Shown: piece after piece, positions 1 to 64,000 of the stretch
How the letters are laid out: each line of letters opens with the position of its first letter
Numbering within the stretch: position 1 is the stretch's first letter
Source: Planctomycetota bacterium
GTDB taxonomy: Bacteria > Planctomycetota > Phycisphaerae > Phycisphaerales > SM1A02
Assembly (NCBI GenBank): GCA_021414025.1
Contig: JAIOPG010000002.1
Span: forward strand, 310,001 to 374,000
Length of the DNA stretch: 64,000 nt
Direction of reading: 5' to 3'
Notes under the pieces: generated by a model
Database searches by the model: none
The model's input: only the letters and a program-made list of their open reading frames with translations
Told to the model about the DNA's origin: nothing
Program-made: the position numbers and the translations under genes

Positions 1-1
1 G

Positions 2-1564
2 GATGAATCGCTGCTCAAGGCGGGGCCGCAGGAGCCGGAAACCGAGGACGAAACCACTTCCCAGCCCGAGGCGGGACCGGGGCCAGCGGGACTTGAGTCG
101 CTGCCGTCCATTCCGCTGGAGCGGGAGGCGGGCGTGCGGCGCGACCGGCCCAAGCAGAAGGTGGCGCTGCCCGGCCTCAACCAAGGGAAGCCCGCCGCGC
201 CTGCGCCCATTGCCAACACCATCGACATCGACCTCAACGCGGTGGTCGGCGCGGGATCGCTCGGCAACGACCCGGAATCGCGGCTGCGGAAAATCTGCGA
301 CGAGGCGATGGAGAAGCCCTTCGAGGCCTCCGACATCTCGCTGGTGGACATGCGCGGACAGATCGTGCACCAGGCGGCCGGGATGGGCGGCGAGGACGAC
401 GACGACGCCAGCGAAAGCATCCGCGTCTTTCGCCTCGTGCTGCTGACGGCCTTCCGCAGCCGCGCCAGCGACGTGCACGTCGAGCCGCGCATGGACCGCG
501 CCACCATCCGCTTGCGCGTGGATGGACTCATGGTGCTGGCCGCCGAGATTCCGCTGGACCTGTTGCGCCGGCTGCTGGGCATGGTGAAGATCCTCTGTCA
601 AATCGACACCAGCCAGAAGTCGCAGGTGCAGGACGGCCACTTCAGCACGATGACCAAGGGACGACGCGTGGATTTCCGCGTGAGCCTGACCCCGGCGATC
701 CACGGACAAAAGCTGGTGCTGCGCGTGCTGGACACCGCCAACAGCCCCACCCGGCTGCACGAACTGGGCGTCCTGCCCTGGATGTATGAAAAACTTCGCA
801 CCATGGCCAACCGCGACTCGGGCATGGTGCTGGCCTGTGGCCCGACCGGCAGCGGCAAGACCACCACGCTCTACTCCTGCCTGCGCGAGATCGACGTGGA
901 GACCCGCAACGCCATCACCATCGAGGATCCCGTCGAGTACTACCTGGAGGGATGCACGCAGATCCCCATCGACCACAAGCAGGGGAACACCTTCGCCAAC
1001 ATCCTGCGCAGCGTGCTGCGCCAGGATCCCGACGTGATCTTCGTCGGCGAGATCCGCGACATTGAGACGGCGCAGGTGGCGATGCAGGCGGCGATGACCG
1101 GCCACCTGGTCTACTCCACCGTGCATTCGCGCGATTCGATGGGGGCCATCTTCCGACTGTTGGATCTGGGCGTGGAGTCCTACCTGGTCGCCAATGCCAT
1201 CAACCTGATCGTCGCCCAGCGGCTCTGCCGCTCGCTCTGCCTGAAATGCCGCAAGGCGGTTCGACCTACGCCTTCGCAGTTGCTGAAGATGGGGCGTGCG
1301 GGCGAGGGCATGCCGAGCATCTTCTCGCCGGTGGGATGCGGCGCCTGCCTGGGGACCGGCTACCGCGGCCGCCGCGCCCTCCTGGAGCTGCTGGAATTTT
1401 CCGAGGGCATCCGCGACGTGGTGCTGAAGCGCCCGACGATCGCGGACCTTCGGACGGTGCTGGCGCAGGGACACTACATCACGCTGCAGAACTTCGGTTT
1501 TCAGCTGGTGGCGCAGGGCGTGACCAGCTACGAAGAAGTCGAGCGCGTGGCCGGGGGCGATTGA
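2..1564 (+). CDS. GspE/PilB-family secretion or pilus assembly ATPase, 5' end outside window
   Basis: Hexameric ATPase of the type II secretion / type IV pilus family, which works at the cytoplasmic face of the inner membrane and powers pseudopilus or pilus assembly. The frame is open from base 2, so the N-terminus lies upstream; a GTG at 134 is only an internal candidate start. Visible motifs are a Walker A loop GPTGSGKTTT (about 838-867), a Walker B/Asp-box region around VIFVGEIRD (1036-1062), a His-box (GHLVYSTVH, near 1100-1126) and a C-terminal tetra-cysteine zinc site (CLKC near 1240 and CGAC near 1339). An acidic, Pro-rich linker precedes the conserved core. The next gene starts at the following base. 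Whether it serves secretion or pili cannot be decided here. Confidence 0.9.
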   Translation, partial: DESLLKAGPQEPETEDETTSQPEAGPGPAGLESLPSIPLEREAGVRRDRPKQKVALPGLNQGKPAAPAPIANTIDIDLNAVVGAGSLGNDPESRLRKICDEAMEKPFEASDISLVDMRGQIVHQAAGMGGEDDDDASESIRVFRLVLLTAFRSRASDVHVEPRMDRATIRLRVDGLMVLAAEIPLDLLRRLLGMVKILCQIDTSQKSQVQDGHFSTMTKGRRVDFRVSLTPAIHGQKLVLRVLDTANSPTRLHELGVLPWMYEKLRTMANRDSGMVLACGPTGSGKTTTLYSCLREIDVETRNAITIEDPVEYYLEGCTQIPIDHKQGNTFANILRSVLRQDPDVIFVGEIRDIETAQVAMQAAMTGHLVYSTVHSRDSMGAIFRLLDLGVESYLVANAINLIVAQRLCRSLCLKCRKAVRPTPSQLLKMGRAGEGMPSIFSPVGCGACLGTGYRGRRALLELLEFSEGIRDVVLKRPTIADLRTVLAQGHYITLQNFGFQLVAQGVTSYEEVERVAGGD

Positions 1565-2065
1565 GTGGAGGATCCGTTCGCTCTGCTGGGACTGCCCAGG
1601 TCATGGCGGCTTTCCGTGGAGGAGATCCGCGCCGCCCAGCGCCGATGCTCCATTGCCGCGCATCCCGACCGGCAGCCCGACGCGGTGCGGCGGCGCTCCG
1701 CGGTCGAGGAGGCCTCGCGGATCAACGCGGCAGCGGGCGACCTGCTGGATTCCCTGTCGCGGGGAAGGGCGATCCTTGAGCTGCTCGCCCCGAATCCGCG
1801 GCCGACGGAGCCGCGGCAGGACCCGGCGTTCCTGATGCGGATCATGGAGCTGCGCGAGTCGGTCGACGCGGCCGGGCGCGACGGCGCAGAGCGGCGAAAG
1901 ATTGCCGAGGAAGTGCGCCGCGATCTGGCACATGTTGAAACTGAGACAGACACGGCCATGGCCGCCCTGATCGCGCGGCCGGACGCTGCGTCCTGGACCG
2001 CGGCCTGCGACGCGCTGAACCGACTCCGTGCTCTGCGCCGGGCGGGCGACGAGTGCCTTCCATGA
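1565..2065 (+). CDS. hscB: HscB-like J-domain co-chaperone
   Basis: Probable J-domain partner of an Hsp70 (HscA/DnaK) in iron-sulphur cluster transfer. The 166-residue length matches HscB. The N-terminal J-like domain carries the diagnostic HPD tripeptide at residues 33-35, after the short FALLGLP segment typical of HscB. The C-terminal half has the HSCB oligomerisation signature (DPAFLMRIMELRE, about residues 90-102), which binds the scaffold protein in known members. The GTG start directly follows the stop of the ATPase gene, and its end overlaps the next start as ATGA, so translation is probably coupled. No isc or suf genes lie nearby, so the pathway role is inferred from domain architecture. 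Confidence 0.7.
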   Translation: MEDPFALLGLPRSWRLSVEEIRAAQRRCSIAAHPDRQPDAVRRRSAVEEASRINAAAGDLLDSLSRGRAILELLAPNPRPTEPRQDPAFLMRIMELRESVDAAGRDGAERRKIAEEVRRDLAHVETETDTAMAALIARPDAASWTAACDALNRLRALRRAGDECLP

Positions 2066-3333
2066 CCATCGGCCCGATTGAAGTCATGCTGCTGCTGGCG
2101 CTGATTCCCCTGGTCGCCACCAGCGCGTTCGCCTCCTGCTCGGAAACGGTGCTCTTCGGCTTGCGCCAGTCGGACCGTGAGCGCCTCCGTCGCGAGCGAC
2201 CGGCGACCGCGCGGCGCGTGGATGAGTTGCTGCGCGAGCCGCGCGGGCTTTTGGTGACGGTCCTCTTCGTCAACATGGGGGCGAACACGCTCTTCTTCGT
2301 GGTTTCCAGCGGCATCATCCTGATGCTCGAGATGAAGCCGCTCTCCGAGCTGGCCTTCGCGCTGCTCTCGCTGGTGGTGCTGGTCATCGCCGGCGAGACC
2401 CTGCCCAAGCTGGTGGGCAATGTGGCGCGCCTGACGCTGGCCGGAGTGGTGGCACCGCCGCTGCTGCTGGTGCACCAGGTGGTCGGCCCGATCCGCCGCA
2501 TTCTCGACCGCGGCGTGGTGGCGCCGCTTTCCCGGCTGGCCGGAGTGGCACCAGAGAGCGGGGTCTCCATGGCCGACGTGCAGGAGCTGGTGGGGCAGGG
2601 CTCGAAGTCCGGCGTGCTGCGCAGCGAGGAAGCTGGAACCCTGAAGCGGGTGATCCGGTTGCAGGAGCGCCGGGTCCGCGATCTCATGACGGCGCGGGTC
2701 TTCGTCTCGTCGATCCGCATCGACGCCGGCTACCGCGAGGTGTTCCAGGCCGTGAAGGCGTCGCGGCGCAGCCGGCTCATCGCCGTTGATCCCGATCTCG
2801 ATCACATCGCGGGCTTCGTGGACGCCCGGAGCTACCTGCTCGATCCCCGCGGCGAACAGACGCCGCTGAGTGCGCACATCCGTCGGATCGGCTTCGTTCC
2901 CGAGCTGGCCACGGTCGGTCAGCTGCTGGAATGGTTTCAGCGCGAGGGTGAGCGCACCGCCGTGGTCGTGGACGAATTCGGCGGCACCGCCGGAGTGGTG
3001 AGCCTGCGCGACGCGGTGGGGGAGATTTCGGGGGAGGTGTCCAGCGAGTGGGCCGGCGAGCCGGCGGCCACGCAGGTCGGCCCGGGCTGGTGGCGCATGC
3101 CCGGCGACACGGACCTAGCCCACGCCGCGGACCGCTTTCACCTGCCCAAGCCGGAGTCGGAATCCACCACGCTGGGCGGCTTCATCATGGAACATCTGAA
3201 CCGGCTGCCGAAGGCCAACGACGTGCTCATGTTTGACGGACTCGAGATCGTCGTTGAGAGCATGGAGAAGAATCGGGTGCTGTGGGTCTGGGTTCGGCGC
3301 GCGCCGGATCGCCGCCCGGAGCCCGCTCCATGA
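2062..3333 (+). CDS. CNNM/CBS-domain membrane protein (HlyC/CorC family)
   Basis: Membrane protein of the DUF21/CNNM plus CBS-pair family, linked in other bacteria to Mg2+/Co2+ efflux or tolerance. I chose ATG 2062, which overlaps the hscB stop as ATGA; an in-frame GTG at 2053 is less likely. The N-terminal DUF21 region has several hydrophobic segments and the family-typical SAFASCSET motif near residue 25. Two CBS motifs follow (the first begins around DLMTARVFVSS), then a CorC/HlyC C-terminal domain with DEFGGTAGVVS. The stop overlaps the next, related gene, again as ATGA, so the two paralogues probably act together. Substrate is unknown. Confidence 0.85.
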   Translation: MTIGPIEVMLLLALIPLVATSAFASCSETVLFGLRQSDRERLRRERPATARRVDELLREPRGLLVTVLFVNMGANTLFFVVSSGIILMLEMKPLSELAFALLSLVVLVIAGETLPKLVGNVARLTLAGVVAPPLLLVHQVVGPIRRILDRGVVAPLSRLAGVAPESGVSMADVQELVGQGSKSGVLRSEEAGTLKRVIRLQERRVRDLMTARVFVSSIRIDAGYREVFQAVKASRRSRLIAVDPDLDHIAGFVDARSYLLDPRGEQTPLSAHIRRIGFVPELATVGQLLEWFQREGERTAVVVDEFGGTAGVVSLRDAVGEISGEVSSEWAGEPAATQVGPGWWRMPGDTDLAHAADRFHLPKPESESTTLGGFIMEHLNRLPKANDVLMFDGLEIVVESMEKNRVLWVWVRRAPDRRPEPAP

Positions 3334-4304
3334 ACGGTTCCTTGTGGATTCTGGACGCGGGCCTGCTGCTGGCGGCGCTGGGGCTGTCGGCGATGTTCGC
3401 CGGCATCGAGACCGGCATCTACACCCTCAATCGCGTCCGCCTGGCGCTTGAGGTCGGGCGCGCTCGCCTCGCGGCCATGCGGCTGCTTGAGGAGATCCGC
3501 TTTCCAAACCGGCTGCTGGCGACGCTGCTGATCGGCAACGCCTGCGCCCACGACCTCGGGTCGATGGCCATCGCGCACATGCTCGAAGTCATGGGCATCT
3601 CGCCGCTGGCCGGCATCGCCATCAACGCGTGCATCCTCCTGCCGCTGATCTTTGTGTTCGGTGAAACGCTGCCCAAAGAATTGTTTCGCGTGCACACGGA
3701 CCGCTGGACCTACTCCTGCGTCGGATTTCTTCGCGTCTTCCGCGTCCTGTTCTCCGTGATCGGCCTGGTACCGCTGATCACCTGGCTGGGATCGCTGATC
3801 GTGCACCGTGCCGGCCTCGGCGGCAGCGTCACGCTCGATGCACGACAGAGGTTTCTGGAGCTCTTTCGCGAAAGTTCGGATGCCATCGGCGAACGGCAGG
3901 TCGCCATGGCGGACCGGGTCATGCAACTGGGCGGCCTGACGCTGTCCGACGTCATGACGCCGTGGAAGGAGGCCGCGGTGCTGCACGAAGCCGCCACGCC
4001 GGCGGAGACCCGGGCGCTGCTGCGCAACTCCAAGCACTCGACCTACCCGCTGGTGGACCGGAGCAACCGCTGCGTCGGGGTCATTTCCGCGATGGATGTT
4101 CTGGTGACGCCGGAGAAATCGCCGCATGAATTGATGCGCACCGCGATCGAACTTCCGCGCAGCGCGAAGGTCTCCGAGGCGATCCGGGCGCTGCAGGAAA
4201 GGGGCGGCACCCTGGTGGTGGTCCGCGACGGCGAGCGAGCGGCGGGGGTCGCCAGCCTGCGGGACATGCTCGAATCCGTGGTCGGCTCCTTCCAGGCCTG
4301 GTGA
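3330..4304 (+). CDS. Second CNNM/CBS-domain membrane protein
   Basis: A paralogue of the preceding gene, translationally coupled to it by an ATGA overlap; this fixes the ATG at 3330 over an upstream in-frame GTG at 3282. The DUF21 membrane region begins with AMFAGIETGIYTLNRVRL, close to the family's sequence at the first transmembrane hairpin, and is followed by hydrophobic helices and a CBS pair (DVMTPWKEAAVL, then a second repeat with SAKVSEAIRALQ). It is shorter than its neighbour (324 versus 423 residues) and ends after the CBS pair, so the CorC/HlyC C-terminal domain is missing. A heteromeric pair is an attractive inference, unproven. Confidence 0.82.
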   Translation: MNGSLWILDAGLLLAALGLSAMFAGIETGIYTLNRVRLALEVGRARLAAMRLLEEIRFPNRLLATLLIGNACAHDLGSMAIAHMLEVMGISPLAGIAINACILLPLIFVFGETLPKELFRVHTDRWTYSCVGFLRVFRVLFSVIGLVPLITWLGSLIVHRAGLGGSVTLDARQRFLELFRESSDAIGERQVAMADRVMQLGGLTLSDVMTPWKEAAVLHEAATPAETRALLRNSKHSTYPLVDRSNRCVGVISAMDVLVTPEKSPHELMRTAIELPRSAKVSEAIRALQERGGTLVVVRDGERAAGVASLRDMLESVVGSFQAW

Positions 4305-4428
4305 CGCCCGCACAGGCGGAACCTCCGGACATGAAATCGCATTTTTGCGGCAAGTCGCGGTGCCATCGTCACGATGAATCCATGGGTGCCGCCGGGCACG
4401 CCCTGACGCATTCAAACCGAGGTGCCTG

Positions 4429-4902
4429 ATGAAGACTTTGACGCACAATCAGCGATGTTTGGGACACGCCCTGGATTCGCTCGCAATGCTGGGAGCTGTC
4501 CTGGGACTCTCGGGCCAACTCCTCGCTGCCGAGGACGCAAGCCAGAAGGAGGCCGTGGTCGAGGCGACCGGCGAGCTCGGACAATTGGTGGTCAAAGCTC
4601 ATGGCGGCAAACTGACCCCCGGTCAATTGCGCGCCCAGCGACTTCTGGTCCAGCGCAGAATGAACCAGCATCTCGCCGACGCACCGGCTCTGAACCATCC
4701 CAAGGAGGTCGCCGAGGTGGACCAGGCGCGCACCGACCTCAATCAGCAAGTCATGCGCAGCCAGGAGTTCGAATTTTTCGGGCCCGAGGATTGCCCCCAG
4801 TGGGGCTGGTATCCAAGCCGTCACATCAAGAGCGAGGGCTCGGCGGTGAAGGTCGATCCGGCCGGCAACGCCGTGCGCATGAGCGCGACGCCCGAGGGTT
4901 GA
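4429..4902 (+). CDS. Small secreted protein of unknown function
   Basis: I do not recognise this 157-residue protein. The N-terminus looks like a signal peptide: positive residues early, then a hydrophobic stretch (LAMLGAVLGLSGQLLAA), with likely cleavage before EDAS near residue 34. The mature part is predicted mostly helical and charged, with a short aromatic segment (EFFGPEDCPQWGWYPS) and one cysteine. A Shine-Dalgarno-like GAGGTG sits a few bases before the ATG, so this gene is leadered, unlike many here. It stands alone between the CNNM pair and tRNA-Ile; an antisense frame over the same bases is a shadow. Confidence 0.6.
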   Translation: MKTLTHNQRCLGHALDSLAMLGAVLGLSGQLLAAEDASQKEAVVEATGELGQLVVKAHGGKLTPGQLRAQRLLVQRRMNQHLADAPALNHPKEVAEVDQARTDLNQQVMRSQEFEFFGPEDCPQWGWYPSRHIKSEGSAVKVDPAGNAVRMSATPEG

Positions 4903-5007
4903 TCTTTCGTCCATGCAGGCCGCGACGCCGCCCGATCCGCGGATCGGCGCCGCATTTCGCCTGCGCTGCCTATGGAATGCAACGGAGCCGGAACGAGCCA
5001 ATTTGGT

Positions 5008-5013
5008 TATACT
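5008..5013 (+). promoter_or_regulatory. -10 box for tRNA-Ile
   Basis: TATACT ends 10 bases before the mature tRNA 5' end. No convincing -35 hexamer is visible at normal spacing. Confidence 0.5.
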
Positions 5014-5023
5014 TCCACGCCTT

Positions 5024-5097
5024 GCGCCAGTAGCTCAGCTGGCTAGAGCACGCCCCTGATAAGGGCGAGGTCGATGGTTCGAGTCCATTCTGGCGCA
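5024..5097 (+). tRNA. tRNA-Ile (anticodon GAT)
   Basis: A complete cloverleaf can be folded by eye. The 7-bp acceptor is GCGCCAG (5024-5030) with CTGGCGC (5090-5096). The D-stem is GCTC/GAGC. The anticodon stem CGCCC/GGGCG encloses CTGATAA with anticodon GAT. The T-arm is GATGG-TTCGAGT-CCATT with one G-T pair. Discriminator base is A and CCA is not encoded. The GAT tRNA-Ile often sits in rRNA spacers, but no rRNA is adjacent here. Confidence 0.95.
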
Positions 5098-5208
5098 TTG
5101 GCGGCGGCCGCCCCGAGATCCGGGACGGTCGTTGTCTTTTTCGGCCGCCGCGAGTCGTGCCCGCCAACGCCCTTGGGACCAAAGCCTTTTCGATCACGGG
5201 GAACCCGG

Positions 5209-5214
5209 TATGCT
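5209..5214 (+). promoter_or_regulatory. -10-like box upstream of mdh
   Basis: TATGCT lies about 40 bases before the mdh ATG. Together with the AAAGGA ribosome-binding site it suggests an ordinary leadered mRNA, unlike the close boxes seen at many other genes here. Confidence 0.35.
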
Positions 5215-5253
5215 TCTCGGCCCCGCAGCCGCGGCACTACAAAGGAACCAACC

Positions 5254-6222
5254 ATGCGACGAGCAAAAATCACGATCATTGGTGCTGGAAATGTCGGAGC
5301 CACTTGCGCCCACTGGGCCGCCGCCAAGGAGCTCGGCGACATCGTGCTGCTGGACATTCCGGAGAAGGAGGGCGTCGCCAAGGGCAAGGCCCTGGACCTG
5401 ATGCAGTGCGCCCCGATCGAGGAGTTCGACAGCAAGGTGACCGGCTCGAGCGACTACAAGGACATCGCCGGCAGCGACGTGGTGGTGATCACCGCCGGCC
5501 TGCCGCGCAAGCCCGGCATGAGTCGCGACGATTTGATCACCACCAATGTGAAGATCGTCCGCAGCGTCTCCGAACAGGTCGCCAAGAACGCGCCCGACGC
5601 GGTCGTCATCGTCGTCAGCAATCCGCTGGACGCCATGGTCTACACCGCATGGAAGACCACCGGATTCCCAACCAACCGAATCATCGGGCAGGCCGGGTGC
5701 CTGGACGTGGCCCGCTTCCGCGCCTTCCTGGCGATGGAGCTTGGCTGCAGCATCGAGGACATTCAGGCGCTGCTGCTGGGCGGCCACGGCGACGACATGG
5801 TTCCGCTGCCGCGCTTCACCAGCGTGCACGGCATTCCGATCAACATGCTGCTCTCCGACGAAGTGGTGAACAAGTGCATGCAGCGGGCCAAGGTCGGCGG
5901 CGGCGAGATCGTGCAGTTGATGGGCACCAGCGCCTACTACGCGCCGGCCTCCGGGACCATCCAGATGGTGGAAGCCATCGTGAAGGACAAGAAGCGGATT
6001 CTGCCCTGCGCCGCCTACTGCGAAGAGGAGTACGGCGTGGCCAAGGGACAAAAGGGCAAGGGCTACTTCGTCGGCGTGCCCTGCGTGCTCGGCACCAAGG
6101 GTGTGGAGAAGATCGTTCAAGTGGACCTGGTCGGCGACGAGCGCAAACTGATGGATGAGAGCATCTCCCATGTGAAGGACCTGGTCGGCACGGTCCGCAA
6201 GATTTTCCCGGACTTGGCATAA
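5254..6222 (+). CDS. mdh: Malate dehydrogenase
   Basis: NAD-dependent malate dehydrogenase of the LDH-like type (TCA cycle, cytosol), interconverting malate and oxaloacetate. The 322-residue length is normal. The Rossmann motif GAGNVG is at residues 10-15, with the NAD-binding Asp34 at the end of the second strand. The substrate loop AGLPRKPGMSR carries Arg85 and Arg91, the arginines marking malate rather than lactate specificity. The catalytic His lies in GGHGDDMV near residue 178, and NPLDAMVY follows family pattern. I chose the ATG at 5254 because AAAGGA sits just upstream and homologues start there; the frame stays open further upstream over the tRNA. Confidence 0.95.
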   Translation: MRRAKITIIGAGNVGATCAHWAAAKELGDIVLLDIPEKEGVAKGKALDLMQCAPIEEFDSKVTGSSDYKDIAGSDVVVITAGLPRKPGMSRDDLITTNVKIVRSVSEQVAKNAPDAVVIVVSNPLDAMVYTAWKTTGFPTNRIIGQAGCLDVARFRAFLAMELGCSIEDIQALLLGGHGDDMVPLPRFTSVHGIPINMLLSDEVVNKCMQRAKVGGGEIVQLMGTSAYYAPASGTIQMVEAIVKDKKRILPCAAYCEEEYGVAKGQKGKGYFVGVPCVLGTKGVEKIVQVDLVGDERKLMDESISHVKDLVGTVRKIFPDLA

Positions 6223-6342
6223 AAAGCCTCGCGGATTCGATGGCAGGCGGTTGAAGCGCATGGCGGCGTGCCCCGGCGCGGCGCCGCAATTCCGTCGCCG
6301 ATTTCCAAGGAAATCTCCACGGAATTGCCGATAGAGCGGGTC

Positions 6343-7179
6343 ATGTCCCCGCTGCGGCCGCTCTTTCGATTCGATCCCGGATGGCTCTTCACCATCGCCG
6401 GCCTGGCCATCATGGTGGTCAGCGCCTTGCTGCCGGCACAGCATGACGTGGCGGTCCTGAAGGAGCAGCTGGCCCGGCTTGAGCAGGAGGAGAAGGTCAA
6501 TCTCAAGCGGATCGACTCCTACAAGCAGTTCCTGGCCGAGCTGAAGTCGAAGAATCCCTCTCTGCTGACCCGGCTGGCCGCGAGCCAGTTGAACCTGATG
6601 CCCGAAGGCGAGGCCCCGGTGCTGATGGCGACCAGCATGGAGCACACCGTCAGTGATTGGATCGAAGCCACGGTTCCACCGGAGGCGTTCGAACCCAACT
6701 TGATTCCCGACACGCTGCTCACGCGCCTGGCCTCCGGGCAGCGCCGCTTGTGGCTGATGGGCGGCGGGGCGTTGATCGTCTTCATCGGACTGACCACGGG
6801 CATTCCCCTCACGCCGTCGAACAAGTTCGTGGCGACGCCGATGGAGCAGCAATGGCTCGAGCTGGCCGAATCGCGATCGGGGGCCGCAGCCGATCCGAGG
6901 GCGGCGCTTGGCTTGTCGCCGGATTCGATCGAACCGCCGGGGGCCGAGTTTGCGGGCGACTGGAACGGAGATGCGCTCGCGCTGGCGGATGCGGATTTGC
7001 CGACTGAATCGATGATCGATGCCTCCGTCGAGGAACCGATCGAGCAATGGAGCTGGGCGACTGAGGAGGAGCCCTACTTCGTGGTGTCCAGCGGCGAAAG
7101 CGGAGATTCTGTTTCCGGCGCGCAGGCGATCGACTCCTCCGGCGGCGGCGACGAATTCTGGCCGCGATCCGCCGACTGA
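6343..7179 (+). CDS. Coiled-coil membrane protein of unknown function
   Basis: I do not recognise this protein. From ATG 6343 it has a short basic N-terminus, a first hydrophobic segment (WLFTIAGLAIMVVSALL), then a charged coiled-coil-like helix (VLKEQLARLEQEEKVNLKR). A central soluble domain is followed by a second hydrophobic segment (LWLMGGGALIVFIGLTTGI) and an acidic, Ser-rich, low-complexity tail. The topology suggests both segments anchor a periplasmic or extracytoplasmic middle domain. An in-frame GTG at 6268 would add 25 residues; the ATG was preferred because the hydrophobic segment then sits near the N-terminus. It lies between mdh and dprA on the same strand. Confidence 0.6.
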   Translation: MSPLRPLFRFDPGWLFTIAGLAIMVVSALLPAQHDVAVLKEQLARLEQEEKVNLKRIDSYKQFLAELKSKNPSLLTRLAASQLNLMPEGEAPVLMATSMEHTVSDWIEATVPPEAFEPNLIPDTLLTRLASGQRRLWLMGGGALIVFIGLTTGIPLTPSNKFVATPMEQQWLELAESRSGAAADPRAALGLSPDSIEPPGAEFAGDWNGDALALADADLPTESMIDASVEEPIEQWSWATEEEPYFVVSSGESGDSVSGAQAIDSSGGGDEFWPRSAD

Positions 7180-7229
7180 GCGTTTCGGGGAAAATCGGCA
7201 CTATTTTCCAATCAGCCTTGCGTGATCGG

Positions 7230-7235
7230 TAGCGT
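7230..7235 (+). promoter_or_regulatory. Close -10 box of dprA
   Basis: TAGCGT ends 6 bases before the ATG at 7242, with no Shine-Dalgarno sequence between. Transcription would start at or next to the A of ATG. Confidence 0.5.
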
Positions 7236-7241
7236 GGCGGG

Positions 7242-8369
7242 ATGCCCCGCGAACCCAAGGACATTCCCCCGGACCACTGGAAGCTCGCGTTGACCCGGGG
7301 GATTGGTCCCAATGAAGGCCGCCTTCTGCTCGAGGCCTTTGCCGGCGCCAGTGGAGTGCTTGCGGCTTCGGTGAAGGAATTGTCCGAGGTGCTGGGTCGC
7401 GACGCGGAGGAAGTCCGTCGCAGCATGGACTCAATCGATGTGCAGCGCGAATTTGAGGAGATGGAGCGAGAATCGGTGTGCGGCATCCTGCCCGGAGATC
7501 TGGATTGGCCCGAGCTGCTGCGGACCGCGACTCCCGAGCCGCTGGCGCTTTGGGTGCGAGGCACCTTCCAGGAGGCGGACCGTTTTTCCGTGGCCGTCGT
7601 CGGCAGCCGCATCTGCAGCGCCTATGGAATGGAGCAGGCCGACCGGTTCGCCGGCTGGCTCGCGGAGCAGGGGTTCACGATCGTCTCAGGCGGCGCCCGC
7701 GGAATCGACGCCGCGGCGCATCGGGCGGCGCTGCGGCGACAGGGCCGGACAGTGGTCGTGCTCGCGGGGGGCGTCGGCCGCGCTTATCCGCCGGAGCACG
7801 CCTCCCTCTTCGACGCCGTGGTGGCCGCAGGCGGCGCGCTCTGCAGCGAATTTCCCACCTACCACCCCAGCGAAGCGGGGCTCTTTCCCCGGCGCAATCG
7901 CATCATCAGCGCGCTGAGTCTGGGCACGCTGCTGATCGAGGCCCGAGTGAATTCCGGCGCGCTGATCACGGGGCGGCTGGCGGCGGAGAGCCATGGACGC
8001 GAGGTGATGGCAGTTCCGGGTCGCGTCGATTCGCCCTCAAGCGAAGGATGCCACCGCGCCATTCGAGAGGGGTGGGCGGCCCTGGTCACCAGCGTCGCCG
8101 ATGTTTCGCAGCAATTGCGCTCAAGCTCGATGCTGGTCGCGGGCGTGCTTTCGGAGCGGGCGGCCGCGATGGGCGATGGCCTCTTTGCCTCGCGGCCCGC
8201 GGCCGGAGTCCTCAAGCTCACCCCCGCAATGGAAAAAGTTTTGGAAGCGGCGAAGTCGATGCGCTCACTCGACTACGACCAGCTTTCGCAGTCGACCAAC
8301 CTGGGGGTTGCGGAAGTGATGGCCGCGGTCACTCGCCTGGAGCTTGGAGGCATTCGTCTGCGGAATTGA
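7242..8369 (+). CDS. dprA: DNA processing protein DprA
   Basis: DprA binds incoming single-stranded DNA and loads RecA in natural transformation. The 375-residue frame starts with a SAM/HhH-like region (LTRGIGPNEGRLLLEAF) and then the Rossmann-like core: VVGSR, FTIVSGGARGIDAAAHRAAL, GVGRAYPPEH, a SEFP segment and RRNRIISALS, all family hallmarks. The C-terminus (about residues 310-375) looks like the winged-helix extension found in many DprAs. A ComEA-like gene at 28.9 kb and the GspE/PilB-like ATPase at the left edge are other possible parts of a DNA-uptake apparatus, but the link is inference. Promoter: see the box at 7230. Confidence 0.92.
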   Translation: MPREPKDIPPDHWKLALTRGIGPNEGRLLLEAFAGASGVLAASVKELSEVLGRDAEEVRRSMDSIDVQREFEEMERESVCGILPGDLDWPELLRTATPEPLALWVRGTFQEADRFSVAVVGSRICSAYGMEQADRFAGWLAEQGFTIVSGGARGIDAAAHRAALRRQGRTVVVLAGGVGRAYPPEHASLFDAVVAAGGALCSEFPTYHPSEAGLFPRRNRIISALSLGTLLIEARVNSGALITGRLAAESHGREVMAVPGRVDSPSSEGCHRAIREGWAALVTSVADVSQQLRSSSMLVAGVLSERAAAMGDGLFASRPAAGVLKLTPAMEKVLEAAKSMRSLDYDQLSQSTNLGVAEVMAAVTRLELGGIRLRN

Positions 8370-8374
8370 TCCGG

Positions 8375-9199
8375 TCAATTCCAGCCCAGCACCGCGAAGA
8401 TGACGCTGAAGACCAGATCCGCCAGGACCACCGCGACCACGGTCTGCACCACGGTGGCGGTGGTGGCCTTGCCCACGCCGGCGGCGCCGCCGGTGACGCG
8501 AAGCCCGTTCTGGCAGGCGATCAGGCCCAGGATGAGTCCGAAGACCGCGGCCTTGAGCAGGCCGGTGGTGAAATCCGAAAGCTTGAGCTGGTCGATCGTG
8601 TTCTGTTTGTAGAGTTCGTAGGGAATGTCCAGGAAAAACACTCCGGCCACGCAGCCCATGATGACGCTGGTGAGGTCGGAGAGCACCGCCAGCAGGATCA
8701 GGCTGATGGTGGTGGCAACCACGCGCGGCACGACCAGGAAGCGGATGGGGTCCAGCGCCATCGCCTCCAGCGCCTCGATTTCCTCGCCGACGACCATGGT
8801 TCCCAGTTCCGCGGCGATGCTGGCCCCGGCGAACCCGGTGAGCACGATGGCGGCGATCAGCGGTCCGAGTTCGCGGAAGACCGCGACCGCGATGAGATTG
8901 GCGACTTTGTCGGTCTGGCCGAAATCCCGCAGGCTGGGCGAGGTCTGCACCGCGAGGATGAGGCCGATGCAGCCGGAGACAAGCGTGACGATGCCGATGC
9001 TGCGCACGCCCACGCGGTTCATCTGAGAGACCGCGGCGGGGAATCCAAAGCGGATCTGTCGCAGGAGCAGGGAGCGCTTGAGCCAGCGCAGGATCTGCGA
9101 CGCCAGCAGGGTGAGCCCGCCGACCGCCTCGAAAATGGTCAGGAGCGTGGCGATCCAGCGGTCCAGAAGCTGCACGGCGGCGGTCGAAATCCGTGCCAC
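8375..9199 (-). CDS. mlaE: MlaE-family ABC transporter permease
   Basis: Inner-membrane permease of the Mla/MCE-type lipid transporter (MlaE/YrbE/TTG2B family), which moves phospholipids between inner and outer membranes. At 274 residues it matches the family. Its five or so hydrophobic segments include the diagnostic EXXXGxLxxA-like stretch (FRELGPLIAAIVLTGFAGASIAAELGTM, about 110-137) and the motif EEIEALEAMALDP. The gene follows the STAS gene by three bases and is probably co-transcribed with it. The partner ATPase (MlaF) and the MCE protein (MlaD) are not in the window, so the transporter must be completed elsewhere. Confidence 0.9.
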   Translation of the reverse strand: MARISTAAVQLLDRWIATLLTIFEAVGGLTLLASQILRWLKRSLLLRQIRFGFPAAVSQMNRVGVRSIGIVTLVSGCIGLILAVQTSPSLRDFGQTDKVANLIAVAVFRELGPLIAAIVLTGFAGASIAAELGTMVVGEEIEALEAMALDPIRFLVVPRVVATTISLILLAVLSDLTSVIMGCVAGVFFLDIPYELYKQNTIDQLKLSDFTTGLLKAAVFGLILGLIACQNGLRVTGGAAGVGKATTATVVQTVVAVVLADLVFSVIFAVLGWN

Positions 9200-9202
9200 G
9201 GG

Positions 9203-9550
9203 CTACGCCTGCAAAGCTTGTTCGCGATTCTCGACCACAGTGAACACCGTGGTCAGGCGGGCGATTTCAAGAATGCTCCGCACCCTCGGGGAGAGGTTGC
9301 AGATGATGAACTTGATCTGGTTCTTGCGGGTGGTCTGCAGGGCCTCGATCAGCGTGGCCAGTCCGCTGGAGTCCATGTAGGGGACGTCGGAGAGGTCCAC
9401 GACCAGGCGGCCGGGCTTGCTCTTGAGCGATTCGGTCAATTTGGCCCGCAGCGCCGGCGACCGGGCCATGTCCACGTCCCCCTTGGGGCGCAGCGCGAAC
9501 CCGTCCGGCAGAGTCTCGATCTCGACGACGAGGATGGTTGCCCCTGACAT
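9203..9550 (-). CDS. STAS-domain protein (anti-sigma factor antagonist or MlaB-like)
   Basis: A single STAS domain of 115 residues. The segment DVPYMDSSGLATLIEAL (about 59-75) holds the serine that is phosphorylated in SpoIIAA/RsbV proteins. Two roles fit. Its position between an RsbW-like kinase and other regulators suggests a partner-switching antagonist. Its three-base spacing from mlaE suggests an MlaB-like subunit of the lipid transporter. The conserved DSSG favours the phospho-switch reading, but both may hold. A TAGCAT box 7 bases before the ATG indicates its own promoter, so STAS and mlaE form a unit separate from the kinase. Confidence 0.85.
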   Translation of the reverse strand: MSGATILVVEIETLPDGFALRPKGDVDMARSPALRAKLTESLKSKPGRLVVDLSDVPYMDSSGLATLIEALQTTRKNQIKFIICNLSPRVRSILEIARLTTVFTVVENREQALQA

Positions 9551-9557
9551 GCGATGG

Positions 9558-9563
9558 ATGCTA
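9558..9563 (-). promoter_or_regulatory. Close -10 box of the STAS-mlaE unit
   Basis: On the minus strand TAGCAT ends 7 bases before the ATG at 9550. No ribosome-binding site lies between. Confidence 0.5.
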
Positions 9564-9583
9564 GTCGAACTCCTGCCGACCTG

Positions 9584-10114
9584 CTAGCCCGCGGCCCGCT
9601 CGCCGTGCCCGGATTGGCTCCGACAAGTGGACGCGCCGGATTTCGCCGCCGCCTGATCGAGGTACTTTTCAGTCACCAGGCGCATGCCGCCGCCGGGGCG
9701 CTGGGAAAATTGGACCACGTCCATGAGCGAGTGGATGAGATGCACGCCGAGCCCGCCGGGACGAACGTCCTCGAGCTTGCGGCCCTTGAGTTGCGAGGGA
9801 TCGACCTGGGGGGCGAGGTCGTCGATCTGAATGCGCAGGCCCTTGGGACTCTTGAGTTCCCAGGCGGAAATCCAGATGCGGCTGTCCGGATCGTTCTTGT
9901 ATCCGTGCCGGATGATGTTGGTGAGCGCCTCGTCGATGGCCAGCGCGATGTGCCCGCACGCGGGCTCGTCCAGGCCGGCGCGGGAAGCGAGCTCGCAGAG
10001 CATCGCGCGGACCGGCGCCATCAATTCCGGGCGGCTCAAAATACAGGTTTGAAGGTGCGGTTCATCCATGAGCGAACGACTGGGCGGGGTTTGGAGGAGA
10101 CACATTACCCCCAT
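9584..10114 (-). CDS. RsbW/SpoIIAB-like serine kinase (anti-sigma factor)
   Basis: GHKL-fold ATPase of the RsbW type, which in known systems binds a sigma factor and phosphorylates a STAS antagonist. The N-box ALAIDEALTNIIRHGY (about residues 61-76) has the Glu-Ala-x-x-Asn signature, and a G-box-like DVRPGGLGVHLIHSLMD follows around 118-134. The C-terminal end is Ser/Arg rich and not conserved. The start is uncertain: ATG 10114, ATG 10105 and ATG 10069 (MDEPHL...) are all in frame and none has a clear ribosome-binding site. The adjacent STAS protein is the obvious partner. No sigma factor gene is in the window. Confidence 0.82.
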   Translation of the reverse strand: MGVMCLLQTPPSRSLMDEPHLQTCILSRPELMAPVRAMLCELASRAGLDEPACGHIALAIDEALTNIIRHGYKNDPDSRIWISAWELKSPKGLRIQIDDLAPQVDPSQLKGRKLEDVRPGGLGVHLIHSLMDVVQFSQRPGGGMRLVTEKYLDQAAAKSGASTCRSQSGHGERAAG

Positions 10115-10122
10115 ATTTTCGG

Positions 10123-10473
10123 TTAGGAAGCCGCCGGGGGTGAGAAATTTTTACTTTTACACCATTCAACCCACTTTTCAATCGCATCGGCTCTTTTACT
10201 CGGACTATCGCTCCAGAGGTATCCCAGCGTGGTGCCGGTCAACTTCTGCAGCGACTGCTGGGCCGCCCAGCGCACCAGCGGATCCTCGCTCTGCAGCGCG
10301 GGCACGATCTGCGGAACCTTGGATTCGTCGCCGCTGGCGCCGGCCTGCAGCACCGCGTTCATGCGCACGTCCGGGTCGGGGCTCTGCAGCGGGGGGCCGG
10401 AATCGACCGAGCTGCAGGAGGCCAGGAGCAGAAGGCTGGCCGCCGCGAAGAGAGGGCCGAAGTGACGATTCAT
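10123..10473 (-). CDS. Small HEAT-repeat lipoprotein
   Basis: A 116-residue secreted lipoprotein. The signal peptide (MNRHFGPLFAAASLLLLASC) ends in a type II lipobox with Cys20 as the acylated residue. The mature part contains about two HEAT-like helical repeats (DPDVRMNAVLQAGA and EDPLVRWAAQQSLQKLTG), then a Trp-rich end (KWVEWCKS). HEAT repeats mediate protein contacts; nothing shows a catalytic role. It diverges from guaA, with start codons only about 15 bases apart, so the two promoters must overlap. A larger HEAT lipoprotein of similar design is at 55.0 kb. Confidence 0.7.
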   Translation of the reverse strand: MNRHFGPLFAAASLLLLASCSSVDSGPPLQSPDPDVRMNAVLQAGASGDESKVPQIVPALQSEDPLVRWAAQQSLQKLTGTTLGYLWSDSPSKRADAIEKWVEWCKSKNFSPPAAS

Positions 10474-10488
10474 ATCGAGAGTTGTACC

Positions 10489-12078
10489 ATGAGCCGCTCA
10501 ACGGAATCCTCCATGAGTTCTGAAAAGACGCTGCAAGACAAAGACACCATTCTGGTCCTGGATTTCGGAAGCCAGTACGCGCAGTTGATCGCGCGGCGCG
10601 TCCGCGAGGCGGGGGCCTTCAGCCTGCTGGTCGCCCCGAACGAACCGCTGGAGAAACTGAGGGCGCACCATCCCAAGGGGATCATCCTCAGCGGCGGACC
10701 CTCCAGCGTGACCGAGGCCGGCGCCCCGCGCTGCGACGCGAAGTTGTTCGAGCTGGGCGTGCCCGTGCTGGGCATTTGCTACGGCATGCAGCTGGGCTGC
10801 CAGTTGCTCGGCAGCAAGGTGGGCAGCGCTCCGGCGCGCGAATTCGGCCGGACCAAGCTGCACGTCAAGAATTCCAACGGGTTGCTGCATGGCATTTCCT
10901 CGCCGGCGACGGTGTGGATGAGCCACGGCGACCAGGTCACCGGGTTGACCGAGGAATTCGAAGTCCTGGCCAGCACGCCCACCTGCCCTGCGGCGGCGGT
11001 GAAGCACCGCAAACACAATTTCTGGGGTGTGCAATTCCATCCCGAGGTGACCCACACGCCCTGCGGCGTCGACCTGCTGCGGAACTTCCTGCAGAACGCC
11101 TGCGGCTGCACCGGCAGTTGGGCGATGGCCGACTTCCTCGAGGAGGAGGTGTCGCGGGTGCGTCGTCAGGTCGGCAAGGACCGCGTCATCTGCGGGCTCT
11201 CCGGCGGCGTGGACAGCGCCGTGGCCGCGGCCCTGATCGCCCGCGCCGTGCCGGGTCAGATGACCTGCATCTTCGTGGACAACGGGCTGCTGCGCAAGAA
11301 CGAGCGCGACCTGGTCGAGAGCGCCTTCCGCCACCACTTCGACGTGGAGTTGAAGGTGGTCGACGCGCGCAAGGAATTCCTGGGCGATCTGGCCGGCATC
11401 GAGGATCCGCAGGAGAAGCGACGGCGCATCGGCCACCGCTTCATCGAGGTCTTCCAGCGCGCCGCCAAGGAAGTGCGCGGCGGGGTAAAGTTCCTCGCCC
11501 AGGGCACGCTCTATCCCGATCGGATCGAGAGCGGCCAGAGCCACGCGGGCACCGCCGCCAACATCAAGATGCACCACAACGTCGGCGGACTGCCGGAGGA
11601 CCTGGGTTTCGAGCTGGTCGAGCCGCTCAAGGACCTCTTCAAGGACGAAGTGCGCAGCCTGGGCGAGGTGATCGGTCTGCCCTCGGCGCTGGTCTGGCGC
11701 CATCCCTTCCCTGGGCCCGGGCTGGCCGTGCGGATCATCGGCGATGTCACCGAGGAGCGGCTGGCGCTGCTGCGCGAGTGCGACTTCATTTTGCTGGAGG
11801 AGATTCACGCCGCCAACCTCTACCGCACCACCAGCCAGGTCTTCGCGGTGCTGCTGCCGGTGCGCAGCGTTGGCGTGATGGGCGACGGCCGCACCTACGA
11901 CTCGGTGGTCGGCCTCCGCGCCGTGGAGTCGAGCGACTTCATGACTGCGGACTTCTGCCGGCTTCCCTGGGACGTGCTGGCCCGCGTCTCCAGCCGGATC
12001 GTGAACGAGGTGCGCGGCGTCAATCGCGTGGTCTACGACATCAGCACCAAACCTCCCGCCACGATCGAATGGGAGTAG
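10489..12078 (+). CDS. guaA: GMP synthase (glutamine-hydrolysing)
   Basis: Converts XMP to GMP with glutamine and ATP in the last step of guanine nucleotide synthesis. The N-terminal class I glutamine amidotransferase has the nucleophile in GICYGMQLG and the His/Glu pair in VQFHPEVTHT. The central ATP-pyrophosphatase has the P-loop LSGGVDSAVAA. The C-terminal dimerisation domain carries HPFPGPGLAVRI and ends with KPPATIEWE, the canonical GuaA terminus. ATG 10489 gives 529 residues (E. coli 525); ATG 10462 or 10513 is possible. The next frame begins three bases after the stop. Confidence 0.97.
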   Translation: MSRSTESSMSSEKTLQDKDTILVLDFGSQYAQLIARRVREAGAFSLLVAPNEPLEKLRAHHPKGIILSGGPSSVTEAGAPRCDAKLFELGVPVLGICYGMQLGCQLLGSKVGSAPAREFGRTKLHVKNSNGLLHGISSPATVWMSHGDQVTGLTEEFEVLASTPTCPAAAVKHRKHNFWGVQFHPEVTHTPCGVDLLRNFLQNACGCTGSWAMADFLEEEVSRVRRQVGKDRVICGLSGGVDSAVAAALIARAVPGQMTCIFVDNGLLRKNERDLVESAFRHHFDVELKVVDARKEFLGDLAGIEDPQEKRRRIGHRFIEVFQRAAKEVRGGVKFLAQGTLYPDRIESGQSHAGTAANIKMHHNVGGLPEDLGFELVEPLKDLFKDEVRSLGEVIGLPSALVWRHPFPGPGLAVRIIGDVTEERLALLRECDFILLEEIHAANLYRTTSQVFAVLLPVRSVGVMGDGRTYDSVVGLRAVESSDFMTADFCRLPWDVLARVSSRIVNEVRGVNRVVYDISTKPPATIEWE

Positions 12079-12081
12079 CCC

Positions 12082-14541
12082 ATGTACGACGTGATCGGCG
12101 ATGTCCACGGGCATGCGGAGGAGCTTGAGGCGCTGCTTGATCACCTGGGCTATGAAAGAAAATCCGGCGTCTACCGTCACTCCGATCGCGTGGCCGTGTT
12201 TCTCGGGGATTGGATCGACCGCGGGCCGGGCATCCGCCGGACGCTGGAGATCGTGCGCTCCATGGTGGAGGCCGGCACCGCGAAGGCCGTCATCGGCAAC
12301 CATGAATTGAACGCGCTGGCCTGGGCGACGCCGCGCACGCCGCAGCAAACGCAGGACGATTCACAGAACTGGTGCCGCGCCCACACCGAGAAGAACCGGC
12401 GGATCCACAGCCAGACGCTGGCGCAGATTCCGCCGGCGGAGTTCGTCGAATGGCTGAACTGGTTCCGCACGCTTCCGTGGTGGCTGGATCTGGGCGAGTT
12501 GCGCTGCGTCCACGCTTGCTGGGACGCGCGGGGAATGCGGGTGCTTCGCGAGGCCTTCGGAAATGACTGGACCACGACCGACGAGGTGATCCGCGCCGTG
12601 CATGCGCGCGGCTCGCCACAGGAGACCGCCATGGAATGCATCCTCAAGGGTCCGGAGGTCGACCTTCCCGCCGGGGTCACCCTTGCGGATCCCGAGGGTT
12701 TCGCCCGCAAAGTCATGCGGACGCGCTGGTTCGGAGAGGGCGGGGCCAGGACCTACGCCGATCTCGCTTTCCCGCTGCGCAGCGGAGTTCCGGTCGATCC
12801 GTTGCCGCAGGAAATCATCCGTGACGCCTTCCATTACGGCGCCAAGGAGCCGCCGGTCATCGTTGGCCACTACTGGATTCCGGGCACGGCCCCGGCCCAG
12901 CCGCTGGCGCCAAACGTGGCGTGCGTGGATTATTCCGTGGCGCGCGGCGGGCGGCTGATGGCCTATCGATGGAAGGGCGAGCCGATCCTGAAGGCGGAGC
13001 ATTTTGTGTCGGTTCCCATGCGGCCAGACGGTCGCGGCGGGAATCCGGTCGCGGGGAATTCAGTCGGTAGCATCTATAGGCGCATGACTCCCGCCACCGT
13101 CGCCACCAAGACCCAGGAGCCGGCGCCCGGCGGCGTTCTGCCCGCGCTGGCGCAGCATCCGGCCGTGCGCGGCGCGATCGACCAGATCGTGAATCAACTG
13201 AAGTTGTCGTCGCAGGATCTGACCGGCGCCAAGCCCGCCACCCAGGCGGGGCGCGAGACGCTCAACGGCTGGCTGGAGCGGGCCAAACTGGTGCGGGCCC
13301 GCGGCGGCTACTACCCCTACATCGGCAGCGGCCGCGGGCGCGGCGCGCTGGTGGAGCTGCTCGATGGCAGCGTGAAGTGGGACATGATCAACGGCATCGG
13401 AGTGAACATGTTCGGCCACTCCGATCCCGGGGTGACCCGCGCCTGTCTGGAAGCCGCAATGGCCGACGTGGTGCTTGAGGGAAACCTGCAATTCAACGCC
13501 GATAGCGTGGCGTTCGCGGAATTCCTGACCAAGGAAGCGGGGCGAGCCAGCGCCCTGCAGTATTGTTTCGTCACCAACTCCGGCTGCATGGCCAACGAGG
13601 CGGCACTGAAGATCTGCCAGCAGAAGCGCCAGGGCGCGCCGCGGGTCATCGCATTCAACGACTGTTTCATGGGTCGCAGCGTGGCGATGAGCCAGATCGG
13701 CGACGAGCCCGCCTACCGGCAGGGGCTGGCGCAAAACATTCTCGTGGACTACATCCCGTTCTACGATCCCGACCTCGGTGCGACCAGCACCGAGGCGTCG
13801 CTGGCGAAACTGGAGGAGTGCCTTCGCCGCTATCCGGGTCAGCACTCCTGCTTCGTCTTTGAATTGATCCAGGGCGAGGGCGGATTCAACGTCGCGCCGC
13901 GCGAGTTCTTCACCACGCTGATGAAGGCCTGCAAGGCGGCGGGCGTGCCGGTGTGGGATGACGAGGTGCAAACCTTCGGGCGCACGCAAAGCATGTTTGC
14001 CTTTGAAGCCCTGGGATTGGGCGAGCTCATCGACGTGGCCACCATCGGCAAGATCAGCCAGGCCTGCGCCTGCCTCTACACCTCCGACATGAATCCCAAA
14101 CCGGGGCTTCTCAGCGGAACCTTCAGCGCCAGCGCCACATCGTTCCATGCGGGGCTTTCCATGTTGACGCGCCTTCGGGATGGCGGCTTCTACGGACCGG
14201 AGGGTCGGATCGCCAAGCTGCACGCCGCGTTCCGGGCCAAGGCCGATGATCTGGTGAAGCGCCGCGGCGAGTTCTTTCCGCCGGTGAAGAAATCGCATGG
14301 CCTCGAGAGCCGCAGCCATGTCGGCGGCGCGGGCGGCATGATGCGCTTGACGCCCTTCGGCGGGGACAAGGAGAAGATCACCAAGCTGCTGCAGAATCTC
14401 TTCGAGGATGGCGTGATCGCCTTCCTCTGCGGCCACGGGCCCTTCCATCTGCGTTTTCTTCCGCCGATCGGCGTGATGGAGCCCGCGGAGTTCGGTCCCG
14501 TCTTCGAGATCCTGGAAAAGTCGCTGGAGCGGACCACGTAG
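12082..14541 (+). CDS. Metallophosphoesterase fused in frame to AstC-like class III aminotransferase
   Basis: One uninterrupted 819-codon frame encodes two enzymes. Residues 1 to about 330 are a PrpE/Ap4A-phosphatase-like metallophosphoesterase, with metal-binding motifs GDVHG (Asp7, His9), GDWIDRGP (42-49) and GNHE (72-75). Residues 335-819 are a PLP-dependent class III aminotransferase with the motif DEVQTFGRT and the candidate Schiff-base Lys657 in IGKISQAC. Because astA and astD follow directly, the second half is probably succinylornithine transaminase (AstC). No stop separates the halves, so translation from 12082 must give the fusion. An in-frame ATG at 13084, preceded by a -10-like box, could also give the aminotransferase alone. 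A natural fusion and a lost stop (or a sequence error) cannot be told apart here. Confidence 0.75.
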   Translation: MYDVIGDVHGHAEELEALLDHLGYERKSGVYRHSDRVAVFLGDWIDRGPGIRRTLEIVRSMVEAGTAKAVIGNHELNALAWATPRTPQQTQDDSQNWCRAHTEKNRRIHSQTLAQIPPAEFVEWLNWFRTLPWWLDLGELRCVHACWDARGMRVLREAFGNDWTTTDEVIRAVHARGSPQETAMECILKGPEVDLPAGVTLADPEGFARKVMRTRWFGEGGARTYADLAFPLRSGVPVDPLPQEIIRDAFHYGAKEPPVIVGHYWIPGTAPAQPLAPNVACVDYSVARGGRLMAYRWKGEPILKAEHFVSVPMRPDGRGGNPVAGNSVGSIYRRMTPATVATKTQEPAPGGVLPALAQHPAVRGAIDQIVNQLKLSSQDLTGAKPATQAGRETLNGWLERAKLVRARGGYYPYIGSGRGRGALVELLDGSVKWDMINGIGVNMFGHSDPGVTRACLEAAMADVVLEGNLQFNADSVAFAEFLTKEAGRASALQYCFVTNSGCMANEAALKICQQKRQGAPRVIAFNDCFMGRSVAMSQIGDEPAYRQGLAQNILVDYIPFYDPDLGATSTEASLAKLEECLRRYPGQHSCFVFELIQGEGGFNVAPREFFTTLMKACKAAGVPVWDDEVQTFGRTQSMFAFEALGLGELIDVATIGKISQACACLYTSDMNPKPGLLSGTFSASATSFHAGLSMLTRLRDGGFYGPEGRIAKLHAAFRAKADDLVKRRGEFFPPVKKSHGLESRSHVGGAGGMMRLTPFGGDKEKITKLLQNLFEDGVIAFLCGHGPFHLRFLPPIGVMEPAEFGPVFEILEKSLERTT
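13068..13083 (+). promoter_or_regulatory. Possible internal promoter for the aminotransferase part
   Basis: TAGCAT followed by CTATAGGCGC precedes the in-frame ATG at 13084, exactly at the boundary of the two domains. The layout resembles the close -10 boxes elsewhere in the window, so the aminotransferase may have its own short-leader mRNA. Confidence 0.4.
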
Positions 14542-15645
14542 ATGTTCGTCATTCGCCAGGCGACCCTCGAGGATCTTCCGACGCTGCTCAAGCTGGCGAA
14601 GATGGTCCATTTCCTGAACCTGCCGGCAGACCGCGACATCATCGCGACCAAGATCAGCCGCAGCCGCCTGAGCTTCGCGGACCGGCAGACGGACACGCGC
14701 CACCGGCAGTTCATGTTCGTGCTGGAGGACGCCGAAACCGGCAACGTGATCGGCACCAGCGCCGTGATCGCCTGCATCAGCTGGAAGGGCTGGCCGCATG
14801 TCTTCCTTGAGGTCCGCAAGCGGCACTTCTACTCCAACGACCTGCAGCAGGGGCAGAGCCATGTCACGCTCGAGTTCGGCACCGACGAGAGCGGCCCGAG
14901 CGAGGTCGGCGGACTGATCCTCGCCCCGGGCTACCGCGGGCACGCCGAGAAGCTTGGCTCGCTGCTCTCGCTGATCCGCTTCCACTTCATCGGTCTGCAC
15001 AAGAAGTGGTTCGCACCGCGCATCCTCGCCGAGATGATGGGGCCGGTGACGCCGGACAGCCGCACGCTGCTCTGGGAGTACCTCGGCCGGCGCTTCATCA
15101 ACCTCTCCTACCAGGAGGCGGATCTTTTCTGCCAGCACTCCAAGGAGTTCATGACCAACCTCTGGCCGCGCGGCGAGATCTTCGCCAGCATTCTGCCGCC
15201 CGACGCGCGGGCGCTGATCGGCAAGGTGGGCGAGGAGACGCTGGCGGCCAAAGCGATGCTCGACCGCCAGGGTTTTCAGGTCACCACGCATGTGGATCCC
15301 TTCGACGGCGGGCCCTACCTGGAGGCCGACCGCGACTCCATTCCCATGGTGCGGCAGACCAAGGAGCTCAAGTTGACCGCCCTGTCCAAGCGCGAGGCGG
15401 GAGTGCTGGCCTTCGTCAGCCACAGCAGCAAGGAGCATGGCTTCCGCGCGGTGCGCACGCTCTGCCAGATCCGCAATGGCGGGGTGGAGATTTCAAGGGA
15501 AGCCGCCGAGGCAATCCATGCGCGCGAAGGCGCGAAGGTGGGCGTCTCGCTGCACGCCGAGCGATCGCCCAAGGCAGGCGTGGCGAAGAAGTCCTCCGCC
15601 AGGACAACAACCGTGAAGCGCCGCAAGACATCGCGGGCCAAGTGA
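14542..15645 (+). CDS. astA: Arginine N-succinyltransferase
   Basis: First enzyme of the AST arginine-degradation route: succinyl-CoA plus arginine gives N2-succinylarginine. The 367-residue protein fits the AstA family (E. coli 344), which has a GNAT-like fold. Recognisable segments are FVIRQATLEDLPTLLKLA at the start, GTSAVIACI, the acyl-CoA-loop region EVGGLILAPGYRG (about 131-143), RFHFIGLHKKWFAPRILAEM, and a conserved stretch ending FCQHSKEFMTNLWPRG. The extreme C-terminus is a Lys/Arg/Thr-rich tail not usual for the family. The ATG directly abuts the upstream stop and astD follows by one base, so the operon is tight. Confidence 0.85.
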   Translation: MFVIRQATLEDLPTLLKLAKMVHFLNLPADRDIIATKISRSRLSFADRQTDTRHRQFMFVLEDAETGNVIGTSAVIACISWKGWPHVFLEVRKRHFYSNDLQQGQSHVTLEFGTDESGPSEVGGLILAPGYRGHAEKLGSLLSLIRFHFIGLHKKWFAPRILAEMMGPVTPDSRTLLWEYLGRRFINLSYQEADLFCQHSKEFMTNLWPRGEIFASILPPDARALIGKVGEETLAAKAMLDRQGFQVTTHVDPFDGGPYLEADRDSIPMVRQTKELKLTALSKREAGVLAFVSHSSKEHGFRAVRTLCQIRNGGVEISREAAEAIHAREGAKVGVSLHAERSPKAGVAKKSSARTTTVKRRKTSRAK

Positions 15646-15646
15646 C

Positions 15647-17143
15647 ATGACCCTCTCGAGCGAATGGATCCTGCGCAACCCGTCGGATTTCATCGACGGC
15701 CAGTGGCGGGCGATTCCGGGCGACTCGATTCAAAGCCGAAATCCCGCCGATCCCGATGCGACGGCCTGGTCGGGCGCGGCGAAACCGGAGCACGTTGACG
15801 CCGCGGTCAGCGCGGCGCGTTCGGCCTTTCCAAGCTGGAGACGGAAGCCGCTTGCGGAGCGGGCCCAGCAACTGCGGGCCTTCTCGACCGCGGTGAAAGC
15901 CAACGCCGAGGCGCTGGCGCGGACCATCACGCTGGAGATGGGCAAGACCCTTGCCGAGAGCCGCGCCGAGGTCAAGCTGCTTTCGGACAAGATCGACATC
16001 ACGCTGCAGCCCGCGACGATCTCGCGGGTCGCCGACTTCGAGGTCGACGCAGGCGGCGGCCGCAGAGGGTTCTGCCGCTTTCAGCCTTTCGGCGCGGTCG
16101 CCATCCTTGGCCCATTCAATTTTCCTGCGCACCTTCCCAATGGCCACTGGGTTCCCTCGCTGCTGATGGGCAACACCATCATCTTCAAGCCGAGCGAGAA
16201 GACTCCGGCGACCGGGCAGTGGATCGCCGCGCTCGCCAAGGAGGCGGGCTTTCCCAACGGCGTCTTCAATGTCCTCCAGGGCGGCGTGGAGACCGCGAAG
16301 CAACTGACGCGGCACGAAGGAGTCGACGGCATCATGTTGACCGGATCCTGGCCCGCCGGCCGCAGCGTGCTCGAGGCGAACCTGGACCGGCCGGGGCGGA
16401 TCGTGGCCCTTGAGATGGGCGGCAGCAATCCCGCCATCATCTGGGAGGACGCCGACCTGCGCACCGCGGTGATCGAGTGCGTGCGCAGCGGATACGCCAC
16501 GACCGGCCAGCGCTGCACGTGCACTCGTCGCATGATCGTGCACCGCTCCTGCGCCGACCGCTTCGTGACCGCCTTCACCAAGGTCGCCAGCACGATGGTC
16601 ATCGCGCCGGGCGACGCGCCGGAGCCCAATTTCATGGGGCCTCTGGTGGATCAGCGCGCGGCGGAGGCTTTCCTAAGCCGGCAATCGGACCTCCGCGCCC
16701 GCGGCGGGCGCGTCCTGCTGGAAGGCGTCCGCATGGAGCGCAAGGGATTCTTCGTCACGCCAAGCCTGATCGAGGTTCCGCGCTTCGAGCGCGCCACGGA
16801 CGCGGAGACCTTCGCGCCGCTGGTGCAGGTGAGCGTGGTCGATGAATTCGAGGACGCCATTGCCCAGGCCAACGCGACGGAGTTCGGGCTGGCGGCGGCG
16901 ATCTTCACCAAAAAGGAATCCCTCTGGCGCGAAGGTCTGCAGGGGATCAAGGCGGGCTGCGTGAACTGGAACTCGGGCACGGCCGGGGCCAGCAGCAAGC
17001 TGCCCTTCGGCGGCACGGGCCGCAGCGGCAACCTTCGTCCCGCGGGCCTCTTCGCCGTGGACAGCGCGGCCTATCCGGTGGCCTCGCTGGAGGGCGGCGC
17101 CGATGTCGCCGTGCCCAGCGGCCTGCACTGCGATGTGACGTAG
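15647..17143 (+). CDS. astD: Succinylglutamate-semialdehyde dehydrogenase
   Basis: Aldehyde dehydrogenase oxidising N-succinylglutamate semialdehyde to N-succinylglutamate with NAD, fourth step of the AST route. The 498-residue length is right. The catalytic Cys290 lies in GQRCTCTRR, a form characteristic of AstD, and the general-base Glu is in LEMGGSNP. The NAD-binding GSWPAGRS region and the C-terminal PFGGTGRSGN are also present. It follows astA by one base. Succinylarginine dihydrolase (astB) and succinylglutamate desuccinylase (astE) are not in the window, so the pathway must be finished by genes elsewhere. Confidence 0.88.
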   Translation: MTLSSEWILRNPSDFIDGQWRAIPGDSIQSRNPADPDATAWSGAAKPEHVDAAVSAARSAFPSWRRKPLAERAQQLRAFSTAVKANAEALARTITLEMGKTLAESRAEVKLLSDKIDITLQPATISRVADFEVDAGGGRRGFCRFQPFGAVAILGPFNFPAHLPNGHWVPSLLMGNTIIFKPSEKTPATGQWIAALAKEAGFPNGVFNVLQGGVETAKQLTRHEGVDGIMLTGSWPAGRSVLEANLDRPGRIVALEMGGSNPAIIWEDADLRTAVIECVRSGYATTGQRCTCTRRMIVHRSCADRFVTAFTKVASTMVIAPGDAPEPNFMGPLVDQRAAEAFLSRQSDLRARGGRVLLEGVRMERKGFFVTPSLIEVPRFERATDAETFAPLVQVSVVDEFEDAIAQANATEFGLAAAIFTKKESLWREGLQGIKAGCVNWNSGTAGASSKLPFGGTGRSGNLRPAGLFAVDSAAYPVASLEGGADVAVPSGLHCDVT

Positions 17144-17173
17144 CGTTCAAAGGCGCGTCCCGGTCGGGCGCCG

Positions 17174-18718
17174 TTACCTCTTCTCCTCGAGCACCAGGAT
17201 TCGGTAAAGCAGCGTGCGGACGTTTCGTGGAAAGAGCAGCAGGAGGTGATGGAGGGCATCGATGTAGCCGAAGCGCAGCAGGACGAAGCTCACCGCGGTG
17301 TAGGTCAACAGGCAGAAGGCGAACTCGATGAACGCCTCGACTCGAATCGAGGTGCTCGAAATCTCAAGGAGCTCCACAACGCTTTTGGCCAGGCCCGAAG
17401 TCGCCACCGCCGCCAGGATGGCGTAGAGCGGCGTCGAGTAGATCTCGTAGCGGAACGTGGTCGACGGGAGGTGCACCTCGCGGGAAACCTGCTGGATCTG
17501 GAAGAGGGCCATCGCCGTGCTGGCCACGCCCACGCCGATGACCAGGGTGGTGGCGACATGCTCCACAGGGATGGTGAAGGCGTAAATGCAACCGACGGCG
17601 ACCAGGGCGCCGACGCACTTGCCCAGGGCGCGCCCGAAGAAGAGCTTGAGCGTCAACCGCCAGCGCCGCGTGCCCATGATCGGCGCCTCCAGAAGCGTCT
17701 GGACCGTGGGATAGATCAGCAGGACGCTGGCGAAGACCACCGGCTGGATGCTGGCATCCCAGCGCTCCTTGAACATCAGGTGCACCATGCTGGGATAGAC
17801 CGCGGCGACCGACATCACGAAGATGGGCACGAAGACGATTCCGGTCATGAAGGTCTGCCGGACGTTCTCGTTCTCGGAATCGGCGTCGCCGCGGATCCGC
17901 GCCGCGTAGGGGGCGAGCACGCTCTGCAGCGTCGACGAAAGGAGCTGGATCGGCTGGATCGCCATCTGGTTGGCGAAGAAGTAGATGCCCAGCGAGGCGA
18001 CCGGAATGAAAAAGCTGGCGATGAACAGGTCGAGCTGGCTGCCCAGCGAGGTGATGATCGCGATGCAGAAGGGGATCCGAATGGCGGCGATGGTGTCCGG
18101 AAGCCAGTTCGGTGCGGCGACGAAGTAGCTCCTTTGGACGCCGCATTGCAGCAGGCTCCACAGGATGACGACGAGGTTGTTGACGATCAGGGCCACCACG
18201 AAGCTCATGCCACCGTAGCCGTGGGAGGCGCAGTAGAAGGCGGTAAGAAACTTGAGGGTCGCCGCCACCGTGTCCATAAGCGCGATCTGCTTGAAGAACA
18301 GCTTCGAGGCCATGATGGCGCGGGGATAGGTGGAGATGTTGAACGTGAGGAATTGAAGGGCGCAGGCGAAGAGGATCCACCCCAGCCCCCCTGTTGAGTC
18401 CGGGGGGTAGAGGTACTGCGCCGGGAGCACGGAGGAGAGCGTCAGGACCGTCCCCAGGACGCCGCAGGTGAGCGTGATGTTGAAGAGCCCGCCGCCGATG
18501 GTGCCGAATTCGCTCGGCGTCATGGTCTGGAACATCGTGCCGGTGCCGCCACCGCGCATGATGGTGGTGAAGGTCATGATGCCCAATGCGATCGCGTAGA
18601 GGCCGTAGTCGTGGGGCGCCAGGTACCAAGCCACCACGATTTGCGTGAGCAATCCGCTGCCCCGGCTATAGATGCTGGAAAGTCCGACGAGGAATATGTT
18701 GGTTGACTTGCTCTTCAT
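17174..18718 (-). CDS. Polysaccharide flippase family membrane protein (copy 1)
   Basis: A 514-residue protein with about 12-14 hydrophobic segments, resembling Wzx-type oligosaccharide flippases and related MOP-superfamily exporters that move lipid-linked sugars across the inner membrane. I chose ATG 18718 (MKSKSTNIFLVGLSSIYSRG) because it lines up with the start of its tandem paralogue; the frame itself is open further upstream. Conserved family pattern includes SRGSGLLTQIVVAWYLAP, in the first transmembrane region, and LEAPIMGTRRWRLTLKL. No glycosyltransferase genes are nearby, so the carried glycan is unknown. Upstream TATATT with TTTACT 19 bases before it may be its promoter. Confidence 0.75.
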   Translation of the reverse strand: MKSKSTNIFLVGLSSIYSRGSGLLTQIVVAWYLAPHDYGLYAIALGIMTFTTIMRGGGTGTMFQTMTPSEFGTIGGGLFNITLTCGVLGTVLTLSSVLPAQYLYPPDSTGGLGWILFACALQFLTFNISTYPRAIMASKLFFKQIALMDTVAATLKFLTAFYCASHGYGGMSFVVALIVNNLVVILWSLLQCGVQRSYFVAAPNWLPDTIAAIRIPFCIAIITSLGSQLDLFIASFFIPVASLGIYFFANQMAIQPIQLLSSTLQSVLAPYAARIRGDADSENENVRQTFMTGIVFVPIFVMSVAAVYPSMVHLMFKERWDASIQPVVFASVLLIYPTVQTLLEAPIMGTRRWRLTLKLFFGRALGKCVGALVAVGCIYAFTIPVEHVATTLVIGVGVASTAMALFQIQQVSREVHLPSTTFRYEIYSTPLYAILAAVATSGLAKSVVELLEISSTSIRVEAFIEFAFCLLTYTAVSFVLLRFGYIDALHHLLLLFPRNVRTLLYRILVLEEKR

Positions 18719-18881
18719 CGTGAAATCAGCGCCGAGAAAATTCCAGAATATAGGCAATCCAGCGTTTGGCGAGTAAAGCGATTGCCCGAAATACCTCCCT
18801 TCGAGCGAAAAATTATTTGCCTGTTCCGGCCGAGCGAGGCGCCCAAACCCGGGGGCCGCGCGGCGCGGACTGCAGAGGCGT

Positions 18882-20459
18882 CTAGTGCTGTGGCGAGGGG
18901 CTGGCCTGCGCCCTATTCGGCTCCTCGAGCAGCATCAGCCGATACAGTCTGGAGCGAATTCCGCTCGGGACCAGGATGAGGATGTTGTGCAGATTCTCGA
19001 TGTAGCCGAAGCGGAGCAGGACCAGGTTGATGGTCGAATAGGCGGCCAGGCAGAACAGGAATTCCAGCAGCGATTCCAGCCGCGATGTGATGCTGGCAAT
19101 GTGCAGGAGTCCCACGACGCTTTCCGCCAGGCCCGATGTGGCAATCGCCGCGAGGATCGCGTACATCGGTGTCGAGTAGATCTCGTAGCGAAAGGTTTTT
19201 GCCGGCAGTTTGACCTGCTTGGTGACCTGGTAGATCTGCAGGAGCGAGACCATGGTCGCGGCCAGTCCCACGCCGATGATCACTGCAGTGGACTTGTGCA
19301 CGTCCGGGATGTCGAACGCGAAGATGGCCCCCACCGCGAGCAGGGCGCCGGTGATCTTCGCCAGCGCCCGTCCGCCGAAGAGCCGCAGCGTCAGCCACCA
19401 GCGCCGGGCGCCCATGATCGGCGCCTCCAGCAGGATTTGAACCGTGGGAAAGATCAGCAAGATGCTGGCGAAGGTGACGGGCATGATGCTTGCGTCCCAC
19501 TTCTCAAGGAACAGCAAGTGCACCATGCTGGGGTACATGGCGGCGACCGCCATCACGAAGATGGGCACGAAAACAATCCCGGTCAGGAAGGTTTGGCGAA
19601 TGTGCTCGTTCTCCGAATCGTCGTGACCGCGGATTTGCGCCGCGTAGGGGGAGAGCACGTTCTGAAGCGTCCCCGAGACAAGCAGGACGGGCTGGATGGC
19701 CATCTGGCTCGCGAAAGAATAGATGCCAAGAGAGGAGATCGGGATGAAGAAGCTAGCGATCAAGAAGTCCGGCTGGCTGCCCAGCGAGTTGACGATGGCG
19801 ATCAAGAAGGGGATCTTGATCAAGGACAGGGTCCGGGGGATCCAGTCCGGCGCCACGGTCAGGTTTTGCCAGGTGATTCCGCTCTTGAGCGTGGCCCAGA
19901 TCAGGACCGTGAGGCTGTTCGCCAACACCGAGATCACGAAGCTCATCGCTCCGAAGCCGTGCGACGCGCAGTAGAAGGCGACGCCGAATTTCACCAGCGA
20001 TGCCGTGATGTCCATGGCCGCAACCTGCGAGAACATCAGCTTCGAGGCCATCATCATGCGCGGGAAATTCGAGGCCGTGAAGACGATGAACTGGATCGAC
20101 GTAATGGCCAGGAGCCATCCCAGTCCGCGGATCGCCTCGGGCGGATACAGAAACTCCGTGGGCAATGCGGCTCCAAGGGTCAGCACAGCTCCGAGCAGGC
20201 CGAAGATCATCGAGTATAAGAAAAGTCCTCCACCGACGGTTCTCCACTCCTCCGGCTTCATGGTGGGAAATAGGGTGGAGGTACCGCCGCCGCGGAAGAT
20301 CGTGGTGAATGTCGTGATGCCGAGCACGATTGCGTACAGGCCGTATTCCGCGGGCGAGAGGTACCACGCCGTGACAATCGTCGTGAGCAGGCCACTGACC
20401 CGGCTGATCACGCTCGCGCAGCCGACAATGAAAAGGTTGGTCGATTTATGTTTGGGCAT
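18882..20459 (-). CDS. Polysaccharide flippase family membrane protein (copy 2)
   Basis: A 525-residue tandem paralogue of the preceding flippase, collinear along its length (MPKHKSTNLFIVGCASVISRVSG against MKSKSTNIFLVGLSSIYSRG at the N-terminus, and near-identical LEAPIMGARRWWLTLRL). It has the same multi-helix topology. The two genes are on the same strand with about 160 bases between them, so they arose by tandem duplication and then diverged. This copy has a short Gln/Ser/Pro tail. Export of two related glycans, or a hetero-pair, are both possible; nothing in the sequence decides it. Confidence 0.75.
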   Translation of the reverse strand: MPKHKSTNLFIVGCASVISRVSGLLTTIVTAWYLSPAEYGLYAIVLGITTFTTIFRGGGTSTLFPTMKPEEWRTVGGGLFLYSMIFGLLGAVLTLGAALPTEFLYPPEAIRGLGWLLAITSIQFIVFTASNFPRMMMASKLMFSQVAAMDITASLVKFGVAFYCASHGFGAMSFVISVLANSLTVLIWATLKSGITWQNLTVAPDWIPRTLSLIKIPFLIAIVNSLGSQPDFLIASFFIPISSLGIYSFASQMAIQPVLLVSGTLQNVLSPYAAQIRGHDDSENEHIRQTFLTGIVFVPIFVMAVAAMYPSMVHLLFLEKWDASIMPVTFASILLIFPTVQILLEAPIMGARRWWLTLRLFGGRALAKITGALLAVGAIFAFDIPDVHKSTAVIIGVGLAATMVSLLQIYQVTKQVKLPAKTFRYEIYSTPMYAILAAIATSGLAESVVGLLHIASITSRLESLLEFLFCLAAYSTINLVLLRFGYIENLHNILILVPSGIRSRLYRLMLLEEPNRAQASPSPQH

Positions 20460-20604
20460 GCGGGGAAAGTCGAGCCGCTCAAAAAGTGAAATTCAGGCGT
20501 GCCCCGGAACGGCCGCTATCGACCTTCATTGCGGAAATGAGCTCACTGAATTTCCAATACATCAATTCACCATTATTGCGCCTAAGCGTAATTCCTGGCG
20601 AGCG

Positions 20605-21207
20605 TTAGATCGTCGGAGTCTGCGTGATGGAAATCAATCTCAGGAACTCCTCGCGGGTTGCCAAATTGTTCAGGAAAACCCCGGTCAGCTTGCTCGTTGT
20701 AGTCCATGCGTGCGGCTGGTGCACGCCCCGATAACACATGCAGTAATGCCGTGCCTGCACGACCACGGCGACGCCGCGCGGCTTGAGGTGCTCCTGGATG
20801 GCGCCCGCGATCTGCGCGGTGAGCTTCTCCTGCACCTGCAGGCGCTTGGAGAAGATCTCGACCACCTTGGCCAGCTTGCTCAGACCCACCACGCGCCCGT
20901 CGGGAATGTAGGCGACGTGCGCCTTGCCCACGAAGGGAACCATGTGATGCTCGCAATGGCTTTGGATCTCCAGGCCGCTGAGCAGGACCATCTGGTCGTA
21001 GCCCTCGATCTCGGTGAAGGTGCGTGAAAGCGGCTCGGAGGGATCCATCGCATACCCGCAGAAATGTTCGTGCATCGCGCTGATGACGCGGCGAGGCGTG
21101 TCGATCAGCCCCTCGCGGTTGGGATCGTCCCCGATGAACCCCAGAATGGAGCGGATCTGCTCCATGGCCTTTTTGGTCGCGGGATCGTTGAAGTCGGGCT
21201 CTTTCAT
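20605..21207 (-). CDS. folE: GTP cyclohydrolase I
   Basis: Zn-dependent enzyme converting GTP to dihydroneopterin triphosphate, the entry to folate and pterin synthesis. The 200-residue protein shows the family signatures SHCEHHMVPF (Zn Cys and active-site His residues), HVAYIPDGRVVGLSKL, and QARHYCMCYRGV with the second Zn cysteine. ATG 21207 (MKEPDF) was chosen because a TATCCT box lies just upstream and the length fits; the long upstream frame is a shadow over the divergent ureohydrolase gene. A PTPS/QueD-type protein at 60.1 kb could use its product. Confidence 0.95.
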   Translation of the reverse strand: MKEPDFNDPATKKAMEQIRSILGFIGDDPNREGLIDTPRRVISAMHEHFCGYAMDPSEPLSRTFTEIEGYDQMVLLSGLEIQSHCEHHMVPFVGKAHVAYIPDGRVVGLSKLAKVVEIFSKRLQVQEKLTAQIAGAIQEHLKPRGVAVVVQARHYCMCYRGVHQPHAWTTTSKLTGVFLNNLATREEFLRLISITQTPTI

Positions 21208-21216
21208 GCGATGCGG

Positions 21217-21222
21217 AGGATA
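21217..21222 (-). promoter_or_regulatory. Close -10 box of folE
   Basis: Minus-strand TATCCT ends 9 bases before the folE ATG. It stands back to back with the box for the divergent gene at 21259. Confidence 0.45.
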
Positions 21223-21246
21223 GGCGCTGCCCCGCCTTCCCGCAGG

Positions 21247-21252
21247 TAGCAT
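21247..21252 (+). promoter_or_regulatory. Close -10 box of the ureohydrolase gene
   Basis: TAGCAT ends 6 bases before the ATG at 21259; no Shine-Dalgarno sequence intervenes. Confidence 0.5.
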
Positions 21253-21258
21253 CCCGCC

Positions 21259-22311
21259 ATGCCGGAGCTGATCCGCAAACTCACTCGCAGTGACGCCGTT
21301 GAGCTGGTTCGACGGCGTGCGGGCGAGAAGAAACTGGCCGAAACCGTGGATCTTTGCGGCGATGCGGAGCCCTGGCGCGAAGCACTGGCCCGCTCGTCGG
21401 CGCCGGTGGCCGTGCTGGGGATTCCCTCGGATATCGGCGTCCGCGCCAACTTCGGAAAGATCGGATCCGCCTCGCTGTGGAGCGCCGCCCGGCGGCAATT
21501 CCTGGCCATGCAGGACAACGCCACGCTGCGCGGCGACTCGATTCTTCTCCTGGGCGAATTGATCGTCGACGACCTGATGCGCGAGGCGGCCAAGTTGGAT
21601 CCCGGCGCGGAAGCCGACCTTCATGCGTTGCGGGCCCACGTGGCGAAGGTCGACGAGCGCGTCGCCGAGGCGTCCACGGACATTCTCAAGTCCGGCAAAC
21701 TGCTCATCGCCGTCGGCGGCGGGCATGAGAATGCCTACGGACTGATCAAGGGATTGTCGCAGGCCGCGGGGGAGCCGGCGGGGTGCATCAACATCGACGC
21801 CCACGCCGACTTGCGCAGCGACGAAGGGCGGCACAGCGGCAACTCCTTCTCGGCGGCGCTGCGGGACAAGTTCCTCGAGCGCTACTTCGTGCTCGGCCTG
21901 CAGGAGCCCTTCATCAACAACGAGATGTGGGAGCGCCTCCAGGAGGAGCCCGCGCTGCGCGCTGTCACCCTGGAGACGATTCGCACGCGCGGGCACTTCC
22001 GCAAGAATTTCGTGGTCGCGCCCCATCTGGGAGCGAGCGAGGAGGCGGTGAAGTTCGTCAAGAAGCGCCCGCTGGCGCTGGAGATGGACTTGGATGCGAT
22101 CACCGGTGTTCCCGCCAGCGCTGCGACTCCGGCGGGCCTGGCCGTCGAGGAGGCGCGGGAGATGCTGCGCCACATCGCCCGGCGCCGAAGGGTCGGCACC
22201 TTCCATGTCTGCGAGGGAATTCCCGGGGAATCCGACGCGCAGGGGGTCGGCCGTCTTGCGGCCCTGATGATGGCGGATGTCGCCAAGATCTCGATCGCGC
22301 GGCGCTCCTGA
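21259..22311 (+). CDS. Arginase/formimidoylglutamase-family ureohydrolase
   Basis: Binuclear-manganese hydrolase of the ureohydrolase superfamily. Metal-binding motifs are in order: GGGHE (about residue 154), INIDAHADLR, and EMDLDAI near 275, with SGNSF and TPAGL in the usual positions. At 350 residues it is longer than typical arginases and has an N-terminal extension with helical character. Formimidoylglutamase (histidine degradation) is the closest resemblance I see in motif spacing, but arginase or another guanidino-hydrolase is possible; the AST arginine genes 4 kb upstream make an arginine-related role tempting. It starts a three-gene unit with the ROK kinase and the oxidoreductase. Confidence 0.78.
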   Translation: MPELIRKLTRSDAVELVRRRAGEKKLAETVDLCGDAEPWREALARSSAPVAVLGIPSDIGVRANFGKIGSASLWSAARRQFLAMQDNATLRGDSILLLGELIVDDLMREAAKLDPGAEADLHALRAHVAKVDERVAEASTDILKSGKLLIAVGGGHENAYGLIKGLSQAAGEPAGCINIDAHADLRSDEGRHSGNSFSAALRDKFLERYFVLGLQEPFINNEMWERLQEEPALRAVTLETIRTRGHFRKNFVVAPHLGASEEAVKFVKKRPLALEMDLDAITGVPASAATPAGLAVEEAREMLRHIARRRRVGTFHVCEGIPGESDAQGVGRLAALMMADVAKISIARRS

Positions 22312-22314
22312 GGC

Positions 22315-23232
22315 ATGACATTGAACCGCATCGGCGTCGATCTCGGCGGAACAAAGATTGAAGCAGCGGTGGTCGACTCCAGCGGCTCCGTGATCTGGAA
22401 TGAGCGCGTGGCCACTCCTTCGGGTGACTACGAGGCGACGCTCAAGGCGATTGTGGAGCTGGTCTCGCGGGCGCGACCCGTCGCCGGTGCGGTCGCGGGG
22501 GTCGGCATCGGAACTCCGGGCTCGGAAAATCCAACCACCGGCCTGCACCGCAACGCCAACAGCACCTGCCTCAACGGCAAGCCGCTGCGCGCGGATCTGG
22601 AGCGGCGGCTCGGGCTGCGGGTGCGCACCGCCAACGACGCCAACTGCTTCGCACTCTCCGAGGCGATCGACGGCGCGGCCAAAGGAGCTTCAGTGGTCTT
22701 CGGCGTCATCCTGGGCACGGGGTGCGGCGGCGGCATCGTGGTCCATGGAAAGGTGCTCGGCGGCGCCAACGGAATCGCCGGCGAGTGGGGGCACACGGCG
22801 CTCCCCAACCCCGATGACGAAGAGCGCTCTCGGCCCGCCTGCTGGTGCGGTCGCACCGGATGCCTCGAGCAGTTTCTTTCCGGCAGCGCGGTAGAAATGG
22901 ATCACGCGCTTGGCGCCAAATCGAAGCGCATCCCGCTGACCCGCATCGCCGCGCTCGCCGAAGAGGGCGATCCCGGCGCGACCGCAACCATCGACCGCTG
23001 GATCCACCGGATGGGCCGGGCCTTCGCGGGAATCATCAATGTGCTGGACCCGGACGCCATCGTCCTGGGCGGTGGGGCCAGCCTGGTCGCGGGGCTTCCC
23101 GGGCGGCTTCCCGCGGCCATCCGCCCGCACATCTTCGCCGATGCCTGGAGCACGCCGATCCTGCCGGCCCGCTTCGGCGACGCCAGCGGCGTCCGCGGCG
23201 CGGCGTGGCTTTGCGATACCTTCACGGCATGA
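22315..23232 (+). CDS. ROK-family sugar kinase
   Basis: Phosphorylates a hexose such as fructose, glucose or an N-acetylhexosamine. The phosphate-1 motif GVDLGGTKIEAAVV is at the N-terminus, catalytic Asp lies in TANDANCFALSE, and the glycine-rich ILGTGCGGGIV and EWGHTALPNP follow. The ROK zinc-binding motif CWCGRTGCLE (about residues 178-187) is intact. At 305 residues it matches fructokinase Mak or N-acetylglucosamine kinase NagK, which cannot be separated by eye. It is three bases downstream of the ureohydrolase gene and overlaps the next start as ATGA. Confidence 0.85.
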   Translation: MTLNRIGVDLGGTKIEAAVVDSSGSVIWNERVATPSGDYEATLKAIVELVSRARPVAGAVAGVGIGTPGSENPTTGLHRNANSTCLNGKPLRADLERRLGLRVRTANDANCFALSEAIDGAAKGASVVFGVILGTGCGGGIVVHGKVLGGANGIAGEWGHTALPNPDDEERSRPACWCGRTGCLEQFLSGSAVEMDHALGAKSKRIPLTRIAALAEEGDPGATATIDRWIHRMGRAFAGIINVLDPDAIVLGGGASLVAGLPGRLPAAIRPHIFADAWSTPILPARFGDASGVRGAAWLCDTFTA

Positions 23233-24311
23233 AATCCACGGGAACAAAAATCGGAATCATCGGATGCGGAGCGATCGGCACGGTGCATGCACGGCATGCC
23301 GCTCGTGCGGGACTTGAAGTTGCCGCCATCTGGGATGTGAAACCCGAAGCCGCCAAGTTGCTCTCCGGCGATGCCCCTTCGGCGGAGACGATGCCGAATG
23401 TCGAGGCGCTGCTGGCAAGGGCGGACATCGCCGGCGTCGTGGTCGCGGTGCCCAACAACATGCACATGCCGCTTGCGGTGCAAAGCCTGAAGGCGGGCAA
23501 GCATGTCCTGCTTGAAAAGCCCATGGCCCTTTCCGCCGCCGAATGCGACGCCATATTGAAGGCGTGCCGGGAAACCGGGAAACAGCTGCAGATGGGGTTT
23601 GTCTGCCGCCAGCTTCCGACGGTGTCAACCGCCAAGAAACTGGTCGAGTCGGGAACGTTCGGCTCCCTCTATCACATCAAGGCGAGCACCTACCGACGCC
23701 GCGGCGTGCCCGGGCTTGGAGGCTGGTTCACCGACAAGAAGCGTTCGGGCGGAGGGCCGTTGATTGATCTGGGCGTGCACATCATCGACGCGTCGCTGTG
23801 GCTGGCGGGTTATCCCAAGGTGGAGCGGGTGAGCGGGGCGATTTATTCAAATTTCGGCCGCCAGATGAAGAACTACGCGCACGTGTCCATGTGGGCGGGC
23901 CCGCCCAGGTTCGACGGCGTCTGTGATGTCGAGGACCACGCCACGGCGCTGCTGCGCTGCGCCGGAGGATTGACCATCGAGTTGAACACGACCTGGGCCA
24001 TGAACATTCCCGACGGAGCGCTTCCGGATGGCGTCATCCTCTTCGGCCAGAAGGCGGGCTGTCACATCGGGCTTCACGCCAAGAGGCTCACCCTCGCGAC
24101 TGAGACTCACTCGATGCCCGCGGATCTTGAGCCGCACTTTCTCGCCGAGGATCCGCTCAAGCAGGCGTGGGATTTGCAGGCGTCCGCGTTCCGGTCGCTC
24201 CTGGAGAGTGGCACGAAGCCCATCGCCACTGCCGAGGAGGGCCGCTGCGTGCAGGCCGTCATCGACGCGGTCTATCGCTCGGCCGAGCTGGGGCGCGAAG
24301 TGGAAGTGTGA
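23229..24311 (+). CDS. Gfo/Idh/MocA-family oxidoreductase
   Basis: NAD(P)-dependent sugar or cyclitol oxidoreductase. The N-terminal Rossmann motif GIIGCGAIGTVHARHA starts at about residue 8, followed by the family signature GKHVLLEKPMALS with the catalytic-type Lys. The central (QMGFVCRQLP) and C-terminal beta-sheet dimer region (SGGGPLIDLGVHIIDASLWLAG) include the usual Asp/His pair. ATG 23229 overlaps the ROK stop as ATGA; the longer upstream frame is a shadow. Pairing with a sugar kinase suggests a small carbohydrate-use operon, substrate unknown. Confidence 0.85.
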   Translation: MKSTGTKIGIIGCGAIGTVHARHAARAGLEVAAIWDVKPEAAKLLSGDAPSAETMPNVEALLARADIAGVVVAVPNNMHMPLAVQSLKAGKHVLLEKPMALSAAECDAILKACRETGKQLQMGFVCRQLPTVSTAKKLVESGTFGSLYHIKASTYRRRGVPGLGGWFTDKKRSGGGPLIDLGVHIIDASLWLAGYPKVERVSGAIYSNFGRQMKNYAHVSMWAGPPRFDGVCDVEDHATALLRCAGGLTIELNTTWAMNIPDGALPDGVILFGQKAGCHIGLHAKRLTLATETHSMPADLEPHFLAEDPLKQAWDLQASAFRSLLESGTKPIATAEEGRCVQAVIDAVYRSAELGREVEV

Positions 24312-24315
24312 GTCA

Positions 24316-24333
24316 CGCCGCCCGAGAGCGGCG
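24316..24333. repeat. GC-rich palindrome, related to one at 32590
   Basis: CGCCGC-CCGAGA-GCGGCG followed by GGTC lies between two convergent genes. A very similar hairpin flanked by GGTC is at 32590-32607. It has no good T-run on either strand, so it may be an extragenic repeat rather than a terminator. Confidence 0.35.
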
Positions 24334-24341
24334 GGTCCCAA

Positions 24342-25394
24342 TTAGTGCTTGGTGTCGCCGCTGCCCTGGTACTTGTCCAGGGATTCCTTCATCTCTTCAA
24401 GCATGTCGCCTTCGATGCCGTTCTTGGTTCCCAGGGCCACGGCCTGCTGCTGCGTGGTGAGCGCCTTGGCCTTGTCGCCGCGCTCCCAGTAGACGCGGGC
24501 GAGGGTGTCGAGAATCGCCGGATCCGATGACTTGGACTTGGAGACGGCCTTCTCAGCCGCGGCCAGCGCGAAATCAAGGTCGCGGTTCTTCGCGGGCATT
24601 TCGGTGGCGGTGACCCAGGCCAGCTGGTTGAATTCCTCGGCTTCAAGGTCCTTGCCCAGGAGCTGCTTGCCGACGGCGATCGCCTCGCCGGGCTGATTGG
24701 CGGGGCCGCTGAGAATCTGGAACTTCACCATCGACCACCGGGTGGAGTTCGGATTTTGCTTGATCATCTCGTCGAGTTTCGCCAGCGCCGGTGCGTAGTC
24801 ACCGCTCTTGTTGGCAGCGCCCAACATCTTGGTGAGCTCGCGGCCATCCTCTTCGCTCTTGGCCTGCGCCTCGGCGGCCTGCTTGGCCTTGGTCCGGTCC
24901 CAGGTGCCGGCGACCACAGCGGTCAGTGGCTTGTCCATCTCCATCGGGTGGCCGATCCATTCGATCGTTCCATCCTTGCCCACGATGAAGGCGGTGGGGA
25001 TGCCCTCGGCGCCGGCGGCGTCCAGCCAGGACTTGCCCATGTCGCGGTCACCATCGAAGGCAATGCGGTAGCCCATCGCATCGCCCTTGTTGGCCACGAA
25101 GGACTTCAGCTTCTCCAGGCGGGCGTCGGTCGCGCCGCTCTTGCGCTCGCTTGCGGCGACTGCGATGAACTGGACCGATGGATTGTCCTTCTGCATCTGG
25201 GTGAGATGGGGAATGCTCGCGATGCAGGGCCCGCACCAGGTCGCCCAGAATTCGACGACGTAGGGAGTTCCGGTCTGGAGCTCCTTAACGGGCTCGCCCT
25301 TGACCCAGGCGTCGACCGCGAGCGGCGGAGCCTTGGATCCAATGGTCAGCGTTGCGGGAGCGGCGAGGACGAGGGCGACGAGGGTGGTGAACAT
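24342..25394 (-). CDS. Secreted thioredoxin-like (TlpA/redoxin) protein with helical C-terminal part
   Basis: Exported thiol-disulphide protein. The signal peptide is MFTTLVALVLAAPATLT, with cleavage likely after APA. The thioredoxin fold carries the redox motif WATWCGPC (about 52-59) and a cis-Pro region GIPTAFIVGKDG typical of TlpA/ResA. Residues from about 190 onward are helical and TPR-like (NQLAWVTATEMPAKNRDLDFALAAAEKAV). The start at 25394 is set by a strong AAGGAG 8 bases upstream and by the signal peptide; the longer frame upstream is rejected. Upstream TACCAT could be its -10 box, giving a leadered transcript. Substrate is unknown. Confidence 0.85.
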   Translation of the reverse strand: MFTTLVALVLAAPATLTIGSKAPPLAVDAWVKGEPVKELQTGTPYVVEFWATWCGPCIASIPHLTQMQKDNPSVQFIAVAASERKSGATDARLEKLKSFVANKGDAMGYRIAFDGDRDMGKSWLDAAGAEGIPTAFIVGKDGTIEWIGHPMEMDKPLTAVVAGTWDRTKAKQAAEAQAKSEEDGRELTKMLGAANKSGDYAPALAKLDEMIKQNPNSTRWSMVKFQILSGPANQPGEAIAVGKQLLGKDLEAEEFNQLAWVTATEMPAKNRDLDFALAAAEKAVSKSKSSDPAILDTLARVYWERGDKAKALTTQQQAVALGTKNGIEGDMLEEMKESLDKYQGSGDTKH

Positions 25395-25450
25395 GGCGAT
25401 CTCCTTGAGGAGGGAATGGTACCACGGAAAACCTCCGCCACTCCCGGCAT

Positions 25451-25456
25451 TATGCT
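25451..25456 (+). promoter_or_regulatory. Close -10 box of folD
   Basis: TATGCT ends 6 bases before the ATG at 25463, without a ribosome-binding site between. Confidence 0.55.
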
Positions 25457-25462
25457 TGCGGC

Positions 25463-26311
25463 ATGAGCTGCCGCATGCTGGATGGAAAGTCGCTCGGCCT
25501 GAAAGTCCGTGAGGATGTGCGCTCCCGCGTCCTCGCTGCGGGACGGCCCGCGCGGCTGGACGCCGTGCTGGCCGGCTGCGATCAGGCCGCGGAGCTTTAC
25601 GCCCAGAGCCAGGCACGCACCTGCGAGGAGGCGGGCATCCACTATGTGCTGCACCGACTGCCTGCGGAGAGCACCTACGACGACATCGCCGGGCGCGTGC
25701 TGCTGCTCAACACCGAGGAGCAGGTGCAGGCGATCATGCTGCATCTGCCGCTGCCGCCCGGCATCGACGTGGAGCGCGTCCAATCCCTGATTGCGCCGGA
25801 GAAGGACGTGGAGGGAGTGAATCCCGCCAACATCGGCAACGTGGTCTATGGCCGGCGCAGCCTGGTGCCTTGCACGGCGCTGGCGGTGCTGGAATTGATC
25901 GAGAGCTCGAAGATCAACCTGCAAGGGGCACTTTGCGTGGTGGTCGGCGCCAGCAACATCGTGGGCAAGCCGGTCGCCGTGCTGCTGATGCGGGCCAATG
26001 CGACCGTGGTGAGCTCGAACAAATTTACGAGCCAACTGCACAACCTCACCCGCGGCGCTGATGTGGTGGTCGCCGCGGCGGGAGTGGCCGGTCTGGTCAA
26101 GGGCGACTGGATCAAGCCCGGCGCTGTGGTCATCGACGTGGGCATTCACCGCGTGAAGGGGCCGGATGGTCGGACGATCACGCTGGGCGATGTCGACCAC
26201 GAAAGTGTCGCGCAGGTCGCGGGTTTCCTCACCCCCGTTCCCGGCGGCGTCGGCCCCATGACGGTGGCCATGCTGCTCCGCAATGTTGCGGACGCCTGCC
26301 TCGACCGCTGA
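25463..26311 (+). CDS. folD: FolD-family methylenetetrahydrofolate dehydrogenase, altered active site
   Basis: One-carbon enzyme of the FolD family (282 residues), cytosolic. The NADP-domain motif VVVGASNIVGKPVAVLL, GDWIKPGAVVIDVGI and the terminal TPVPGGVGPMTVAML are all present. The catalytic cleft is unusual. The Tyr of the Y-x-x-x-K motif is kept (LYAQSQART), but the Lys position (Lys56 in the human enzyme) is Gln. The Gln of QLPLP (human Gln100) is His, and the Asp of KDVDG (human Asp125) is Glu. These residues serve the cyclohydrolase and folate-binding steps in characterised enzymes, so this protein may be a dehydrogenase only, or may have another role. It is convergent with purC, 6 bases apart. 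Confidence 0.88.
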   Translation: MSCRMLDGKSLGLKVREDVRSRVLAAGRPARLDAVLAGCDQAAELYAQSQARTCEEAGIHYVLHRLPAESTYDDIAGRVLLLNTEEQVQAIMLHLPLPPGIDVERVQSLIAPEKDVEGVNPANIGNVVYGRRSLVPCTALAVLELIESSKINLQGALCVVVGASNIVGKPVAVLLMRANATVVSSNKFTSQLHNLTRGADVVVAAAGVAGLVKGDWIKPGAVVIDVGIHRVKGPDGRTITLGDVDHESVAQVAGFLTPVPGGVGPMTVAMLLRNVADACLDR

Positions 26312-26317
26312 ATTCCT

Positions 26318-27307
26318 TCAGGCGCCAAGCATCTTCGCGGCCTGCTGATAGCGGGCGATGGTCTTCTCGACCACATCGTGCGGCAGCTCGGGCCCGGGCG
26401 GCGTGCGGTTCCAGCGGCCAGCGGCCTCCTCGGCGAGCAGCCAGTTGCGAACGAACTGCTTGTCCAGGCTCTCCGGCTCCTTGGTGGTGCCCAAGCTTGA
26501 AGCGATCCAGTAGCGGCTCGAGTCGGGCGTGAGCACTTCGTCGGCGAGCACGAGCTCGTCGGTGGCCTCGCCCTTGGCGTCCAGCGCAAAACCGAATTCG
26601 AACTTCGTGTCCGCCAGAATGAGACCGCGCTCGGCGCAGCGTTCGGCGGCCGCGCGGTAGATGGCCAGGCTCGCCGAGCGGAGCCGTTCCATGACCGCGC
26701 CGCCGACCGTCGCCGCGGCCTGCTCGAAGGTGATGTTCTCGTCGTGGCCGCTCTGGGCCTTGCTCGCCGGCGTGAAGATCGGCTCGGGAAGGCGGCTCCA
26801 CTGGGCCAGCCCCGCCGGCAACGGGACGCCGCAGACCCGGCCATTCCTGAGGTACTCCGCGAAGCCGCTGCCCGCGAGCCAGCCGCGGACCACGCATTCC
26901 ACCGGAACGATGCGGACCTTTCGGCAGATCATGCAGCGGCCGCGCAGCATGTTCCGGTCGACTTCAGAAATCCCCGTAATGGAGGCGGGATCCGTGGTGA
27001 TCACGTGATCGGGGACGATGCCCCAGGCGCGGATGCGGCGGAACCACTCCATGCTGATCTCGGTGAGCAGCTTCCCTTTGCCGGGGATCGCCGTCGGCAG
27101 CACCACGTCAAAGGCGCTGATGCGATCGGTGGCCACCACCAGGATGCGGGGGAGTTCGCCCGCGGCGGCGGGAAGCTCGTAGAGGTCACGCACTTTTCCG
27201 GCGCGGCGGCCGCGCAGCGGAAGTTGGGTCTGTGTCACCGGCGCGTCGGGGTTCCCGGGCGGCGGCGCGGCGTGCTCGCGGCGCGGCGCGGACGATTTCG
27301 CTTCCAT
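26318..27307 (-). CDS. purC: Phosphoribosylaminoimidazole-succinocarboxamide synthase
   Basis: SAICAR synthase of purine synthesis, joining aspartate to CAIR with ATP. The 329-residue protein has the opening motif RAGKVRDLYEL around residue 35, and ATDRISAFDVVLPTAIPGKG. It also has the family signature ECVVRGWLAGSGFAEY, KAQSGHDENITF, and DTKFEFGFALD. The length is nearer the longer purC type than the compact E. coli type (237). The first 30 residues are Pro/Ala/Arg-rich and poorly conserved, so a start a little further in cannot be excluded. TAGCAT ends 6 bases before the ATG chosen. Confidence 0.93.
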   Translation of the reverse strand: MEAKSSAPRREHAAPPPGNPDAPVTQTQLPLRGRRAGKVRDLYELPAAAGELPRILVVATDRISAFDVVLPTAIPGKGKLLTEISMEWFRRIRAWGIVPDHVITTDPASITGISEVDRNMLRGRCMICRKVRIVPVECVVRGWLAGSGFAEYLRNGRVCGVPLPAGLAQWSRLPEPIFTPASKAQSGHDENITFEQAAATVGGAVMERLRSASLAIYRAAAERCAERGLILADTKFEFGFALDAKGEATDELVLADEVLTPDSSRYWIASSLGTTKEPESLDKQFVRNWLLAEEAAGRWNRTPPGPELPHDVVEKTIARYQQAAKMLGA

Positions 27308-27313
27308 CGCCTC

Positions 27314-27319
27314 ATGCTA
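27314..27319 (-). promoter_or_regulatory. Close -10 box of purC
   Basis: Minus-strand TAGCAT ends 6 bases before the purC ATG at 27307, which supports that start codon. Confidence 0.5.
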
Positions 27320-27367
27320 ACGCCTTGCCAAAAGCTCCCGAAACGCCGAGCGCCGCCGATTTCTGGT

Positions 27368-27373
27368 TACACT
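27368..27373 (+). promoter_or_regulatory. Close -10 box of the GH10-like gene
   Basis: TACACT ends 9 bases before the ATG at 27383 and lies divergent from the purC box. Confidence 0.5.
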
Positions 27374-27382
27374 TTCGAGGCG

Positions 27383-28897
27383 ATGCTGCGCTTCGACGTC
27401 CATCATGAATTGAACTCGTCCGACGAGCGGCGCCTGGTCGGCGCGCACCTACTCGGGCGCGACGACCTGCCGGTGGCCGGCGATGTGAAGTGGAAGGGCG
27501 GGGGCGTCCTGTGCGATCCCGCCGAGCCCGTCGCCACGGCGCTCTGTCTGGAAGTGGACGCAGGCGCGATGGGCCGACTCATGCTGCAGACCTGCCTGCT
27601 CAAGCAGCGCGACGAGCCCTATCTGCTCCTGCTGGAACTGGCCCGTCACCGCATCAAGCTCTACATCTCCAAGAGCGAGGAGTGGCAGCTCTTCGACCCG
27701 GAGGTCGCGGGGGAAAGCCTGAAGCGCTGGGAGAAGGCACGCTCGCTCTTCGTGCAGGCCATGAACGAGGCGGACCCCGCCGCCGCGGAGACCTTCGCCA
27801 AGGACTCGCTGATCGTGGCTCTGGACGCCAACGAAAGACTGGCGCTGCTGCACGCGGAGCTGCTGGTGAAACGGCGCTTCGGACAGCGCGCCTCGACCAG
27901 CACCGTGATCGGCGTGCGCGTGGATCCGCGCAGCGACGTCGAGGTCTGCGGGAGCTCGGCCAAGGTGCTCGATGTGCTGCTGGTGCCCACTCCATGGAAA
28001 TTGATCGAGCCGGCGCAGGGAAAGTTCCACTTCGAGGAGATGGACCGCTGGATGGCTTTCGCTTCGCAGACCAAGCGCCCCATCGTGGCGGGACCGCTGC
28101 TCTCCTTCGACGAGCGGAATCTGCCCTCCTGGATGGAGGCCTACCGGAAGGATTTCTCCGCGTGCGTCGACCGCGCCTATGTGTTCATGGAGCAGGTGGT
28201 GCACCGCTACCAGGGCATCGTCACCATGTGGAACTTGGGCAGCGGCCTGCACGCCAACCAGCATTTCAACTTCAACGACGAGCAGATGATGGACCTGACG
28301 CGGCGGGCCAGCGTGGTGGTGCGGCACAGTCGCCACGGTTCGCGCACGCTCATCGAGCTGACCGAGCCCTTCTGCGACCACGTCTCGCGCCGGCCCGGGG
28401 CGATCACTCCATGGCAGTACCTCGAGCGCCTTTCGCAGGAGGGGATCCACTTCGACGCGGTGGGCATCCAGATGTGCTTCGGCGGCGCCGCCGATGGGGC
28501 GCCGATCCGAGACTTGATGCAGGTCTCCGCCACGCTCGATCGCTTCCTCACCTTCGACTGCAAGGTCATGGTCAGCGCCTTCGGCGTGCCGAGCCGTCCC
28601 ACCGATCCCAAGGCGGGGTGGTGGCGCAATCCCTGGAGCGAGCAGGTGCAGTCGGTGTGGGCCAGCCGCTTCGTCACCATCGCGCTGTCAAAGCCCTTCA
28701 TCGAGACCGTGGTGTGGGAGCGACTGATCGACCACAAGAACGACGCGACCGGGCTGCTCTCGGAAAATGGCAAACCCAAGAGCGTCTTTGCCAAGCTGCT
28801 CGCCATCCGCAAGCGGTTGCGCAAGCCTCTGGCCAAGCAGCCCTCGACCGACGAGACCGCCGATGAGACGCGCTCCGGGGAGACCGCGGTCGAATGA
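27383..28897 (+). CDS. GH10-fold protein lacking the catalytic glutamates
   Basis: A 504-residue protein. Residues from about 190 follow the glycoside hydrolase family 10 (xylanase) barrel: PTPWKLIEPAQGKFHFEEMDRWMAFA, PLLSFDERNLPSWM and HRYQGIVTMWN match the start, the LVWH region and the acid/base strand of GH10. However, the usual WDVVNEA reads WNLGSGL, and the nucleophile strand ITELD reads MVSAFG, so both catalytic Glu residues appear absent. The N-terminal 190 residues are not familiar to me; no signal peptide is seen. It is probably non-catalytic or catalyses something else. ATG 27383 was chosen from the TACACT box and the domain start; the frame is open far upstream over purC. Confidence 0.65.
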   Translation: MLRFDVHHELNSSDERRLVGAHLLGRDDLPVAGDVKWKGGGVLCDPAEPVATALCLEVDAGAMGRLMLQTCLLKQRDEPYLLLLELARHRIKLYISKSEEWQLFDPEVAGESLKRWEKARSLFVQAMNEADPAAAETFAKDSLIVALDANERLALLHAELLVKRRFGQRASTSTVIGVRVDPRSDVEVCGSSAKVLDVLLVPTPWKLIEPAQGKFHFEEMDRWMAFASQTKRPIVAGPLLSFDERNLPSWMEAYRKDFSACVDRAYVFMEQVVHRYQGIVTMWNLGSGLHANQHFNFNDEQMMDLTRRASVVVRHSRHGSRTLIELTEPFCDHVSRRPGAITPWQYLERLSQEGIHFDAVGIQMCFGGAADGAPIRDLMQVSATLDRFLTFDCKVMVSAFGVPSRPTDPKAGWWRNPWSEQVQSVWASRFVTIALSKPFIETVVWERLIDHKNDATGLLSENGKPKSVFAKLLAIRKRLRKPLAKQPSTDETADETRSGETAVE

Positions 28898-29232
28898 CAT
28901 TGGATCGATCGCCGGCCCAGGGATTGGCGCTGCTGTCGCTCTGCGCGGCGATGGCGGTGGCGGGTTTCCGGCTGCGTGAGACGCAGATGAAGACGCCGAT
29001 GGAGGGGCCGCTCCATACGACGCTGCCTCAGTGGCGCGTCGATCTCGACCGGGCCGGACCGGATGAACTTGCGGCTCTGCCCGGCATCGGGCCTTCGCTC
29101 GCAGGAACCATCGTCGCCGATCGCGAGGCCCGCGGTCCCTTCCGGACACTCGAGGGACTGGACCGGGTCCGCGGAGTCGGGCCCTCGATCCTCGAGCAGA
29201 TCCGGCCCTTCGTGCTTCAACCGCCGCGCTGA
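28894..29232 (+). CDS. ComEA-like helix-hairpin-helix protein
   Basis: A 112-residue protein with one N-terminal hydrophobic segment (GLALLSLCAAMAVAGF) and a C-terminal double helix-hairpin-helix. The HhH repeats are ELAALPGIGPSLAGTIVADRE and GLDRVRGVGPSILEQI, with the characteristic PGIG/RGVG hairpins of ComEA, a membrane-tethered DNA-binding receptor in transformation. It overlaps the GH10-like stop as ATGA, so it shares that transcript. Together with dprA it hints at DNA uptake. Short HhH proteins also occur in other DNA-binding roles. Confidence 0.75.
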   Translation: MTLDRSPAQGLALLSLCAAMAVAGFRLRETQMKTPMEGPLHTTLPQWRVDLDRAGPDELAALPGIGPSLAGTIVADREARGPFRTLEGLDRVRGVGPSILEQIRPFVLQPPR

Positions 29233-29277
29233 GCTACTGTATTCGGCGAACCGGGCGAGTTCGCGCCGGTTCCGGCT

Positions 29278-32200
29278 ATGCAGTGGCGCGACGACATCTC
29301 CGCCTCCCCAGCGCTCTCGGCGCTCGAGGAGAAGGTACGCGCCGGGGGACACGCAAGCGTCCGCGGCGCCACAGGATCGAGCACTTCCATCATCACCCAG
29401 GCGCTGGCGGCCCGCACCGGTCGCGTCACGCTGTTGGCGACGGCACATCTGGACGAGGCCGACGAGGCCCTTTCCGAGTGGCAGGATCTGGGCTGCAACG
29501 CGATGCGATTTCCGGCACTGGAGGCCTCGGCGGGAGAGAGCCTGTTGGCGGCCGAGGCCTTCCTCGAGCGACTCAAGGTGGCCGACGCGATTGAGCGCGG
29601 CGCCGTGGCCCTGGTCGTCGCGCCGATTGCCGCCCTGATGCAGCGCGTTCCCCGCGCTGACAAGCGGCCCGGGCTCTACCGCACGCTGCGCGCCGGCCAG
29701 CGCCTGCCGCCCGCGGAGCTCGCGGCTTGGCTTGCCTCGCGCGGCTACCAGCGCATGGAGGCGGTGGAGAATCCCGGCGAGTTTTCCCAGCGCGGCGGAG
29801 TCTTCGACCTTTATCCCGCCGCGGCGGGCGGGCCGGTGCGCCTGGATTTCTTTGGCGATGACATCGAGCAGATGCATGAGATGGACGCGGCGACCCAGGC
29901 CAACGACCGGCGCATCGAGTCGGTCGACATTCTCAGCGCCGAGGAGAAGCAGCTCGCCCCCAACGACGAGGATGCCTCGTTCGCGGATCTGCTGCCGCGC
30001 GACGCGATCTTCATCTTCGCCGAGCTGGGCGAGGTCATGGAGCAGTCGCGCGGCTACTGGGAGCGCCTGGACGACTCGACCGGTGTGATCGCGCCCAACG
30101 AAACCGTGAAAGGGCTGATGGAGCGGGCCGCTGTCACGCTGGCCTTCAACCAATTCTCGCAGACCAACGAGCCAGCCTCGCTGGAGGTGCCGGTGACTTC
30201 CTTGAGCCTGAGCGAGAGCGACATGGCGAAGGCCTTTCAGTCGTTGGCGGAATTCGCCCGCGATTCGGAGGTGATCGTCTTCTGCTCCACGGATGGTGAC
30301 CTGCTGCGCACCCGGGAGCTGGTGCAGCGCCACGCCGCCGGCGCCGGCGTGCAGGTGGTCCGCCAGCATCTGCATCGGGGATTCCGCTGGGAGCGACCCG
30401 GGAACAAGCCGCTGATGCTCGTGCCCGAGCACGAATTGCTGGGGCGCTTCGGCGTGCGCCGCCGCGCGGGCGCGGTCGCGGCGGGCCCGCGCGCCCGCGA
30501 CCTCTTCCTGCACTTCGAGAAGGGGGACTACGTCACGCACCGCGATCACGGTGTCGCGCAATACCAGGGGTTGGTGACCCGTGCCTCGCTGGAGCGCGGC
30601 GGCGATGATTCAAATCGCGGCGGCGGCACCGAGGCTTCGGTCCATCCCGAGATGGAGTATCTCACGTTGCAGTTCGAGGGGGGGACCCGGCTCCACGTGC
30701 CGGCGCTGCGCGTCGATCTGGTGCAGAAGTACGTGGGAGCGGGGGCGTCGCGGCCGGCGCTGAGCCAGGTGGGCGGCAAGCGATGGAAGGCGCAGAAGGA
30801 GCGCGTCTCTGAGGCGGTGCGCGACCTCGCCGCCGAGATGCTGCGGGTGCAGGCGGTCCGCTCCGCCACACACGGCATCGCCTTTCCCGCGGACACGCCC
30901 TGGCAGGGAGAGTTCGAAGGGGCCTTCCAGTGGGAGGAGACCCCGGACCAGATCAACGCGATCGCCGCGACCAAGCGCGACATGCAATCCTCCAAGCCGA
31001 TGGACCGGCTGATCTGCGGCGATGTGGGTTTCGGCAAGACCGAGGTGGCGATCCGCGCCGCCTTCAAGTGCGTCGAGAGCGGCCGGCAGGTGGCGGTGCT
31101 GGTGCCGACCACGCTGCTGGCGGAGCAGCACGAGAAGACCTTCCGTGACCGCTTCCGCTCCTATCCCTTTCGCATTGAGAGCCTGAGCCGCTTCAAGACG
31201 GACGCCGAGCAGAGCGCCATCCTGAAGGAGCTCGAGGCGGGGCGGCTCGACCTGATCATTGGAACGCACCGGCTGCTTTCCAAGGACATCCGCTTCGCCA
31301 ATCTGGGCCTGGTGGTGGTCGACGAGGAGCAGCGCTTCGGCGTGGAGCACAAGCAAAAACTGCTTTCCTTCCGGGCCACCGCCGATGTGCTCACCCTCAG
31401 CGCCACGCCGATTCCGCGGACCCTGCACATGTCGCTGCTGGGCCTGCGCGACATCTCCAGCCTGACCACGCCGCCGGCGGACCGCCGCGCCATCGTGACC
31501 GAGGTCATGCCCTATTCGTCGAAGCGCCTGCAGCAGGCGATCCGCCGCGAGCTGGCCCGCGAGGGGCAGACCTACTACGTGCACAACCGGATCCGCGGCC
31601 TCGACCGCGCCGCCGAGCGCATTCAGGAGCTGGTGCCCGAGGCCCGCATCGAGGTCGGCCACGGGCAGATGCCCTCGGAGCAGCTCGAACAGGTGATGCT
31701 GCGCTTCATGCGCCACGAGTGCGACGTGCTGGTGAGCACCTCGATCATCGAGAGCGGCATCGACAATCCGCGGGCCAACACCATGTTCATCGACCTGGCG
31801 GATCTGCACGGCCTCTCCGACCTGCATCAGCTGCGCGGCCGCGTGGGCCGCTCCAACCACCGCGCCTACTGCTACCTCTTTCTGCCGGAGAACCGGCCGG
31901 TCACCGACGACGCGCGGCGGCGCCTGCGCGCCATCGAGGACTACAGCATGCTCGGCGCCGGGTTCCGCATCGCCATGCGCGACCTGGAGATCCGCGGCGC
32001 GGGCAACCTGCTCGGGGCCCAGCAGAGCGGACACATCGCCGCGGTGGGCTACGAGATGTACTGCCAGCTTCTGGAGGAAGCGGTGGATGGGCTGACGTCG
32101 CGCAAGAAGGTGCGCTCGGCGGACCACGTCCTGGAGATCGGGCTCGCCGGGGCGATTCCGCGCGGCTTCATTCCCAGCGAACGCCGGCGGCTGGAGGCCT

Positions 32201-32586
32201 ACCGCCGCGTCTCCAGCGCTGACACGATGGAGGCCTTGTTGCAGACCGCCGCCGACATCGAGAGCGCCTACGGGAAGATGCCGGCGCCGATGCGCATGCT
32301 GCTGGATCTGGCGGAATTGCGGGTGCTGCTGGCGGCCTGCGGTGTGCGCTCGCTGGTGCGGCGCGATCAGGACTACATCTTTCAATCCAAGATGCCGCCG
32401 TTGCTGCAGCGATCCTTCGCGCGCTCGGAGGCCACCGTCCGGGTTGTCGGCAAGCCGGACGAGGCCGGGGTGATCGACGTCTACGTGCGGCCGGAAAAGC
32501 ATCTTGCGGATCCGAACCGCATGCTCAAATTTCTCCGCGCACAATTGGGTAAGGTCGCGCCGTCGCCGCTGGTCGCCGAAAAATAA
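29278..32586 (+). CDS. mfd: Transcription-repair coupling factor
   Basis: Mfd removes RNA polymerase stalled at DNA lesions and recruits UvrA. At 1102 residues it is near full length. The N-terminal UvrB-like module is degenerate, as expected (VRGATGSSTSI at the former P-loop). A CarD-like RNA polymerase-interacting domain begins around FEKGDYVTHRDHGVAQYQGL (about 415). The translocase has Walker A GDVGFGKTEVA, Walker B VVDEEQRFGVEHK, SATPIPRT, and motif VI LRGRVGRSNHRAYCYL. The C-terminal TRCF domain is present. TACTGT at 29234 could be its -10 box, giving a leader of roughly 30 bases. Confidence 0.95.
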   Translation: MQWRDDISASPALSALEEKVRAGGHASVRGATGSSTSIITQALAARTGRVTLLATAHLDEADEALSEWQDLGCNAMRFPALEASAGESLLAAEAFLERLKVADAIERGAVALVVAPIAALMQRVPRADKRPGLYRTLRAGQRLPPAELAAWLASRGYQRMEAVENPGEFSQRGGVFDLYPAAAGGPVRLDFFGDDIEQMHEMDAATQANDRRIESVDILSAEEKQLAPNDEDASFADLLPRDAIFIFAELGEVMEQSRGYWERLDDSTGVIAPNETVKGLMERAAVTLAFNQFSQTNEPASLEVPVTSLSLSESDMAKAFQSLAEFARDSEVIVFCSTDGDLLRTRELVQRHAAGAGVQVVRQHLHRGFRWERPGNKPLMLVPEHELLGRFGVRRRAGAVAAGPRARDLFLHFEKGDYVTHRDHGVAQYQGLVTRASLERGGDDSNRGGGTEASVHPEMEYLTLQFEGGTRLHVPALRVDLVQKYVGAGASRPALSQVGGKRWKAQKERVSEAVRDLAAEMLRVQAVRSATHGIAFPADTPWQGEFEGAFQWEETPDQINAIAATKRDMQSSKPMDRLICGDVGFGKTEVAIRAAFKCVESGRQVAVLVPTTLLAEQHEKTFRDRFRSYPFRIESLSRFKTDAEQSAILKELEAGRLDLIIGTHRLLSKDIRFANLGLVVVDEEQRFGVEHKQKLLSFRATADVLTLSATPIPRTLHMSLLGLRDISSLTTPPADRRAIVTEVMPYSSKRLQQAIRRELAREGQTYYVHNRIRGLDRAAERIQELVPEARIEVGHGQMPSEQLEQVMLRFMRHECDVLVSTSIIESGIDNPRANTMFIDLADLHGLSDLHQLRGRVGRSNHRAYCYLFLPENRPVTDDARRRLRAIEDYSMLGAGFRIAMRDLEIRGAGNLLGAQQSGHIAAVGYEMYCQLLEEAVDGLTSRKKVRSADHVLEIGLAGAIPRGFIPSERRRLEAYRRVSSADTMEALLQTAADIESAYGKMPAPMRMLLDLAELRVLLAACGVRSLVRRDQDYIFQSKMPPLLQRSFARSEATVRVVGKPDEAGVIDVYVRPEKHLADPNRMLKFLRAQLGKVAPSPLVAEK

Positions 32587-32607
32587 AATCGCCGCTCAAG
32601 AGCGGCG
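32579..32607 (-). terminator. Rho-independent terminator for the rplI-side transcript
   Basis: On the minus strand the hairpin AGCGGCG/CGCCGCT with a 4-base loop is followed by ATTTTATTTT. It lies just after the minus-strand gene ending at 32652 and just past the mfd stop. A look-alike palindrome is at 24316. Confidence 0.65.
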
Positions 32608-32651
32608 GGTCAGTCCAACATTGTCATGGCTCGAGGGCGCCGTCGCGGCGA

Positions 32652-33092
32652 CTAGCGCTCGCCGCGCTCGACGAAATGAATCTGCAGGTAGCGGGCCACG
32701 TAGTCCAGGATGCTCGAGGCCTCGGGGATCTCCGGGTTGCCCGTCGCGCCCATGGGCTCGAAGCGCATGCCGCGGAAGCGATCCACGGCGTCATGCGTGC
32801 TCAGGCCATGCTGCAGGGCCAGGCTGAAGGCGCGGCAAAAACCCTGGATCAGGCCCGAGAGCGTCGAGCCTTCCTTGCTCATCTTGATGAAGATCTCGCC
32901 GGGCCGACCATCCTGGAAGAGGCCGACGGTGAGGTAGCCCTCGTGCCCGGCAATGCAGAACTTGTGGGTCTGGCTGCGGCGGGTTTCGGGCAGGATTTCG
33001 CGGCGGGTTGTGAGTAGCGTCATGGAGGGATCCTCGACGGAGACATCCATCGGTTCGATGACCGGATCCACTGGACTTTCTGAGCCTGTCAT
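32652..33092 (-). CDS. Stand-alone domain like the C-terminal part of NrdJ ribonucleotide reductase
   Basis: A 146-residue protein that corresponds closely to one region of adenosylcobalamin-dependent ribonucleotide reductase (NrdJ), without the catalytic barrel. The matching run is THKFCIAGHEGYLTVGL, then GRPGEIFIKMSKEGSTLSGL, FSLALQHGL, RFEPMGATGNPEI and SSILDYVARYLQ, in the order seen near the NrdJ C-terminus. Catalytic cysteines of the reductase are not here. Function is unknown; a regulatory or accessory role is a guess. ATG 33023 is an alternative start. It follows rplI by 20 bases and is last in that transcript. Confidence 0.65.
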   Translation of the reverse strand: MTGSESPVDPVIEPMDVSVEDPSMTLLTTRREILPETRRSQTHKFCIAGHEGYLTVGLFQDGRPGEIFIKMSKEGSTLSGLIQGFCRAFSLALQHGLSTHDAVDRFRGMRFEPMGATGNPEIPEASSILDYVARYLQIHFVERGER

Positions 33093-33112
33093 TTCGAAGC
33101 CGTCGCCCGGTC

Positions 33113-33868
33113 TCAGTCCTTGTCCTTCTTGGGCTTCTTGCCCTTGTCGGACTTGCCGTGCTTCTCGGAGGCGTCGGCTTTCTCGGCCTTCTCCGACTTC
33201 TCGCCCTTGCCGGCCTTGGCGGACTTCGAGTCTCCCTCGTCGTCGCCCTTGTCGGCGGACTTCTTGCCTTTCTTGCCCTTCTTGCCCTTGGCTTCGCCGT
33301 CGGCGGCCTCGTCCTCGCCGGCGTCCTCGGACTCCTGGGTTTCCTCGGCCGGCTCCTCAGTCTCGACGGCTCGCTCGGCGTCCACGGACTGCTGGAAGAG
33401 CTCAAGCGTGCGGTCGGGCAGCACTTCCACGTTGATCTCGGTGCGGAGCTCGCGGTCGAAGACGATGGCGCAGGTGTAGGTGCCGATGCGGCGGACCGTG
33501 TTGGCCAGGCGGACGGCGCGGATTTCCACATCGAACTTGTCGATGGCCAGCTGGTCGGCGATATCGCGGTGGGTGACGGCGCCGTAGAGCACGCCTTGGT
33601 CGTTTACGCTGCGGATGAGCTTGATGGTGACGCCGGCCAGACGCTCGATGAGCTTGGCGCGGGCTTCCTGGCGCTTCTGCATTTCGGCGGCGGCCTTGGC
33701 GCGGGCCTCCTTGAGGGCCTCGATCTTCTCAGCGGTGGGATACTCGGCGAGCCCGTGCGGCAGGAGATAATTGCGGGCGTGGCCCGGCTTCACCTTGACG
33801 ACATCGCCCACCAGTCCGAGGCTCTCGACGGTCTTGTTCAGAAGCAGTTCAACGTTGCGCTTTGCCAT
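33113..33868 (-). CDS. rplI: 50S ribosomal protein L9 with long charged tail
   Basis: Ribosomal protein L9. The N-terminal domain starts MAKRNVELLLNKTVESLGLVGDVVKVKPGHARNYLLPHGLA, with the signature GHARNYLLP. A connecting helix and the C-terminal domain (QGVLYGAVTHRDIADQL) end around residue 160. Beyond that, about 90 residues of Glu/Asp-rich and then Lys/Gly/Ser-rich low-complexity sequence are added (for example GKKGKKGKKSADKGDDEGD), so the protein is 251 residues against about 150 usual. The start at 33868 fits the family and a purine-rich GGGGAAGGA upstream. ssb lies upstream, with a terminator between. Confidence 0.95.
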   Translation of the reverse strand: MAKRNVELLLNKTVESLGLVGDVVKVKPGHARNYLLPHGLAEYPTAEKIEALKEARAKAAAEMQKRQEARAKLIERLAGVTIKLIRSVNDQGVLYGAVTHRDIADQLAIDKFDVEIRAVRLANTVRRIGTYTCAIVFDRELRTEINVEVLPDRTLELFQQSVDAERAVETEEPAEETQESEDAGEDEAADGEAKGKKGKKGKKSADKGDDEGDSKSAKAGKGEKSEKAEKADASEKHGKSDKGKKPKKDKD

Positions 33869-33967
33869 GATGCTGTCCTTCCCCTTTGGGGAGTGAGGGT
33901 GGTCGCCGGCACCCAACGTGTGCCTGCTTCCGCGCGGAAGCCAGGCGGCGACGAGCTCCGGAGTATG

Positions 33968-33998
33968 GCAAAAACCCCCCTGGGTCACAAGGGGGTTG
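33968..33998 (-). terminator. Rho-independent terminator between ssb and rplI
   Basis: Minus-strand stem AACCCCC/GGGGGTT followed by TTTTT. It should end ssb transcripts before rplI, so rplI probably has its own promoter or relies on read-through. Confidence 0.65.
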
Positions 33999-34037
33999 GA
34001 AATCCAACTTCAAGATTTTTCCGCTTCGAACCGGGGT

Positions 34038-34475
34038 TTAGAAGGGAATATCCTCGCCCGCGACGGGGGCGTGGGCTTCGCTGCTTTCCTGGGAGGCGCC
34101 GCGCCGCGGGCTCCCGCCCTCGCCGCCGCCGCTTCCTCCCGCCGGGGCGCCGATGAACTGGAAGTTCTCGACGACCACGCGCAGCTTGGACTGCTTCTTG
34201 CCTTCCTTGTCCTCCCATTGGTCGAGCTTGAGCCGGCCTTCGATGAAGACGGGCCGACCCTTGGAGAGGTATTGCTTCATGATCTCCGCCTGCCGGCCCC
34301 AGGCCTCGCAGTCGACGAAGGTCACTTCCTCGCGCTCCTCGCCGCTGGCGGTCTTGAACTTGCGGTTCATCGCGATGCCGAAATTGCCGACCGTCTGGTT
34401 GCCCTGCGGCAGCAGCTTGATTTCGACGTCCCGGGTGAGATTGCCCATCAACATAACCTTGTTGAAACTTGCCAT
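34038..34475 (-). CDS. ssb: Single-stranded DNA-binding protein
   Basis: OB-fold protein that coats single-stranded DNA in replication and repair. The 145-residue protein opens FNKVMLMGNLTRDVEIKLLP and contains VTFVDCEAWGRQAEIMKQYLSKGRPVFIEGRL, both SSB signatures. A Gly-rich linker (about 112-125) leads to the acidic tip GEDIPF, which binds partner proteins. A purine-rich AAGGAGGCG is just upstream of the ATG. It sits between rpsF and rplI as in many bacteria, but separated from each by a terminator. Confidence 0.95.
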   Translation of the reverse strand: MASFNKVMLMGNLTRDVEIKLLPQGNQTVGNFGIAMNRKFKTASGEEREEVTFVDCEAWGRQAEIMKQYLSKGRPVFIEGRLKLDQWEDKEGKKQSKLRVVVENFQFIGAPAGGSGGGEGGSPRRGASQESSEAHAPVAGEDIPF

Positions 34476-34549
34476 GAATTGCGCCTCCTTAAATGCGTGG
34501 CGGCATTCTAGGAGCCGGATTCCCCTCCTTGTCGCTTTGGGGCGAAAAG

Positions 34550-34590
34550 TCCAAAAATAAAAATCGGGCCGCCCCGAAGGGCGGCCCGAT
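34550..34590 (-). terminator. Strong rho-independent terminator after rpsF
   Basis: A perfect 12-bp stem ATCGGGCCGCCC/GGGCGGCCCGAT with a 4-base loop is followed on the minus strand by TTTTTATTTTTGG. It starts only a few bases after the rpsF stop. Confidence 0.85.
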
Positions 34591-34595
34591 GGGGT

Positions 34596-35024
34596 TCAGG
34601 CGATGGCGTCCAAGTCGGGATCCGCACCCGGCTCGTCGGCAGGAAGGGCCCGCAGGCGGCTCTCATCCAGGGTCTTCTGCATGGCCTCGGCGTTGCGAAG
34701 CTGCTCCTCCGTGAGGTGGTCGGCGCGGACCACCATGCTGCGCAGCAGCTTTTCATTCAGGTTGCAATCCCGCTCGATGGCCGCGAGCTTGTCGCTCACG
34801 GTGCGGAAGAAGGCCAGAATGTAGAGGCCGCGCTTGTTGCCCTCGATGTCATAGGCCAGTTTGCGCTCGTCCCACTTGGCGATCGAGAGAATCTCGGCGC
34901 CATTGCGGGTCAGGAGCTCCTTGACCAGGTCGGTCGAGCCCTGCAGGTCGGAGCTGGCCGACTGCGGGAAGAGAAACATGCCCTCGTAGGGGCGGGTCCG
35001 TTCTGCGGTGATTGTTGCGTCCAT
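34596..35024 (-). CDS. rpsF: 30S ribosomal protein S6
   Basis: Ribosomal protein S6 (142 residues). The sequence RPYEGMFLFPQSASSDLQG near the start, DERKLAYDIEGNKRGLYILAFF in the middle and CNLNEKLLRSMVVRAD fit the S6 ferredoxin-like fold. The C-terminal tail is longer and more acidic than in short S6 proteins. ATG 35024 has AAAGGA at a good distance; ATG 35033, three codons upstream, would be too close to it. It is the first gene of an S6-ssb-L9 order, but the usual rpsR (S18) is absent here. Confidence 0.92.
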   Translation of the reverse strand: MDATITAERTRPYEGMFLFPQSASSDLQGSTDLVKELLTRNGAEILSIAKWDERKLAYDIEGNKRGLYILAFFRTVSDKLAAIERDCNLNEKLLRSMVVRADHLTEEQLRNAEAMQKTLDESRLRALPADEPGADPDLDAIA

Positions 35025-35077
35025 ATCAAACATCCTTTCAAAAGAGTGGAGTGAGAAGATCAAACCAAATGTCGAAC

Positions 35078-35101
35078 CCGGTCCGGCACGCGCCGGGCCG
35101 G
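35078..35101 (-). terminator. Possible hairpin terminator after pth
   Basis: A 10-bp GC-rich stem (CCGGTCCGGC with GCCGGGCCGG, 4-base loop) lies between pth and rpsF. The following minus-strand sequence has only scattered T residues, so termination is uncertain. Confidence 0.35.
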
Positions 35102-35108
35102 AATGAAA

Positions 35109-35708
35109 TCAAGAGTCGCCCGCGGCCGCTCCGGCGCCACGGCGGTTGAAGGTGTTCATGGCATGGTCGAGCCCGCGCTCGACCCAGCATGCGGCGGTCT
35201 CGGCCGCCTCGTCCAGCCCTGTGGCCATGCGAAGTTTCTGCTCCTCGGTGAAGTGACCGAGCACGTAGCTCTCGGTCGGAATCCTGCCGGGGGCGTCGAT
35301 GCCGACCCGCAGCCGCGGCCACTGGTCGCTGCCGAGACGGCGGGTGATGTCCGCCAGCCCGTTGTGGCCGCCGTCGCCTCCAAAGCCGCGCAGGCGGAGC
35401 GTTCCGCACGGCAGCGCGAAGTCGTCGGCGATCACCAGCAGATCCGTCTTGGCGTCGAGCTTGTGGAAGCGCAGGGCCTCCAGCACGCTGACGCCGCTGA
35501 GGTTCATGAAGGTGGTCGGCTTCAGCAGCAGCACGCGTTCCTCGCCGATCTTGGCTTCCAGCAGCAGGCCGGTGAAGCGCGACTTCGCCGGGGACGCCGG
35601 CGGATCCGCGAACCTTCGGGCCAGCCGATCGAGGACATCGAAGCCCGCGTTGTGGCGGGTTCCGCTGTACTCGGCTCCGGGATTTCCAAGGCCAACGATG
35701 AGACGCAT
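35109..35708 (-). CDS. pth: Peptidyl-tRNA hydrolase
   Basis: Releases peptides from prematurely dropped peptidyl-tRNAs to recycle tRNA. The 199-residue protein begins MRLIVGLGNPGAEYSGTRHNAGFDVLD, holding the catalytic His (about residue 20) and Asn. It continues with LLLKPTTFMNLSG and DDFALPCGTLRLRGFGGDGGHNGL, both Pth signatures. The C-terminus is a short Gly/Ala tail. It follows the L25 gene by 15 bases, the conserved prs-rplY-pth order, so it is probably co-transcribed with it. Confidence 0.95.
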   Translation of the reverse strand: MRLIVGLGNPGAEYSGTRHNAGFDVLDRLARRFADPPASPAKSRFTGLLLEAKIGEERVLLLKPTTFMNLSGVSVLEALRFHKLDAKTDLLVIADDFALPCGTLRLRGFGGDGGHNGLADITRRLGSDQWPRLRVGIDAPGRIPTESYVLGHFTEEQKLRMATGLDEAAETAACWVERGLDHAMNTFNRRGAGAAAGDS

Positions 35709-35723
35709 GGAGCTGCAGGAGGC

Positions 35724-36413
35724 TTACGCCTTCTTGTCCTCCTTGTCCTTCTTCTCGGCCGGAGCGGCGCCTTCGGCACCCTCGACCTTGTCCTTCTTGG
35801 CGGTGAGCACTTCGGGCTCGGCGGCGCCGGTCGGGGCCACGGCCTCGGCGGCGAGCTCCTCCTGGACGATGATGACGCGGGCGTAGGCGGTGTGCGAATC
35901 GGTGATCGCCGTCAGGCCCTCCGGCAGCTTGAACTCGCCCACGGTGAGCAGGTCGCCCTTCATGTGAGTGAGGTCGATGCGGATCTCCTCGGGAATGTCG
36001 CGCACCTTGCAGCTCACTTCGAGCTCGGTGACGTCGTGGGTGAGCACGGCGCCGGGCTTCTTGGCCGACTCGGGCTGGCCGAAGTAGTTCAAGTGGACCT
36101 TGACCTTCACGACTTCATCCAGATTGACGCGGGTCAAATCGAGATGGATCACGTCGTCGCCCAGCCAGCCGAACTGCAGCTCCTTGACCAGGCAGGTCTC
36201 GGTGGTGCCGCCCTCGAGGGCGATGTTGAGCACGTGGGCGCCGGCCTTCAGGCTGTGCAGGGTCTGCTTGGCGTCCAGTTGCAGGGGCAGGGGCTTGCTG
36301 CCGTGGCCGTAGAGGATGGCCGGCAGCTTGCCGGTGGCTCGGAGCCGCTTGGTGTAGCGGGTGCCGAGTCGTTCGCGGGTCTGGGCTTGAAGGGTTGGGG
36401 TTGTTTTTGACAT
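35724..36413 (-). CDS. rplY: 50S ribosomal protein L25 (CTC/TL5 type)
   Basis: General-stress-type L25 that binds 5S rRNA. The 229-residue length is that of the two-domain CTC/TL5 form. The N-terminal 5S-binding domain has TRERLGTRYTKRLRATGKLPAILYG, and the C-terminal beta domain includes VHLNYFGQPESAKKPGAVL. A long Ala/Glu/Lys-rich tail ends EKKDKEDKKA, another charged extension like that of L9. The start carries a clear AGGAGA ribosome-binding site. A weakly AT-rich gap separates it from prs and may hold a promoter. Confidence 0.92.
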   Translation of the reverse strand: MSKTTPTLQAQTRERLGTRYTKRLRATGKLPAILYGHGSKPLPLQLDAKQTLHSLKAGAHVLNIALEGGTTETCLVKELQFGWLGDDVIHLDLTRVNLDEVVKVKVHLNYFGQPESAKKPGAVLTHDVTELEVSCKVRDIPEEIRIDLTHMKGDLLTVGEFKLPEGLTAITDSHTAYARVIIVQEELAAEAVAPTGAAEPEVLTAKKDKVEGAEGAAPAEKKDKEDKKA

Positions 36414-36468
36414 GGGTGAGGTCTCCTATAAAAAGAAAGTGAGTTGAGTCGAAAAAGTTTGATTCGGT

Positions 36469-37448
<980 letters not shown>

Positions 37449-37452
<4 letters not shown>

Positions 37453-38243
37453 GGGGTGCTTTCGAGTGGGGTTCGTTTCCGACCGCGGAGAATGCCGTCC
37501 ACCTCCGCCAGCTGGGCGGGAGTGTTGATGCTCAGGACCTCCTCCACGGGCACGGCGTTCATCACCGCGATGTGGAGGCCGCGCTTGAGCAGCAGCTCGA
37601 AGACGTCGGTGATGTAGTACTCGCCGCTGGCGTTGGCGTTGGTGACGCTCTTGAGCGCCGCGAAAAGTTCCTTGGTGTTGAAGAGGTAGTAGCTCGGGTT
37701 GACTTCGAGAATCTTCTTCTGCTCCGCGGTCGCGTCCTTCTCCTCCACGATGCGGCGGAACTTGCCGGCGGCGTCGCGCTCGATGCGACCGTAGCCGGTG
37801 GCGTCCTTGAGGATGCTGGTGGCCAGGCTGGCAGCGGCGCCTTCGCTGCGGTGGCGCTGCCACAATTTCTCCAGCGTTTCTCCGCGGATCAGCGGACCGT
37901 CGCCGCAGAGCACCAAAACATGCTCGCCGAGCAGACCCTTTTCAAAGACCGATCGGGCCTGGTCGACCGCGTGGCCCGTGCCCAGCTGCGGCGATTGCGT
38001 CACGAAGTGGCAGGGGGGGTTGTCATGGGAGAAGGCCGCTTCAACGACCTCGGCGCGGTGGCCAACAACGAGGACAATTTCCTTCGCGCCTGCTTCGCGG
38101 GCGCTGCGCACCACCCACTTGACCATGGGCTGTCCCGCCACCGGGTGCATCACCTTGGGCAGGTCGCTGTTCATGCGCGTGCCCTTGCCGGCGGCCAGGA
38201 TGATGGCGGAGGATGGCGAAGATGGCTGGGTCGTGGGGCTCAT
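37449..38243 (-). CDS. glmU: GlmU-type uridyltransferase domain only
   Basis: UDP-GlcNAc pyrophosphorylase domain. The nucleotide-binding signature AIILAAGKGTRMNSDLPKVMHPVAGQPM opens the protein, with GTGHAVDQA, LVLCGDGPLI and GYGRIERD as in the GlmU N-terminal half. It stops at about 264 residues, so the left-handed beta-helix acetyltransferase half is missing. GlcN-1-P acetylation must be done by another protein. ATG 38243 was preferred over a GTG at 38267. The downstream gene is prs, coupled by ATGA, matching the glmU-prs order of many bacteria. Confidence 0.85.
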
Positions 38244-38311
38244 GTTGCTTTCGATGGGGAGTGGCACTCAAGCGCGTTTTCGCGCGGGCGCCATCTCGCG
38301 TGCGACCGGAA

Positions 38312-38382
38312 TTGGCCCGCCTAGATTCGAACTAGGACAAGGAGAACCAAAATCTCCTGTGCTACCGTTACACCACGGGCCA
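38312..38382 (-). tRNA. tRNA-Gln (anticodon TTG)
   Basis: Minus-strand cloverleaf of 71 bases. The acceptor is TGGCCCG with CGGGCCA, and the D-arm is GTGTAACGGTAGCAC. The anticodon stem GGAGA/TCTCC encloses TTTTGGT with anticodon TTG. The T-arm is CCTAG-TTCGAAT-CTAGG. Discriminator base is A and CCA is not encoded. A frame translated over it gives the tell-tale WCNGSTGDF string, which is a shadow. Confidence 0.95.
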
Positions 38383-38667
38383 AGATGGGGGAATCGTACC
38401 CTTGCATATCGGCATTCGTGAGAGTGCGCCGTCGTGTTGTGCCTGTTGCGTCGTCTGGAAATGCGCTCCGGGAAAAGTCCACCTGAACCGAAGAGCCCGC
38501 ACGGGCGGAACTCTTTTCGCGGCTCAGGGACCATCCCCGCACCGCGGCTGTCGTCGAGGCAGGAGCGCCCGTCAGCCGCGACGGCACGCCCCGTGCGGCG
38601 CCGACTCTTTTGGAGTTCGTCACCGACGGCCCGAGGGGGGAAACTCTAGCCGAAATCGACGGTTGGC
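38383..38667. other. Intergenic stretch with no recognised gene
   Basis: Nearly 300 bases between tRNA-Gln and a doubtful small gene. Minus-strand TACGAT (38393-38398) may be the tRNA-Gln -10 box, ending 10 bases before the tRNA. A short imperfect hairpin with AAGAG/CTCTT ends lies near 38486-38515. Frames here have no family resemblance, and I could not match the sequence to RNase P, SRP, 6S or tmRNA. Confidence 0.4.
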
Positions 38668-39000
38668 TCAAGCCACAAGTTGGGCGGATTGGAGCAGTTG
38701 AATGGCTTCGACCTTGCCGGAAAGCCAGGAAACGCGGATGCGGCTGCCGGAGCAGATTCCGCCCGCGGGCAGCAGCAGGCCTGAAACCCGCAGCGGGACG
38801 GCGGTCGGCTGCCCATCAAAGAGCACCACCAAGTCCACGATCTGATCCTGGTGGATCGACTTGCTTGAAAGGTCGATGACCTGACCCTGAAGATGACCCT
38901 GTCCGCACATCATGATGCACAACTCATCGGACGGAGTGTAGGCGCAACTTGAGTTGGGACAAAGGCGAAGGCCACTGGACGCACGCCCGCCATCGGTCAC
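38668..39000 (-). CDS. Possible small Cys-rich protein
   Basis: A 110-residue candidate beginning at GTG 39000. It has four cysteines close together (LCPNSSC, then ELCIMMCGQGH), suggesting a zinc ribbon. A beta-rich part follows with balanced composition (VDLVVLFDGQPTAVPLRVSGLLLPAG) that reads like real protein rather than a shadow. No family was recognised, and there is no clear ribosome-binding site or close -10 box. The frame continues upstream as an antisense of aat, which is probably not coding. The start overlaps the promoter of aat on the other strand. Confidence 0.4.
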   Translation of the reverse strand: MTDGGRASSGLRLCPNSSCAYTPSDELCIMMCGQGHLQGQVIDLSSKSIHQDQIVDLVVLFDGQPTAVPLRVSGLLLPAGGICSGSRIRVSWLSGKVEAIQLLQSAQLVA

Positions 39001-39003
39001 AAT
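38998..39003 (+). promoter_or_regulatory. Possible close -10 box of aat
   Basis: CACAAT ends 6 bases before the aat ATG at 39010. It fits the spacing of other boxes but not the TANNNT pattern. Confidence 0.3.
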
Positions 39004-39009
39004 CAGGCC

Positions 39010-39618
39010 ATGCCCGCCGACGCGGATCTCACGCCGGAATCCCTGCTCGCCGCCTACGCCGCCGGCGCCTTTCCAATGGCGGACGCGGAGACCGGCGTTG
39101 TCGCCTACTACACCTGCGATCCGCGCTGCGTCCTGCCACTGGAGGCCTTCAAGCTGCCGCGCACCTCGCAGCGGGCGATCCGGGGCAGCCAGTTCCTGGT
39201 CCGCGCCGACACCGCGTTCGAGAAGGTGATGCGCGGCTGCATGCTGCCGCGGCCCGATCAGGAGCGCACCTGGATCTCCGAGTCGATGGTGGCGGCTTAT
39301 GTCCGTCTGCACGAGCTTGGTTTTGCGCACAGCGTCGAAGCCTGGATCGAGGAGAAGCTGGTCGGCGGCCTCTACGGCATCTCCATCGGTGGGGCTTTTT
39401 TCGGTGAGAGCATGTTTGTGTTGCGCGGCGCGGGCGCCGGCAACGCCAGCAAGGCCTGCCTGCACTGGCTGGTCACGCACTTGAAATCCCGCGGCTTCAC
39501 GCTGCTGGACAGCCAGTACGCCAATCCGCTGGTGCTGAGCTTTGGCGGGGTCGAGATTCCCGCGGCCGACTATGAAAAGCGTCTCGCCTCGGCGATCGAC
39601 CTCGACGTGACTTTCTAG
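39010..39618 (+). CDS. aat: Leucyl/phenylalanyl-tRNA-protein transferase
   Basis: Transfers Leu or Phe from tRNA to N-terminal Arg or Lys of proteins, marking them for ClpAP (N-degron pathway). The 202-residue protein has the family opening LLAAYAAGAFPMAD, DPRCVLPLEAFKLPR, RTWISESMVAAYVRLHELGFAHSVEAW, and GGLYGISIGGAFFGESMF. The ending DSQYANPLVLSFGGVEIP also fits. It is slightly shorter than E. coli Aat (234). It is convergent with the RluA gene downstream and appears monocistronic. Confidence 0.95.
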   Translation: MPADADLTPESLLAAYAAGAFPMADAETGVVAYYTCDPRCVLPLEAFKLPRTSQRAIRGSQFLVRADTAFEKVMRGCMLPRPDQERTWISESMVAAYVRLHELGFAHSVEAWIEEKLVGGLYGISIGGAFFGESMFVLRGAGAGNASKACLHWLVTHLKSRGFTLLDSQYANPLVLSFGGVEIPAADYEKRLASAIDLDVTF

Positions 39619-39653
39619 AAATTCACTCGCGTCTATGGTCGACGGCGCAACTC

Positions 39654-40763
39654 TTACTCAGTCGCGCTGCGCGGAAGGCCGAGCTCCTCCAGGGAGAGCG
39701 TTGAGCCCGGCGCGTCGACGGCCTCGTAGCCTTTCTTGCGCAGCGCAAAGATGATCTCGCGAAAATCCGCGGGCACCGCCGCGGTGAAGGAGACCTTGGC
39801 GTGCGTGGAGGGATGCTCGAAGCGCAGCATGGCCGCATGCAGCGCCTGCCGGTCCATCACGATGCGTTTTGGGTCGCCCTCGATCCCCAGCTCCGCCGCG
39901 GGAACGTGCTTGCCGTCGTAAAGGTCGTCGCCGACCAGCGGCCAGCCCAAGTGGCTCATGTGCACGCGGATCTGGTGCGTGCGCCCGGTGAGCAATTCAA
40001 GCTCGACCAGCGCGTAGCCCTGGTAGCGCTCGATCGTCCGGTAGATGGTGCGGCTGGGACGGCCTTCTTCACCCCAGCGCACGGCATAGAGCTCGCGCAC
40101 CGTGGAGTGCTTGCCCAGCGGCAGGTCGATCATGTCGGCGACGGGTTCAGGCGTGCCATGCACGAGTGCGAGATAGCGCTTCTCGGTGGTGCGATTCTCG
40201 AATTGCTTGGCGATGCGCCAGTGCGCAGTGTCGGTCTTGGCCGCGACCATCACACCGGTGGTCCAGCGGTCCAGCCGATGCACCACGCCGGGCCGGGCGA
40301 ATTCCTTGCCCACCGCGCTCAGGGCGCCCTCGGAGCGGTGCAGAAAATGCCAGGCCAGCGCGTTGATCAGCGTGCCGCGCTTGTAGCTTCGCGCCGGATG
40401 CACCAGCAGCCCGGCCTGCTTGTTCACCACGATCAGGTCGCGGTCCTCGTAGACGATGTCCAGCGGAATGTCGTCGGCGGGCACTTCGGTGGAAGGGGGC
40501 GGCGGCAGAACCGCGACGATCTTGTCCCCCTTGTGCAGCTTGGTGCTGGGCTTGGGAACGCGGCCGTTGACGGTGATGCTGTTTTCGTGAATCAGCTGCT
40601 GCAGCGAAGTCCGGCTGAGAAAAGGAATGCGGTCGACCAGATAGCGGTCAAGCCGCTTGTCCAGGTCGCGCTGCAATTCAAAGGTCACCGTGACGGGCGT
40701 CTCGTCGTCGCCTTCCTGGCGCTCGTAGAGCGCAAGAAGCTCCTCGGGATCCAGCTCCTTCAC
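39654..40763 (-). CDS. RluA-family rRNA pseudouridine synthase
   Basis: Modifies uridine to pseudouridine in rRNA. The 369-residue protein has an N-terminal S4-type domain (LDKRLDRYLVDRIPFLSRTSLQQLI) followed by the RluA catalytic domain. The catalytic Asp lies in HRLDRWTTGVMV, where the family has HRLDxxTSG. LLTGRTHQIRVHMSHLGWPLVGD is also diagnostic. It resembles RluD but which 23S site it modifies cannot be read from sequence. It starts with GTG inside a GTGA overlap with the preceding gene, indicating coupled translation. Confidence 0.9.
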   Translation of the reverse strand: MKELDPEELLALYERQEGDDETPVTVTFELQRDLDKRLDRYLVDRIPFLSRTSLQQLIHENSITVNGRVPKPSTKLHKGDKIVAVLPPPPSTEVPADDIPLDIVYEDRDLIVVNKQAGLLVHPARSYKRGTLINALAWHFLHRSEGALSAVGKEFARPGVVHRLDRWTTGVMVAAKTDTAHWRIAKQFENRTTEKRYLALVHGTPEPVADMIDLPLGKHSTVRELYAVRWGEEGRPSRTIYRTIERYQGYALVELELLTGRTHQIRVHMSHLGWPLVGDDLYDGKHVPAAELGIEGDPKRIVMDRQALHAAMLRFEHPSTHAKVSFTAAVPADFREIIFALRKKGYEAVDAPGSTLSLEELGLPRSATE

Positions 40764-41536
40764 TTGGGCGCGGCGGGCGTCGCGGGCGGGACCACAGGGG
40801 CGGACATGATCCCGGTCGACTCCATGCCGGTCGGAGCCAGCAGATTTTGCGTGCTCGCGGTCGGGTCCAGCGTCGAGGGTTGCTCAGCGGGGCGCGAGGG
40901 CATGGCGCGGATCTGGCTCAGCTCGGGAAGCGAATCCTTGCGGGTTTGAGCAATCTTGGCCAACTGCGGATAGTGCGTGTCCAGCAGATCGTGGGCCTGC
41001 GTCAAGTAGAGCGCGGCCTGGGTCGGATCATTGCGAGTCTCGGCGACGGCGGCGCGGCCGAAGAGCCCGGTGGCGGCGATCAGCGACTTGGCGCCTTTCT
41101 TGGCGATGTTCGCATCGGCGACCTTGGCGTAGAGGCGGTCCGCCTCGGCGAGGTACTCGGTGCGCAGCTCGGGAGTCACCGTCGCGTCGGGGGCGGCGGC
41201 CTCGCGGTCGAAGCGCTTGCCGGAGGCCACCGATTCCATGTAGGCGTCGGCGGCGTTGAGCGTGGCCAGGTCGGAGATCGCGTCGGTGCCGCTGTGCTTG
41301 TTGGCGACCTCGATCAGGGCCTGCGGCGTCTGCGAGGTGAGCAGCTCGTTCCAGGCGCCGTCGCGGGCCAGGGCGGCGCGATTCTCCCACCAGTAGTAAC
41401 CCATGAACGCGCAGAGCACGAGCATGGCGGCCAGCAGGTAGTTCGGTCCCTTGGTCTTGAGCCAGAAGAGGAAGTCGCTGTTGAGGCGGCTCTCGGTGAG
41501 CGTGCCGTGCTGGATTTCTTGAAGTCGCTTGTCCAT
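40760..41536 (-). CDS. Membrane-anchored TPR-like protein (YfgM-like topology)
   Basis: A 258-residue protein with a cytoplasmic N-terminus of about 30 residues. A single transmembrane helix follows (YLLAAMLVLCAFMGYYWW), then an extracytoplasmic helical region with TPR-like character (SLIAATGLFGRAAVAETRNDPTQAALYLTQAHDLL) and a Pro/Thr-rich end. The layout resembles YfgM/TPR_21 proteins, which assist secreted proteins, but homology is uncertain. ATG 41536 was chosen from the TACACT box 10 bases upstream and the membrane topology. It precedes the RluA synthase in the same transcript. Confidence 0.65.
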   Translation of the reverse strand: MDKRLQEIQHGTLTESRLNSDFLFWLKTKGPNYLLAAMLVLCAFMGYYWWENRAALARDGAWNELLTSQTPQALIEVANKHSGTDAISDLATLNAADAYMESVASGKRFDREAAAPDATVTPELRTEYLAEADRLYAKVADANIAKKGAKSLIAATGLFGRAAVAETRNDPTQAALYLTQAHDLLDTHYPQLAKIAQTRKDSLPELSQIRAMPSRPAEQPSTLDPTASTQNLLAPTGMESTGIMSAPVVPPATPAAPK

Positions 41537-41546
41537 AAGGAGAAGG

Positions 41547-41552
41547 AGTGTA
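41547..41552 (-). promoter_or_regulatory. Close -10 box of the TPR-like gene
   Basis: Minus-strand TACACT ends 10 bases before the ATG at 41536; TTGGTC lies 16 bases further upstream as a possible -35. The intervening CCTTCTCC is not a Shine-Dalgarno sequence. Confidence 0.5.
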
Positions 41553-41585
41553 GCGGGAAGCGCGGTCCGACCAAGGCTTTGCCCG

Positions 41586-41591
41586 TACCCT
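41586..41591 (+). promoter_or_regulatory. Close -10 box of the HAD phosphatase gene
   Basis: TACCCT ends 7 bases before the ATG at 41599. It is divergent from the box at 41547. Confidence 0.5.
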
Positions 41592-41598
41592 CGGGCCG

Positions 41599-42492
41599 AT
41601 GAAGGGATTGATCGCCGTGGACCTGGATGGAACGCTGCTCGACGCCAAGGGCACGGTGTCGGCGCGGAACAAGGAGGCCCTGGCCAACCTGCAGGCCGCG
41701 GGATACGAGGTGGTGCCTGCAACGGGGCGCTCCTGGCGCGAGTCGCGCCGCGTCTTCGAGGCGATCCAGACCCAGGGTCTGGCCATCACCTCCGGAGGAA
41801 GCGTGCTCAGCGATGCGGCGACGGGCACGACCTTGGAGCGCTCGACCATCGAAGCCGATCTCGCCCGTCAATTGGCCGCCGAGGTCATCGAGCGCGGGCT
41901 GCTGGCGCATCTGCTCTGCGACCATGCCGCCAGCTCGCACGACTACTGCCTGATCGGCACCGGCGCCATCGATCCGGCGACGCAGTGGTGGCTCGAGTCG
42001 CACAATGTTCCGGTGCGCCGCGCCGCCGACCTCGGCGAGGCGGAGGCCCACGGCTTCGATCATGTGCTGCGGGTGGGGGCCGTCGATCGCGGCGACCTGC
42101 TGGAGCCGGTCTGCACGTCGATGCGAGAAAAATTCCGGGGCCGCGCCACCATGCAGTCGTGGAGCGCCGTCACCGCCACGGCGGCGATCGGCAGCGAGAC
42201 GCACCTGCTGGAGATCTACTCCCTGGACACCGACAAGTGGACCATGCTGCGGAAGCTGCGCGACCGGCGCGGGCTGGGCAACGAGCGCGTCTACGCGATC
42301 GGCGACGGGCTCAACGACCTGATCATGGTGCGCGAAGCGGGGGTGGGCATCGCCATGGGCAATGCGCACGCCCACGTCCACAAGCATGCCAAGCACATCG
42401 CGCCGCACCACGGCGAGGATGGCTTTGCGCACGCCGCGGAGCGGATCCTCAGCGGAGCCTTCACTTCGGAAGCGGTACGATCCGCGTCGTGA
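41599..42492 (+). CDS. Cof-type HAD-IIB hydrolase
   Basis: A haloacid dehalogenase-like phosphatase, probably acting on sugar phosphates or other small phosphoesters. Motif I, AVDLDGTLLD (about residues 6-15), has the nucleophile Asp8 and acid/base Asp10. Motif II is in PATGRSW. Motif IV is YAIGDGLNDLIMVREAGVGIAMGNA, as in Cof/YbiV proteins. The IIB cap lies between. The C-terminus is His-rich (NAHAHVHKHAKHIAPHHG). The stop overlaps the next gene's GTG as GTGA. Substrate unknown. Confidence 0.85.
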   Translation: MKGLIAVDLDGTLLDAKGTVSARNKEALANLQAAGYEVVPATGRSWRESRRVFEAIQTQGLAITSGGSVLSDAATGTTLERSTIEADLARQLAAEVIERGLLAHLLCDHAASSHDYCLIGTGAIDPATQWWLESHNVPVRRAADLGEAEAHGFDHVLRVGAVDRGDLLEPVCTSMREKFRGRATMQSWSAVTATAAIGSETHLLEIYSLDTDKWTMLRKLRDRRGLGNERVYAIGDGLNDLIMVREAGVGIAMGNAHAHVHKHAKHIAPHHGEDGFAHAAERILSGAFTSEAVRSAS

Positions 42493-45400
42493 CCTCCTTC
42501 GGCCGCGATCAGAGCGAAGTGTGGACGCCGCCGGTGGTGCGCGCCGAGGGCTACGTGTTGTGCACCGCCTTCGAGGCCCTCTTGAAGGGACTTTTCGAGT
42601 GCGAGTGGCCGGTTTCCGACGTCTTCGCGCCGCGGCGGCAGCCGCTGGACATGCTCTTTCGCGTGCTCGTGGAGCCGCGCTCCTTCGAAGTCTCGCAGCG
42701 GCACGGCCTGACCCTGCACACCTCCGTCGACGCCACCCGCGCCGTGGAGCTGGCCCTGCGCTCGGCGGCGCTGGGCAAGCGCGCCGTGGCCTTCGTCCCC
42801 AACGACCAGTTGCACGCCGCGATGGCGCTGCTGGCCCGCGAGCGCGTGGGGCGATTTCACGGCGAGGGGCGAGTGGTCTTCGTGCTCGAGGACAATCCCT
42901 ATCTCTCGTCGATGGCCTGCCCGCTGCAAAGCGCTGCGCAGCTGGGCCTGCCTTGCCTGGCCCCGAGCACCGTCGATGGTCTGCGCGTCGGCATCCAGGA
43001 CGCCTTCCGAGTGGCCCAAGCCACCGAGAGCGCGGTGGCGCTGATCGCCCATGTCGGCTTGCTGCGTTCGCTGGACACGCTGGAGGTGGAGCCCAACCGC
43101 GTGCTCGACCGTGTGGACGCCGCACTGGAACTGAAGCGCAACCGCCGGCCCACGCGCAGCGCCGAGCGAGAAGAGCCGCTGGCCATCGCGCGGCGGCTCG
43201 AGCTCAATCAACTGAGCGCCATGCCCTCGCCGGGCGAGACCGAGCCGTGGGGGGTGGTGGCCACCGGCTCCTGTGTGATGGCGATCCGGCATTTGCTGGA
43301 AGAGCTTGGTCTTGCGGGAAGGGTGCCGCTTCTGGCGCTGACAATGCCGCACCCGCTGGATCAGGCTTCGCTGGTGCGCCTGCTGTCGCGCTGCGCCAAT
43401 GTGGTGGTGCTGGAGCCGCGCCCCGGAACGCTGGCCAGCGAGGCGCTGCAGGTGGCGGAGATGGCGCGGCGCTCCGGCGAGAAGATCGCCGCGATCTGGT
43501 GGGATCGTCTTCCCTCCGACGGCGAGGTCGAGCCGGTGTTGGAGCTCAACGACGCCACGCGCCCCTCGATCCTGGCCCGCAAGATCGCCCACATCCTGAG
43601 CCAGATTCGTCCCTCGCTCGCAGTGGAGGAGCGCCTCACCGGCAGCGTCCCGCAGACCGAGAGCCTCAAGGTGCCCGACCGCGGCGAGGGCATCGGCGCC
43701 TCGGGCGCGATGGATTCTCTGCGCTCCATCATCGCCGAGGTCGCGGAGCAGTTCGCCTCGCGCAACGAGTCGACCCCGCAGGAGACGCGCACCGGGATCA
43801 TCTTCGAGGGTCGCGACGCGCCGGAGTCCGACCGCTTCGTGGTGGTGGAGGCGTGGGACCGCCGCCGCTTCGCCCGCGAGGGCGCGACCGCGGTGCGCCA
43901 GGCGGCCCGCGACAGCCAGCCGCGCATGTTCGCCGTCTGCGACCTGGGCGGCGAGGACACCCCTGAGATCGAGCCGCTGGCCCGCGCCGCCATTCCGCAG
44001 GACGCGGCCTCGCCGGTCGAGGTGATGCACGGCGATCTGAACGACCGGCCGACCTTCCGCGAGCTGCTGCGCTCGGCGGCCCTTCGCGACGGGCTCACCA
44101 TCGTCATCGGCCGCGACGGCCCGCCGCCGCGCCGCGACGTTTATCTGCTCGATCGCGGCTTCGCCGAGGTGGACCGCATGGGGTTCGTGCCGCTGCAGCG
44201 CGCCATCTGGTCCGCCGAGGCCGCCTGCGACGTGCGCCCCGCGGCGCCGGCGATCATGGTGGAGCGCGGCCTGGAGCGCGGCACCAATCCGCTGCGCACG
44301 GAGTTCAAGGTGGAGGTTCTTGCGGATCGAACGGGCGCGCGCTTCCAATTCAACGCGCGGCCGCTGCTGGAGCAGGTCGAGGTGCTGCGCACCAAGCCGC
44401 CGCGTCCCGATGAATTGCAGCCCGGAGCGCCGCGGCCTGCGCCGCCGAAGATTGTCCACGCCAACAGCGGCCGGTGGCGGGCGCATCTGGCCGGATGGCG
44501 CGGCGACTTGCCGGGACTTGCAGCCCTTGCGCTGTGTGAAGCGGGTCGCTCGATGGGCTACCGCGTCCAGGCGGTTTCGCAGGCAATTCCCGTTGGTCCG
44601 GGCCGCCGCGCCTGGAGCCAGGTGGTCTTCACCAGCCTCGACGCGGTCCACTCGACCTGCGCCACGCAGATTCCCTACGGTGAGGCGGACGTGGTCATCG
44701 GACTCGATCCCGTGGAGACGGTGCGGGCGCTGGGGCCCGATCCCTTTCTGCGGGTGGCGCAGCGTGATCGCACCTATCTCATCGCCAACACCGGCCTGCT
44801 GGATGATCAGGTCGACGCCGAGGACATCAAGTCCGCCGGCGATTTGGCCATGGCGGCCTCCTATATGTGCCGCGGCGATGGCGTGCTGTTGATGGACGTC
44901 GCCAACATCTGCCGGCAGACCTTTCTGACCGAACGGCTCACGGATCTCGTCCTGCTGGGCATGACTTTTCAGCAGGGGCTGATTCCGGTGAGCGAGAGCG
45001 CGCTGGAGGCCGCGGTGGGCCGCATCGAGGAGCGAGGCTATGGCCGCTGCGTGCAGGCGGTGCAATATGGCCGCGTGCTTGCGGCGGAGCGGACGCGTCT
45101 GATGAACCTGCCGCTGGGCGCGGGCGAGACCAAGGACCGCGGGCCCGAGGGGCTGGCGCGGCTGGTGCGGCGCATCGACCTGGAAATTTCCGAGAGCGGA
45201 TTCTTCGCGCGGCGCTCGCGCGGGCGCTTCCGGGCGCTGATGCGCGAATTGCTGCAGACGATGGCGCCGCTCTCGGGCACGCGCGCCGGCCGCGCCGCCC
45301 GGCGCGACGCCGTCACCGGGCTCCATCGCTGCTGGCTCTGGGGCGGCATGGCCTACGCCGAAACCTACGCGCGCCTGCTGCGAGGTCTGGCCCGCGCCGA

Positions 45401-45938
45401 TTCGGGCGAGGATGGTTGGCCGCTGCTGGTCTACGCGCCGCTGCCGCTGGCCGAAGTGATGCTGATCCGCGACCTGGTCTTTGTCGCCACCATGAGCACC
45501 AGCCTGGAGCAGCGCCGACTCACGCGCCGCCGGCTGGATGTGCGCGCCGGCCGCGGCGACAAGATGGAGCGGCGCTTCCTCAACCGCATCGAGGCCACGC
45601 TGTTCGGGCGCTTCATCCGCCTGGACTTCCGCTCCAGCGACTGGCCCGCCAAGGTGATCCGCACGCTCTCCTGGCTGGTGCCGCTGGGCGTGCGCGGCAA
45701 GCCCACCGATCGCGCCTCGCGCGACGCGGTGACCGAGATGGTGGTGCGCGCCGCGGCCGAGCCGGAGCGCCGTAATTCGTGGGGGGCCTTCTTCGCGCGG
45801 CTGCACGAGTCCGCCGTCGACGGCACGCTGCTCTCGTTGGACGAGAAGTCGATCCGCTCGTTGGCGACGGAATGGCTCAGCGCCTCTGAGATCGCGGCCG
45901 CTACCGCTGAGCCGTCCGCGCGGCTGACCCCGTCTTGA
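42489..45938 (+). CDS. Indolepyruvate/2-oxoacid oxidoreductase-like protein without visible Fe-S motifs
   Basis: A 1149-residue protein. The N-terminal third follows the alpha-subunit domains of indolepyruvate:ferredoxin oxidoreductase: domain I contains VVFVLEDNPYLSSMACPLQ, and the domain II region WGVVATGSCVMAIRHLLEEL follows near 250. From about 655 a gamma-subunit-like domain begins (IVHANSGRWRAHLAGWRGDLPG), with GEADVVIGLDPVETVRAL. The C-terminus (about 890-1149) resembles the extension of Gram-negative fused enzymes. I see no CxxCxxC clusters and no GDGxxxxTL-type TPP loop, so catalysis by the normal mechanism is doubtful. GTG 42489 is set by a GTGA overlap with the HAD gene. The family match is by pattern only. 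Confidence 0.6.
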   Translation: MTSFGRDQSEVWTPPVVRAEGYVLCTAFEALLKGLFECEWPVSDVFAPRRQPLDMLFRVLVEPRSFEVSQRHGLTLHTSVDATRAVELALRSAALGKRAVAFVPNDQLHAAMALLARERVGRFHGEGRVVFVLEDNPYLSSMACPLQSAAQLGLPCLAPSTVDGLRVGIQDAFRVAQATESAVALIAHVGLLRSLDTLEVEPNRVLDRVDAALELKRNRRPTRSAEREEPLAIARRLELNQLSAMPSPGETEPWGVVATGSCVMAIRHLLEELGLAGRVPLLALTMPHPLDQASLVRLLSRCANVVVLEPRPGTLASEALQVAEMARRSGEKIAAIWWDRLPSDGEVEPVLELNDATRPSILARKIAHILSQIRPSLAVEERLTGSVPQTESLKVPDRGEGIGASGAMDSLRSIIAEVAEQFASRNESTPQETRTGIIFEGRDAPESDRFVVVEAWDRRRFAREGATAVRQAARDSQPRMFAVCDLGGEDTPEIEPLARAAIPQDAASPVEVMHGDLNDRPTFRELLRSAALRDGLTIVIGRDGPPPRRDVYLLDRGFAEVDRMGFVPLQRAIWSAEAACDVRPAAPAIMVERGLERGTNPLRTEFKVEVLADRTGARFQFNARPLLEQVEVLRTKPPRPDELQPGAPRPAPPKIVHANSGRWRAHLAGWRGDLPGLAALALCEAGRSMGYRVQAVSQAIPVGPGRRAWSQVVFTSLDAVHSTCATQIPYGEADVVIGLDPVETVRALGPDPFLRVAQRDRTYLIANTGLLDDQVDAEDIKSAGDLAMAASYMCRGDGVLLMDVANICRQTFLTERLTDLVLLGMTFQQGLIPVSESALEAAVGRIEERGYGRCVQAVQYGRVLAAERTRLMNLPLGAGETKDRGPEGLARLVRRIDLEISESGFFARRSRGRFRALMRELLQTMAPLSGTRAGRAARRDAVTGLHRCWLWGGMAYAETYARLLRGLARADSGEDGWPLLVYAPLPLAEVMLIRDLVFVATMSTSLEQRRLTRRRLDVRAGRGDKMERRFLNRIEATLFGRFIRLDFRSSDWPAKVIRTLSWLVPLGVRGKPTDRASRDAVTEMVVRAAAEPERRNSWGAFFARLHESAVDGTLLSLDEKSIRSLATEWLSASEIAAATAEPSARLTPS

Positions 45939-47076
45939 CCTCGTGGCGAAGCTGACCGCACGCGGCGGCGATGTCGCGGCCTCGGCTGGCGCGGATGTGC
46001 ACATTCACGCCGCGGTTGCGCAGCACTTCCTGGAAGAGATGGACATCATCCGAAAGCGGCCGACGGAAGGGCAGGTCCGCCACCTCGTTCCAGCGGATCA
46101 GATTCACATTGGCCCGCAGCCGCTTGGCCAGTCCGGCCAGTTCCTCGGCATGCTCCGGACGGTCGTTGAATCCACCCAGCACGATGTATTCCAGCGTGAT
46201 CTCGCGGCCCGTCGTGCGGAACCATTCGTCGCAGGCGTCCAGCAGCTCGGCGATCGTGGAGTATTCCGCCCAGGGAATGATCTGGCGGCGCATCTCGTCG
46301 TTGGGCGCGTGCAGGCTCAGGGCCAGCGTGACCGGAATCTCGAAGCCGACCAGCTTGCGAATGGCGGCCGGAAGCCCGACGGTGCTCAGCGTGATGCGCC
46401 GCGCGGAGATGCCCATGCCCCACGGAGCGTTGAGCGTGCGGATGGCGTCAGTCACCGCGGAGAAGTTCGCCAGCGGCTCGCCCATGCCCATGAACACAAC
46501 ATGCGAGATTCGCTCCACGTCTTTCAGGCGGCCGAGCCGCCACGCCTGCTCCACGATGCGGCCGCGGGTGAGGTTGCCCTCGAGTCCGCCGATGCCGCTG
46601 GCGCAGAACTTGCATCCCACCGGGCAGCCGACCTGGCTGCTCACGCATGCGGTCTTGCGATCCTCGGTCGGAATCATCACGCACTCGGTGGTGCGGTCGG
46701 AAGTGGTTTGGTTGGCGATCGGCAGCGAACTTGCCGAGGGTGAATGGTTCATGATCGGCAGCAAGCCCGTTGCAGGCGCGGAAGTATCCGGCCAGGCGAG
46801 GAGCAATTTCCGCGTGCCGTCGGTGGCGCTCATCTCCGCCTGCAAGCGGCCCTGCTCGAAGATCATTTCGCGCTCCAGCGTCTCGCGGTTGAGCTTGGAA
46901 AGATTGGTCATCAGGGCGGGCTGGATGACGCCCTTGGCATAGACCCACTCCATGATCTGCTTGGGCACGAAGGCCGGCATCCTGCGCGCCGCGGTCCATT
47001 CCGCAAGCGTGGTCGGATCGAATTCGAAAAACGCGGAGCGTTCTCCCGGGCGGCTTGGCGAGTCCGATTCGGTCAC
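45901..47076 (-). CDS. rlmN: 23S rRNA/tRNA A2503-C2 methyltransferase RlmN
   Basis: Radical SAM enzyme methylating A2503 of 23S rRNA and A37 of some tRNAs. The cluster motif CPVGCKFCASG is intact, with VVFMGMGEPLANFSAV (SAM region) and ALSLHAPNDEMRRQIIP. The methyl-carrying Cys is expected in the C-terminal RASRGRDIAAACGQL. A Ser/Pro/Thr-rich insertion of about 35 residues (SAPATGLLPIMNHSPS...) before VMIP is unusual. It starts with GTG overlapping the ispH stop (GTGA), and its 3' end overlaps the oxidoreductase-like gene by 38 bases tail to tail. Confidence 0.93.
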   Translation of the reverse strand: MTESDSPSRPGERSAFFEFDPTTLAEWTAARRMPAFVPKQIMEWVYAKGVIQPALMTNLSKLNRETLEREMIFEQGRLQAEMSATDGTRKLLLAWPDTSAPATGLLPIMNHSPSASSLPIANQTTSDRTTECVMIPTEDRKTACVSSQVGCPVGCKFCASGIGGLEGNLTRGRIVEQAWRLGRLKDVERISHVVFMGMGEPLANFSAVTDAIRTLNAPWGMGISARRITLSTVGLPAAIRKLVGFEIPVTLALSLHAPNDEMRRQIIPWAEYSTIAELLDACDEWFRTTGREITLEYIVLGGFNDRPEHAEELAGLAKRLRANVNLIRWNEVADLPFRRPLSDDVHLFQEVLRNRGVNVHIRASRGRDIAAACGQLRHEVKTGSAARTAQR

Positions 47077-48134
47077 TGGGTGGCGCCGATGGTCAGGTCA
47101 ATGGTGCGATGGGGAATGCGCCGCTCCTCCAGCCAGCTGTGCAGGGCGGGGGCGCTGTCGGTGCGGACCACGCGGCAGCTGCTCGGGTCGACGCCGCGCT
47201 GGCGCATCAGGTCCTTCAGGGTGCCGGGCAGGCCGAACTCGACCTCTTCGCGGTAGATGTCGCGCTGCTCCACCTCGCCGCCGAAGCGCTCGATGAGCTC
47301 GGCGATCAGGTCGTGCACCAGGTCCTCCGGCGCACTGGCGCCGGCAGTGATCAGCGTGGTCTCGACGCCTTCGAACCACTCGGGCCGCAGCTCGCTCTTG
47401 TCGTCAATCAGCCGCGCCTTGGTGCCGACCTTCTCGGCGATCTCCGCCAGACGAACCGAATTGCTGGAGTTGCGGCTGCCGACCACCAGCACCAGGTCCA
47501 CGTCCGGAGCCAGGGCCCGCACGGCGCGCTGCCGGTTGGTGGTGGCGTAGCAGATGTCGCTCGAAGGCGGTTCCTTCAGCAGGGGAAAAGCGGTCTTGAG
47601 CGCCTTGATGATCACGTCGGCGTCGTCGGTGCTCAGTGTGGTCTGCGTCAGGTAGACCAGCTTTGCGGGGTCCTTGATCTGCAGCTTTGGAATGTCGGCG
47701 GGGCTCTGCACCACCTGGATCGCTTCCGGCGCCTCGCCGCGCGTGCCCACCACTTCCTGGTGATCGAGATGGCCGACCAGCAGAATTTGGTAGCCCACGC
47801 GGGCGTAGCGGATGGCCTCGTTGTGCACCTTGGTCACCAGCGGGCAGGTCGCGTCGATCGCGGTCAGGCGCCGCGCCTCGGCCTCGGCTCGCAGCGCGGG
47901 GCTGACGCCATGGGCGCTGAAGACCAGGATGGAACCCTCGGGCACGTCGGCCACGTCCTCGACAAAGGTCACGCCGCGGTTGCGGAAGCGGTCGACCACG
48001 TGCATGTTGTGCACGATCTCGTGGTAGACATAGATCGGCTCGCCGGGGCAGAGCTCGAGCAATTGGTCGACCACGTCAATCGCCATGTAGACGCCGGCGC
48101 AGAATCCGCGGGGATTGGCAAGGACAAGTTTCAT
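47073..48134 (-). CDS. ispH: 4-hydroxy-3-methylbut-2-enyl diphosphate reductase
   Basis: Last enzyme of the MEP isoprenoid pathway, a [4Fe-4S] protein. Three cluster cysteines are visible: in LANPRGFCAGV (Cys12), DATCPLVTKVH (about 96) and ICYATTNRQ (about 197). HGVSPALRAEA and GSRNSSNSVRL are also conserved. At 353 residues it is longer than E. coli IspH (316). It is the first gene of an ispH-rlmN unit. A TATCAT box 8 bases before the ATG is its likely promoter, back to back with that of ilvE. Confidence 0.95.
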   Translation of the reverse strand: MKLVLANPRGFCAGVYMAIDVVDQLLELCPGEPIYVYHEIVHNMHVVDRFRNRGVTFVEDVADVPEGSILVFSAHGVSPALRAEAEARRLTAIDATCPLVTKVHNEAIRYARVGYQILLVGHLDHQEVVGTRGEAPEAIQVVQSPADIPKLQIKDPAKLVYLTQTTLSTDDADVIIKALKTAFPLLKEPPSSDICYATTNRQRAVRALAPDVDLVLVVGSRNSSNSVRLAEIAEKVGTKARLIDDKSELRPEWFEGVETTLITAGASAPEDLVHDLIAELIERFGGEVEQRDIYREEVEFGLPGTLKDLMRQRGVDPSSCRVVRTDSAPALHSWLEERRIPHRTIDLTIGATQ

Positions 48135-48142
48135 CGAATCCG

Positions 48143-48148
48143 ATGATA
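48143..48148 (-). promoter_or_regulatory. Close -10 box of ispH
   Basis: Minus-strand TATCAT ends 8 bases before the ispH ATG. Confidence 0.5.
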
Positions 48149-48161
48149 GCTCGCGGCTTGG

Positions 48162-48167
48162 TAACTT
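48162..48167 (+). promoter_or_regulatory. Close -10 box of ilvE
   Basis: TAACTT ends 6 bases before the ilvE ATG. The whole ispH-ilvE gap is only 39 bases, so the two promoters share it. Confidence 0.5.
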
Positions 48168-48173
48168 CAGAGC

Positions 48174-49067
48174 ATGTCAACTTCGAGCGAGTCCGGTCCC
48201 GCGGTGTACATCGACGGCAAGTTCATGGGACCCGATCAGGCCATGATCAGCGTCTACGACCATGGTTTCCTCTATGGCGACGGCATTTTCGAGGGCATCC
48301 GCATGTATGGCGGAAAAGTCTTCAAATTGATGTCGCATCTTGAGAGGCTTTTCGGCGGCGCGGCGGAGATTCGCCTGAAGCCGGCGCTGGACCGCGCTCA
48401 GATGGCGCAGGCGGTGCGCGACACCGTGGCCCGCAGCGGCTTGAAGGATGGATACATCCGGCTCATCGCCTCGCGCGGCAAGGGTTCGCTCGGGTTGAAT
48501 CCAAATCATTGTCCGACATCGAGCACGATCATCATTGTCGACCGGATCCACTTGTATCCGGAGAAGATGTACGAGCAGGGGATGCCGATTGTCGTGGCCA
48601 AGCGGCCGCGCATTCCCGCGGTGTGCCTGGATCCCGCAATCAAGAGCCTGAACTATCTCAACAACATCCTCGCCAAGGTGGAGGCGCTGGACGCCGGCGT
48701 GCACGAGGCCATCATGCTGAACATGGCCGGTGAAGTGAGCGAGTGCACCGGCGACAATATTTTCGCGGTGAAGAAGGGCGTCCTGTACACGCCTCCGGTG
48801 ACCGCGGGCATTCTGCGCGGTGTGACGCGCAGGTTTGTCATCGATACGCTGGCGCCGGCCGCGGGGCTGCAGGTGAAGGAAGGCCCGCTGAAGCTGGGTG
48901 ATGTGCTCTCGGCAGATGAGGTGTTCCTGACGGGAACCGCCGCGGAAATCATCGGCGTCTCCAAGATCGACGCCACAGTGATCGGCGGCGGGGGAGTCGG
49001 CCCGATCACCAAAAAACTTGCCGCGGATTTCAAGAACCGGGTCAAGAACAACGCGCCGGAAGATTGA
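48174..49067 (+). CDS. ilvE: Branched-chain amino acid aminotransferase
   Basis: PLP fold-type IV aminotransferase making or degrading Val, Leu and Ile. The 297-residue protein has YDHGFLYGDGIFEGIRMYGG near the start and the PLP Lys in IKSLNYLNNILAK (about 160). The signature EVSECTGDNIFAVKKG follows, then TAGILRGVTR. Related 4-amino-4-deoxychorismate lyases and D-amino acid transaminases share the fold, but the motifs favour IlvE. Its last codons (VKNNAPED, stop) and the following spacer are repeated downstream at the two junctions of the duplicated gene family. Confidence 0.9.
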   Translation: MSTSSESGPAVYIDGKFMGPDQAMISVYDHGFLYGDGIFEGIRMYGGKVFKLMSHLERLFGGAAEIRLKPALDRAQMAQAVRDTVARSGLKDGYIRLIASRGKGSLGLNPNHCPTSSTIIIVDRIHLYPEKMYEQGMPIVVAKRPRIPAVCLDPAIKSLNYLNNILAKVEALDAGVHEAIMLNMAGEVSECTGDNIFAVKKGVLYTPPVTAGILRGVTRRFVIDTLAPAAGLQVKEGPLKLGDVLSADEVFLTGTAAEIIGVSKIDATVIGGGGVGPITKKLAADFKNRVKNNAPED

Positions 49068-49070
49068 CCC

Positions 49071-49955
49071 ATGGGATTCCGAGCCTGGAAGTCCAACTAC
49101 AACCGATTCGTGTTGGCAGCTGTCGTTGTGCTTGTGCCCTTGGGCGTCTACGCCGTTTTCTCCAAATCGCAGAAAACTCAGGACTACCTTGGAGTCCTTT
49201 TCACGATTTTCATGGCATTGGTGATTGGCAGCAGCACGCTGTGGCTCTGGCATCGCAATCTCTGGAGCAAGTTGATCGCTGTCTCCACCTGGCTGTGCAT
49301 CCTCTTCGCGGGTTCGGTTTTAGTTTCGGGGTTCATGGAGTGGTCCCACTGGTGGTCTCCGGAATCGCTGGACATGATGCATGCGGTGATTTGCGCGGTG
49401 ATCTACCTGCTCTTGGTGACGGACTGCCAATGGCTCCTTCGGTTGAAATTGCAACGGGGGGTCGACCGATGGCTTCGCGCCGTGTCGGTTGTTCTGGCGA
49501 TCGTGTTCGGGACGCTCATCATTTTGGCAAACGAAACGGACTGGATGAAGGAGCTGCTCGGCCAAGTTCGCGAAGAGCAACTCATGTTGAATTTGTTCAT
49601 GACCGTTGTCGCGAGCCAGGTCGTTGTGGCGATCCTGGCCTCCATCGGAAAGGAGAGGGCGGCGAAGCTGTCCCGGAAACACCTTGGGGGATTCATGCTT
49701 CAATTCAATTGTCCGCGTTGCGGCGCGGCGAATCGGCTGCCGACAGGCGGTGCGACCTGCTCTGCATGCCACCTGGAGATTCAAATCGAGTTCGATGAGC
49801 CTCGATGCGAGTGCGGCTACATGCTTCACAAGCTGACGGGGATCAACTGCCCGGAATGCGGCAAGGTGGTCCCGGAAAAGTTGCGGTGGGATTCCGCCGT
49901 GTCTTCTCAGTCCACCGACCCGGTCCTTGGGACAAAGAGTCCATGCATTTCATGA
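49071..49955 (+). CDS. Multi-pass membrane protein with C-terminal zinc ribbons (copy 1)
   Basis: A 294-residue protein of unknown function. It has about five or six hydrophobic segments in the first 200 residues (first FVLAAVVVLVPLGVYAVF) and conserved Trp clusters (FMEWSHWWSPES). The C-terminal cytoplasmic part carries CPRCG...CSAC, then CECGYMLHKLTGINCPECGK, two probable zinc ribbons. The end KLRWDSAVSSQSTDPVLGTKSPCIS departs from copy 2 after DSAVS. It begins three bases after ilvE, so it is likely read from the ilvE promoter. Nothing shows a link to amino acid metabolism. Confidence 0.7.
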   Translation: MGFRAWKSNYNRFVLAAVVVLVPLGVYAVFSKSQKTQDYLGVLFTIFMALVIGSSTLWLWHRNLWSKLIAVSTWLCILFAGSVLVSGFMEWSHWWSPESLDMMHAVICAVIYLLLVTDCQWLLRLKLQRGVDRWLRAVSVVLAIVFGTLIILANETDWMKELLGQVREEQLMLNLFMTVVASQVVVAILASIGKERAAKLSRKHLGGFMLQFNCPRCGAANRLPTGGATCSACHLEIQIEFDEPRCECGYMLHKLTGINCPECGKVVPEKLRWDSAVSSQSTDPVLGTKSPCIS

Positions 49956-49988
49956 GCCGCGTCAAAACCAACGCGCCGGAGGATTGAC

Positions 49989-50840
49989 ATGGCCTATCGG
50001 TTGTGGACCTCTCGCTTCAACCGATTCGCCCTGGCGGTGATTGGCGTGATGTTGCTGCTGGGCATGTACGCCATTCTTGCCAATTCAGAGTGGACTGCGT
50101 GCATTCTCGCAACGCTGGTGCTGACCTTTTTGGGATTGGTGCTTGGCCGCTGCTTCCTCTGGCTTTGGTTTCAAAGTCCCTGGCTCAAATTGGTCGCACT
50201 TTCAAGCTGGCTCTGCATCTCTTTTGTTGTATCAATCTTTGTCTCGAGCATTTGGGAGTGGTCTCATTGGTGGTCGCCTCGGTCGGACGAAATGGAACGG
50301 ATGGTCTTGTGCGCCCTCATTTATCTGCTCATGGCGTTGGATTGCATGTGGCTGCTGCGGCTGCGGCTTCAGAAACTTTCGAATCGGTTGATCCGGGCCG
50401 TGGCGTTCGTGCTTGCCGTCGCCGTGGGAGTGAATGTGATCCTTTTCGCATTTTCAAAGGAAACCGAGATGTATCTCAAGAACTCGATTCCATTCGAGTG
50501 GTTCGCTATTTCCTACATGATCGCCGGAGCAAGCCAGATTGCCTCCCTGATCCTGGCCACCATTGAAAAAGAACGGGCCGTGAAGATGGCCCAGAGTTAC
50601 TCCGATCGCATCACGGTCCAGATGAATTGCCCGCGTTGCGGCGAGGCGATTCAATTGCCCATGGGGCCTGCGCATTGTTCAAAGTGTCGGCTGGCGATCC
50701 AGGTGGTATGCGACGAGCCCCACTGCGAGTGCGGCTACTTGCTTCACAAGTTGACCGGGATCAACTGCCCGGAATGCGGCAAGGTGGTTCCGGAAAAGTT
50801 GCGGTGGGATTCCGCCGTGTCAACCGCGCCGGCGGATTAA
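49989..50840 (+). CDS. Multi-pass membrane protein with C-terminal zinc ribbons (copy 2)
   Basis: A 283-residue paralogue of copy 1 with the same plan: transmembrane segments (FALAVIGVMLLLGMYAIL first), the IWEWSHWWSPRS motif, and zinc ribbons CPRCG...CSKC and CECGYLLHKLTGINCPECGKVV. The ribbons are nearly identical between copies while the membrane part has diverged, suggesting stronger constraint or gene conversion at the 3' end. Its last residues STAPAD derive from the ilvE-tail repeat, so the stop was supplied by the duplication junction. Function unknown. Confidence 0.7.
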   Translation: MAYRLWTSRFNRFALAVIGVMLLLGMYAILANSEWTACILATLVLTFLGLVLGRCFLWLWFQSPWLKLVALSSWLCISFVVSIFVSSIWEWSHWWSPRSDEMERMVLCALIYLLMALDCMWLLRLRLQKLSNRLIRAVAFVLAVAVGVNVILFAFSKETEMYLKNSIPFEWFAISYMIAGASQIASLILATIEKERAVKMAQSYSDRITVQMNCPRCGEAIQLPMGPAHCSKCRLAIQVVCDEPHCECGYLLHKLTGINCPECGKVVPEKLRWDSAVSTAPAD

Positions 50841-50843
50841 GCG

Positions 50844-50905
50844 ATGGGATTCCAGGAATGGAAGGCCAATGACAACAGAATCGTGCTGGCGGCGGGGAAA
50901 GTCGG
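50844..50905 (+). pseudogene. Truncated third copy of the zinc-ribbon membrane gene
   Basis: MGFQEWKANDNRIVLAA matches the copy 1 N-terminus MGFRAWKSNYNRFVLAA, then the similarity stops at about 50895-50905 and the frame runs into the 3' end of the convergent cyclase gene. The remnant has a start codon but no membrane or zinc-ribbon part, so it is a broken copy. Confidence 0.65.
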
Positions 50906-50929
50906 GTGGCCGGCGCGCCACGAAACACT

Positions 50930-51940
50930 TCAGCCGATCTCGATCGCATGCAGCGCGACCGTATGGCTCTTGCCGCGCAGCATGACGTCGCCCAGCGACT
51001 CGACGCGCATGCCATCGGGCACCGCGAGGCGCGCCAGCAGGTCGCTCGAGATCAGCGCACGCCGGCCCAGCTTCCGGCATTCCTGGTCCATACGGGAAGC
51101 GGTGTTGAGGGTGTCGCCGAGGAACGCGATCTCGCGCCGGGCGTCGCCGACCTCGCCGACCGCGATCGGACCCGCATGCATCGCCGCGCGGCCCAGCGGC
51201 GCGACCCCGAACTCGGAGCGGTAGGTCTCGCGATTGCGCTCCATGACGGCGACAACCGCGGCGAGGCAGTGCAGGATGCGCGCGTCGCGCACCGCCGCCA
51301 CGGTCGGCCAGCTGACGATGATCCCGTCGCCGACAAAGCGGTAGATCTCCCCGCCATGTGCCACAATCGCCTCGCTCACGTCGGTGATCACGCGGTGGAG
51401 CAGGCCGAGAAAGCGTTCGTCACCGATGTCCTCGGCGATCCCGCTCGAACTCTCGATGTCCAGCAGCAGGAAAGCACGATCCTCCAGGACCGGTCGATGG
51501 TAGCGCCCGATCACCAGCCGCCACAGCACGCCCGGCCCGAGCAGGCGATCGACCTCCATCAGCGAGACTATGACGAACGACACCGCGAGCGAGTAGAGCG
51601 CGTCTCCGGCGAGGACGAACGTGCCGCGTTCGGTCGGCGGCGCGAAGTGCCGCACGACGGCGAGCACCGGCATGATCCAGACGATCCAGAGCCCAACCTT
51701 GACCGCGACGAAGGCGGCGAAGGGGAGGCGGCGCAGGGCGCGGCCTGCCGCGCTCGCGGCTCCGTAGGTCTCGAGGAGCGTCACGCCGCCGGCGATCGCG
51801 GCGCCCGCGGCCATGCCGCGCGCGGCGGCGGCCCAGCCGGGCGGCTCGATCGCCAGCATGTAGGCGAATCCGAGCGCGGCGCCGATCGCGGCGCCGACGA
51901 GAACGATGTGGGCGCGACGACGGGCGAGCGCGGTATCCAT
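50930..51940 (-). CDS. Membrane-bound class III adenylate/guanylate cyclase
   Basis: Synthesises cAMP or cGMP. The N-terminal 150 residues have several hydrophobic segments (HIVLVGAAIGAALGFAYML and following). The C-terminal class III domain has metal Asp in FLLLDIESSSGIAEDIGD, RFVGDGIIVSWP with the second Asp, and GDTLNTASRMDQEC near the transition-state Asn/Arg. The start was set at ATG 51940 because TAGACT lies just upstream; ATG 51958 is in frame but would be upstream of transcription start. The gene reads richer in GC than its flanks and abuts a broken duplicate, so acquisition by transfer is possible. Confidence 0.82.
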   Translation of the reverse strand: MDTALARRRAHIVLVGAAIGAALGFAYMLAIEPPGWAAAARGMAAGAAIAGGVTLLETYGAASAAGRALRRLPFAAFVAVKVGLWIVWIMPVLAVVRHFAPPTERGTFVLAGDALYSLAVSFVIVSLMEVDRLLGPGVLWRLVIGRYHRPVLEDRAFLLLDIESSSGIAEDIGDERFLGLLHRVITDVSEAIVAHGGEIYRFVGDGIIVSWPTVAAVRDARILHCLAAVVAVMERNRETYRSEFGVAPLGRAAMHAGPIAVGEVGDARREIAFLGDTLNTASRMDQECRKLGRRALISSDLLARLAVPDGMRVESLGDVMLRGKSHTVALHAIEIG

Positions 51941-51948
51941 CGGCGCGA

Positions 51949-51954
51949 AGTCTA
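51949..51954 (-). promoter_or_regulatory. Close -10 box of the cyclase gene
   Basis: Minus-strand TAGACT ends 8 bases before ATG 51940. It lies inside the extra codons of a longer start at 51958, which argues for the shorter protein. Confidence 0.45.
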
Positions 51955-51988
51955 ACATTGCACACCGCGCCGCTACGACTTGATTCGA

Positions 51989-53383
51989 CTATTGAGTTTC
52001 GATGGCGGTCTGGCCCACAGTGACAGTGACCGGAGCCTTCGACTTGTCGTGATTCTCGCGGTGCAGCGGCTTGGCGCGGAGCAGGCTCCAATCCGCGACC
52101 GCTAGATCCGGGCTGTCTTTGCCGTCATGGACGCGCAGCAGGTCGTAGTGGTTGTCACGCTGCGCAGGCAGGAAACCCGCGTCGCGGATCAGCCGGCAGA
52201 TCTCCGCTTCGTTGAGGCAGTAGGTCGTGCCCGCGCTGCTGACCACGTTCTCCTCCATCATCACGCTGCCCATGTCGTTGGCGCCATGAAGAAGCCCGGC
52301 CTGGCCGACCAGCGGACCCATCGTCACCCAGCTCGAGCCGATCGACCAGACATTGTCCAGGTGCAGGCGGCTGATCGCCTGCGTGCGCAGATAGTCGGTC
52401 GCGCCGCTCATGCGCACGCGGCGGCCGAACTCGGGATCCGCGTCTTTGGTTCCGTTGCCGTCGAGCCTGGCCACGACATCGCCGGGGAATTGCTTGCCGC
52501 TCCCGACTTCTTCGTCCCAGCCTTTGGCCCGGCCCAGCGGCGTATTTTCGCGCTGGAAGGGCCAGGAAATAAATGCCATGCAGCGGCCGCCCCCATCGTG
52601 CGAGAAGTCCGCAATCGCGCGGTCCTGCCACTGGCGGACCAGTTCCATGTGGTGAATGCGGTCGGCGAAGCCCTCGATGTGGCCGAACATCATGGTGGCG
52701 CTGGTGTTCATGCCCAGTTTGTGCGCCACGCGCATCACGGTCAGCCACTCTTCAGCAGTGCATTTGCCCAGTCCGATTTTCTTTCGCACCGCGGGGGCGA
52801 AGATTTCCCCGCCGCCGCCCGGCACGCTGTCCAGGCCCGCCGCGTGAAGGACGCGCATCACGCTCTCCAACTTTTCTTCCATCGTCGCGCCACCTGATTT
52901 GAAGAAGCGCACGAATTCCACGAATTCCGGCGGACTGAACGCGTGGACATGGACCTGCGGATAAGCCGACTTGATCGCCTGCAGCAACTCCACATACCAC
53001 TCAAGCGGCAACTCGGGATTCATTCCGCCCTGCATCAGAATCTGCGTGCCGCCGATGGCGACCAGCTCGCGGATCTTCTCCAGGATCTTCTCCGTCGGCA
53101 GCGTGTAGGCATCGCTCTCGTCGCCGTCGCGGCGGAAGGCGCAGAAGGTGCACTTGGCGGTGCAGACATTCGTGTAATTGATGTTGCGGTCGATCACATA
53201 GGTGCGGATGCTCTCGCCGTGCAGGCTCCGGCAGCGCTCGTCGGCCCAGTGGCCGAGTTCCGCCAGCGGCATCTCCTGGAAGAGTCGCAGCGATTGCTGC
53301 GGCGTCAGCCGCGCCGCGCCGGCGGCGACATCGCGCAGAAGTCCCCGGTCAAACGCGTCGATCGTCGCATGAAGTGGCGGCAT
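51989..53383 (-). CDS. mqnC: Cyclic dehypoxanthinyl futalosine synthase
   Basis: Radical SAM enzyme of the futalosine menaquinone pathway. The cluster motif CTAKCTFCAFRR is at about residues 74-85. GGTQILMQGGMNPELPLEWYVELL and the substrate region LDSVPGGGGEIF with KIGLGKC match MqnC. At 464 residues it is about 100 longer than usual: an insertion around GSGKQFPGDVVARLDGNGTKD (about 300-330) and a C-terminal extension account for this. mqnD is at 58.4 kb on the other strand. TAGACT ends 6 bases before the ATG, with TTGGAC 18 bases further up. Confidence 0.88.
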   Translation of the reverse strand: MPPLHATIDAFDRGLLRDVAAGAARLTPQQSLRLFQEMPLAELGHWADERCRSLHGESIRTYVIDRNINYTNVCTAKCTFCAFRRDGDESDAYTLPTEKILEKIRELVAIGGTQILMQGGMNPELPLEWYVELLQAIKSAYPQVHVHAFSPPEFVEFVRFFKSGGATMEEKLESVMRVLHAAGLDSVPGGGGEIFAPAVRKKIGLGKCTAEEWLTVMRVAHKLGMNTSATMMFGHIEGFADRIHHMELVRQWQDRAIADFSHDGGGRCMAFISWPFQRENTPLGRAKGWDEEVGSGKQFPGDVVARLDGNGTKDADPEFGRRVRMSGATDYLRTQAISRLHLDNVWSIGSSWVTMGPLVGQAGLLHGANDMGSVMMEENVVSSAGTTYCLNEAEICRLIRDAGFLPAQRDNHYDLLRVHDGKDSPDLAVADWSLLRAKPLHRENHDKSKAPVTVTVGQTAIETQ

Positions 53384-53389
53384 TCCGGC

Positions 53390-53395
53390 AGTCTA
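53390..53395 (-). promoter_or_regulatory. Close -10 box of mqnC
   Basis: Minus-strand TAGACT ends 6 bases before the mqnC ATG; TTGGAC, 18 bases upstream, is a plausible -35. Confidence 0.55.
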
Positions 53396-53428
53396 GGAGC
53401 AACCGCGATTGGAGTCCAAACATGAAAG

Positions 53429-54991
53429 TCAGACCCGGAGTCTCTGCCAGTTGCCGTAGCGGAAGCGCGCCAGGAAAAGCAGCCCGCGGATGCCCAGCTC
53501 AAGGCTCAATCCCCACCAGATGCCCGCGAGTCCGTAGCCCATCCACACGCCCAGCGCCCACGCCAGCGGCAGGCGGATCGCATAGATGCTTCCCACCGTG
53601 ATCGCCAGAATCCATTTCACATCACCCACGCCGCGAAGCCCTTGCCGGACCGTCATGCTCAGCGCGAAGAACACCTGCACCGTGCCGCAGGCGAAAAGCA
53701 ATTTCGGAACCTCATCCAGATGCACCGGTTCGCTGGAAATGATCGACGCGAGGAATCTTCCCTCGGTCATGAAGAGAATTCCCATGGCGCCCATGATGCT
53801 CATGCCCAGCACGGTGCAGGCCCAAATCGCCTTGCGCGCCATCTGCGGATTCTTGGCGCCGAGGTATTGCCCGGCCAGCGCGCCGGCCGCGGTTCCCATG
53901 GCGAACCCGGGAAGAAACGAGAAGGCTTCCCACTGCACGGTGATCATGTGGGCGCCGATCAATCCCTGATGTGGCGGCAGTCCGGTGGCGCCGCGGGCGA
54001 TCTGCCCGATGAAGCCCATGATGAAGAGGCTGGAACCCCACATCGCCAGCCCCTCGAAGAAATTCGGAATGCCCAGCCGCGTGATGCGCCAGGCGATCTT
54101 GCGCTTCGGCTTGAGCGTCTTCTTCTCCAGCCGCAGATCCTTCACGCCCCTGACCATCACCCAGACCGTCGCGATGCCGCCGACGATGTAGCTCAGCGAA
54201 GTTCCCGCGGCGATGCCCCACACGCCCCAGGTTTCAGGATCGATCGAGAGCGGTGCGGGCAACTCGTTTCCGTTGAAGCGCAGCACCACGCCCGAGAGCA
54301 TCCAGCTGGCGAAGAGATTGATGACGTTGATGCCGATCGAGATCAGCGACGGCTTGGTGGTCTCGCCCGCGCCGTGCAGGCACATGCCGCCCACGGTCAT
54401 CACGCCGCAGAAGGGCATGCTCCAGGCGATCACCGAGACATAGGTGGAGCAATGCGCGGCAGCTTCGGGCGAAAGGCCGGAGACCGCCGCCAGCGGCGCC
54501 GCCAGCAGCCACATAAAGAGGCCGACCAGCGCGCCCCACACGACGCCCAGCGTCACGCTGGCGCCCAGCGCCTCGTGCGCGTCGCGCTTGTTGCCACTGC
54601 CCATCGCGCGGGCGATGATCGCCTGCCCGCCCACGCCGAGCCCGGCCAGCGCGATGCCGGTGAACCACCCCACATACGTGCCGATGCCGATGCCGTCCAT
54701 CGCGGGCACGACCACCTTGCTGGGCAGGTTTCCCGCCAGGATCTTGTCGGTCATGCCCACGCAGGCGGCCATGAGCTGCTGCAGCAAGACCGGAAGCGCG
54801 AGAATCCAGATCGCGCTCCACATGCTCTTGCCCGCCAGTCGCCCGGAGCGGATCTCGCCGGATTCGAACGAATCAGCGTCGATCTCCGCGACCGCCATGA
54901 GGGTGTCCGCAGGATCGTCCGGGCCGATCGAGGTCATGGGCACATCGCGGTCCGCGTCGGCGGCTCGCTTCTTCGGTTTCGTCGACTTCAT
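53429..54991 (-). CDS. MATE-family multidrug/toxin exporter
   Basis: A 520-residue transporter of the MATE family, driven by Na+ or H+, with about 12 transmembrane segments. Family pattern appears in the first half (ILALPVLLQQLMAACVGMTDKILAGNL, AGLGVGGQAIIARAMGSGNKRDA) and again in the second (PNFFEGLAMWGSSLFIMGFIG, GFAMGTAAGALAGQYLGAKNPQMARKA), the usual two-fold repeat. About 70 extra N-terminal residues are charged and cytoplasmic. It follows the HEAT lipoprotein gene by 17 bases on the same strand. Substrate unknown. Confidence 0.9.
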   Translation of the reverse strand: MKSTKPKKRAADADRDVPMTSIGPDDPADTLMAVAEIDADSFESGEIRSGRLAGKSMWSAIWILALPVLLQQLMAACVGMTDKILAGNLPSKVVVPAMDGIGIGTYVGWFTGIALAGLGVGGQAIIARAMGSGNKRDAHEALGASVTLGVVWGALVGLFMWLLAAPLAAVSGLSPEAAAHCSTYVSVIAWSMPFCGVMTVGGMCLHGAGETTKPSLISIGINVINLFASWMLSGVVLRFNGNELPAPLSIDPETWGVWGIAAGTSLSYIVGGIATVWVMVRGVKDLRLEKKTLKPKRKIAWRITRLGIPNFFEGLAMWGSSLFIMGFIGQIARGATGLPPHQGLIGAHMITVQWEAFSFLPGFAMGTAAGALAGQYLGAKNPQMARKAIWACTVLGMSIMGAMGILFMTEGRFLASIISSEPVHLDEVPKLLFACGTVQVFFALSMTVRQGLRGVGDVKWILAITVGSIYAIRLPLAWALGVWMGYGLAGIWWGLSLELGIRGLLFLARFRYGNWQRLRV

Positions 54992-55007
54992 CGATCAGCG
55001 CATGCTT

Positions 55008-55841
55008 TCACTTCGGTGAGTTGCCCAGGTTCTGGAAATCATCCGGCGCGGTTGAAGGCGGCAGCTTCGCCTCGTCCATGCCTACCGGCACGCCGGGCTT
55101 CTCGAAGTTGAGCGGCGCCCAGAAGGTGATGTAATCCCAGAACCCCTTTTCGCGCTGGTAGGTCGGATAGAGGTATTGCAGCTCGCGCCGAAAGGGGGTC
55201 TTGGTCGCCCGATACCAGCTCAGCCAGAGGCGGCGGTCCAGGGCGAAGTCGTGATCGGTCAGCAGGCGCAGCGAATCGTTGGCCGCAAGATTCACCGCCA
55301 GCTCGCGGTGGTCGACCATGGCGCAGAGCGCCTGGAAGGAGTCGTCGGCGGCGTACTGGCCCAGCGCTATGGCGATCTCGGTGCGGACCGCGGCTTCCTC
55401 GTTCTCGTCGGTTCCGCGCGAGCAGAGAAGAGCGGTCATCTTGGGATCATGGATGCGCTGCAATGCCTTCGCGGCCGCGATGCGCACCTGGATGTTTTTG
55501 TTCTGCAGTTGTTTGGCGACGAGCTCGGCGTCGCTCACCTCGCCGTGTCGGGCCAGCGCGTCCAGCGCGCTTGCCTTGACCAGCGGATCGGAGTTGTCCT
55601 CGACATAGAGCCGGTACATGCTGAGGTAGGCGGGGCTGCCGCCCCACGGCGCGTTGGCCAGCAGCACGGTGCCGCGGCGCTGGTTCTCGTGGTCGTAGGG
55701 ATCCAGGGCCCACTGGGCGGCCTGCGCCGGCGAGGGCGGTGAAAACGAATTCGTGAAGGAGTTGAAATCGCTCGTCATGGTGTCACAACCCGCCAGGAGA
55801 GCCACTCCGCCGAGCGCGAAAATTCCGGGCCACCATTTCAC
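55008..55841 (-). CDS. HEAT-repeat lipoprotein
   Basis: A lipoprotein of about 277 residues. From GTG 55841 the signal peptide reads VKWWPGIFALGGVALLAGC, an ideal type II signal with the lipid-bearing Cys at residue 19. ATG 55865 would add eight residues before the basic end and overlap the start of the divergent gene. The mature part has HEAT-like repeats (DPLVKASALDALARHGEVSDAEL and IQVRIAAAKALQRIHDPKM), then a Trp/Tyr-rich end. A TATACT box 7 bases before the GTG supports this start. Its function is unknown; a smaller HEAT lipoprotein is at 10.1 kb. Confidence 0.7.
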   Translation of the reverse strand: MKWWPGIFALGGVALLAGCDTMTSDFNSFTNSFSPPSPAQAAQWALDPYDHENQRRGTVLLANAPWGGSPAYLSMYRLYVEDNSDPLVKASALDALARHGEVSDAELVAKQLQNKNIQVRIAAAKALQRIHDPKMTALLCSRGTDENEEAAVRTEIAIALGQYAADDSFQALCAMVDHRELAVNLAANDSLRLLTDHDFALDRRLWLSWYRATKTPFRRELQYLYPTYQREKGFWDYITFWAPLNFEKPGVPVGMDEAKLPPSTAPDDFQNLGNSPK

Positions 55842-55848
55842 GCCGGGC

Positions 55849-55856
55849 AGTATAAG
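55849..55856. promoter_or_regulatory. Bidirectional symmetric promoter core
   Basis: AGTATAAG contains TATAAG on the plus strand, ending 7 bases before ATG 55864, and TATACT on the minus strand, ending 7 bases before GTG 55841. The two -10 hexamers share the central TATA, so one site may fire in both directions. Confidence 0.6.
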
Positions 55857-55863
55857 GTTGTGC

Positions 55864-56529
55864 ATGGAATCAGCCGTGAAACTTCACGCCTTCGCTCTCG
55901 GCCGCTGCGAAACCAACGCCTATGTAGTCGAAGTCGCGGGGAAAAAGGGAGAAACCGGGAAGCTCGCCTGCTGGATCGTCGATCCGGGCGAGGCGCCGGA
56001 GCCGCTGCTCGACTTCCTTCGCTCGTCGGGATTGAAGCCCGAGGCGATCCTGCTCACCCACGCGCATGCCGACCACATCGCCGGGCTGGATCAGGTTCGC
56101 GCGATGTATCCGAAGATTCCCGTGCTCGCCCACGCGGCGGAGCATGAGTGGTTCGCGGATCCCCAGCTCAATCTTTCCTATTTCATGGGCGAGCCGATCT
56201 CGGTTTCGGCGCCGACGGGCACGCTGCAGCAATCCCAGAAGCTTTCCCTTGGCGGTGTCGAGTTCGAAGTGCTCGAGACGCCCGGTCATTCGCCGGGCTC
56301 GGTGACTTTGCACTGCCCAAGGGAAAAATTCGCCATCGTCGGCGACACGCTCTTTCAAAGCTCGATCGGCCGCACGGATTTCCCCGGCAGCGATCATGCC
56401 ACGCTGATGCGTTCCCTGAATCAGGTGCTCATGAAGCTGCCCGACGACACCGCGATCCTGCCGGGACATGGTCCGCCCACCACGATTGCACAGGAACGGC
56501 GCAGCAATCCATTCCTAGCGGGCCGCTGA
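55864..56529 (+). CDS. MBL-fold metallohydrolase (glyoxalase II-like)
   Basis: Zinc-dependent hydrolase of the metallo-beta-lactamase fold, 221 residues. The metal motif THAHADHIAGLD is at about residues 59-70. ETPGHSPGSVTLHC holds the third His, GDTLFQSSIGRTDFPG the bridging Asp, and ILPGHGPPTTI the last His. This is the YcbL/glyoxalase II-type pattern; hydroxyacylglutathione hydrolase or another thioester hydrolase activity is possible. ATG 55864 follows the TATAAG box by 7 bases. It is convergent with the DUF885 gene, which ends within its last codons. Confidence 0.88.
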   Translation: MESAVKLHAFALGRCETNAYVVEVAGKKGETGKLACWIVDPGEAPEPLLDFLRSSGLKPEAILLTHAHADHIAGLDQVRAMYPKIPVLAHAAEHEWFADPQLNLSYFMGEPISVSAPTGTLQQSQKLSLGGVEFEVLETPGHSPGSVTLHCPREKFAIVGDTLFQSSIGRTDFPGSDHATLMRSLNQVLMKLPDDTAILPGHGPPTTIAQERRSNPFLAGR

Positions 56530-58377
56530 TCCCGCCGCCTTCTTCGCCGCGATCCACTTGGTCATGCGGGCCTCGAGCACATCCAGCGGCAGGGCGCCAT
56601 CACCAAGGATCGCGTCGTGGAAGGCGCGCAGGTCGAACGAAGCGCCGAGCTCCTTCTCGGCCGCGCTGCGCAACCGCCGGATCTCGAGCTCGCCAAGCTT
56701 GTAGGCGCAGGCCTGGCCGGGCCAACTGATGTAGCGGTCGATCTCGCGCTCGATGTTCAACTCGCTCAAGGCGGTGTTGGATTTCATGAACGCCACCGCC
56801 TTGTCGCGACTCCAGCCCATCGAGTGCATGCCGGTGTCCACCACGAGTCGGCAGGAGCGCCACATCTCGTAGAGCAGTCGGCCGAAGTCGTTGTAGGGAT
56901 CGTCGAAGAGCTTCATCTCGATGCCCAGCCGCTCCGCGTAGAGCGCCCACCCCTCCACGAAGGCGGTGAAGCCCATGTCGCGCCGCACCGTGTGGCGCTG
57001 CGGTAATTCCTGAGCGAGCGCGATCTGCAGGTGGTGTCCGGGCACCGCCTCGTGCAGGGCCAGCGGAATCATCTCGTACTTGGGTCGCTGATTCAGTGCG
57101 AAGGTGTTGGCGTAGAACCAGCCGGGATTGCCCGCGTCCAGGCTGCCCTGCTGGTAGTAGGCGGTGGTCTGGCTGGGGGCCATGAAGCGGGGGATCTCGC
57201 GCACGCCGTAGGTCAGGCGCGGCAATCTCCCGAAGAGCGCCGGCAGGTGGGCGTCGATGCCCTTGCAGACATCGCGGTAGCCGCGCAGCAATTCCTCGGC
57301 GCTCTGGTAATAGAAGCGCGGATCGCTCCGCAGGAAGGCCGTGAAGCGCGAGAACAATTCGTCGTCGGGGAGGGAAGCCAGCGCCGAATCCGGGGTGAAC
57401 CAGTCGGTGCGCCGGATCACCTGCAGCATCTCGGCGCGGATGCGGGCGACCTCGGCCAGTCCGATGGCGTGGATCTCCTGCGGCGTCTTGGTGGTGGTGG
57501 TCTGCTGCTTCAGGCGGAAGGCGTACCACTCCGGTCCGTTGGGCAGCGAGGCGCAGGCAATCTCGTCGCTGCAGCCGGGGATGTACTTGTTCTTCACGAA
57601 ATCACGGAAGGTCGTCAGCGACGCCAGGATCTTCTCGATCGCCTTGTCGCCGCGGGCAGCCAGCGCCTGCTTCTGCTCGGGGGTCAGGTCGGGATAGGTG
57701 CGCAGGAAGGGGGCCCGCAGCGCCTCCAGCTTTCCGGCGATCACTGCATCGAACTGCGAATCCATTCCCTGCAGAATCACCTTGGGCTGGGTGATGTGCA
57801 GGCGCAGACCCTCCTCGAGCAGGGCCTGCTGGTCGGCGAGCTGCTTGGGAACCTGCTCAAGTCGCGCCGCGTGAGCTTCCAGATCGCGGCCGCGCTCAAA
57901 CGGCATGCGCTCTGACATCTGCGGGATGTTCTGCTGCGGCCCGCCCAGCGGCCCGATCACCAGCAGGTGCTCCTGAAATTTCTGCGACTGCACGCTGAGC
58001 TCGAGGTCACGCAGGACCAGGTCCAGGTCGAGCAGCTCCGTTTCGCTCAGGCCGTCGCGCGGAACGCTCTTGAGCGCGCCCAGCAGCGCGATCGTCTCTT
58101 TGTTGCGCCGCGCGGTGGCGGCCGCGCTCTGGTCGCTGATGCGGAAGGCGTCCGCGGGGCGGCCATTGGCGATCGCCTCCATCGGGTCTTCGCGGTCGCG
58201 GAAGGCCTGGATGGAGTCGAAGGCCTGGTTGAGCACGGCGGAGCTGCTTGGCTTGGCATCCGCTTTCGCGGCGCCGCCGGCGACGGCCTGTGCGCCCGCC
58301 GGTTGAACCGCGAAGAAGATCGCAACAAGGGCGCCGACCGAAATGATTTCCGCAAGAGGATGGTGCTTGGCTCGCAT
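56515..58377 (-). CDS. DUF885-family secreted protein, putative metallopeptidase
   Basis: A 620-residue protein of the DUF885 family. The signal peptide (hydrophobic VGALVAIFFAVQPAGAQA) is cleaved after about residue 31. The HExxH-type motif LHEAVPGHHLQIALAQE, around residue 450, is the conserved zinc-site candidate, and YYQQGSLDAGNPGWFYAN and the final YISWPGQACAYKLGELEI are conserved in the family. Some members are annotated as peptidases, but activity is largely unproven. Its end overlaps the MBL gene by 15 bases, tail to tail. The start has TACTTT 6 bases upstream, back to back with the mqnD promoter. Confidence 0.85.
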   Translation of the reverse strand: MRAKHHPLAEIISVGALVAIFFAVQPAGAQAVAGGAAKADAKPSSSAVLNQAFDSIQAFRDREDPMEAIANGRPADAFRISDQSAAATARRNKETIALLGALKSVPRDGLSETELLDLDLVLRDLELSVQSQKFQEHLLVIGPLGGPQQNIPQMSERMPFERGRDLEAHAARLEQVPKQLADQQALLEEGLRLHITQPKVILQGMDSQFDAVIAGKLEALRAPFLRTYPDLTPEQKQALAARGDKAIEKILASLTTFRDFVKNKYIPGCSDEIACASLPNGPEWYAFRLKQQTTTTKTPQEIHAIGLAEVARIRAEMLQVIRRTDWFTPDSALASLPDDELFSRFTAFLRSDPRFYYQSAEELLRGYRDVCKGIDAHLPALFGRLPRLTYGVREIPRFMAPSQTTAYYQQGSLDAGNPGWFYANTFALNQRPKYEMIPLALHEAVPGHHLQIALAQELPQRHTVRRDMGFTAFVEGWALYAERLGIEMKLFDDPYNDFGRLLYEMWRSCRLVVDTGMHSMGWSRDKAVAFMKSNTALSELNIEREIDRYISWPGQACAYKLGELEIRRLRSAAEKELGASFDLRAFHDAILGDGALPLDVLEARMTKWIAAKKAAGSAAR

Positions 58378-58383
58378 CGCATC

Positions 58384-58389
58384 AAAGTA
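58384..58389 (-). promoter_or_regulatory. Close -10 box of the DUF885 gene
   Basis: Minus-strand TACTTT ends 6 bases before the ATG at 58377. Confidence 0.5.
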
Positions 58390-58402
58390 GCAGGAGTGGG
58401 GC

Positions 58403-58408
58403 TACTCT
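58403..58408 (+). promoter_or_regulatory. Close -10 box of mqnD
   Basis: TACTCT ends 6 bases before the ATG at 58415; the divergent boxes are 13 bases apart. Confidence 0.5.
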
Positions 58409-58414
58409 TGCCAA

Positions 58415-59305
58415 ATGCCGATTGAACTGACGCTTGGCCACAGCCCGGATCCCGACGATGCCTTCATGTGGTGGCCGCTTTTCGGCGTGGATGGCGGGGA
58501 ACCCGAAGTCAGCGACGATCGCTTCCGCTTTGTGCAGGTGTGCGACGACATCGAGTCGCTGAACCGCCGCTCGGCGGGCGATGCGAGTCGGCTGCTGGAC
58601 ATCACGGCGATGAGCTGCGCCAACCTGCCGCTGGTGGTCGAGCGCTACTGCGCCACTGCGTGCGGCAGCAGCGTGGGCGACGGCTACGGACCCAAGCTCG
58701 TTTCGCGCGACCCCATGACCACGGCGCAACTGAAGGAACCCGGCGTGGTCATCGCCGTGCCCGGAGTGCGGACGACTTCCTTCATGGTGCTCAGCCTGCT
58801 CCTTGGGCCCGGCAAGTTTCAATACAAGGAAGTTCCCTTCGACCAATTGATGGAAGCGGTGGAGTCGGGCGAATTTCCCGCCGGCGTGGTGATCCACGAG
58901 GGGCAGCTCCAATTCCAGGACCGCGGTCTCCACCTGGTGCAGGATCTCGGCGCCTGGTGGAAGCAGCAGACGCAACTGCCGCTGCCGCTGGGTCTCAACG
59001 CCATCCGCCGTGATCTCGACGCGCGCTACGGCGCCGGCACCTCGCGCAGCGTCCAGCGATTGCTCGAGCGCTCGGTGGAGCACGCGATGCAACATCGCGA
59101 CAAGGGAATCGAATACGCCATGAAGTTCGCCCGCGGCATGGACCAGGGGCTCGCCGGAACCTTCGTCGACCTCTACGTGAACCGCATGTCGCTGGACTTC
59201 GGTCCGCGCGGTGAAAACGCCATCCTTCGCCTGCTTTCCGATGCGGCGGCGGCCGGGCTGGTCCCCGCGGTGCGCTCCACCGAATCTCTCTTCGCCGCTC
59301 GATAA
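58415..59305 (+). CDS. mqnD: 1,4-dihydroxy-6-naphthoate synthase-like protein
   Basis: Acts after MqnC in the futalosine route to menaquinone, splitting cyclic dehypoxanthinyl futalosine. The 296-residue protein has the opening LGHSPDPDDAFMWWPLFG and the family's periplasmic-binding-like fold. VIAVPGVRTTSF, the candidate catalytic His in VVIHEGQLQFQDRGLHLVQDLGAWW, and LPLPLGLNAIRRDL also match MqnD. Its presence with mqnC supports the futalosine pathway; mqnA and mqnB are not in the window. Confidence 0.88.
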   Translation: MPIELTLGHSPDPDDAFMWWPLFGVDGGEPEVSDDRFRFVQVCDDIESLNRRSAGDASRLLDITAMSCANLPLVVERYCATACGSSVGDGYGPKLVSRDPMTTAQLKEPGVVIAVPGVRTTSFMVLSLLLGPGKFQYKEVPFDQLMEAVESGEFPAGVVIHEGQLQFQDRGLHLVQDLGAWWKQQTQLPLPLGLNAIRRDLDARYGAGTSRSVQRLLERSVEHAMQHRDKGIEYAMKFARGMDQGLAGTFVDLYVNRMSLDFGPRGENAILRLLSDAAAAGLVPAVRSTESLFAAR

Positions 59306-59325
59306 AACACATCGGCGATTGCGGC

Positions 59326-59331
59326 TATATT
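59326..59331 (+). promoter_or_regulatory. -10 box of the ACT-domain gene
   Basis: TATATT ends 13 bases before the ATG at 59345, leaving a leader of a few bases. Confidence 0.4.
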
Positions 59332-59344
59332 CTCGCCCCTTCGC

Positions 59345-59812
59345 ATGAGCCTCTCACCCACGCCAACTGAACAGGGGTACACCCCGCCATCCGTGCGCCA
59401 GTTCGGCGTCTTCCTGGACAACAAGGTGGGCAAGCTGCTCGATCTGCTGCAGAAATGCGATGACCAATCGGGTCTGAATCTGGCCGCCTTCAGCATCCTG
59501 GACTCGAGCGACCATGCCGTTGTGCGTCTGATCTTCAACAACGCCGACGCCGCCCGCGTGGTGCTGCGCAGCAACCAATTCACCTTCAGCGAAGTGGACC
59601 TGCTGGTGGTGGAGCTGCCCGAGGGCAAGAGCCTCACCAATCTCTGCCTGCACCTGCTGGGCGCCGAGCTCAACATCCGCTTCGCCTATCCCGTCATGAT
59701 GCGCAAGCAGGAGGCGCCCACGGTGGCGATCGCGGTGGACGACCTCACGCTCGCCGGCCAGATCCTGCTCCGCAAGGGTTTCCGCCTGCTGGGCGAAGAA
59801 GACCTCGTCTGA
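59345..59812 (+). CDS. Double ACT-domain protein
   Basis: A 155-residue protein made of two ACT-like halves, small ligand-binding domains that usually sense amino acids. The first half runs from QFGVFLDNKVGKLLDLLQKC to about 80 and the second from LTNLCLHLLGAELNIRFAYPVMM to the end. No enzyme domain is attached, so it may act as a free regulator or bind a metabolic enzyme. Similar stand-alone double-ACT proteins are known in several phyla with unknown ligands. CDGSH protein follows by about 40 bases. Confidence 0.7.
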   Translation: MSLSPTPTEQGYTPPSVRQFGVFLDNKVGKLLDLLQKCDDQSGLNLAAFSILDSSDHAVVRLIFNNADAARVVLRSNQFTFSEVDLLVVELPEGKSLTNLCLHLLGAELNIRFAYPVMMRKQEAPTVAIAVDDLTLAGQILLRKGFRLLGEEDLV

Positions 59813-59850
59813 TTCACGGTCGCGCACTTTTTCAACCAGGAGCAACGCAC

Positions 59851-60048
59851 ATGGCACGCAAAGTCCGCATGACCGCCACCGGCCCGATCAAGATCGAGCC
59901 CCAGGACAAGCCCATCTTCATCTGCGCCTGCGGCCTCACCAAGAATCCGCCCTTCTGCGACGCGAGTCACAAGAAGTGCCGCGACGAGCCCGAGGGCAAG
60001 TGCTTCGTCTATGACGCCGAGCACCAGCGCGTCGAAATCCCGGAGTGA
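59851..60048 (+). CDS. CDGSH-type iron-sulphur protein, CDASH variant
   Basis: A 65-residue protein with the CDGSH [2Fe-2S] domain. The ligand set C-x-C-x9-C-x3-H is present as ICACGLTKNPPFCDASH, with Ala replacing the usual Gly in the motif and His as the fourth ligand. Such proteins are linked to redox or Fe-S transfer. A second Cys (KKC) follows. An AGGAGCAA stretch upstream of the ATG is a usable ribosome-binding site. It is probably co-transcribed with the ACT gene. Confidence 0.82.
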   Translation: MARKVRMTATGPIKIEPQDKPIFICACGLTKNPPFCDASHKKCRDEPEGKCFVYDAEHQRVEIPE

Positions 60049-60104
60049 TCGTCCGTTGGAGCCCTTGCGTGGTTCGGCCCTGAGCCGAGCTGCTGATCCG
60101 GGCT

Positions 60105-60884
60105 TCAGCCGGGGTAGATCGCCGAGGTCTTCTCGGTTTCCCAGACCCGAACCCGAACCAGCTCGCCGCCGAGCTTCTTGACGGGATCAACGATCCACTG
60201 GTGGCAGACCCGGGCAATCGATTCCACGCTGGGATTGGTCTTGGCAAAGCTCGCCACATCCGTGTTGAGGTGCTTGTGATCGAGCTTGTCGATGGCGTGC
60301 TCCCGCACCGCCTTTTCCAACTGCGTCAGGCTGAAAGTCGGCGGATCCTGGATCGGTGAGCGCACCGAAACCTCAAGGCGGTAGTTGTGGCCATGCCCCG
60401 CGGCGTTGTTGCACTTGCCGAAGATCCTCTGGTTCGCGGCGGCATCCAGGTCGTCGCAATGAAGCCGATGGCTGGCCGCGAACTCGAAGGATTGGGTCAG
60501 GGTGGCGTGGTTGGGCATGGAGTCCTCATATTGGAAGGAAAGAAAGCGGCTTTGGTGGAGAATCAGGAACCGGAGCGGAAAGGGCAATTCCTTTTTCAAG
60601 GCCTCGGCGACCGGCTTCAGAACCAGGGCCTGGTGACCGCCCTCGCGAAAGGATCGATCCAGTAGGGGCAGGGCGGTTCGCCGGGCGATGTCATCGATTT
60701 CCTGGATGGAAATCAGGTAACCGGTGCGAGGATCGGGCTCGCCGGCGATCGCGATCTCAAGGGAGACATGGGCGTGCCAGCCCTCGGCGGTCGGCCATGC
60801 GGCGTAAGCGTTGGATCTGGGAGAAGTTAGTTCGACGGGGTGAACGGGAGAGAGGGCGAATCGAACCGTTCGGCACAGCAGCAT
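60105..60884 (-). CDS. Tandem PTPS/QueD-like protein
   Basis: Two 6-pyruvoyl-tetrahydropterin synthase-like domains in 259 residues. The C-terminal one is canonical: QSFEFAASHRLHCDD, then FGKCNNAAGHGHNYRLEV with the catalytic-type Cys and zinc His residues, and LDHKHLNTDV. The N-terminal one is degenerate but recognisable (GWHAHVSLEIAIAGEPDPRTGYLISI, LDRSF in place of LDHK). It could make 6-pyruvoyl-tetrahydropterin or 6-carboxy-tetrahydropterin (queuosine) from the FolE product. TATTCT ends 6 bases before the ATG. Confidence 0.82.
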   Translation of the reverse strand: MLLCRTVRFALSPVHPVELTSPRSNAYAAWPTAEGWHAHVSLEIAIAGEPDPRTGYLISIQEIDDIARRTALPLLDRSFREGGHQALVLKPVAEALKKELPFPLRFLILHQSRFLSFQYEDSMPNHATLTQSFEFAASHRLHCDDLDAAANQRIFGKCNNAAGHGHNYRLEVSVRSPIQDPPTFSLTQLEKAVREHAIDKLDHKHLNTDVASFAKTNPSVESIARVCHQWIVDPVKKLGGELVRVRVWETEKTSAIYPG

Positions 60885-60890
60885 GCTTCA

Positions 60891-60896
60891 AGAATA
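60891..60896 (-). promoter_or_regulatory. Close -10 box of the PTPS-like gene
   Basis: Minus-strand TATTCT ends 6 bases before the ATG at 60884. Confidence 0.5.
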
Positions 60897-61041
60897 ACCA
60901 GATGGCGATCAGAATGAATTCGTTATCGCTCGTGCGGACGAGAACTCCCTCATCAATCGAGTCGATTCACTCTCTTGAGGCGATCAATTGTTTCGCTCAA
61001 GTGAAGAATTTTGAAAATTGCGATAAATGTGATTCACACCG

Positions 61042-61071
61042 TTGAACCATGGTGCGTAGCAGGGATAGGAT
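61042..61071 (+). promoter_or_regulatory. Promoter of a short transcript
   Basis: TTGAAC (61042-61047) and TAGGAT (61066-61071) are 18 bases apart, one of the best -35/-10 pairs in the window. It lies in an AT-richer stretch and directs transcription into a strong terminator less than 60 bases on. Confidence 0.45.
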
Positions 61072-61076
61072 CTTTC

Positions 61077-61133
61077 ACTTACCAAGCCCCCGGAAGGGCT
61101 CGACGTGAGGCTTGCCTCCGTCGGGCCTTTTTT
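61077..61133 (+). ncRNA. Candidate small RNA or attenuator leader
   Basis: The span from the predicted start point to the T-run has no open frame of note. It could be a small RNA, or the leader of the lipoprotein gene that starts at 61168, with the hairpin acting as attenuator. No known RNA family was recognised. Confidence 0.35.
61097..61133 (+). terminator. Strong rho-independent terminator
   Basis: Stem GGCTCGACG/CGTCGGGCC with an inner GAGG/CCTC stem and a CTTG loop, followed by TTTTTT. All positions pair (one G-T). Confidence 0.85.
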
Positions 61134-61167
61134 ATTTCTCCTACTCTGGACCTCGGATTTCAAGTCC

Positions 61168-61923
61168 ATGAGCCAGATCAAAACCCGCATTCCAGGATTT
61201 CTTTTCGCGCTGGCAAGTGTGCTCGCCGCCGCGGCAGGTTGCAGCCCCAATGCACAACCCGCCAAGAGCGACTCCGACACAACGCTCGCCGCGACTTCCG
61301 CCGCGCCCGCCGAAATCATTCTTTCCAAGGGGTTGTCGATCGACCGTGCCGCGGGGGAGATCCGCGTGCAGGGGCAGATCGCCCTTCGCCAGGGCTTTCT
61401 CGAGCAACTGGTCTGCGGAAAGGGAAGCCGCGAGCATGAATCGCTGGTCGTGGTCTCGGTCCCCGCCTCCAGCATCCACGCGGCGCTGCTGGCGGCCAAC
61501 GCGCGGGCCGGCCATCCCGGCAAGTGGTCGCTCGTGCCCGGCACCGCCAACGATCTCCGGCTGGAGCCGCCCGACGGCTCTCCCGTTGACGTCGAGGTGC
61601 AGTACACCCTGCGCGGCGAGACGCGACGCATTCCGCTGGGTGAATGGGTTGAGGATGCCCGTCACAAGGAAACCTTCGATTCGAAGGCATTCGTCTTTGC
61701 GGGCAGCCGCTTCGAGCGCGACGGCCGCGGCGGTCAGCGCTATGCGGCGGATGTATCCGGCTCCATCGTGGGACTCGTGACTTTCAGCGACGAGGTGATC
61801 GGCTACTCCAAAGTCATTCCCGACCAGGCGATGGTCTCCGAGCCGCGCTGGCAGGCGAAGACGCGCGAGATGCCTCCCGAGGGAAGCGACGTGCTCCTCA
61901 TCCTGAAAGTGGCCAAGCCGTAG
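61168..61923 (+). CDS. YdjY-like lipoprotein
   Basis: A secreted lipoprotein of 251 residues. The signal peptide from ATG 61168 (MSQIKTRIPGFLFALASVLAAAAGC) ends with a lipobox at Cys25; the in-frame start at 61105 lies inside the terminator hairpin and is unlikely. The mature part resembles the YdjY domain: ESLVVVSVPASSIHAALLAANARAG, then a Pro-rich strand, RRIPLGEWV and KAFVFAGSRFERDGRGGQRYAADVSGSIVG. The function of the family is unknown. TACTCT 20 bases upstream could be its -10 box, giving it independence from the hairpin. Confidence 0.68.
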   Translation: MSQIKTRIPGFLFALASVLAAAAGCSPNAQPAKSDSDTTLAATSAAPAEIILSKGLSIDRAAGEIRVQGQIALRQGFLEQLVCGKGSREHESLVVVSVPASSIHAALLAANARAGHPGKWSLVPGTANDLRLEPPDGSPVDVEVQYTLRGETRRIPLGEWVEDARHKETFDSKAFVFAGSRFERDGRGGQRYAADVSGSIVGLVTFSDEVIGYSKVIPDQAMVSEPRWQAKTREMPPEGSDVLLILKVAKP

Positions 61924-61926
61924 GAT
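61921..61926 (+). promoter_or_regulatory. Possible close -10 box of ruvC
   Basis: TAGGAT ends 7 bases before the ruvC ATG. Its TAG is also the stop codon of the upstream gene, so part of the match may be chance. Confidence 0.35.
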
Positions 61927-61933
61927 TGGTCCG

Positions 61934-62431
61934 ATGCGAATTCTTGGGATCGATCCCGGACTGCGCCGCACGGGATACGCCTGCGTCAAGGTCGATTCGC
62001 GCCGCGCCGAGCCGTCGCTGATTGAGGCCGGCGTGCTGCGCATCGCCACCACGGGTCCGCTGCACGCGCGGCTGCTGCAGATCCGCACCGAGCTGCTCGA
62101 GGTCCTTGCGGACTTGAAGCCCGACCACGCCGCGGTGGAAAGCCTCTTCAGCCATGTCAAGCACGCGCAGACCGCCATCATCATGGGCCATGCCCGCGGC
62201 GTATTGCTGGCCACGCTTGCGGAAAGGCGCCTGGAGATCGCCGAGTTCGCCCCCGCCGAAGTCAAGCGCGCCGTCACCGGCCGGGGCAATGCCACCAAGG
62301 AGCAGGTGCGCCGCGCCGTGATGGCGCAGTGCGGACTGCGCACGCTCAAGGGCCCGCACGACGCCAGCGACGCCATGGCGATCGCACTGACCGCGGCTCG
62401 CCGACTCTCGGGCCCGGGAAAGTCCCGCTAA
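61934..62431 (+). CDS. ruvC: Holliday junction endonuclease RuvC
   Basis: Resolves Holliday junctions with RuvAB. The 165-residue protein is of standard length. The catalytic acids are in GIDPGLRRTGYA (Asp7), AVESLFSHV (about Glu67), and the C-terminal HDASDAMAIAL pair. The conserved VKRAVTGRGNATKEQV precedes the last helix. ruvA and ruvB are not in the window. It begins 10 bases after the YdjY-like gene. Confidence 0.95.
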   Translation: MRILGIDPGLRRTGYACVKVDSRRAEPSLIEAGVLRIATTGPLHARLLQIRTELLEVLADLKPDHAAVESLFSHVKHAQTAIIMGHARGVLLATLAERRLEIAEFAPAEVKRAVTGRGNATKEQVRRAVMAQCGLRTLKGPHDASDAMAIALTAARRLSGPGKSR

Positions 62432-62434
62432 TCT
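62429..62434 (+). promoter_or_regulatory. Possible close -10 box of trpE
   Basis: TAATCT ends 7 bases before the trpE ATG; the TAA is the ruvC stop, so chance contributes. No Trp leader peptide or attenuator lies upstream. Confidence 0.35.
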
Positions 62435-62441
62435 CACCCTC

Positions 62442-63956
62442 ATGTCCGCCGGCAATCTTCTGATCCAGTGTCGGCGCATCCCCTCGGATCAGTTGACGCC
62501 GGTGCTTGCCTACCGGCGCCTGGTGGCACCGGACGATCGCAACGCGCCAAGTTTTCTCCTGGAGAGCGTGGAGCAGAGCGGGGGCATCGGCCGCTACTCC
62601 ATGCTGGGAGCGCGGCCGGCGCAGGAAGTCATCGCCCGGGAAAATGCGGTTGAGGTGCTTCGAAATGGCACGCTGGAGAAGCGGCTTGAAGCCGCGGATC
62701 CGCTGCAGATTCCGCGGCAGATCACCGCGGACTGGAAGCCGTTTTCACGCGGCGCGATTCCGGCGGCCTTTCACGGTGGCTGGGTCGGGTTCCTCTCCTT
62801 CGACGCAGTGCGATGGCTCGAGCCCAAGGCCCTGAGTTTCAAGAATGCACCCAGGGACGACCGCCACCTTCCCGACATGCACATGGGCCTCTACCTTCAG
62901 GTCGTGGTGTTCGATCACGCCACGCGCACGCTCGACTGCGTGGTGGCCCGGCCTCTGGGCGAGCATGGATCGGAAGCCGCGGCGCGGACGGCGGCGGACG
63001 AGGCGATCGAGAACCTCAAGCTTGAACTGCTCCGCGAACGCCCCGCTTTGCCCACAGGCGAGATCCACATCGATCTCCGCGTCCCGCCCAAGCCGCCCGC
63101 GCGGAGTTCCATGAGCCGCGCCGAATTCGAAGGCGCCGTCGCGAAGGCCAAGCAGGCCATCGTTGCCGGCGACGCCTTCCAGATCGTTTTGTCGCAGCGG
63201 CTCGAGCGCGAAACCGCCATCGATCCCTTCGAGATCTACCGCGCCCTTCGCATCGTCAATCCAAGTCCCTATCAGGTCTACCTGCAGGCTTCCGGTTGCA
63301 TTCTGGCGGCTTCAAGCCCCGAGATTCTCTGCCGCGTGCGCGACCGGACCGTGGTGAGCCGGCCGCTGGCGGGCACGCGCCCGCGCGGCGACACGCCGGA
63401 GCTCGACACGAAACTGGAGGCTGAACTGCGGGCCGACGAGAAGGAGCGCGCCGAGCACATCATGCTCGTCGACCTTGGCCGCAATGATCTCGGCCGCGTC
63501 TGCGAGTCGGGCTCGGTCCAGGTCGAGCGCTGCATGGATGTCGAGCGCTACAGCCACGTGATGCATCTCTCCTCGACCGTCACCGGCGAGCTGGGCATGG
63601 GGCTGGACGCCTGGGACGCGCTGCGGGCCACGCTGCCGGTGGGCACGGTCTCGGGCGCGCCCAAGATCCGCGCCATCCAGATCATCGACCAGCTTGAGCC
63701 GGTGCGCCGCGGCCCCTATGCGGGCGGCATCGGCGTGATTGGCTTCGACGGATCGATGGACATGGCGATCTCGCTGCGCACCATGGTCATGCCCACCAAT
63801 CGAAAGCCTGGCGCGCCGTGGACCGTCCATCTGCAGGCGGGCGCGGGCGTGGTGCTCGACAGCGATCCCGCGACCGAGTGGCAGGAGACCATGTCCAAGG
63901 CCGCCGGCCTGGGCCGGGCCATGGATCTGGCCGAAGACGCATTTTCAGGAAGCTGA
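62442..63956 (+). CDS. trpE: Anthranilate synthase component I
   Basis: Forms anthranilate from chorismate, the first step of tryptophan synthesis. The 504-residue protein has the Trp-feedback segment FLLESVEQSGGIGRYSMLG near the N-terminus. The chorismate domain has VLSQRLERE, SSPEILCRV, PLAGTRPRGDT, MLVDLGRNDLGRVCESGSVQVE and GTVSGAPKIRAIQIIDQLEP. Aminodeoxychorismate synthase PabB shares these, but the LLES element favours TrpE. No trpG or other trp genes follow in the window before its edge. Confidence 0.92.
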   Translation: MSAGNLLIQCRRIPSDQLTPVLAYRRLVAPDDRNAPSFLLESVEQSGGIGRYSMLGARPAQEVIARENAVEVLRNGTLEKRLEAADPLQIPRQITADWKPFSRGAIPAAFHGGWVGFLSFDAVRWLEPKALSFKNAPRDDRHLPDMHMGLYLQVVVFDHATRTLDCVVARPLGEHGSEAAARTAADEAIENLKLELLRERPALPTGEIHIDLRVPPKPPARSSMSRAEFEGAVAKAKQAIVAGDAFQIVLSQRLERETAIDPFEIYRALRIVNPSPYQVYLQASGCILAASSPEILCRVRDRTVVSRPLAGTRPRGDTPELDTKLEAELRADEKERAEHIMLVDLGRNDLGRVCESGSVQVERCMDVERYSHVMHLSSTVTGELGMGLDAWDALRATLPVGTVSGAPKIRAIQIIDQLEPVRRGPYAGGIGVIGFDGSMDMAISLRTMVMPTNRKPGAPWTVHLQAGAGVVLDSDPATEWQETMSKAAGLGRAMDLAEDAFSGS

Positions 63957-64000
63957 ATCGCTTGCCTTGCCGGCGGTCGGAGCTTCCTCGCTCATCTCGT
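63945..64000 (-). CDS. Possible 3' end of a minus-strand gene
   Basis: At the right edge the minus strand is open and ends in TGA at 63945, inside the trpE tail, coding a Ser/Ala/Glu-rich end. It could be the C-terminus of a convergent gene or chance; only 18 codons are visible. Confidence 0.25.
   Translation of the reverse strand, partial: EMSEEAPTAGKASDSAS

Follow-up and report, generated by a model that had tools for sequence, protein, structure and literature searches.

What becomes of a FolD protein when the catalytic Lys of its cleft, the Gln that partners it and the Asp that holds the pterin have all been exchanged? The question is raised by a gene in a 64,000-nucleotide stretch of planctomycete DNA (hereafter the window), whose features of interest are these:

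25463..26311, + strand: folD, 282 aa (ORF and translation, Pfam PF00763 and PF02882, PDB sequence matches, AlphaFold)
25610..25612, + strand: codon of Gln50, which replaces the catalytic Lys (E. coli Lys54, human Lys56; alignment)
25742..25744, + strand: codon of His94, which replaces Gln (E. coli Gln98, human Gln100; alignment)
25811..25813, + strand: codon of Glu117, which replaces Asp (E. coli Asp121, human Asp125), in the motif KDVEGVNP (alignment)
26318..27307, - strand: purC (SAICAR synthase), convergent neighbour of folD, given as context (reading of the translation, neighbour search)

The adjacency of folD and purC is kept at many loci of Phycisphaerales, where a TlpA-like gene frequently lies on the opposite side (24342-27307 in the window).

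The original prediction held that the equivalents of human Lys56, Gln100 and Asp125 read Gln, His and Glu, and an alignment of the window FolD to E. coli FolD that is gap-free at all three sites bears this out: E. coli Y-V-A-S-K corresponds to Y-A-Q-S-Q (Gln50), V-Q-L-P to L-H-L-P (His94), and K-D-V-D-G to K-D-V-E-G (Glu117). The catalytic Lys of YxxxK and its partner Gln, by which a bifunctional FolD is recognized, are both replaced. The ORF starts with ATG, its product exceeds both curated Pfam cut-offs (PF02882, 197.1 bits against 27; PF00763, 87.0 against 32.8), and a PDB sequence search returns a best E of 5.6e-62. FolD structures are the top structural matches of its AlphaFold model (mean pLDDT 94.7), with query TM scores of 0.87-0.94 against the FolD structures among the best 50 matches listed, including the E. 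coli FolD Q98H mutant (5o2a). The dehydrogenase scaffold (Tyr50 in E. coli numbering, the folate cleft and the NAD(P) domain) is in place, its residues being more than 95% conserved in both of the FolD classes described below. None of the best 25 of the 31 matched NCBIfam FolD models was passed by the protein (top score 274.1 bits, cut-off 396), a weak test, run without a canonical FolD control and with models that are possibly lineage-specific.

To ask how far the exchange extends, we consider a set of 61 related genomes (the window's own included), in 56 of which FolD was found, and write the residues at the three sites as trios in one-letter code. A QHE FolD is present in 44 of the 56 (41 with QHE only, and three, G035, G038 and G051, with a KQD FolD as well), and the remaining 12 have KQD only. 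Identity to the window FolD is 56-100% for the QHE proteins and 36-40% for the KQD ones, and all 44 of the 44 relatives' FolDs at 56% identity or above carry the identical Gln-His-Glu trio. Comparison of the window folD with its homologue L033 gives dN 0.137 and dS 1.53 (near saturation), so that the gene is under purifying constraint. The common trio and this constraint together rule out decay or sequencing error, and the prediction of functional change rather than decay stands.

A wider view comes from a residue table that also draws on a contig scan of named genomes (80 loci kept, the nearest of them from Phycisphaerales, Planctomycetota); 225 rows were read and 214 kept as different, although a few genes recur with different ends. 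These comprise 93 KQD, 79 QHE, 30 QQE and 3 QTE rows, one row each of QSE, QLE, QME and QAE, and, outside these, one TQE, two IQD, one IFD and one truncated row (-HE). Taking the first and third sites together, Q..E accounts for 116 rows and K..D for 93, with no row of Q..D or K..E; in every row having Lys or Gln at the first site, Lys pairs with Asp and Gln with Glu. The position of E. coli Gln98, in contrast, varies within the Q..E class (Gln, His, Thr, Ser, Ala, Leu, Met). Judged by these sequences, the window's trio is the mark of a subfamily and not a peculiarity of the window gene, and compared with Gln50 and Glu117, His94 appears to be a more recent and less strict change.

The Q..E class, which includes sequences from Ratteibacteria (L069), Firestonebacteria (L073) and Omnitrophota (L079), has other marks as well (E. 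coli numbering): Ser65 to Tyr, Pro143 to Ala, Gly145 to Ala, Leu111 to Gln and His124 to Asn, with Tyr50, the KD motif and the PGGVG loop kept in both classes. At E. coli positions 35, 82, 135, 158, 181 and 273, Lys, Arg or His is much commoner in the Q..E class than in canonical FolD; the window protein has Arg at five of the six and Gln at 158, and a basic residue may lie elsewhere in the cleft of Q..E FolDs. A separate observation concerns the co-substrate. At the positions that we matched ourselves to the NADP 2'-phosphate residues of the human enzyme (Arg173, His196 and Ser197, as given in PMC3368264), window residues 163, 186 and 187 (E. coli 167, 190 and 191) are Ala, Asn and Lys, and those of E. 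coli FolD are Ala, His and Arg. Since His190 (E. coli numbering) is kept in 93 of 93 K..D rows and is Asn in 72 of the 116 Q..E rows, the choice between NADP+ and NAD+ may differ in the Q..E class.

The original prediction proposed a search of the genome for a second FolD, an FchA or a formate-THF ligase (Fhs). In the window's genome (2.8 Mb, 8 contigs, 97.5% complete), one FolD scores over the cut-off, and neither a second FolD nor Fhs does, so that backup by either is rejected; among the 61 relatives, Fhs is over the cut-off in only 4 (the QHE genomes G026 and G034 and the KQD genomes G052 and G057). The search did yield an FchA-family gene:

G000:C7:195585-196214 (window genome): P0003, FchA-like protein of the FTCD_C family, 209 aa (PF04961, 144.5 bits)

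P0003 is the sole protein of FTCD_C (PF04961, the family that contains FchA) in this genome and stands alone, its 209-aa ORF carrying PF04961 only, without formiminotransferase domains; its start overlaps the end of an apparent pheT. Its PDB matches include a cyclodeaminase (1o5h), an FTCD (1tt9) and a cyclohydrolase (7vg4, E 9.7e-16), and its sole NCBIfam match, the FchA equivalog NF045657, falls under the cut-off (88.6 bits against 275). The genome also encodes three Formyl_trans_N proteins, which read as PurN, Fmt (beside def) and an ArnA-like enzyme. The ArnA-like formyltransferase L258 (G000:C2:39923-40414) reads as a fusion with an epimerase-like domain and is probably another user of 10-formyl-THF.

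The pairing of an altered FolD with an FTCD_C protein recurs well beyond this genome. Counted over the cut-off, FTCD_C occurs in 44 of the 44 relatives with a QHE FolD and in 1 of the 12 with KQD only (Fisher 1.6e-10 for 41/41 QHE-only genomes against 1/12, kinship ignored), and that one, G023, has a fused formiminotransferase-cyclodeaminase. As to the three relatives with both FolD types, G035 and G051 each have one FTCD_C hit that Pfam identifies as a fused formiminotransferase-cyclodeaminase, G038 has a like hit in a 573-aa frame, and all three additionally have a distinct FTCD_C, with a frame of 223-249 aa. The long FTCD_C gene adjoins the KQD folD in each of them (L151 in G035, L149 in G038, L150 in G051), an arrangement that probably represents a histidine-degradation pair.

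Among the contig-scan genomes, FTCD_C is over the cut-off in 38 of 43 with a Q-type FolD (42 of these read Q..E and one is truncated); without the five duplicates of relatives, recognized by identical hit places, the count is 33 of 38. The KQD genomes give 7 of 37 (Fisher 2.1e-9 for 33/38 against 7/37, kinship ignored). The five Q-type drafts with no FTCD_C over the cut-off (G075, G077, G078, G091 and G098, of unstated completeness) have one FolD each, and G077 has a 21-bit FTCD_C match under the cut-off. Four of the seven KQD genomes with FTCD_C have a fused FTCD in the sequences fetched, two have it in frames of 527 and 581 aa, and one, G118, has it in frames of stand-alone size (222-240 aa).

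With FTCD_C in 290 of 392 genomes of the phylum, a comparison based on the KDVEGxNP DNA pattern (matched in 43 of the 392) is too coarse, and we therefore read the FolD sequences from 80 Planctomycetota genomes, picked for completeness and family spread with FTCD_C status and pattern matches already in view; FolD was found in 76 (one member, G505, is repeated in the contig scan as G103). FTCD_C is present in 31 of 31 genomes with only Q..E FolD (29 family codes by hand count) and in 16 of 37 with only K..D FolD, as well as in 1 of 4 with both types, 0 of 1 with IFD and K..D, 1 of 1 with TQE and 2 of 2 with IQD (Fisher 2.1e-8 for 31/31 against the 17/42 genomes holding a K..D FolD, kinship ignored). 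The FTCD_C frames of the 31 are below 300 aa in 8, of fused size (526-661 aa) in 5 (G155, with a further match, G158, G159, G161 and G166, the last confirmed as fused) and unlisted in 18; those of the 16 are below 300 aa in 6, 315-677 aa in 4 and unlisted in 6, so that FTCD_C of stand-alone size also sits beside canonical FolD in at least 6 of the 16. Outside the order, then, FTCD_C accompanies the Q..E class, in frames of stand-alone size in some genomes and of fused size in others.

A few further genomes fall outside these comparisons. Other Lys-less FolDs (L332, L334, L338 and L340) have Ile-Gln-Asp in G183 and G245 and Thr-Gln-Glu in G232, all three of which have FTCD_C; the Ile-Phe-Asp FolD of G427 is an extra copy in a genome without FTCD_C. 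The genome G033, of the window's own family and stated to be 98% complete, has an FTCD_C match and no FolD match.

We give a probability of roughly 0.77 to the reading that the window FolD is dehydrogenase-only and that the FchA-like protein acts as the cyclohydrolase. FolD would convert 5,10-methylene-THF and NAD(P)+ to 5,10-methenyl-THF, having given up methenyl-THF hydrolysis; P0003 would add water to methenyl-THF to yield 10-formyl-THF, which would feed PurN, Fmt and the ArnA-like enzyme. Glu117, longer by one methylene, would still bind the pterin, the cleft having been remodelled so that hydride transfer can do without Lys. The change of Lys to Gln with Asp to Glu would have come first; with Lys lost, selection on Gln98 would have relaxed, letting that position drift to His, Thr, Ser, Ala, Leu or Met, with His fixed in the window's lineage. 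We base this reading on the trio shared by all 44 close relatives and the strict coupling of the two outer sites, on the way FTCD_C follows the QHE or Q..E FolD in the relatives and the phylum sample, and on the window's own genome with its P0003, single FolD and missing Fhs, to which the published mutants, yeast MTD1 and the evidence beyond kinship considered below are added. The prediction of a dehydrogenase-only enzyme thus gains support from the stand-alone FchA-family protein, the gene content and the co-occurrence, all of them read from sequence.

What is known of the residues themselves cuts both ways. In the human enzyme, Lys56 acts with Gln100, and the pterin is held by Asp125 (PMC3368264). 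For E. coli FolD, PMC5688156 reports that K54N has about 19% of dehydrogenase activity with cyclohydrolase undetectable, and that Q98H has about 8% of dehydrogenase and about 1% of cyclohydrolase activity. Single changes at Lys54 or Gln98 also cost most of the dehydrogenase activity, which counts against the dehydrogenase-only reading; the same authors remark that methenyl-THF also hydrolyses spontaneously. In the Bombyx MTHFD, the cyclohydrolase kcat/Km is 0.097 for K53A, 0.22 for Q97A and 0.13 for the wild type (PMC6443876, Table 2), and D120A keeps its cyclohydrolase efficiency and loses measurable methylene-THF dehydrogenase kinetics (PMC6443876). Yeast MTD1, a monofunctional dehydrogenase according to titles cited in PMC11064299 and PMC6443876, bears the molecule name methylene-THF dehydrogenase in PDB entry 1edz and has T/Y/E at the three sites, with the motif KDVEGLN. 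Because this enzyme has Glu at the Asp site, the exchange of Asp for Glu is evidently tolerated, perhaps favoured, in a dehydrogenase-only enzyme.

The retained activity of the Bombyx K53A and Q97A proteins, which counts against the dehydrogenase-only reading, is also an argument for a window FolD that is still bifunctional. Its Q..E site would then hydrolyse methenyl-THF by means of a water molecule positioned by Glu117, by His94 or by a basic residue gained elsewhere, and the FchA-like protein would do other work, such as cyclodeamination or help at high flux. The greater frequency of basic residues at six other positions in the Q..E class fits this alternative, as do the five Q-type drafts that have neither FTCD_C over the cut-off nor a second FolD and the score of P0003 under the FchA equivalog cut-off; each of these weighs against the dehydrogenase-only reading. 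We nonetheless consider retained bifunctionality unlikely, given the loss of cyclohydrolase activity in the E. coli mutants, the coupling of Lys to Gln with Asp to Glu, the variability of position 98 within the class, and the near-universal presence of FTCD_C where a K..D FolD is absent.

The weight of the genome counts depends on how often the Q..E class arose. A single change suffices for the two classes in a FastTree built from 209 rows, 205 of which are Q..E or K..D, after removal of the three site columns. In a second tree of 98 rows, which includes the TQE, IQD and IFD rows and yeast, Q..E needs three changes, with L301 (QHE) grouping with the odd rows adjacent to K..D, and yeast MTD1 placed beside L270, both without starred support. 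With the active-site stretches dropped and six rows excluded as long or odd (L301, L332, L334, L337, L338 and L340), K..D is set apart by a branch whose SH-aLRT support is 97%, and a single origin of the Q..E class appears likely. The placement of yeast MTD1 with the Q..E class as against away from it gives p-AU 0.64, a value that favours neither, and an independent-pairs test on the FolD tree has one pair only and is without power.

Since the class arose about once, independent events are few and the genome counts are not independent, and it can be argued that FTCD_C and Q..E FolD co-occur by vertical inheritance alone, the FolD changes being neutral to cyclohydrolase function. The frequency of FTCD_C in the phylum agrees with this, as does its retention in 4 of the 7 genomes with both FolD types (G035, G038, G051 and G369), which is counter-evidence of a kind that goes beyond kinship. 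Also beyond kinship, three observations speak the other way and lead us to regard inheritance alone as a decidedly improbable account. First, families f5 and f6 of the same order, with 11 genomes between them, combine a KQD FolD with absence of FTCD_C, whereas the genomes of f1-f4 in which FolD was found have QHE and FTCD_C, except for G023 (f1; KQD with a fused FTCD). Second, three genomes with both FolD types (G303, G387 and G460) have no FTCD_C match. Third, two other phyla have fchA immediately 5' of a co-oriented folD whose product reads Q/Q/E (L069 of Ratteibacteria, L079 of Omnitrophota). The FolD pairs of G303, G387 and G460 are each QQE and KQD (L272/L327, L273/L326 and L285/L328). 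On the debit side of the dehydrogenase-only reading we count, besides the approximately single origin of the class, the FTCD_C of 16 of 37 K..D-only genomes, of the KQD genome G118 and of the four genomes with both types, and the fused-size FTCD_C in 5 of 31 Q..E-only genomes.

Some planctomycetes use tetrahydromethanopterin (H4MPT). That the window FolD serves another C1 carrier or folate form of this kind, Glu117 fitting a different pterin edge, is an idea to which the pterin-holding role of human Asp125 (PMC3368264) lends some sense, and one that we think very improbable, since a search that matched in 3 of 14 controls found no methenyl-H4MPT cyclohydrolase (MCH) in the window genome, three formyltransferase-family proteins are present, the window FolD is the sole FolD over the cut-off, and yeast MTD1, with the same Asp to Glu change, is by its 1edz name a methylene-THF dehydrogenase. 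The H4MPT route in the window genome is rejected for want of an MCH, and the other folate substrate allowed for in the original prediction gains no support.

Comparison with known systems places the window protein more precisely. With bifunctional FolD and the MTHFD1 DC domain (E. coli, human) it shares the fold, both Pfam domains, Tyr50, Pro100, the KD motif, the PGGVG loop and the NAD(P) domain; it differs in the replacement of Lys54, Gln98 and Asp121, and its class differs in that PCTPxG is mostly PCTAxA and DGFHP has become EGVNP. Like the NAD-dependent yeast MTD1, it has lost Lys and Gln and exchanged Asp for Glu, although MTD1 has Thr and Tyr where the window has Gln and His, and is at most 34% identical to any FolD row over 119 kept columns. 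The carolacton-resistant E. coli FolD Q98H (5o2a), a close structural match of the window model, has the same Gln to His change at the same site, but as a spontaneous mutant that keeps Lys54 and Asp121. A separate FchA is likewise found in Methylorubrum extorquens, presumably the source of the 7vg4 cyclohydrolase matched by P0003; there the dehydrogenase is MtdA, of a family other than FolD, whereas that of the window genome is a true FolD. In Clostridium perfringens, too, dehydrogenase and cyclohydrolase reside on two proteins, FolD and FchA. Unlike the window genome, C. perfringens also has Fhs, according to a title cited in PMC7219735, a source by which split dehydrogenase and cyclohydrolase systems are already known.

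We suggest, more tentatively and at somewhat less than even odds, that Q..E FolDs as a whole form an ancient subfamily of their own, made up of obligate dehydrogenases and present in a large part of Planctomycetota and in three or more candidate phyla. In these enzymes the longer Glu would re-seat the pterin so that hydride transfer proceeds without Lys, and yeast MTD1 would have reached or inherited the same solution. If so, Glu in place of Asp after KDV would let dehydrogenase-only enzymes be recognized from sequence.

Searches of an open-access library listed no description of the Q..E class, by title or abstract opening. MTHFDs are said in PMC6443876 to have Asp at position 125, where a carboxylate is invariant, and the class is a large exception to the former statement, not to the latter. 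As Q..E proteins carry FolD domains, naming by family would call them 'bifunctional FolD', a label that makes an FchA-like gene elsewhere in the genome look redundant and that is probably wrong for the window FolD and for relatives with the same pairing. Re-annotation could follow a simple sequence rule, for which the yeast enzyme of known function is a precedent, and the coupled changes of Lys to Gln and Asp to Glu offer natural variants for learning how one cleft performs both reactions and what each of them needs. If our reading holds, it is FchA that these bacteria would need for their purines and their initiator tRNA.
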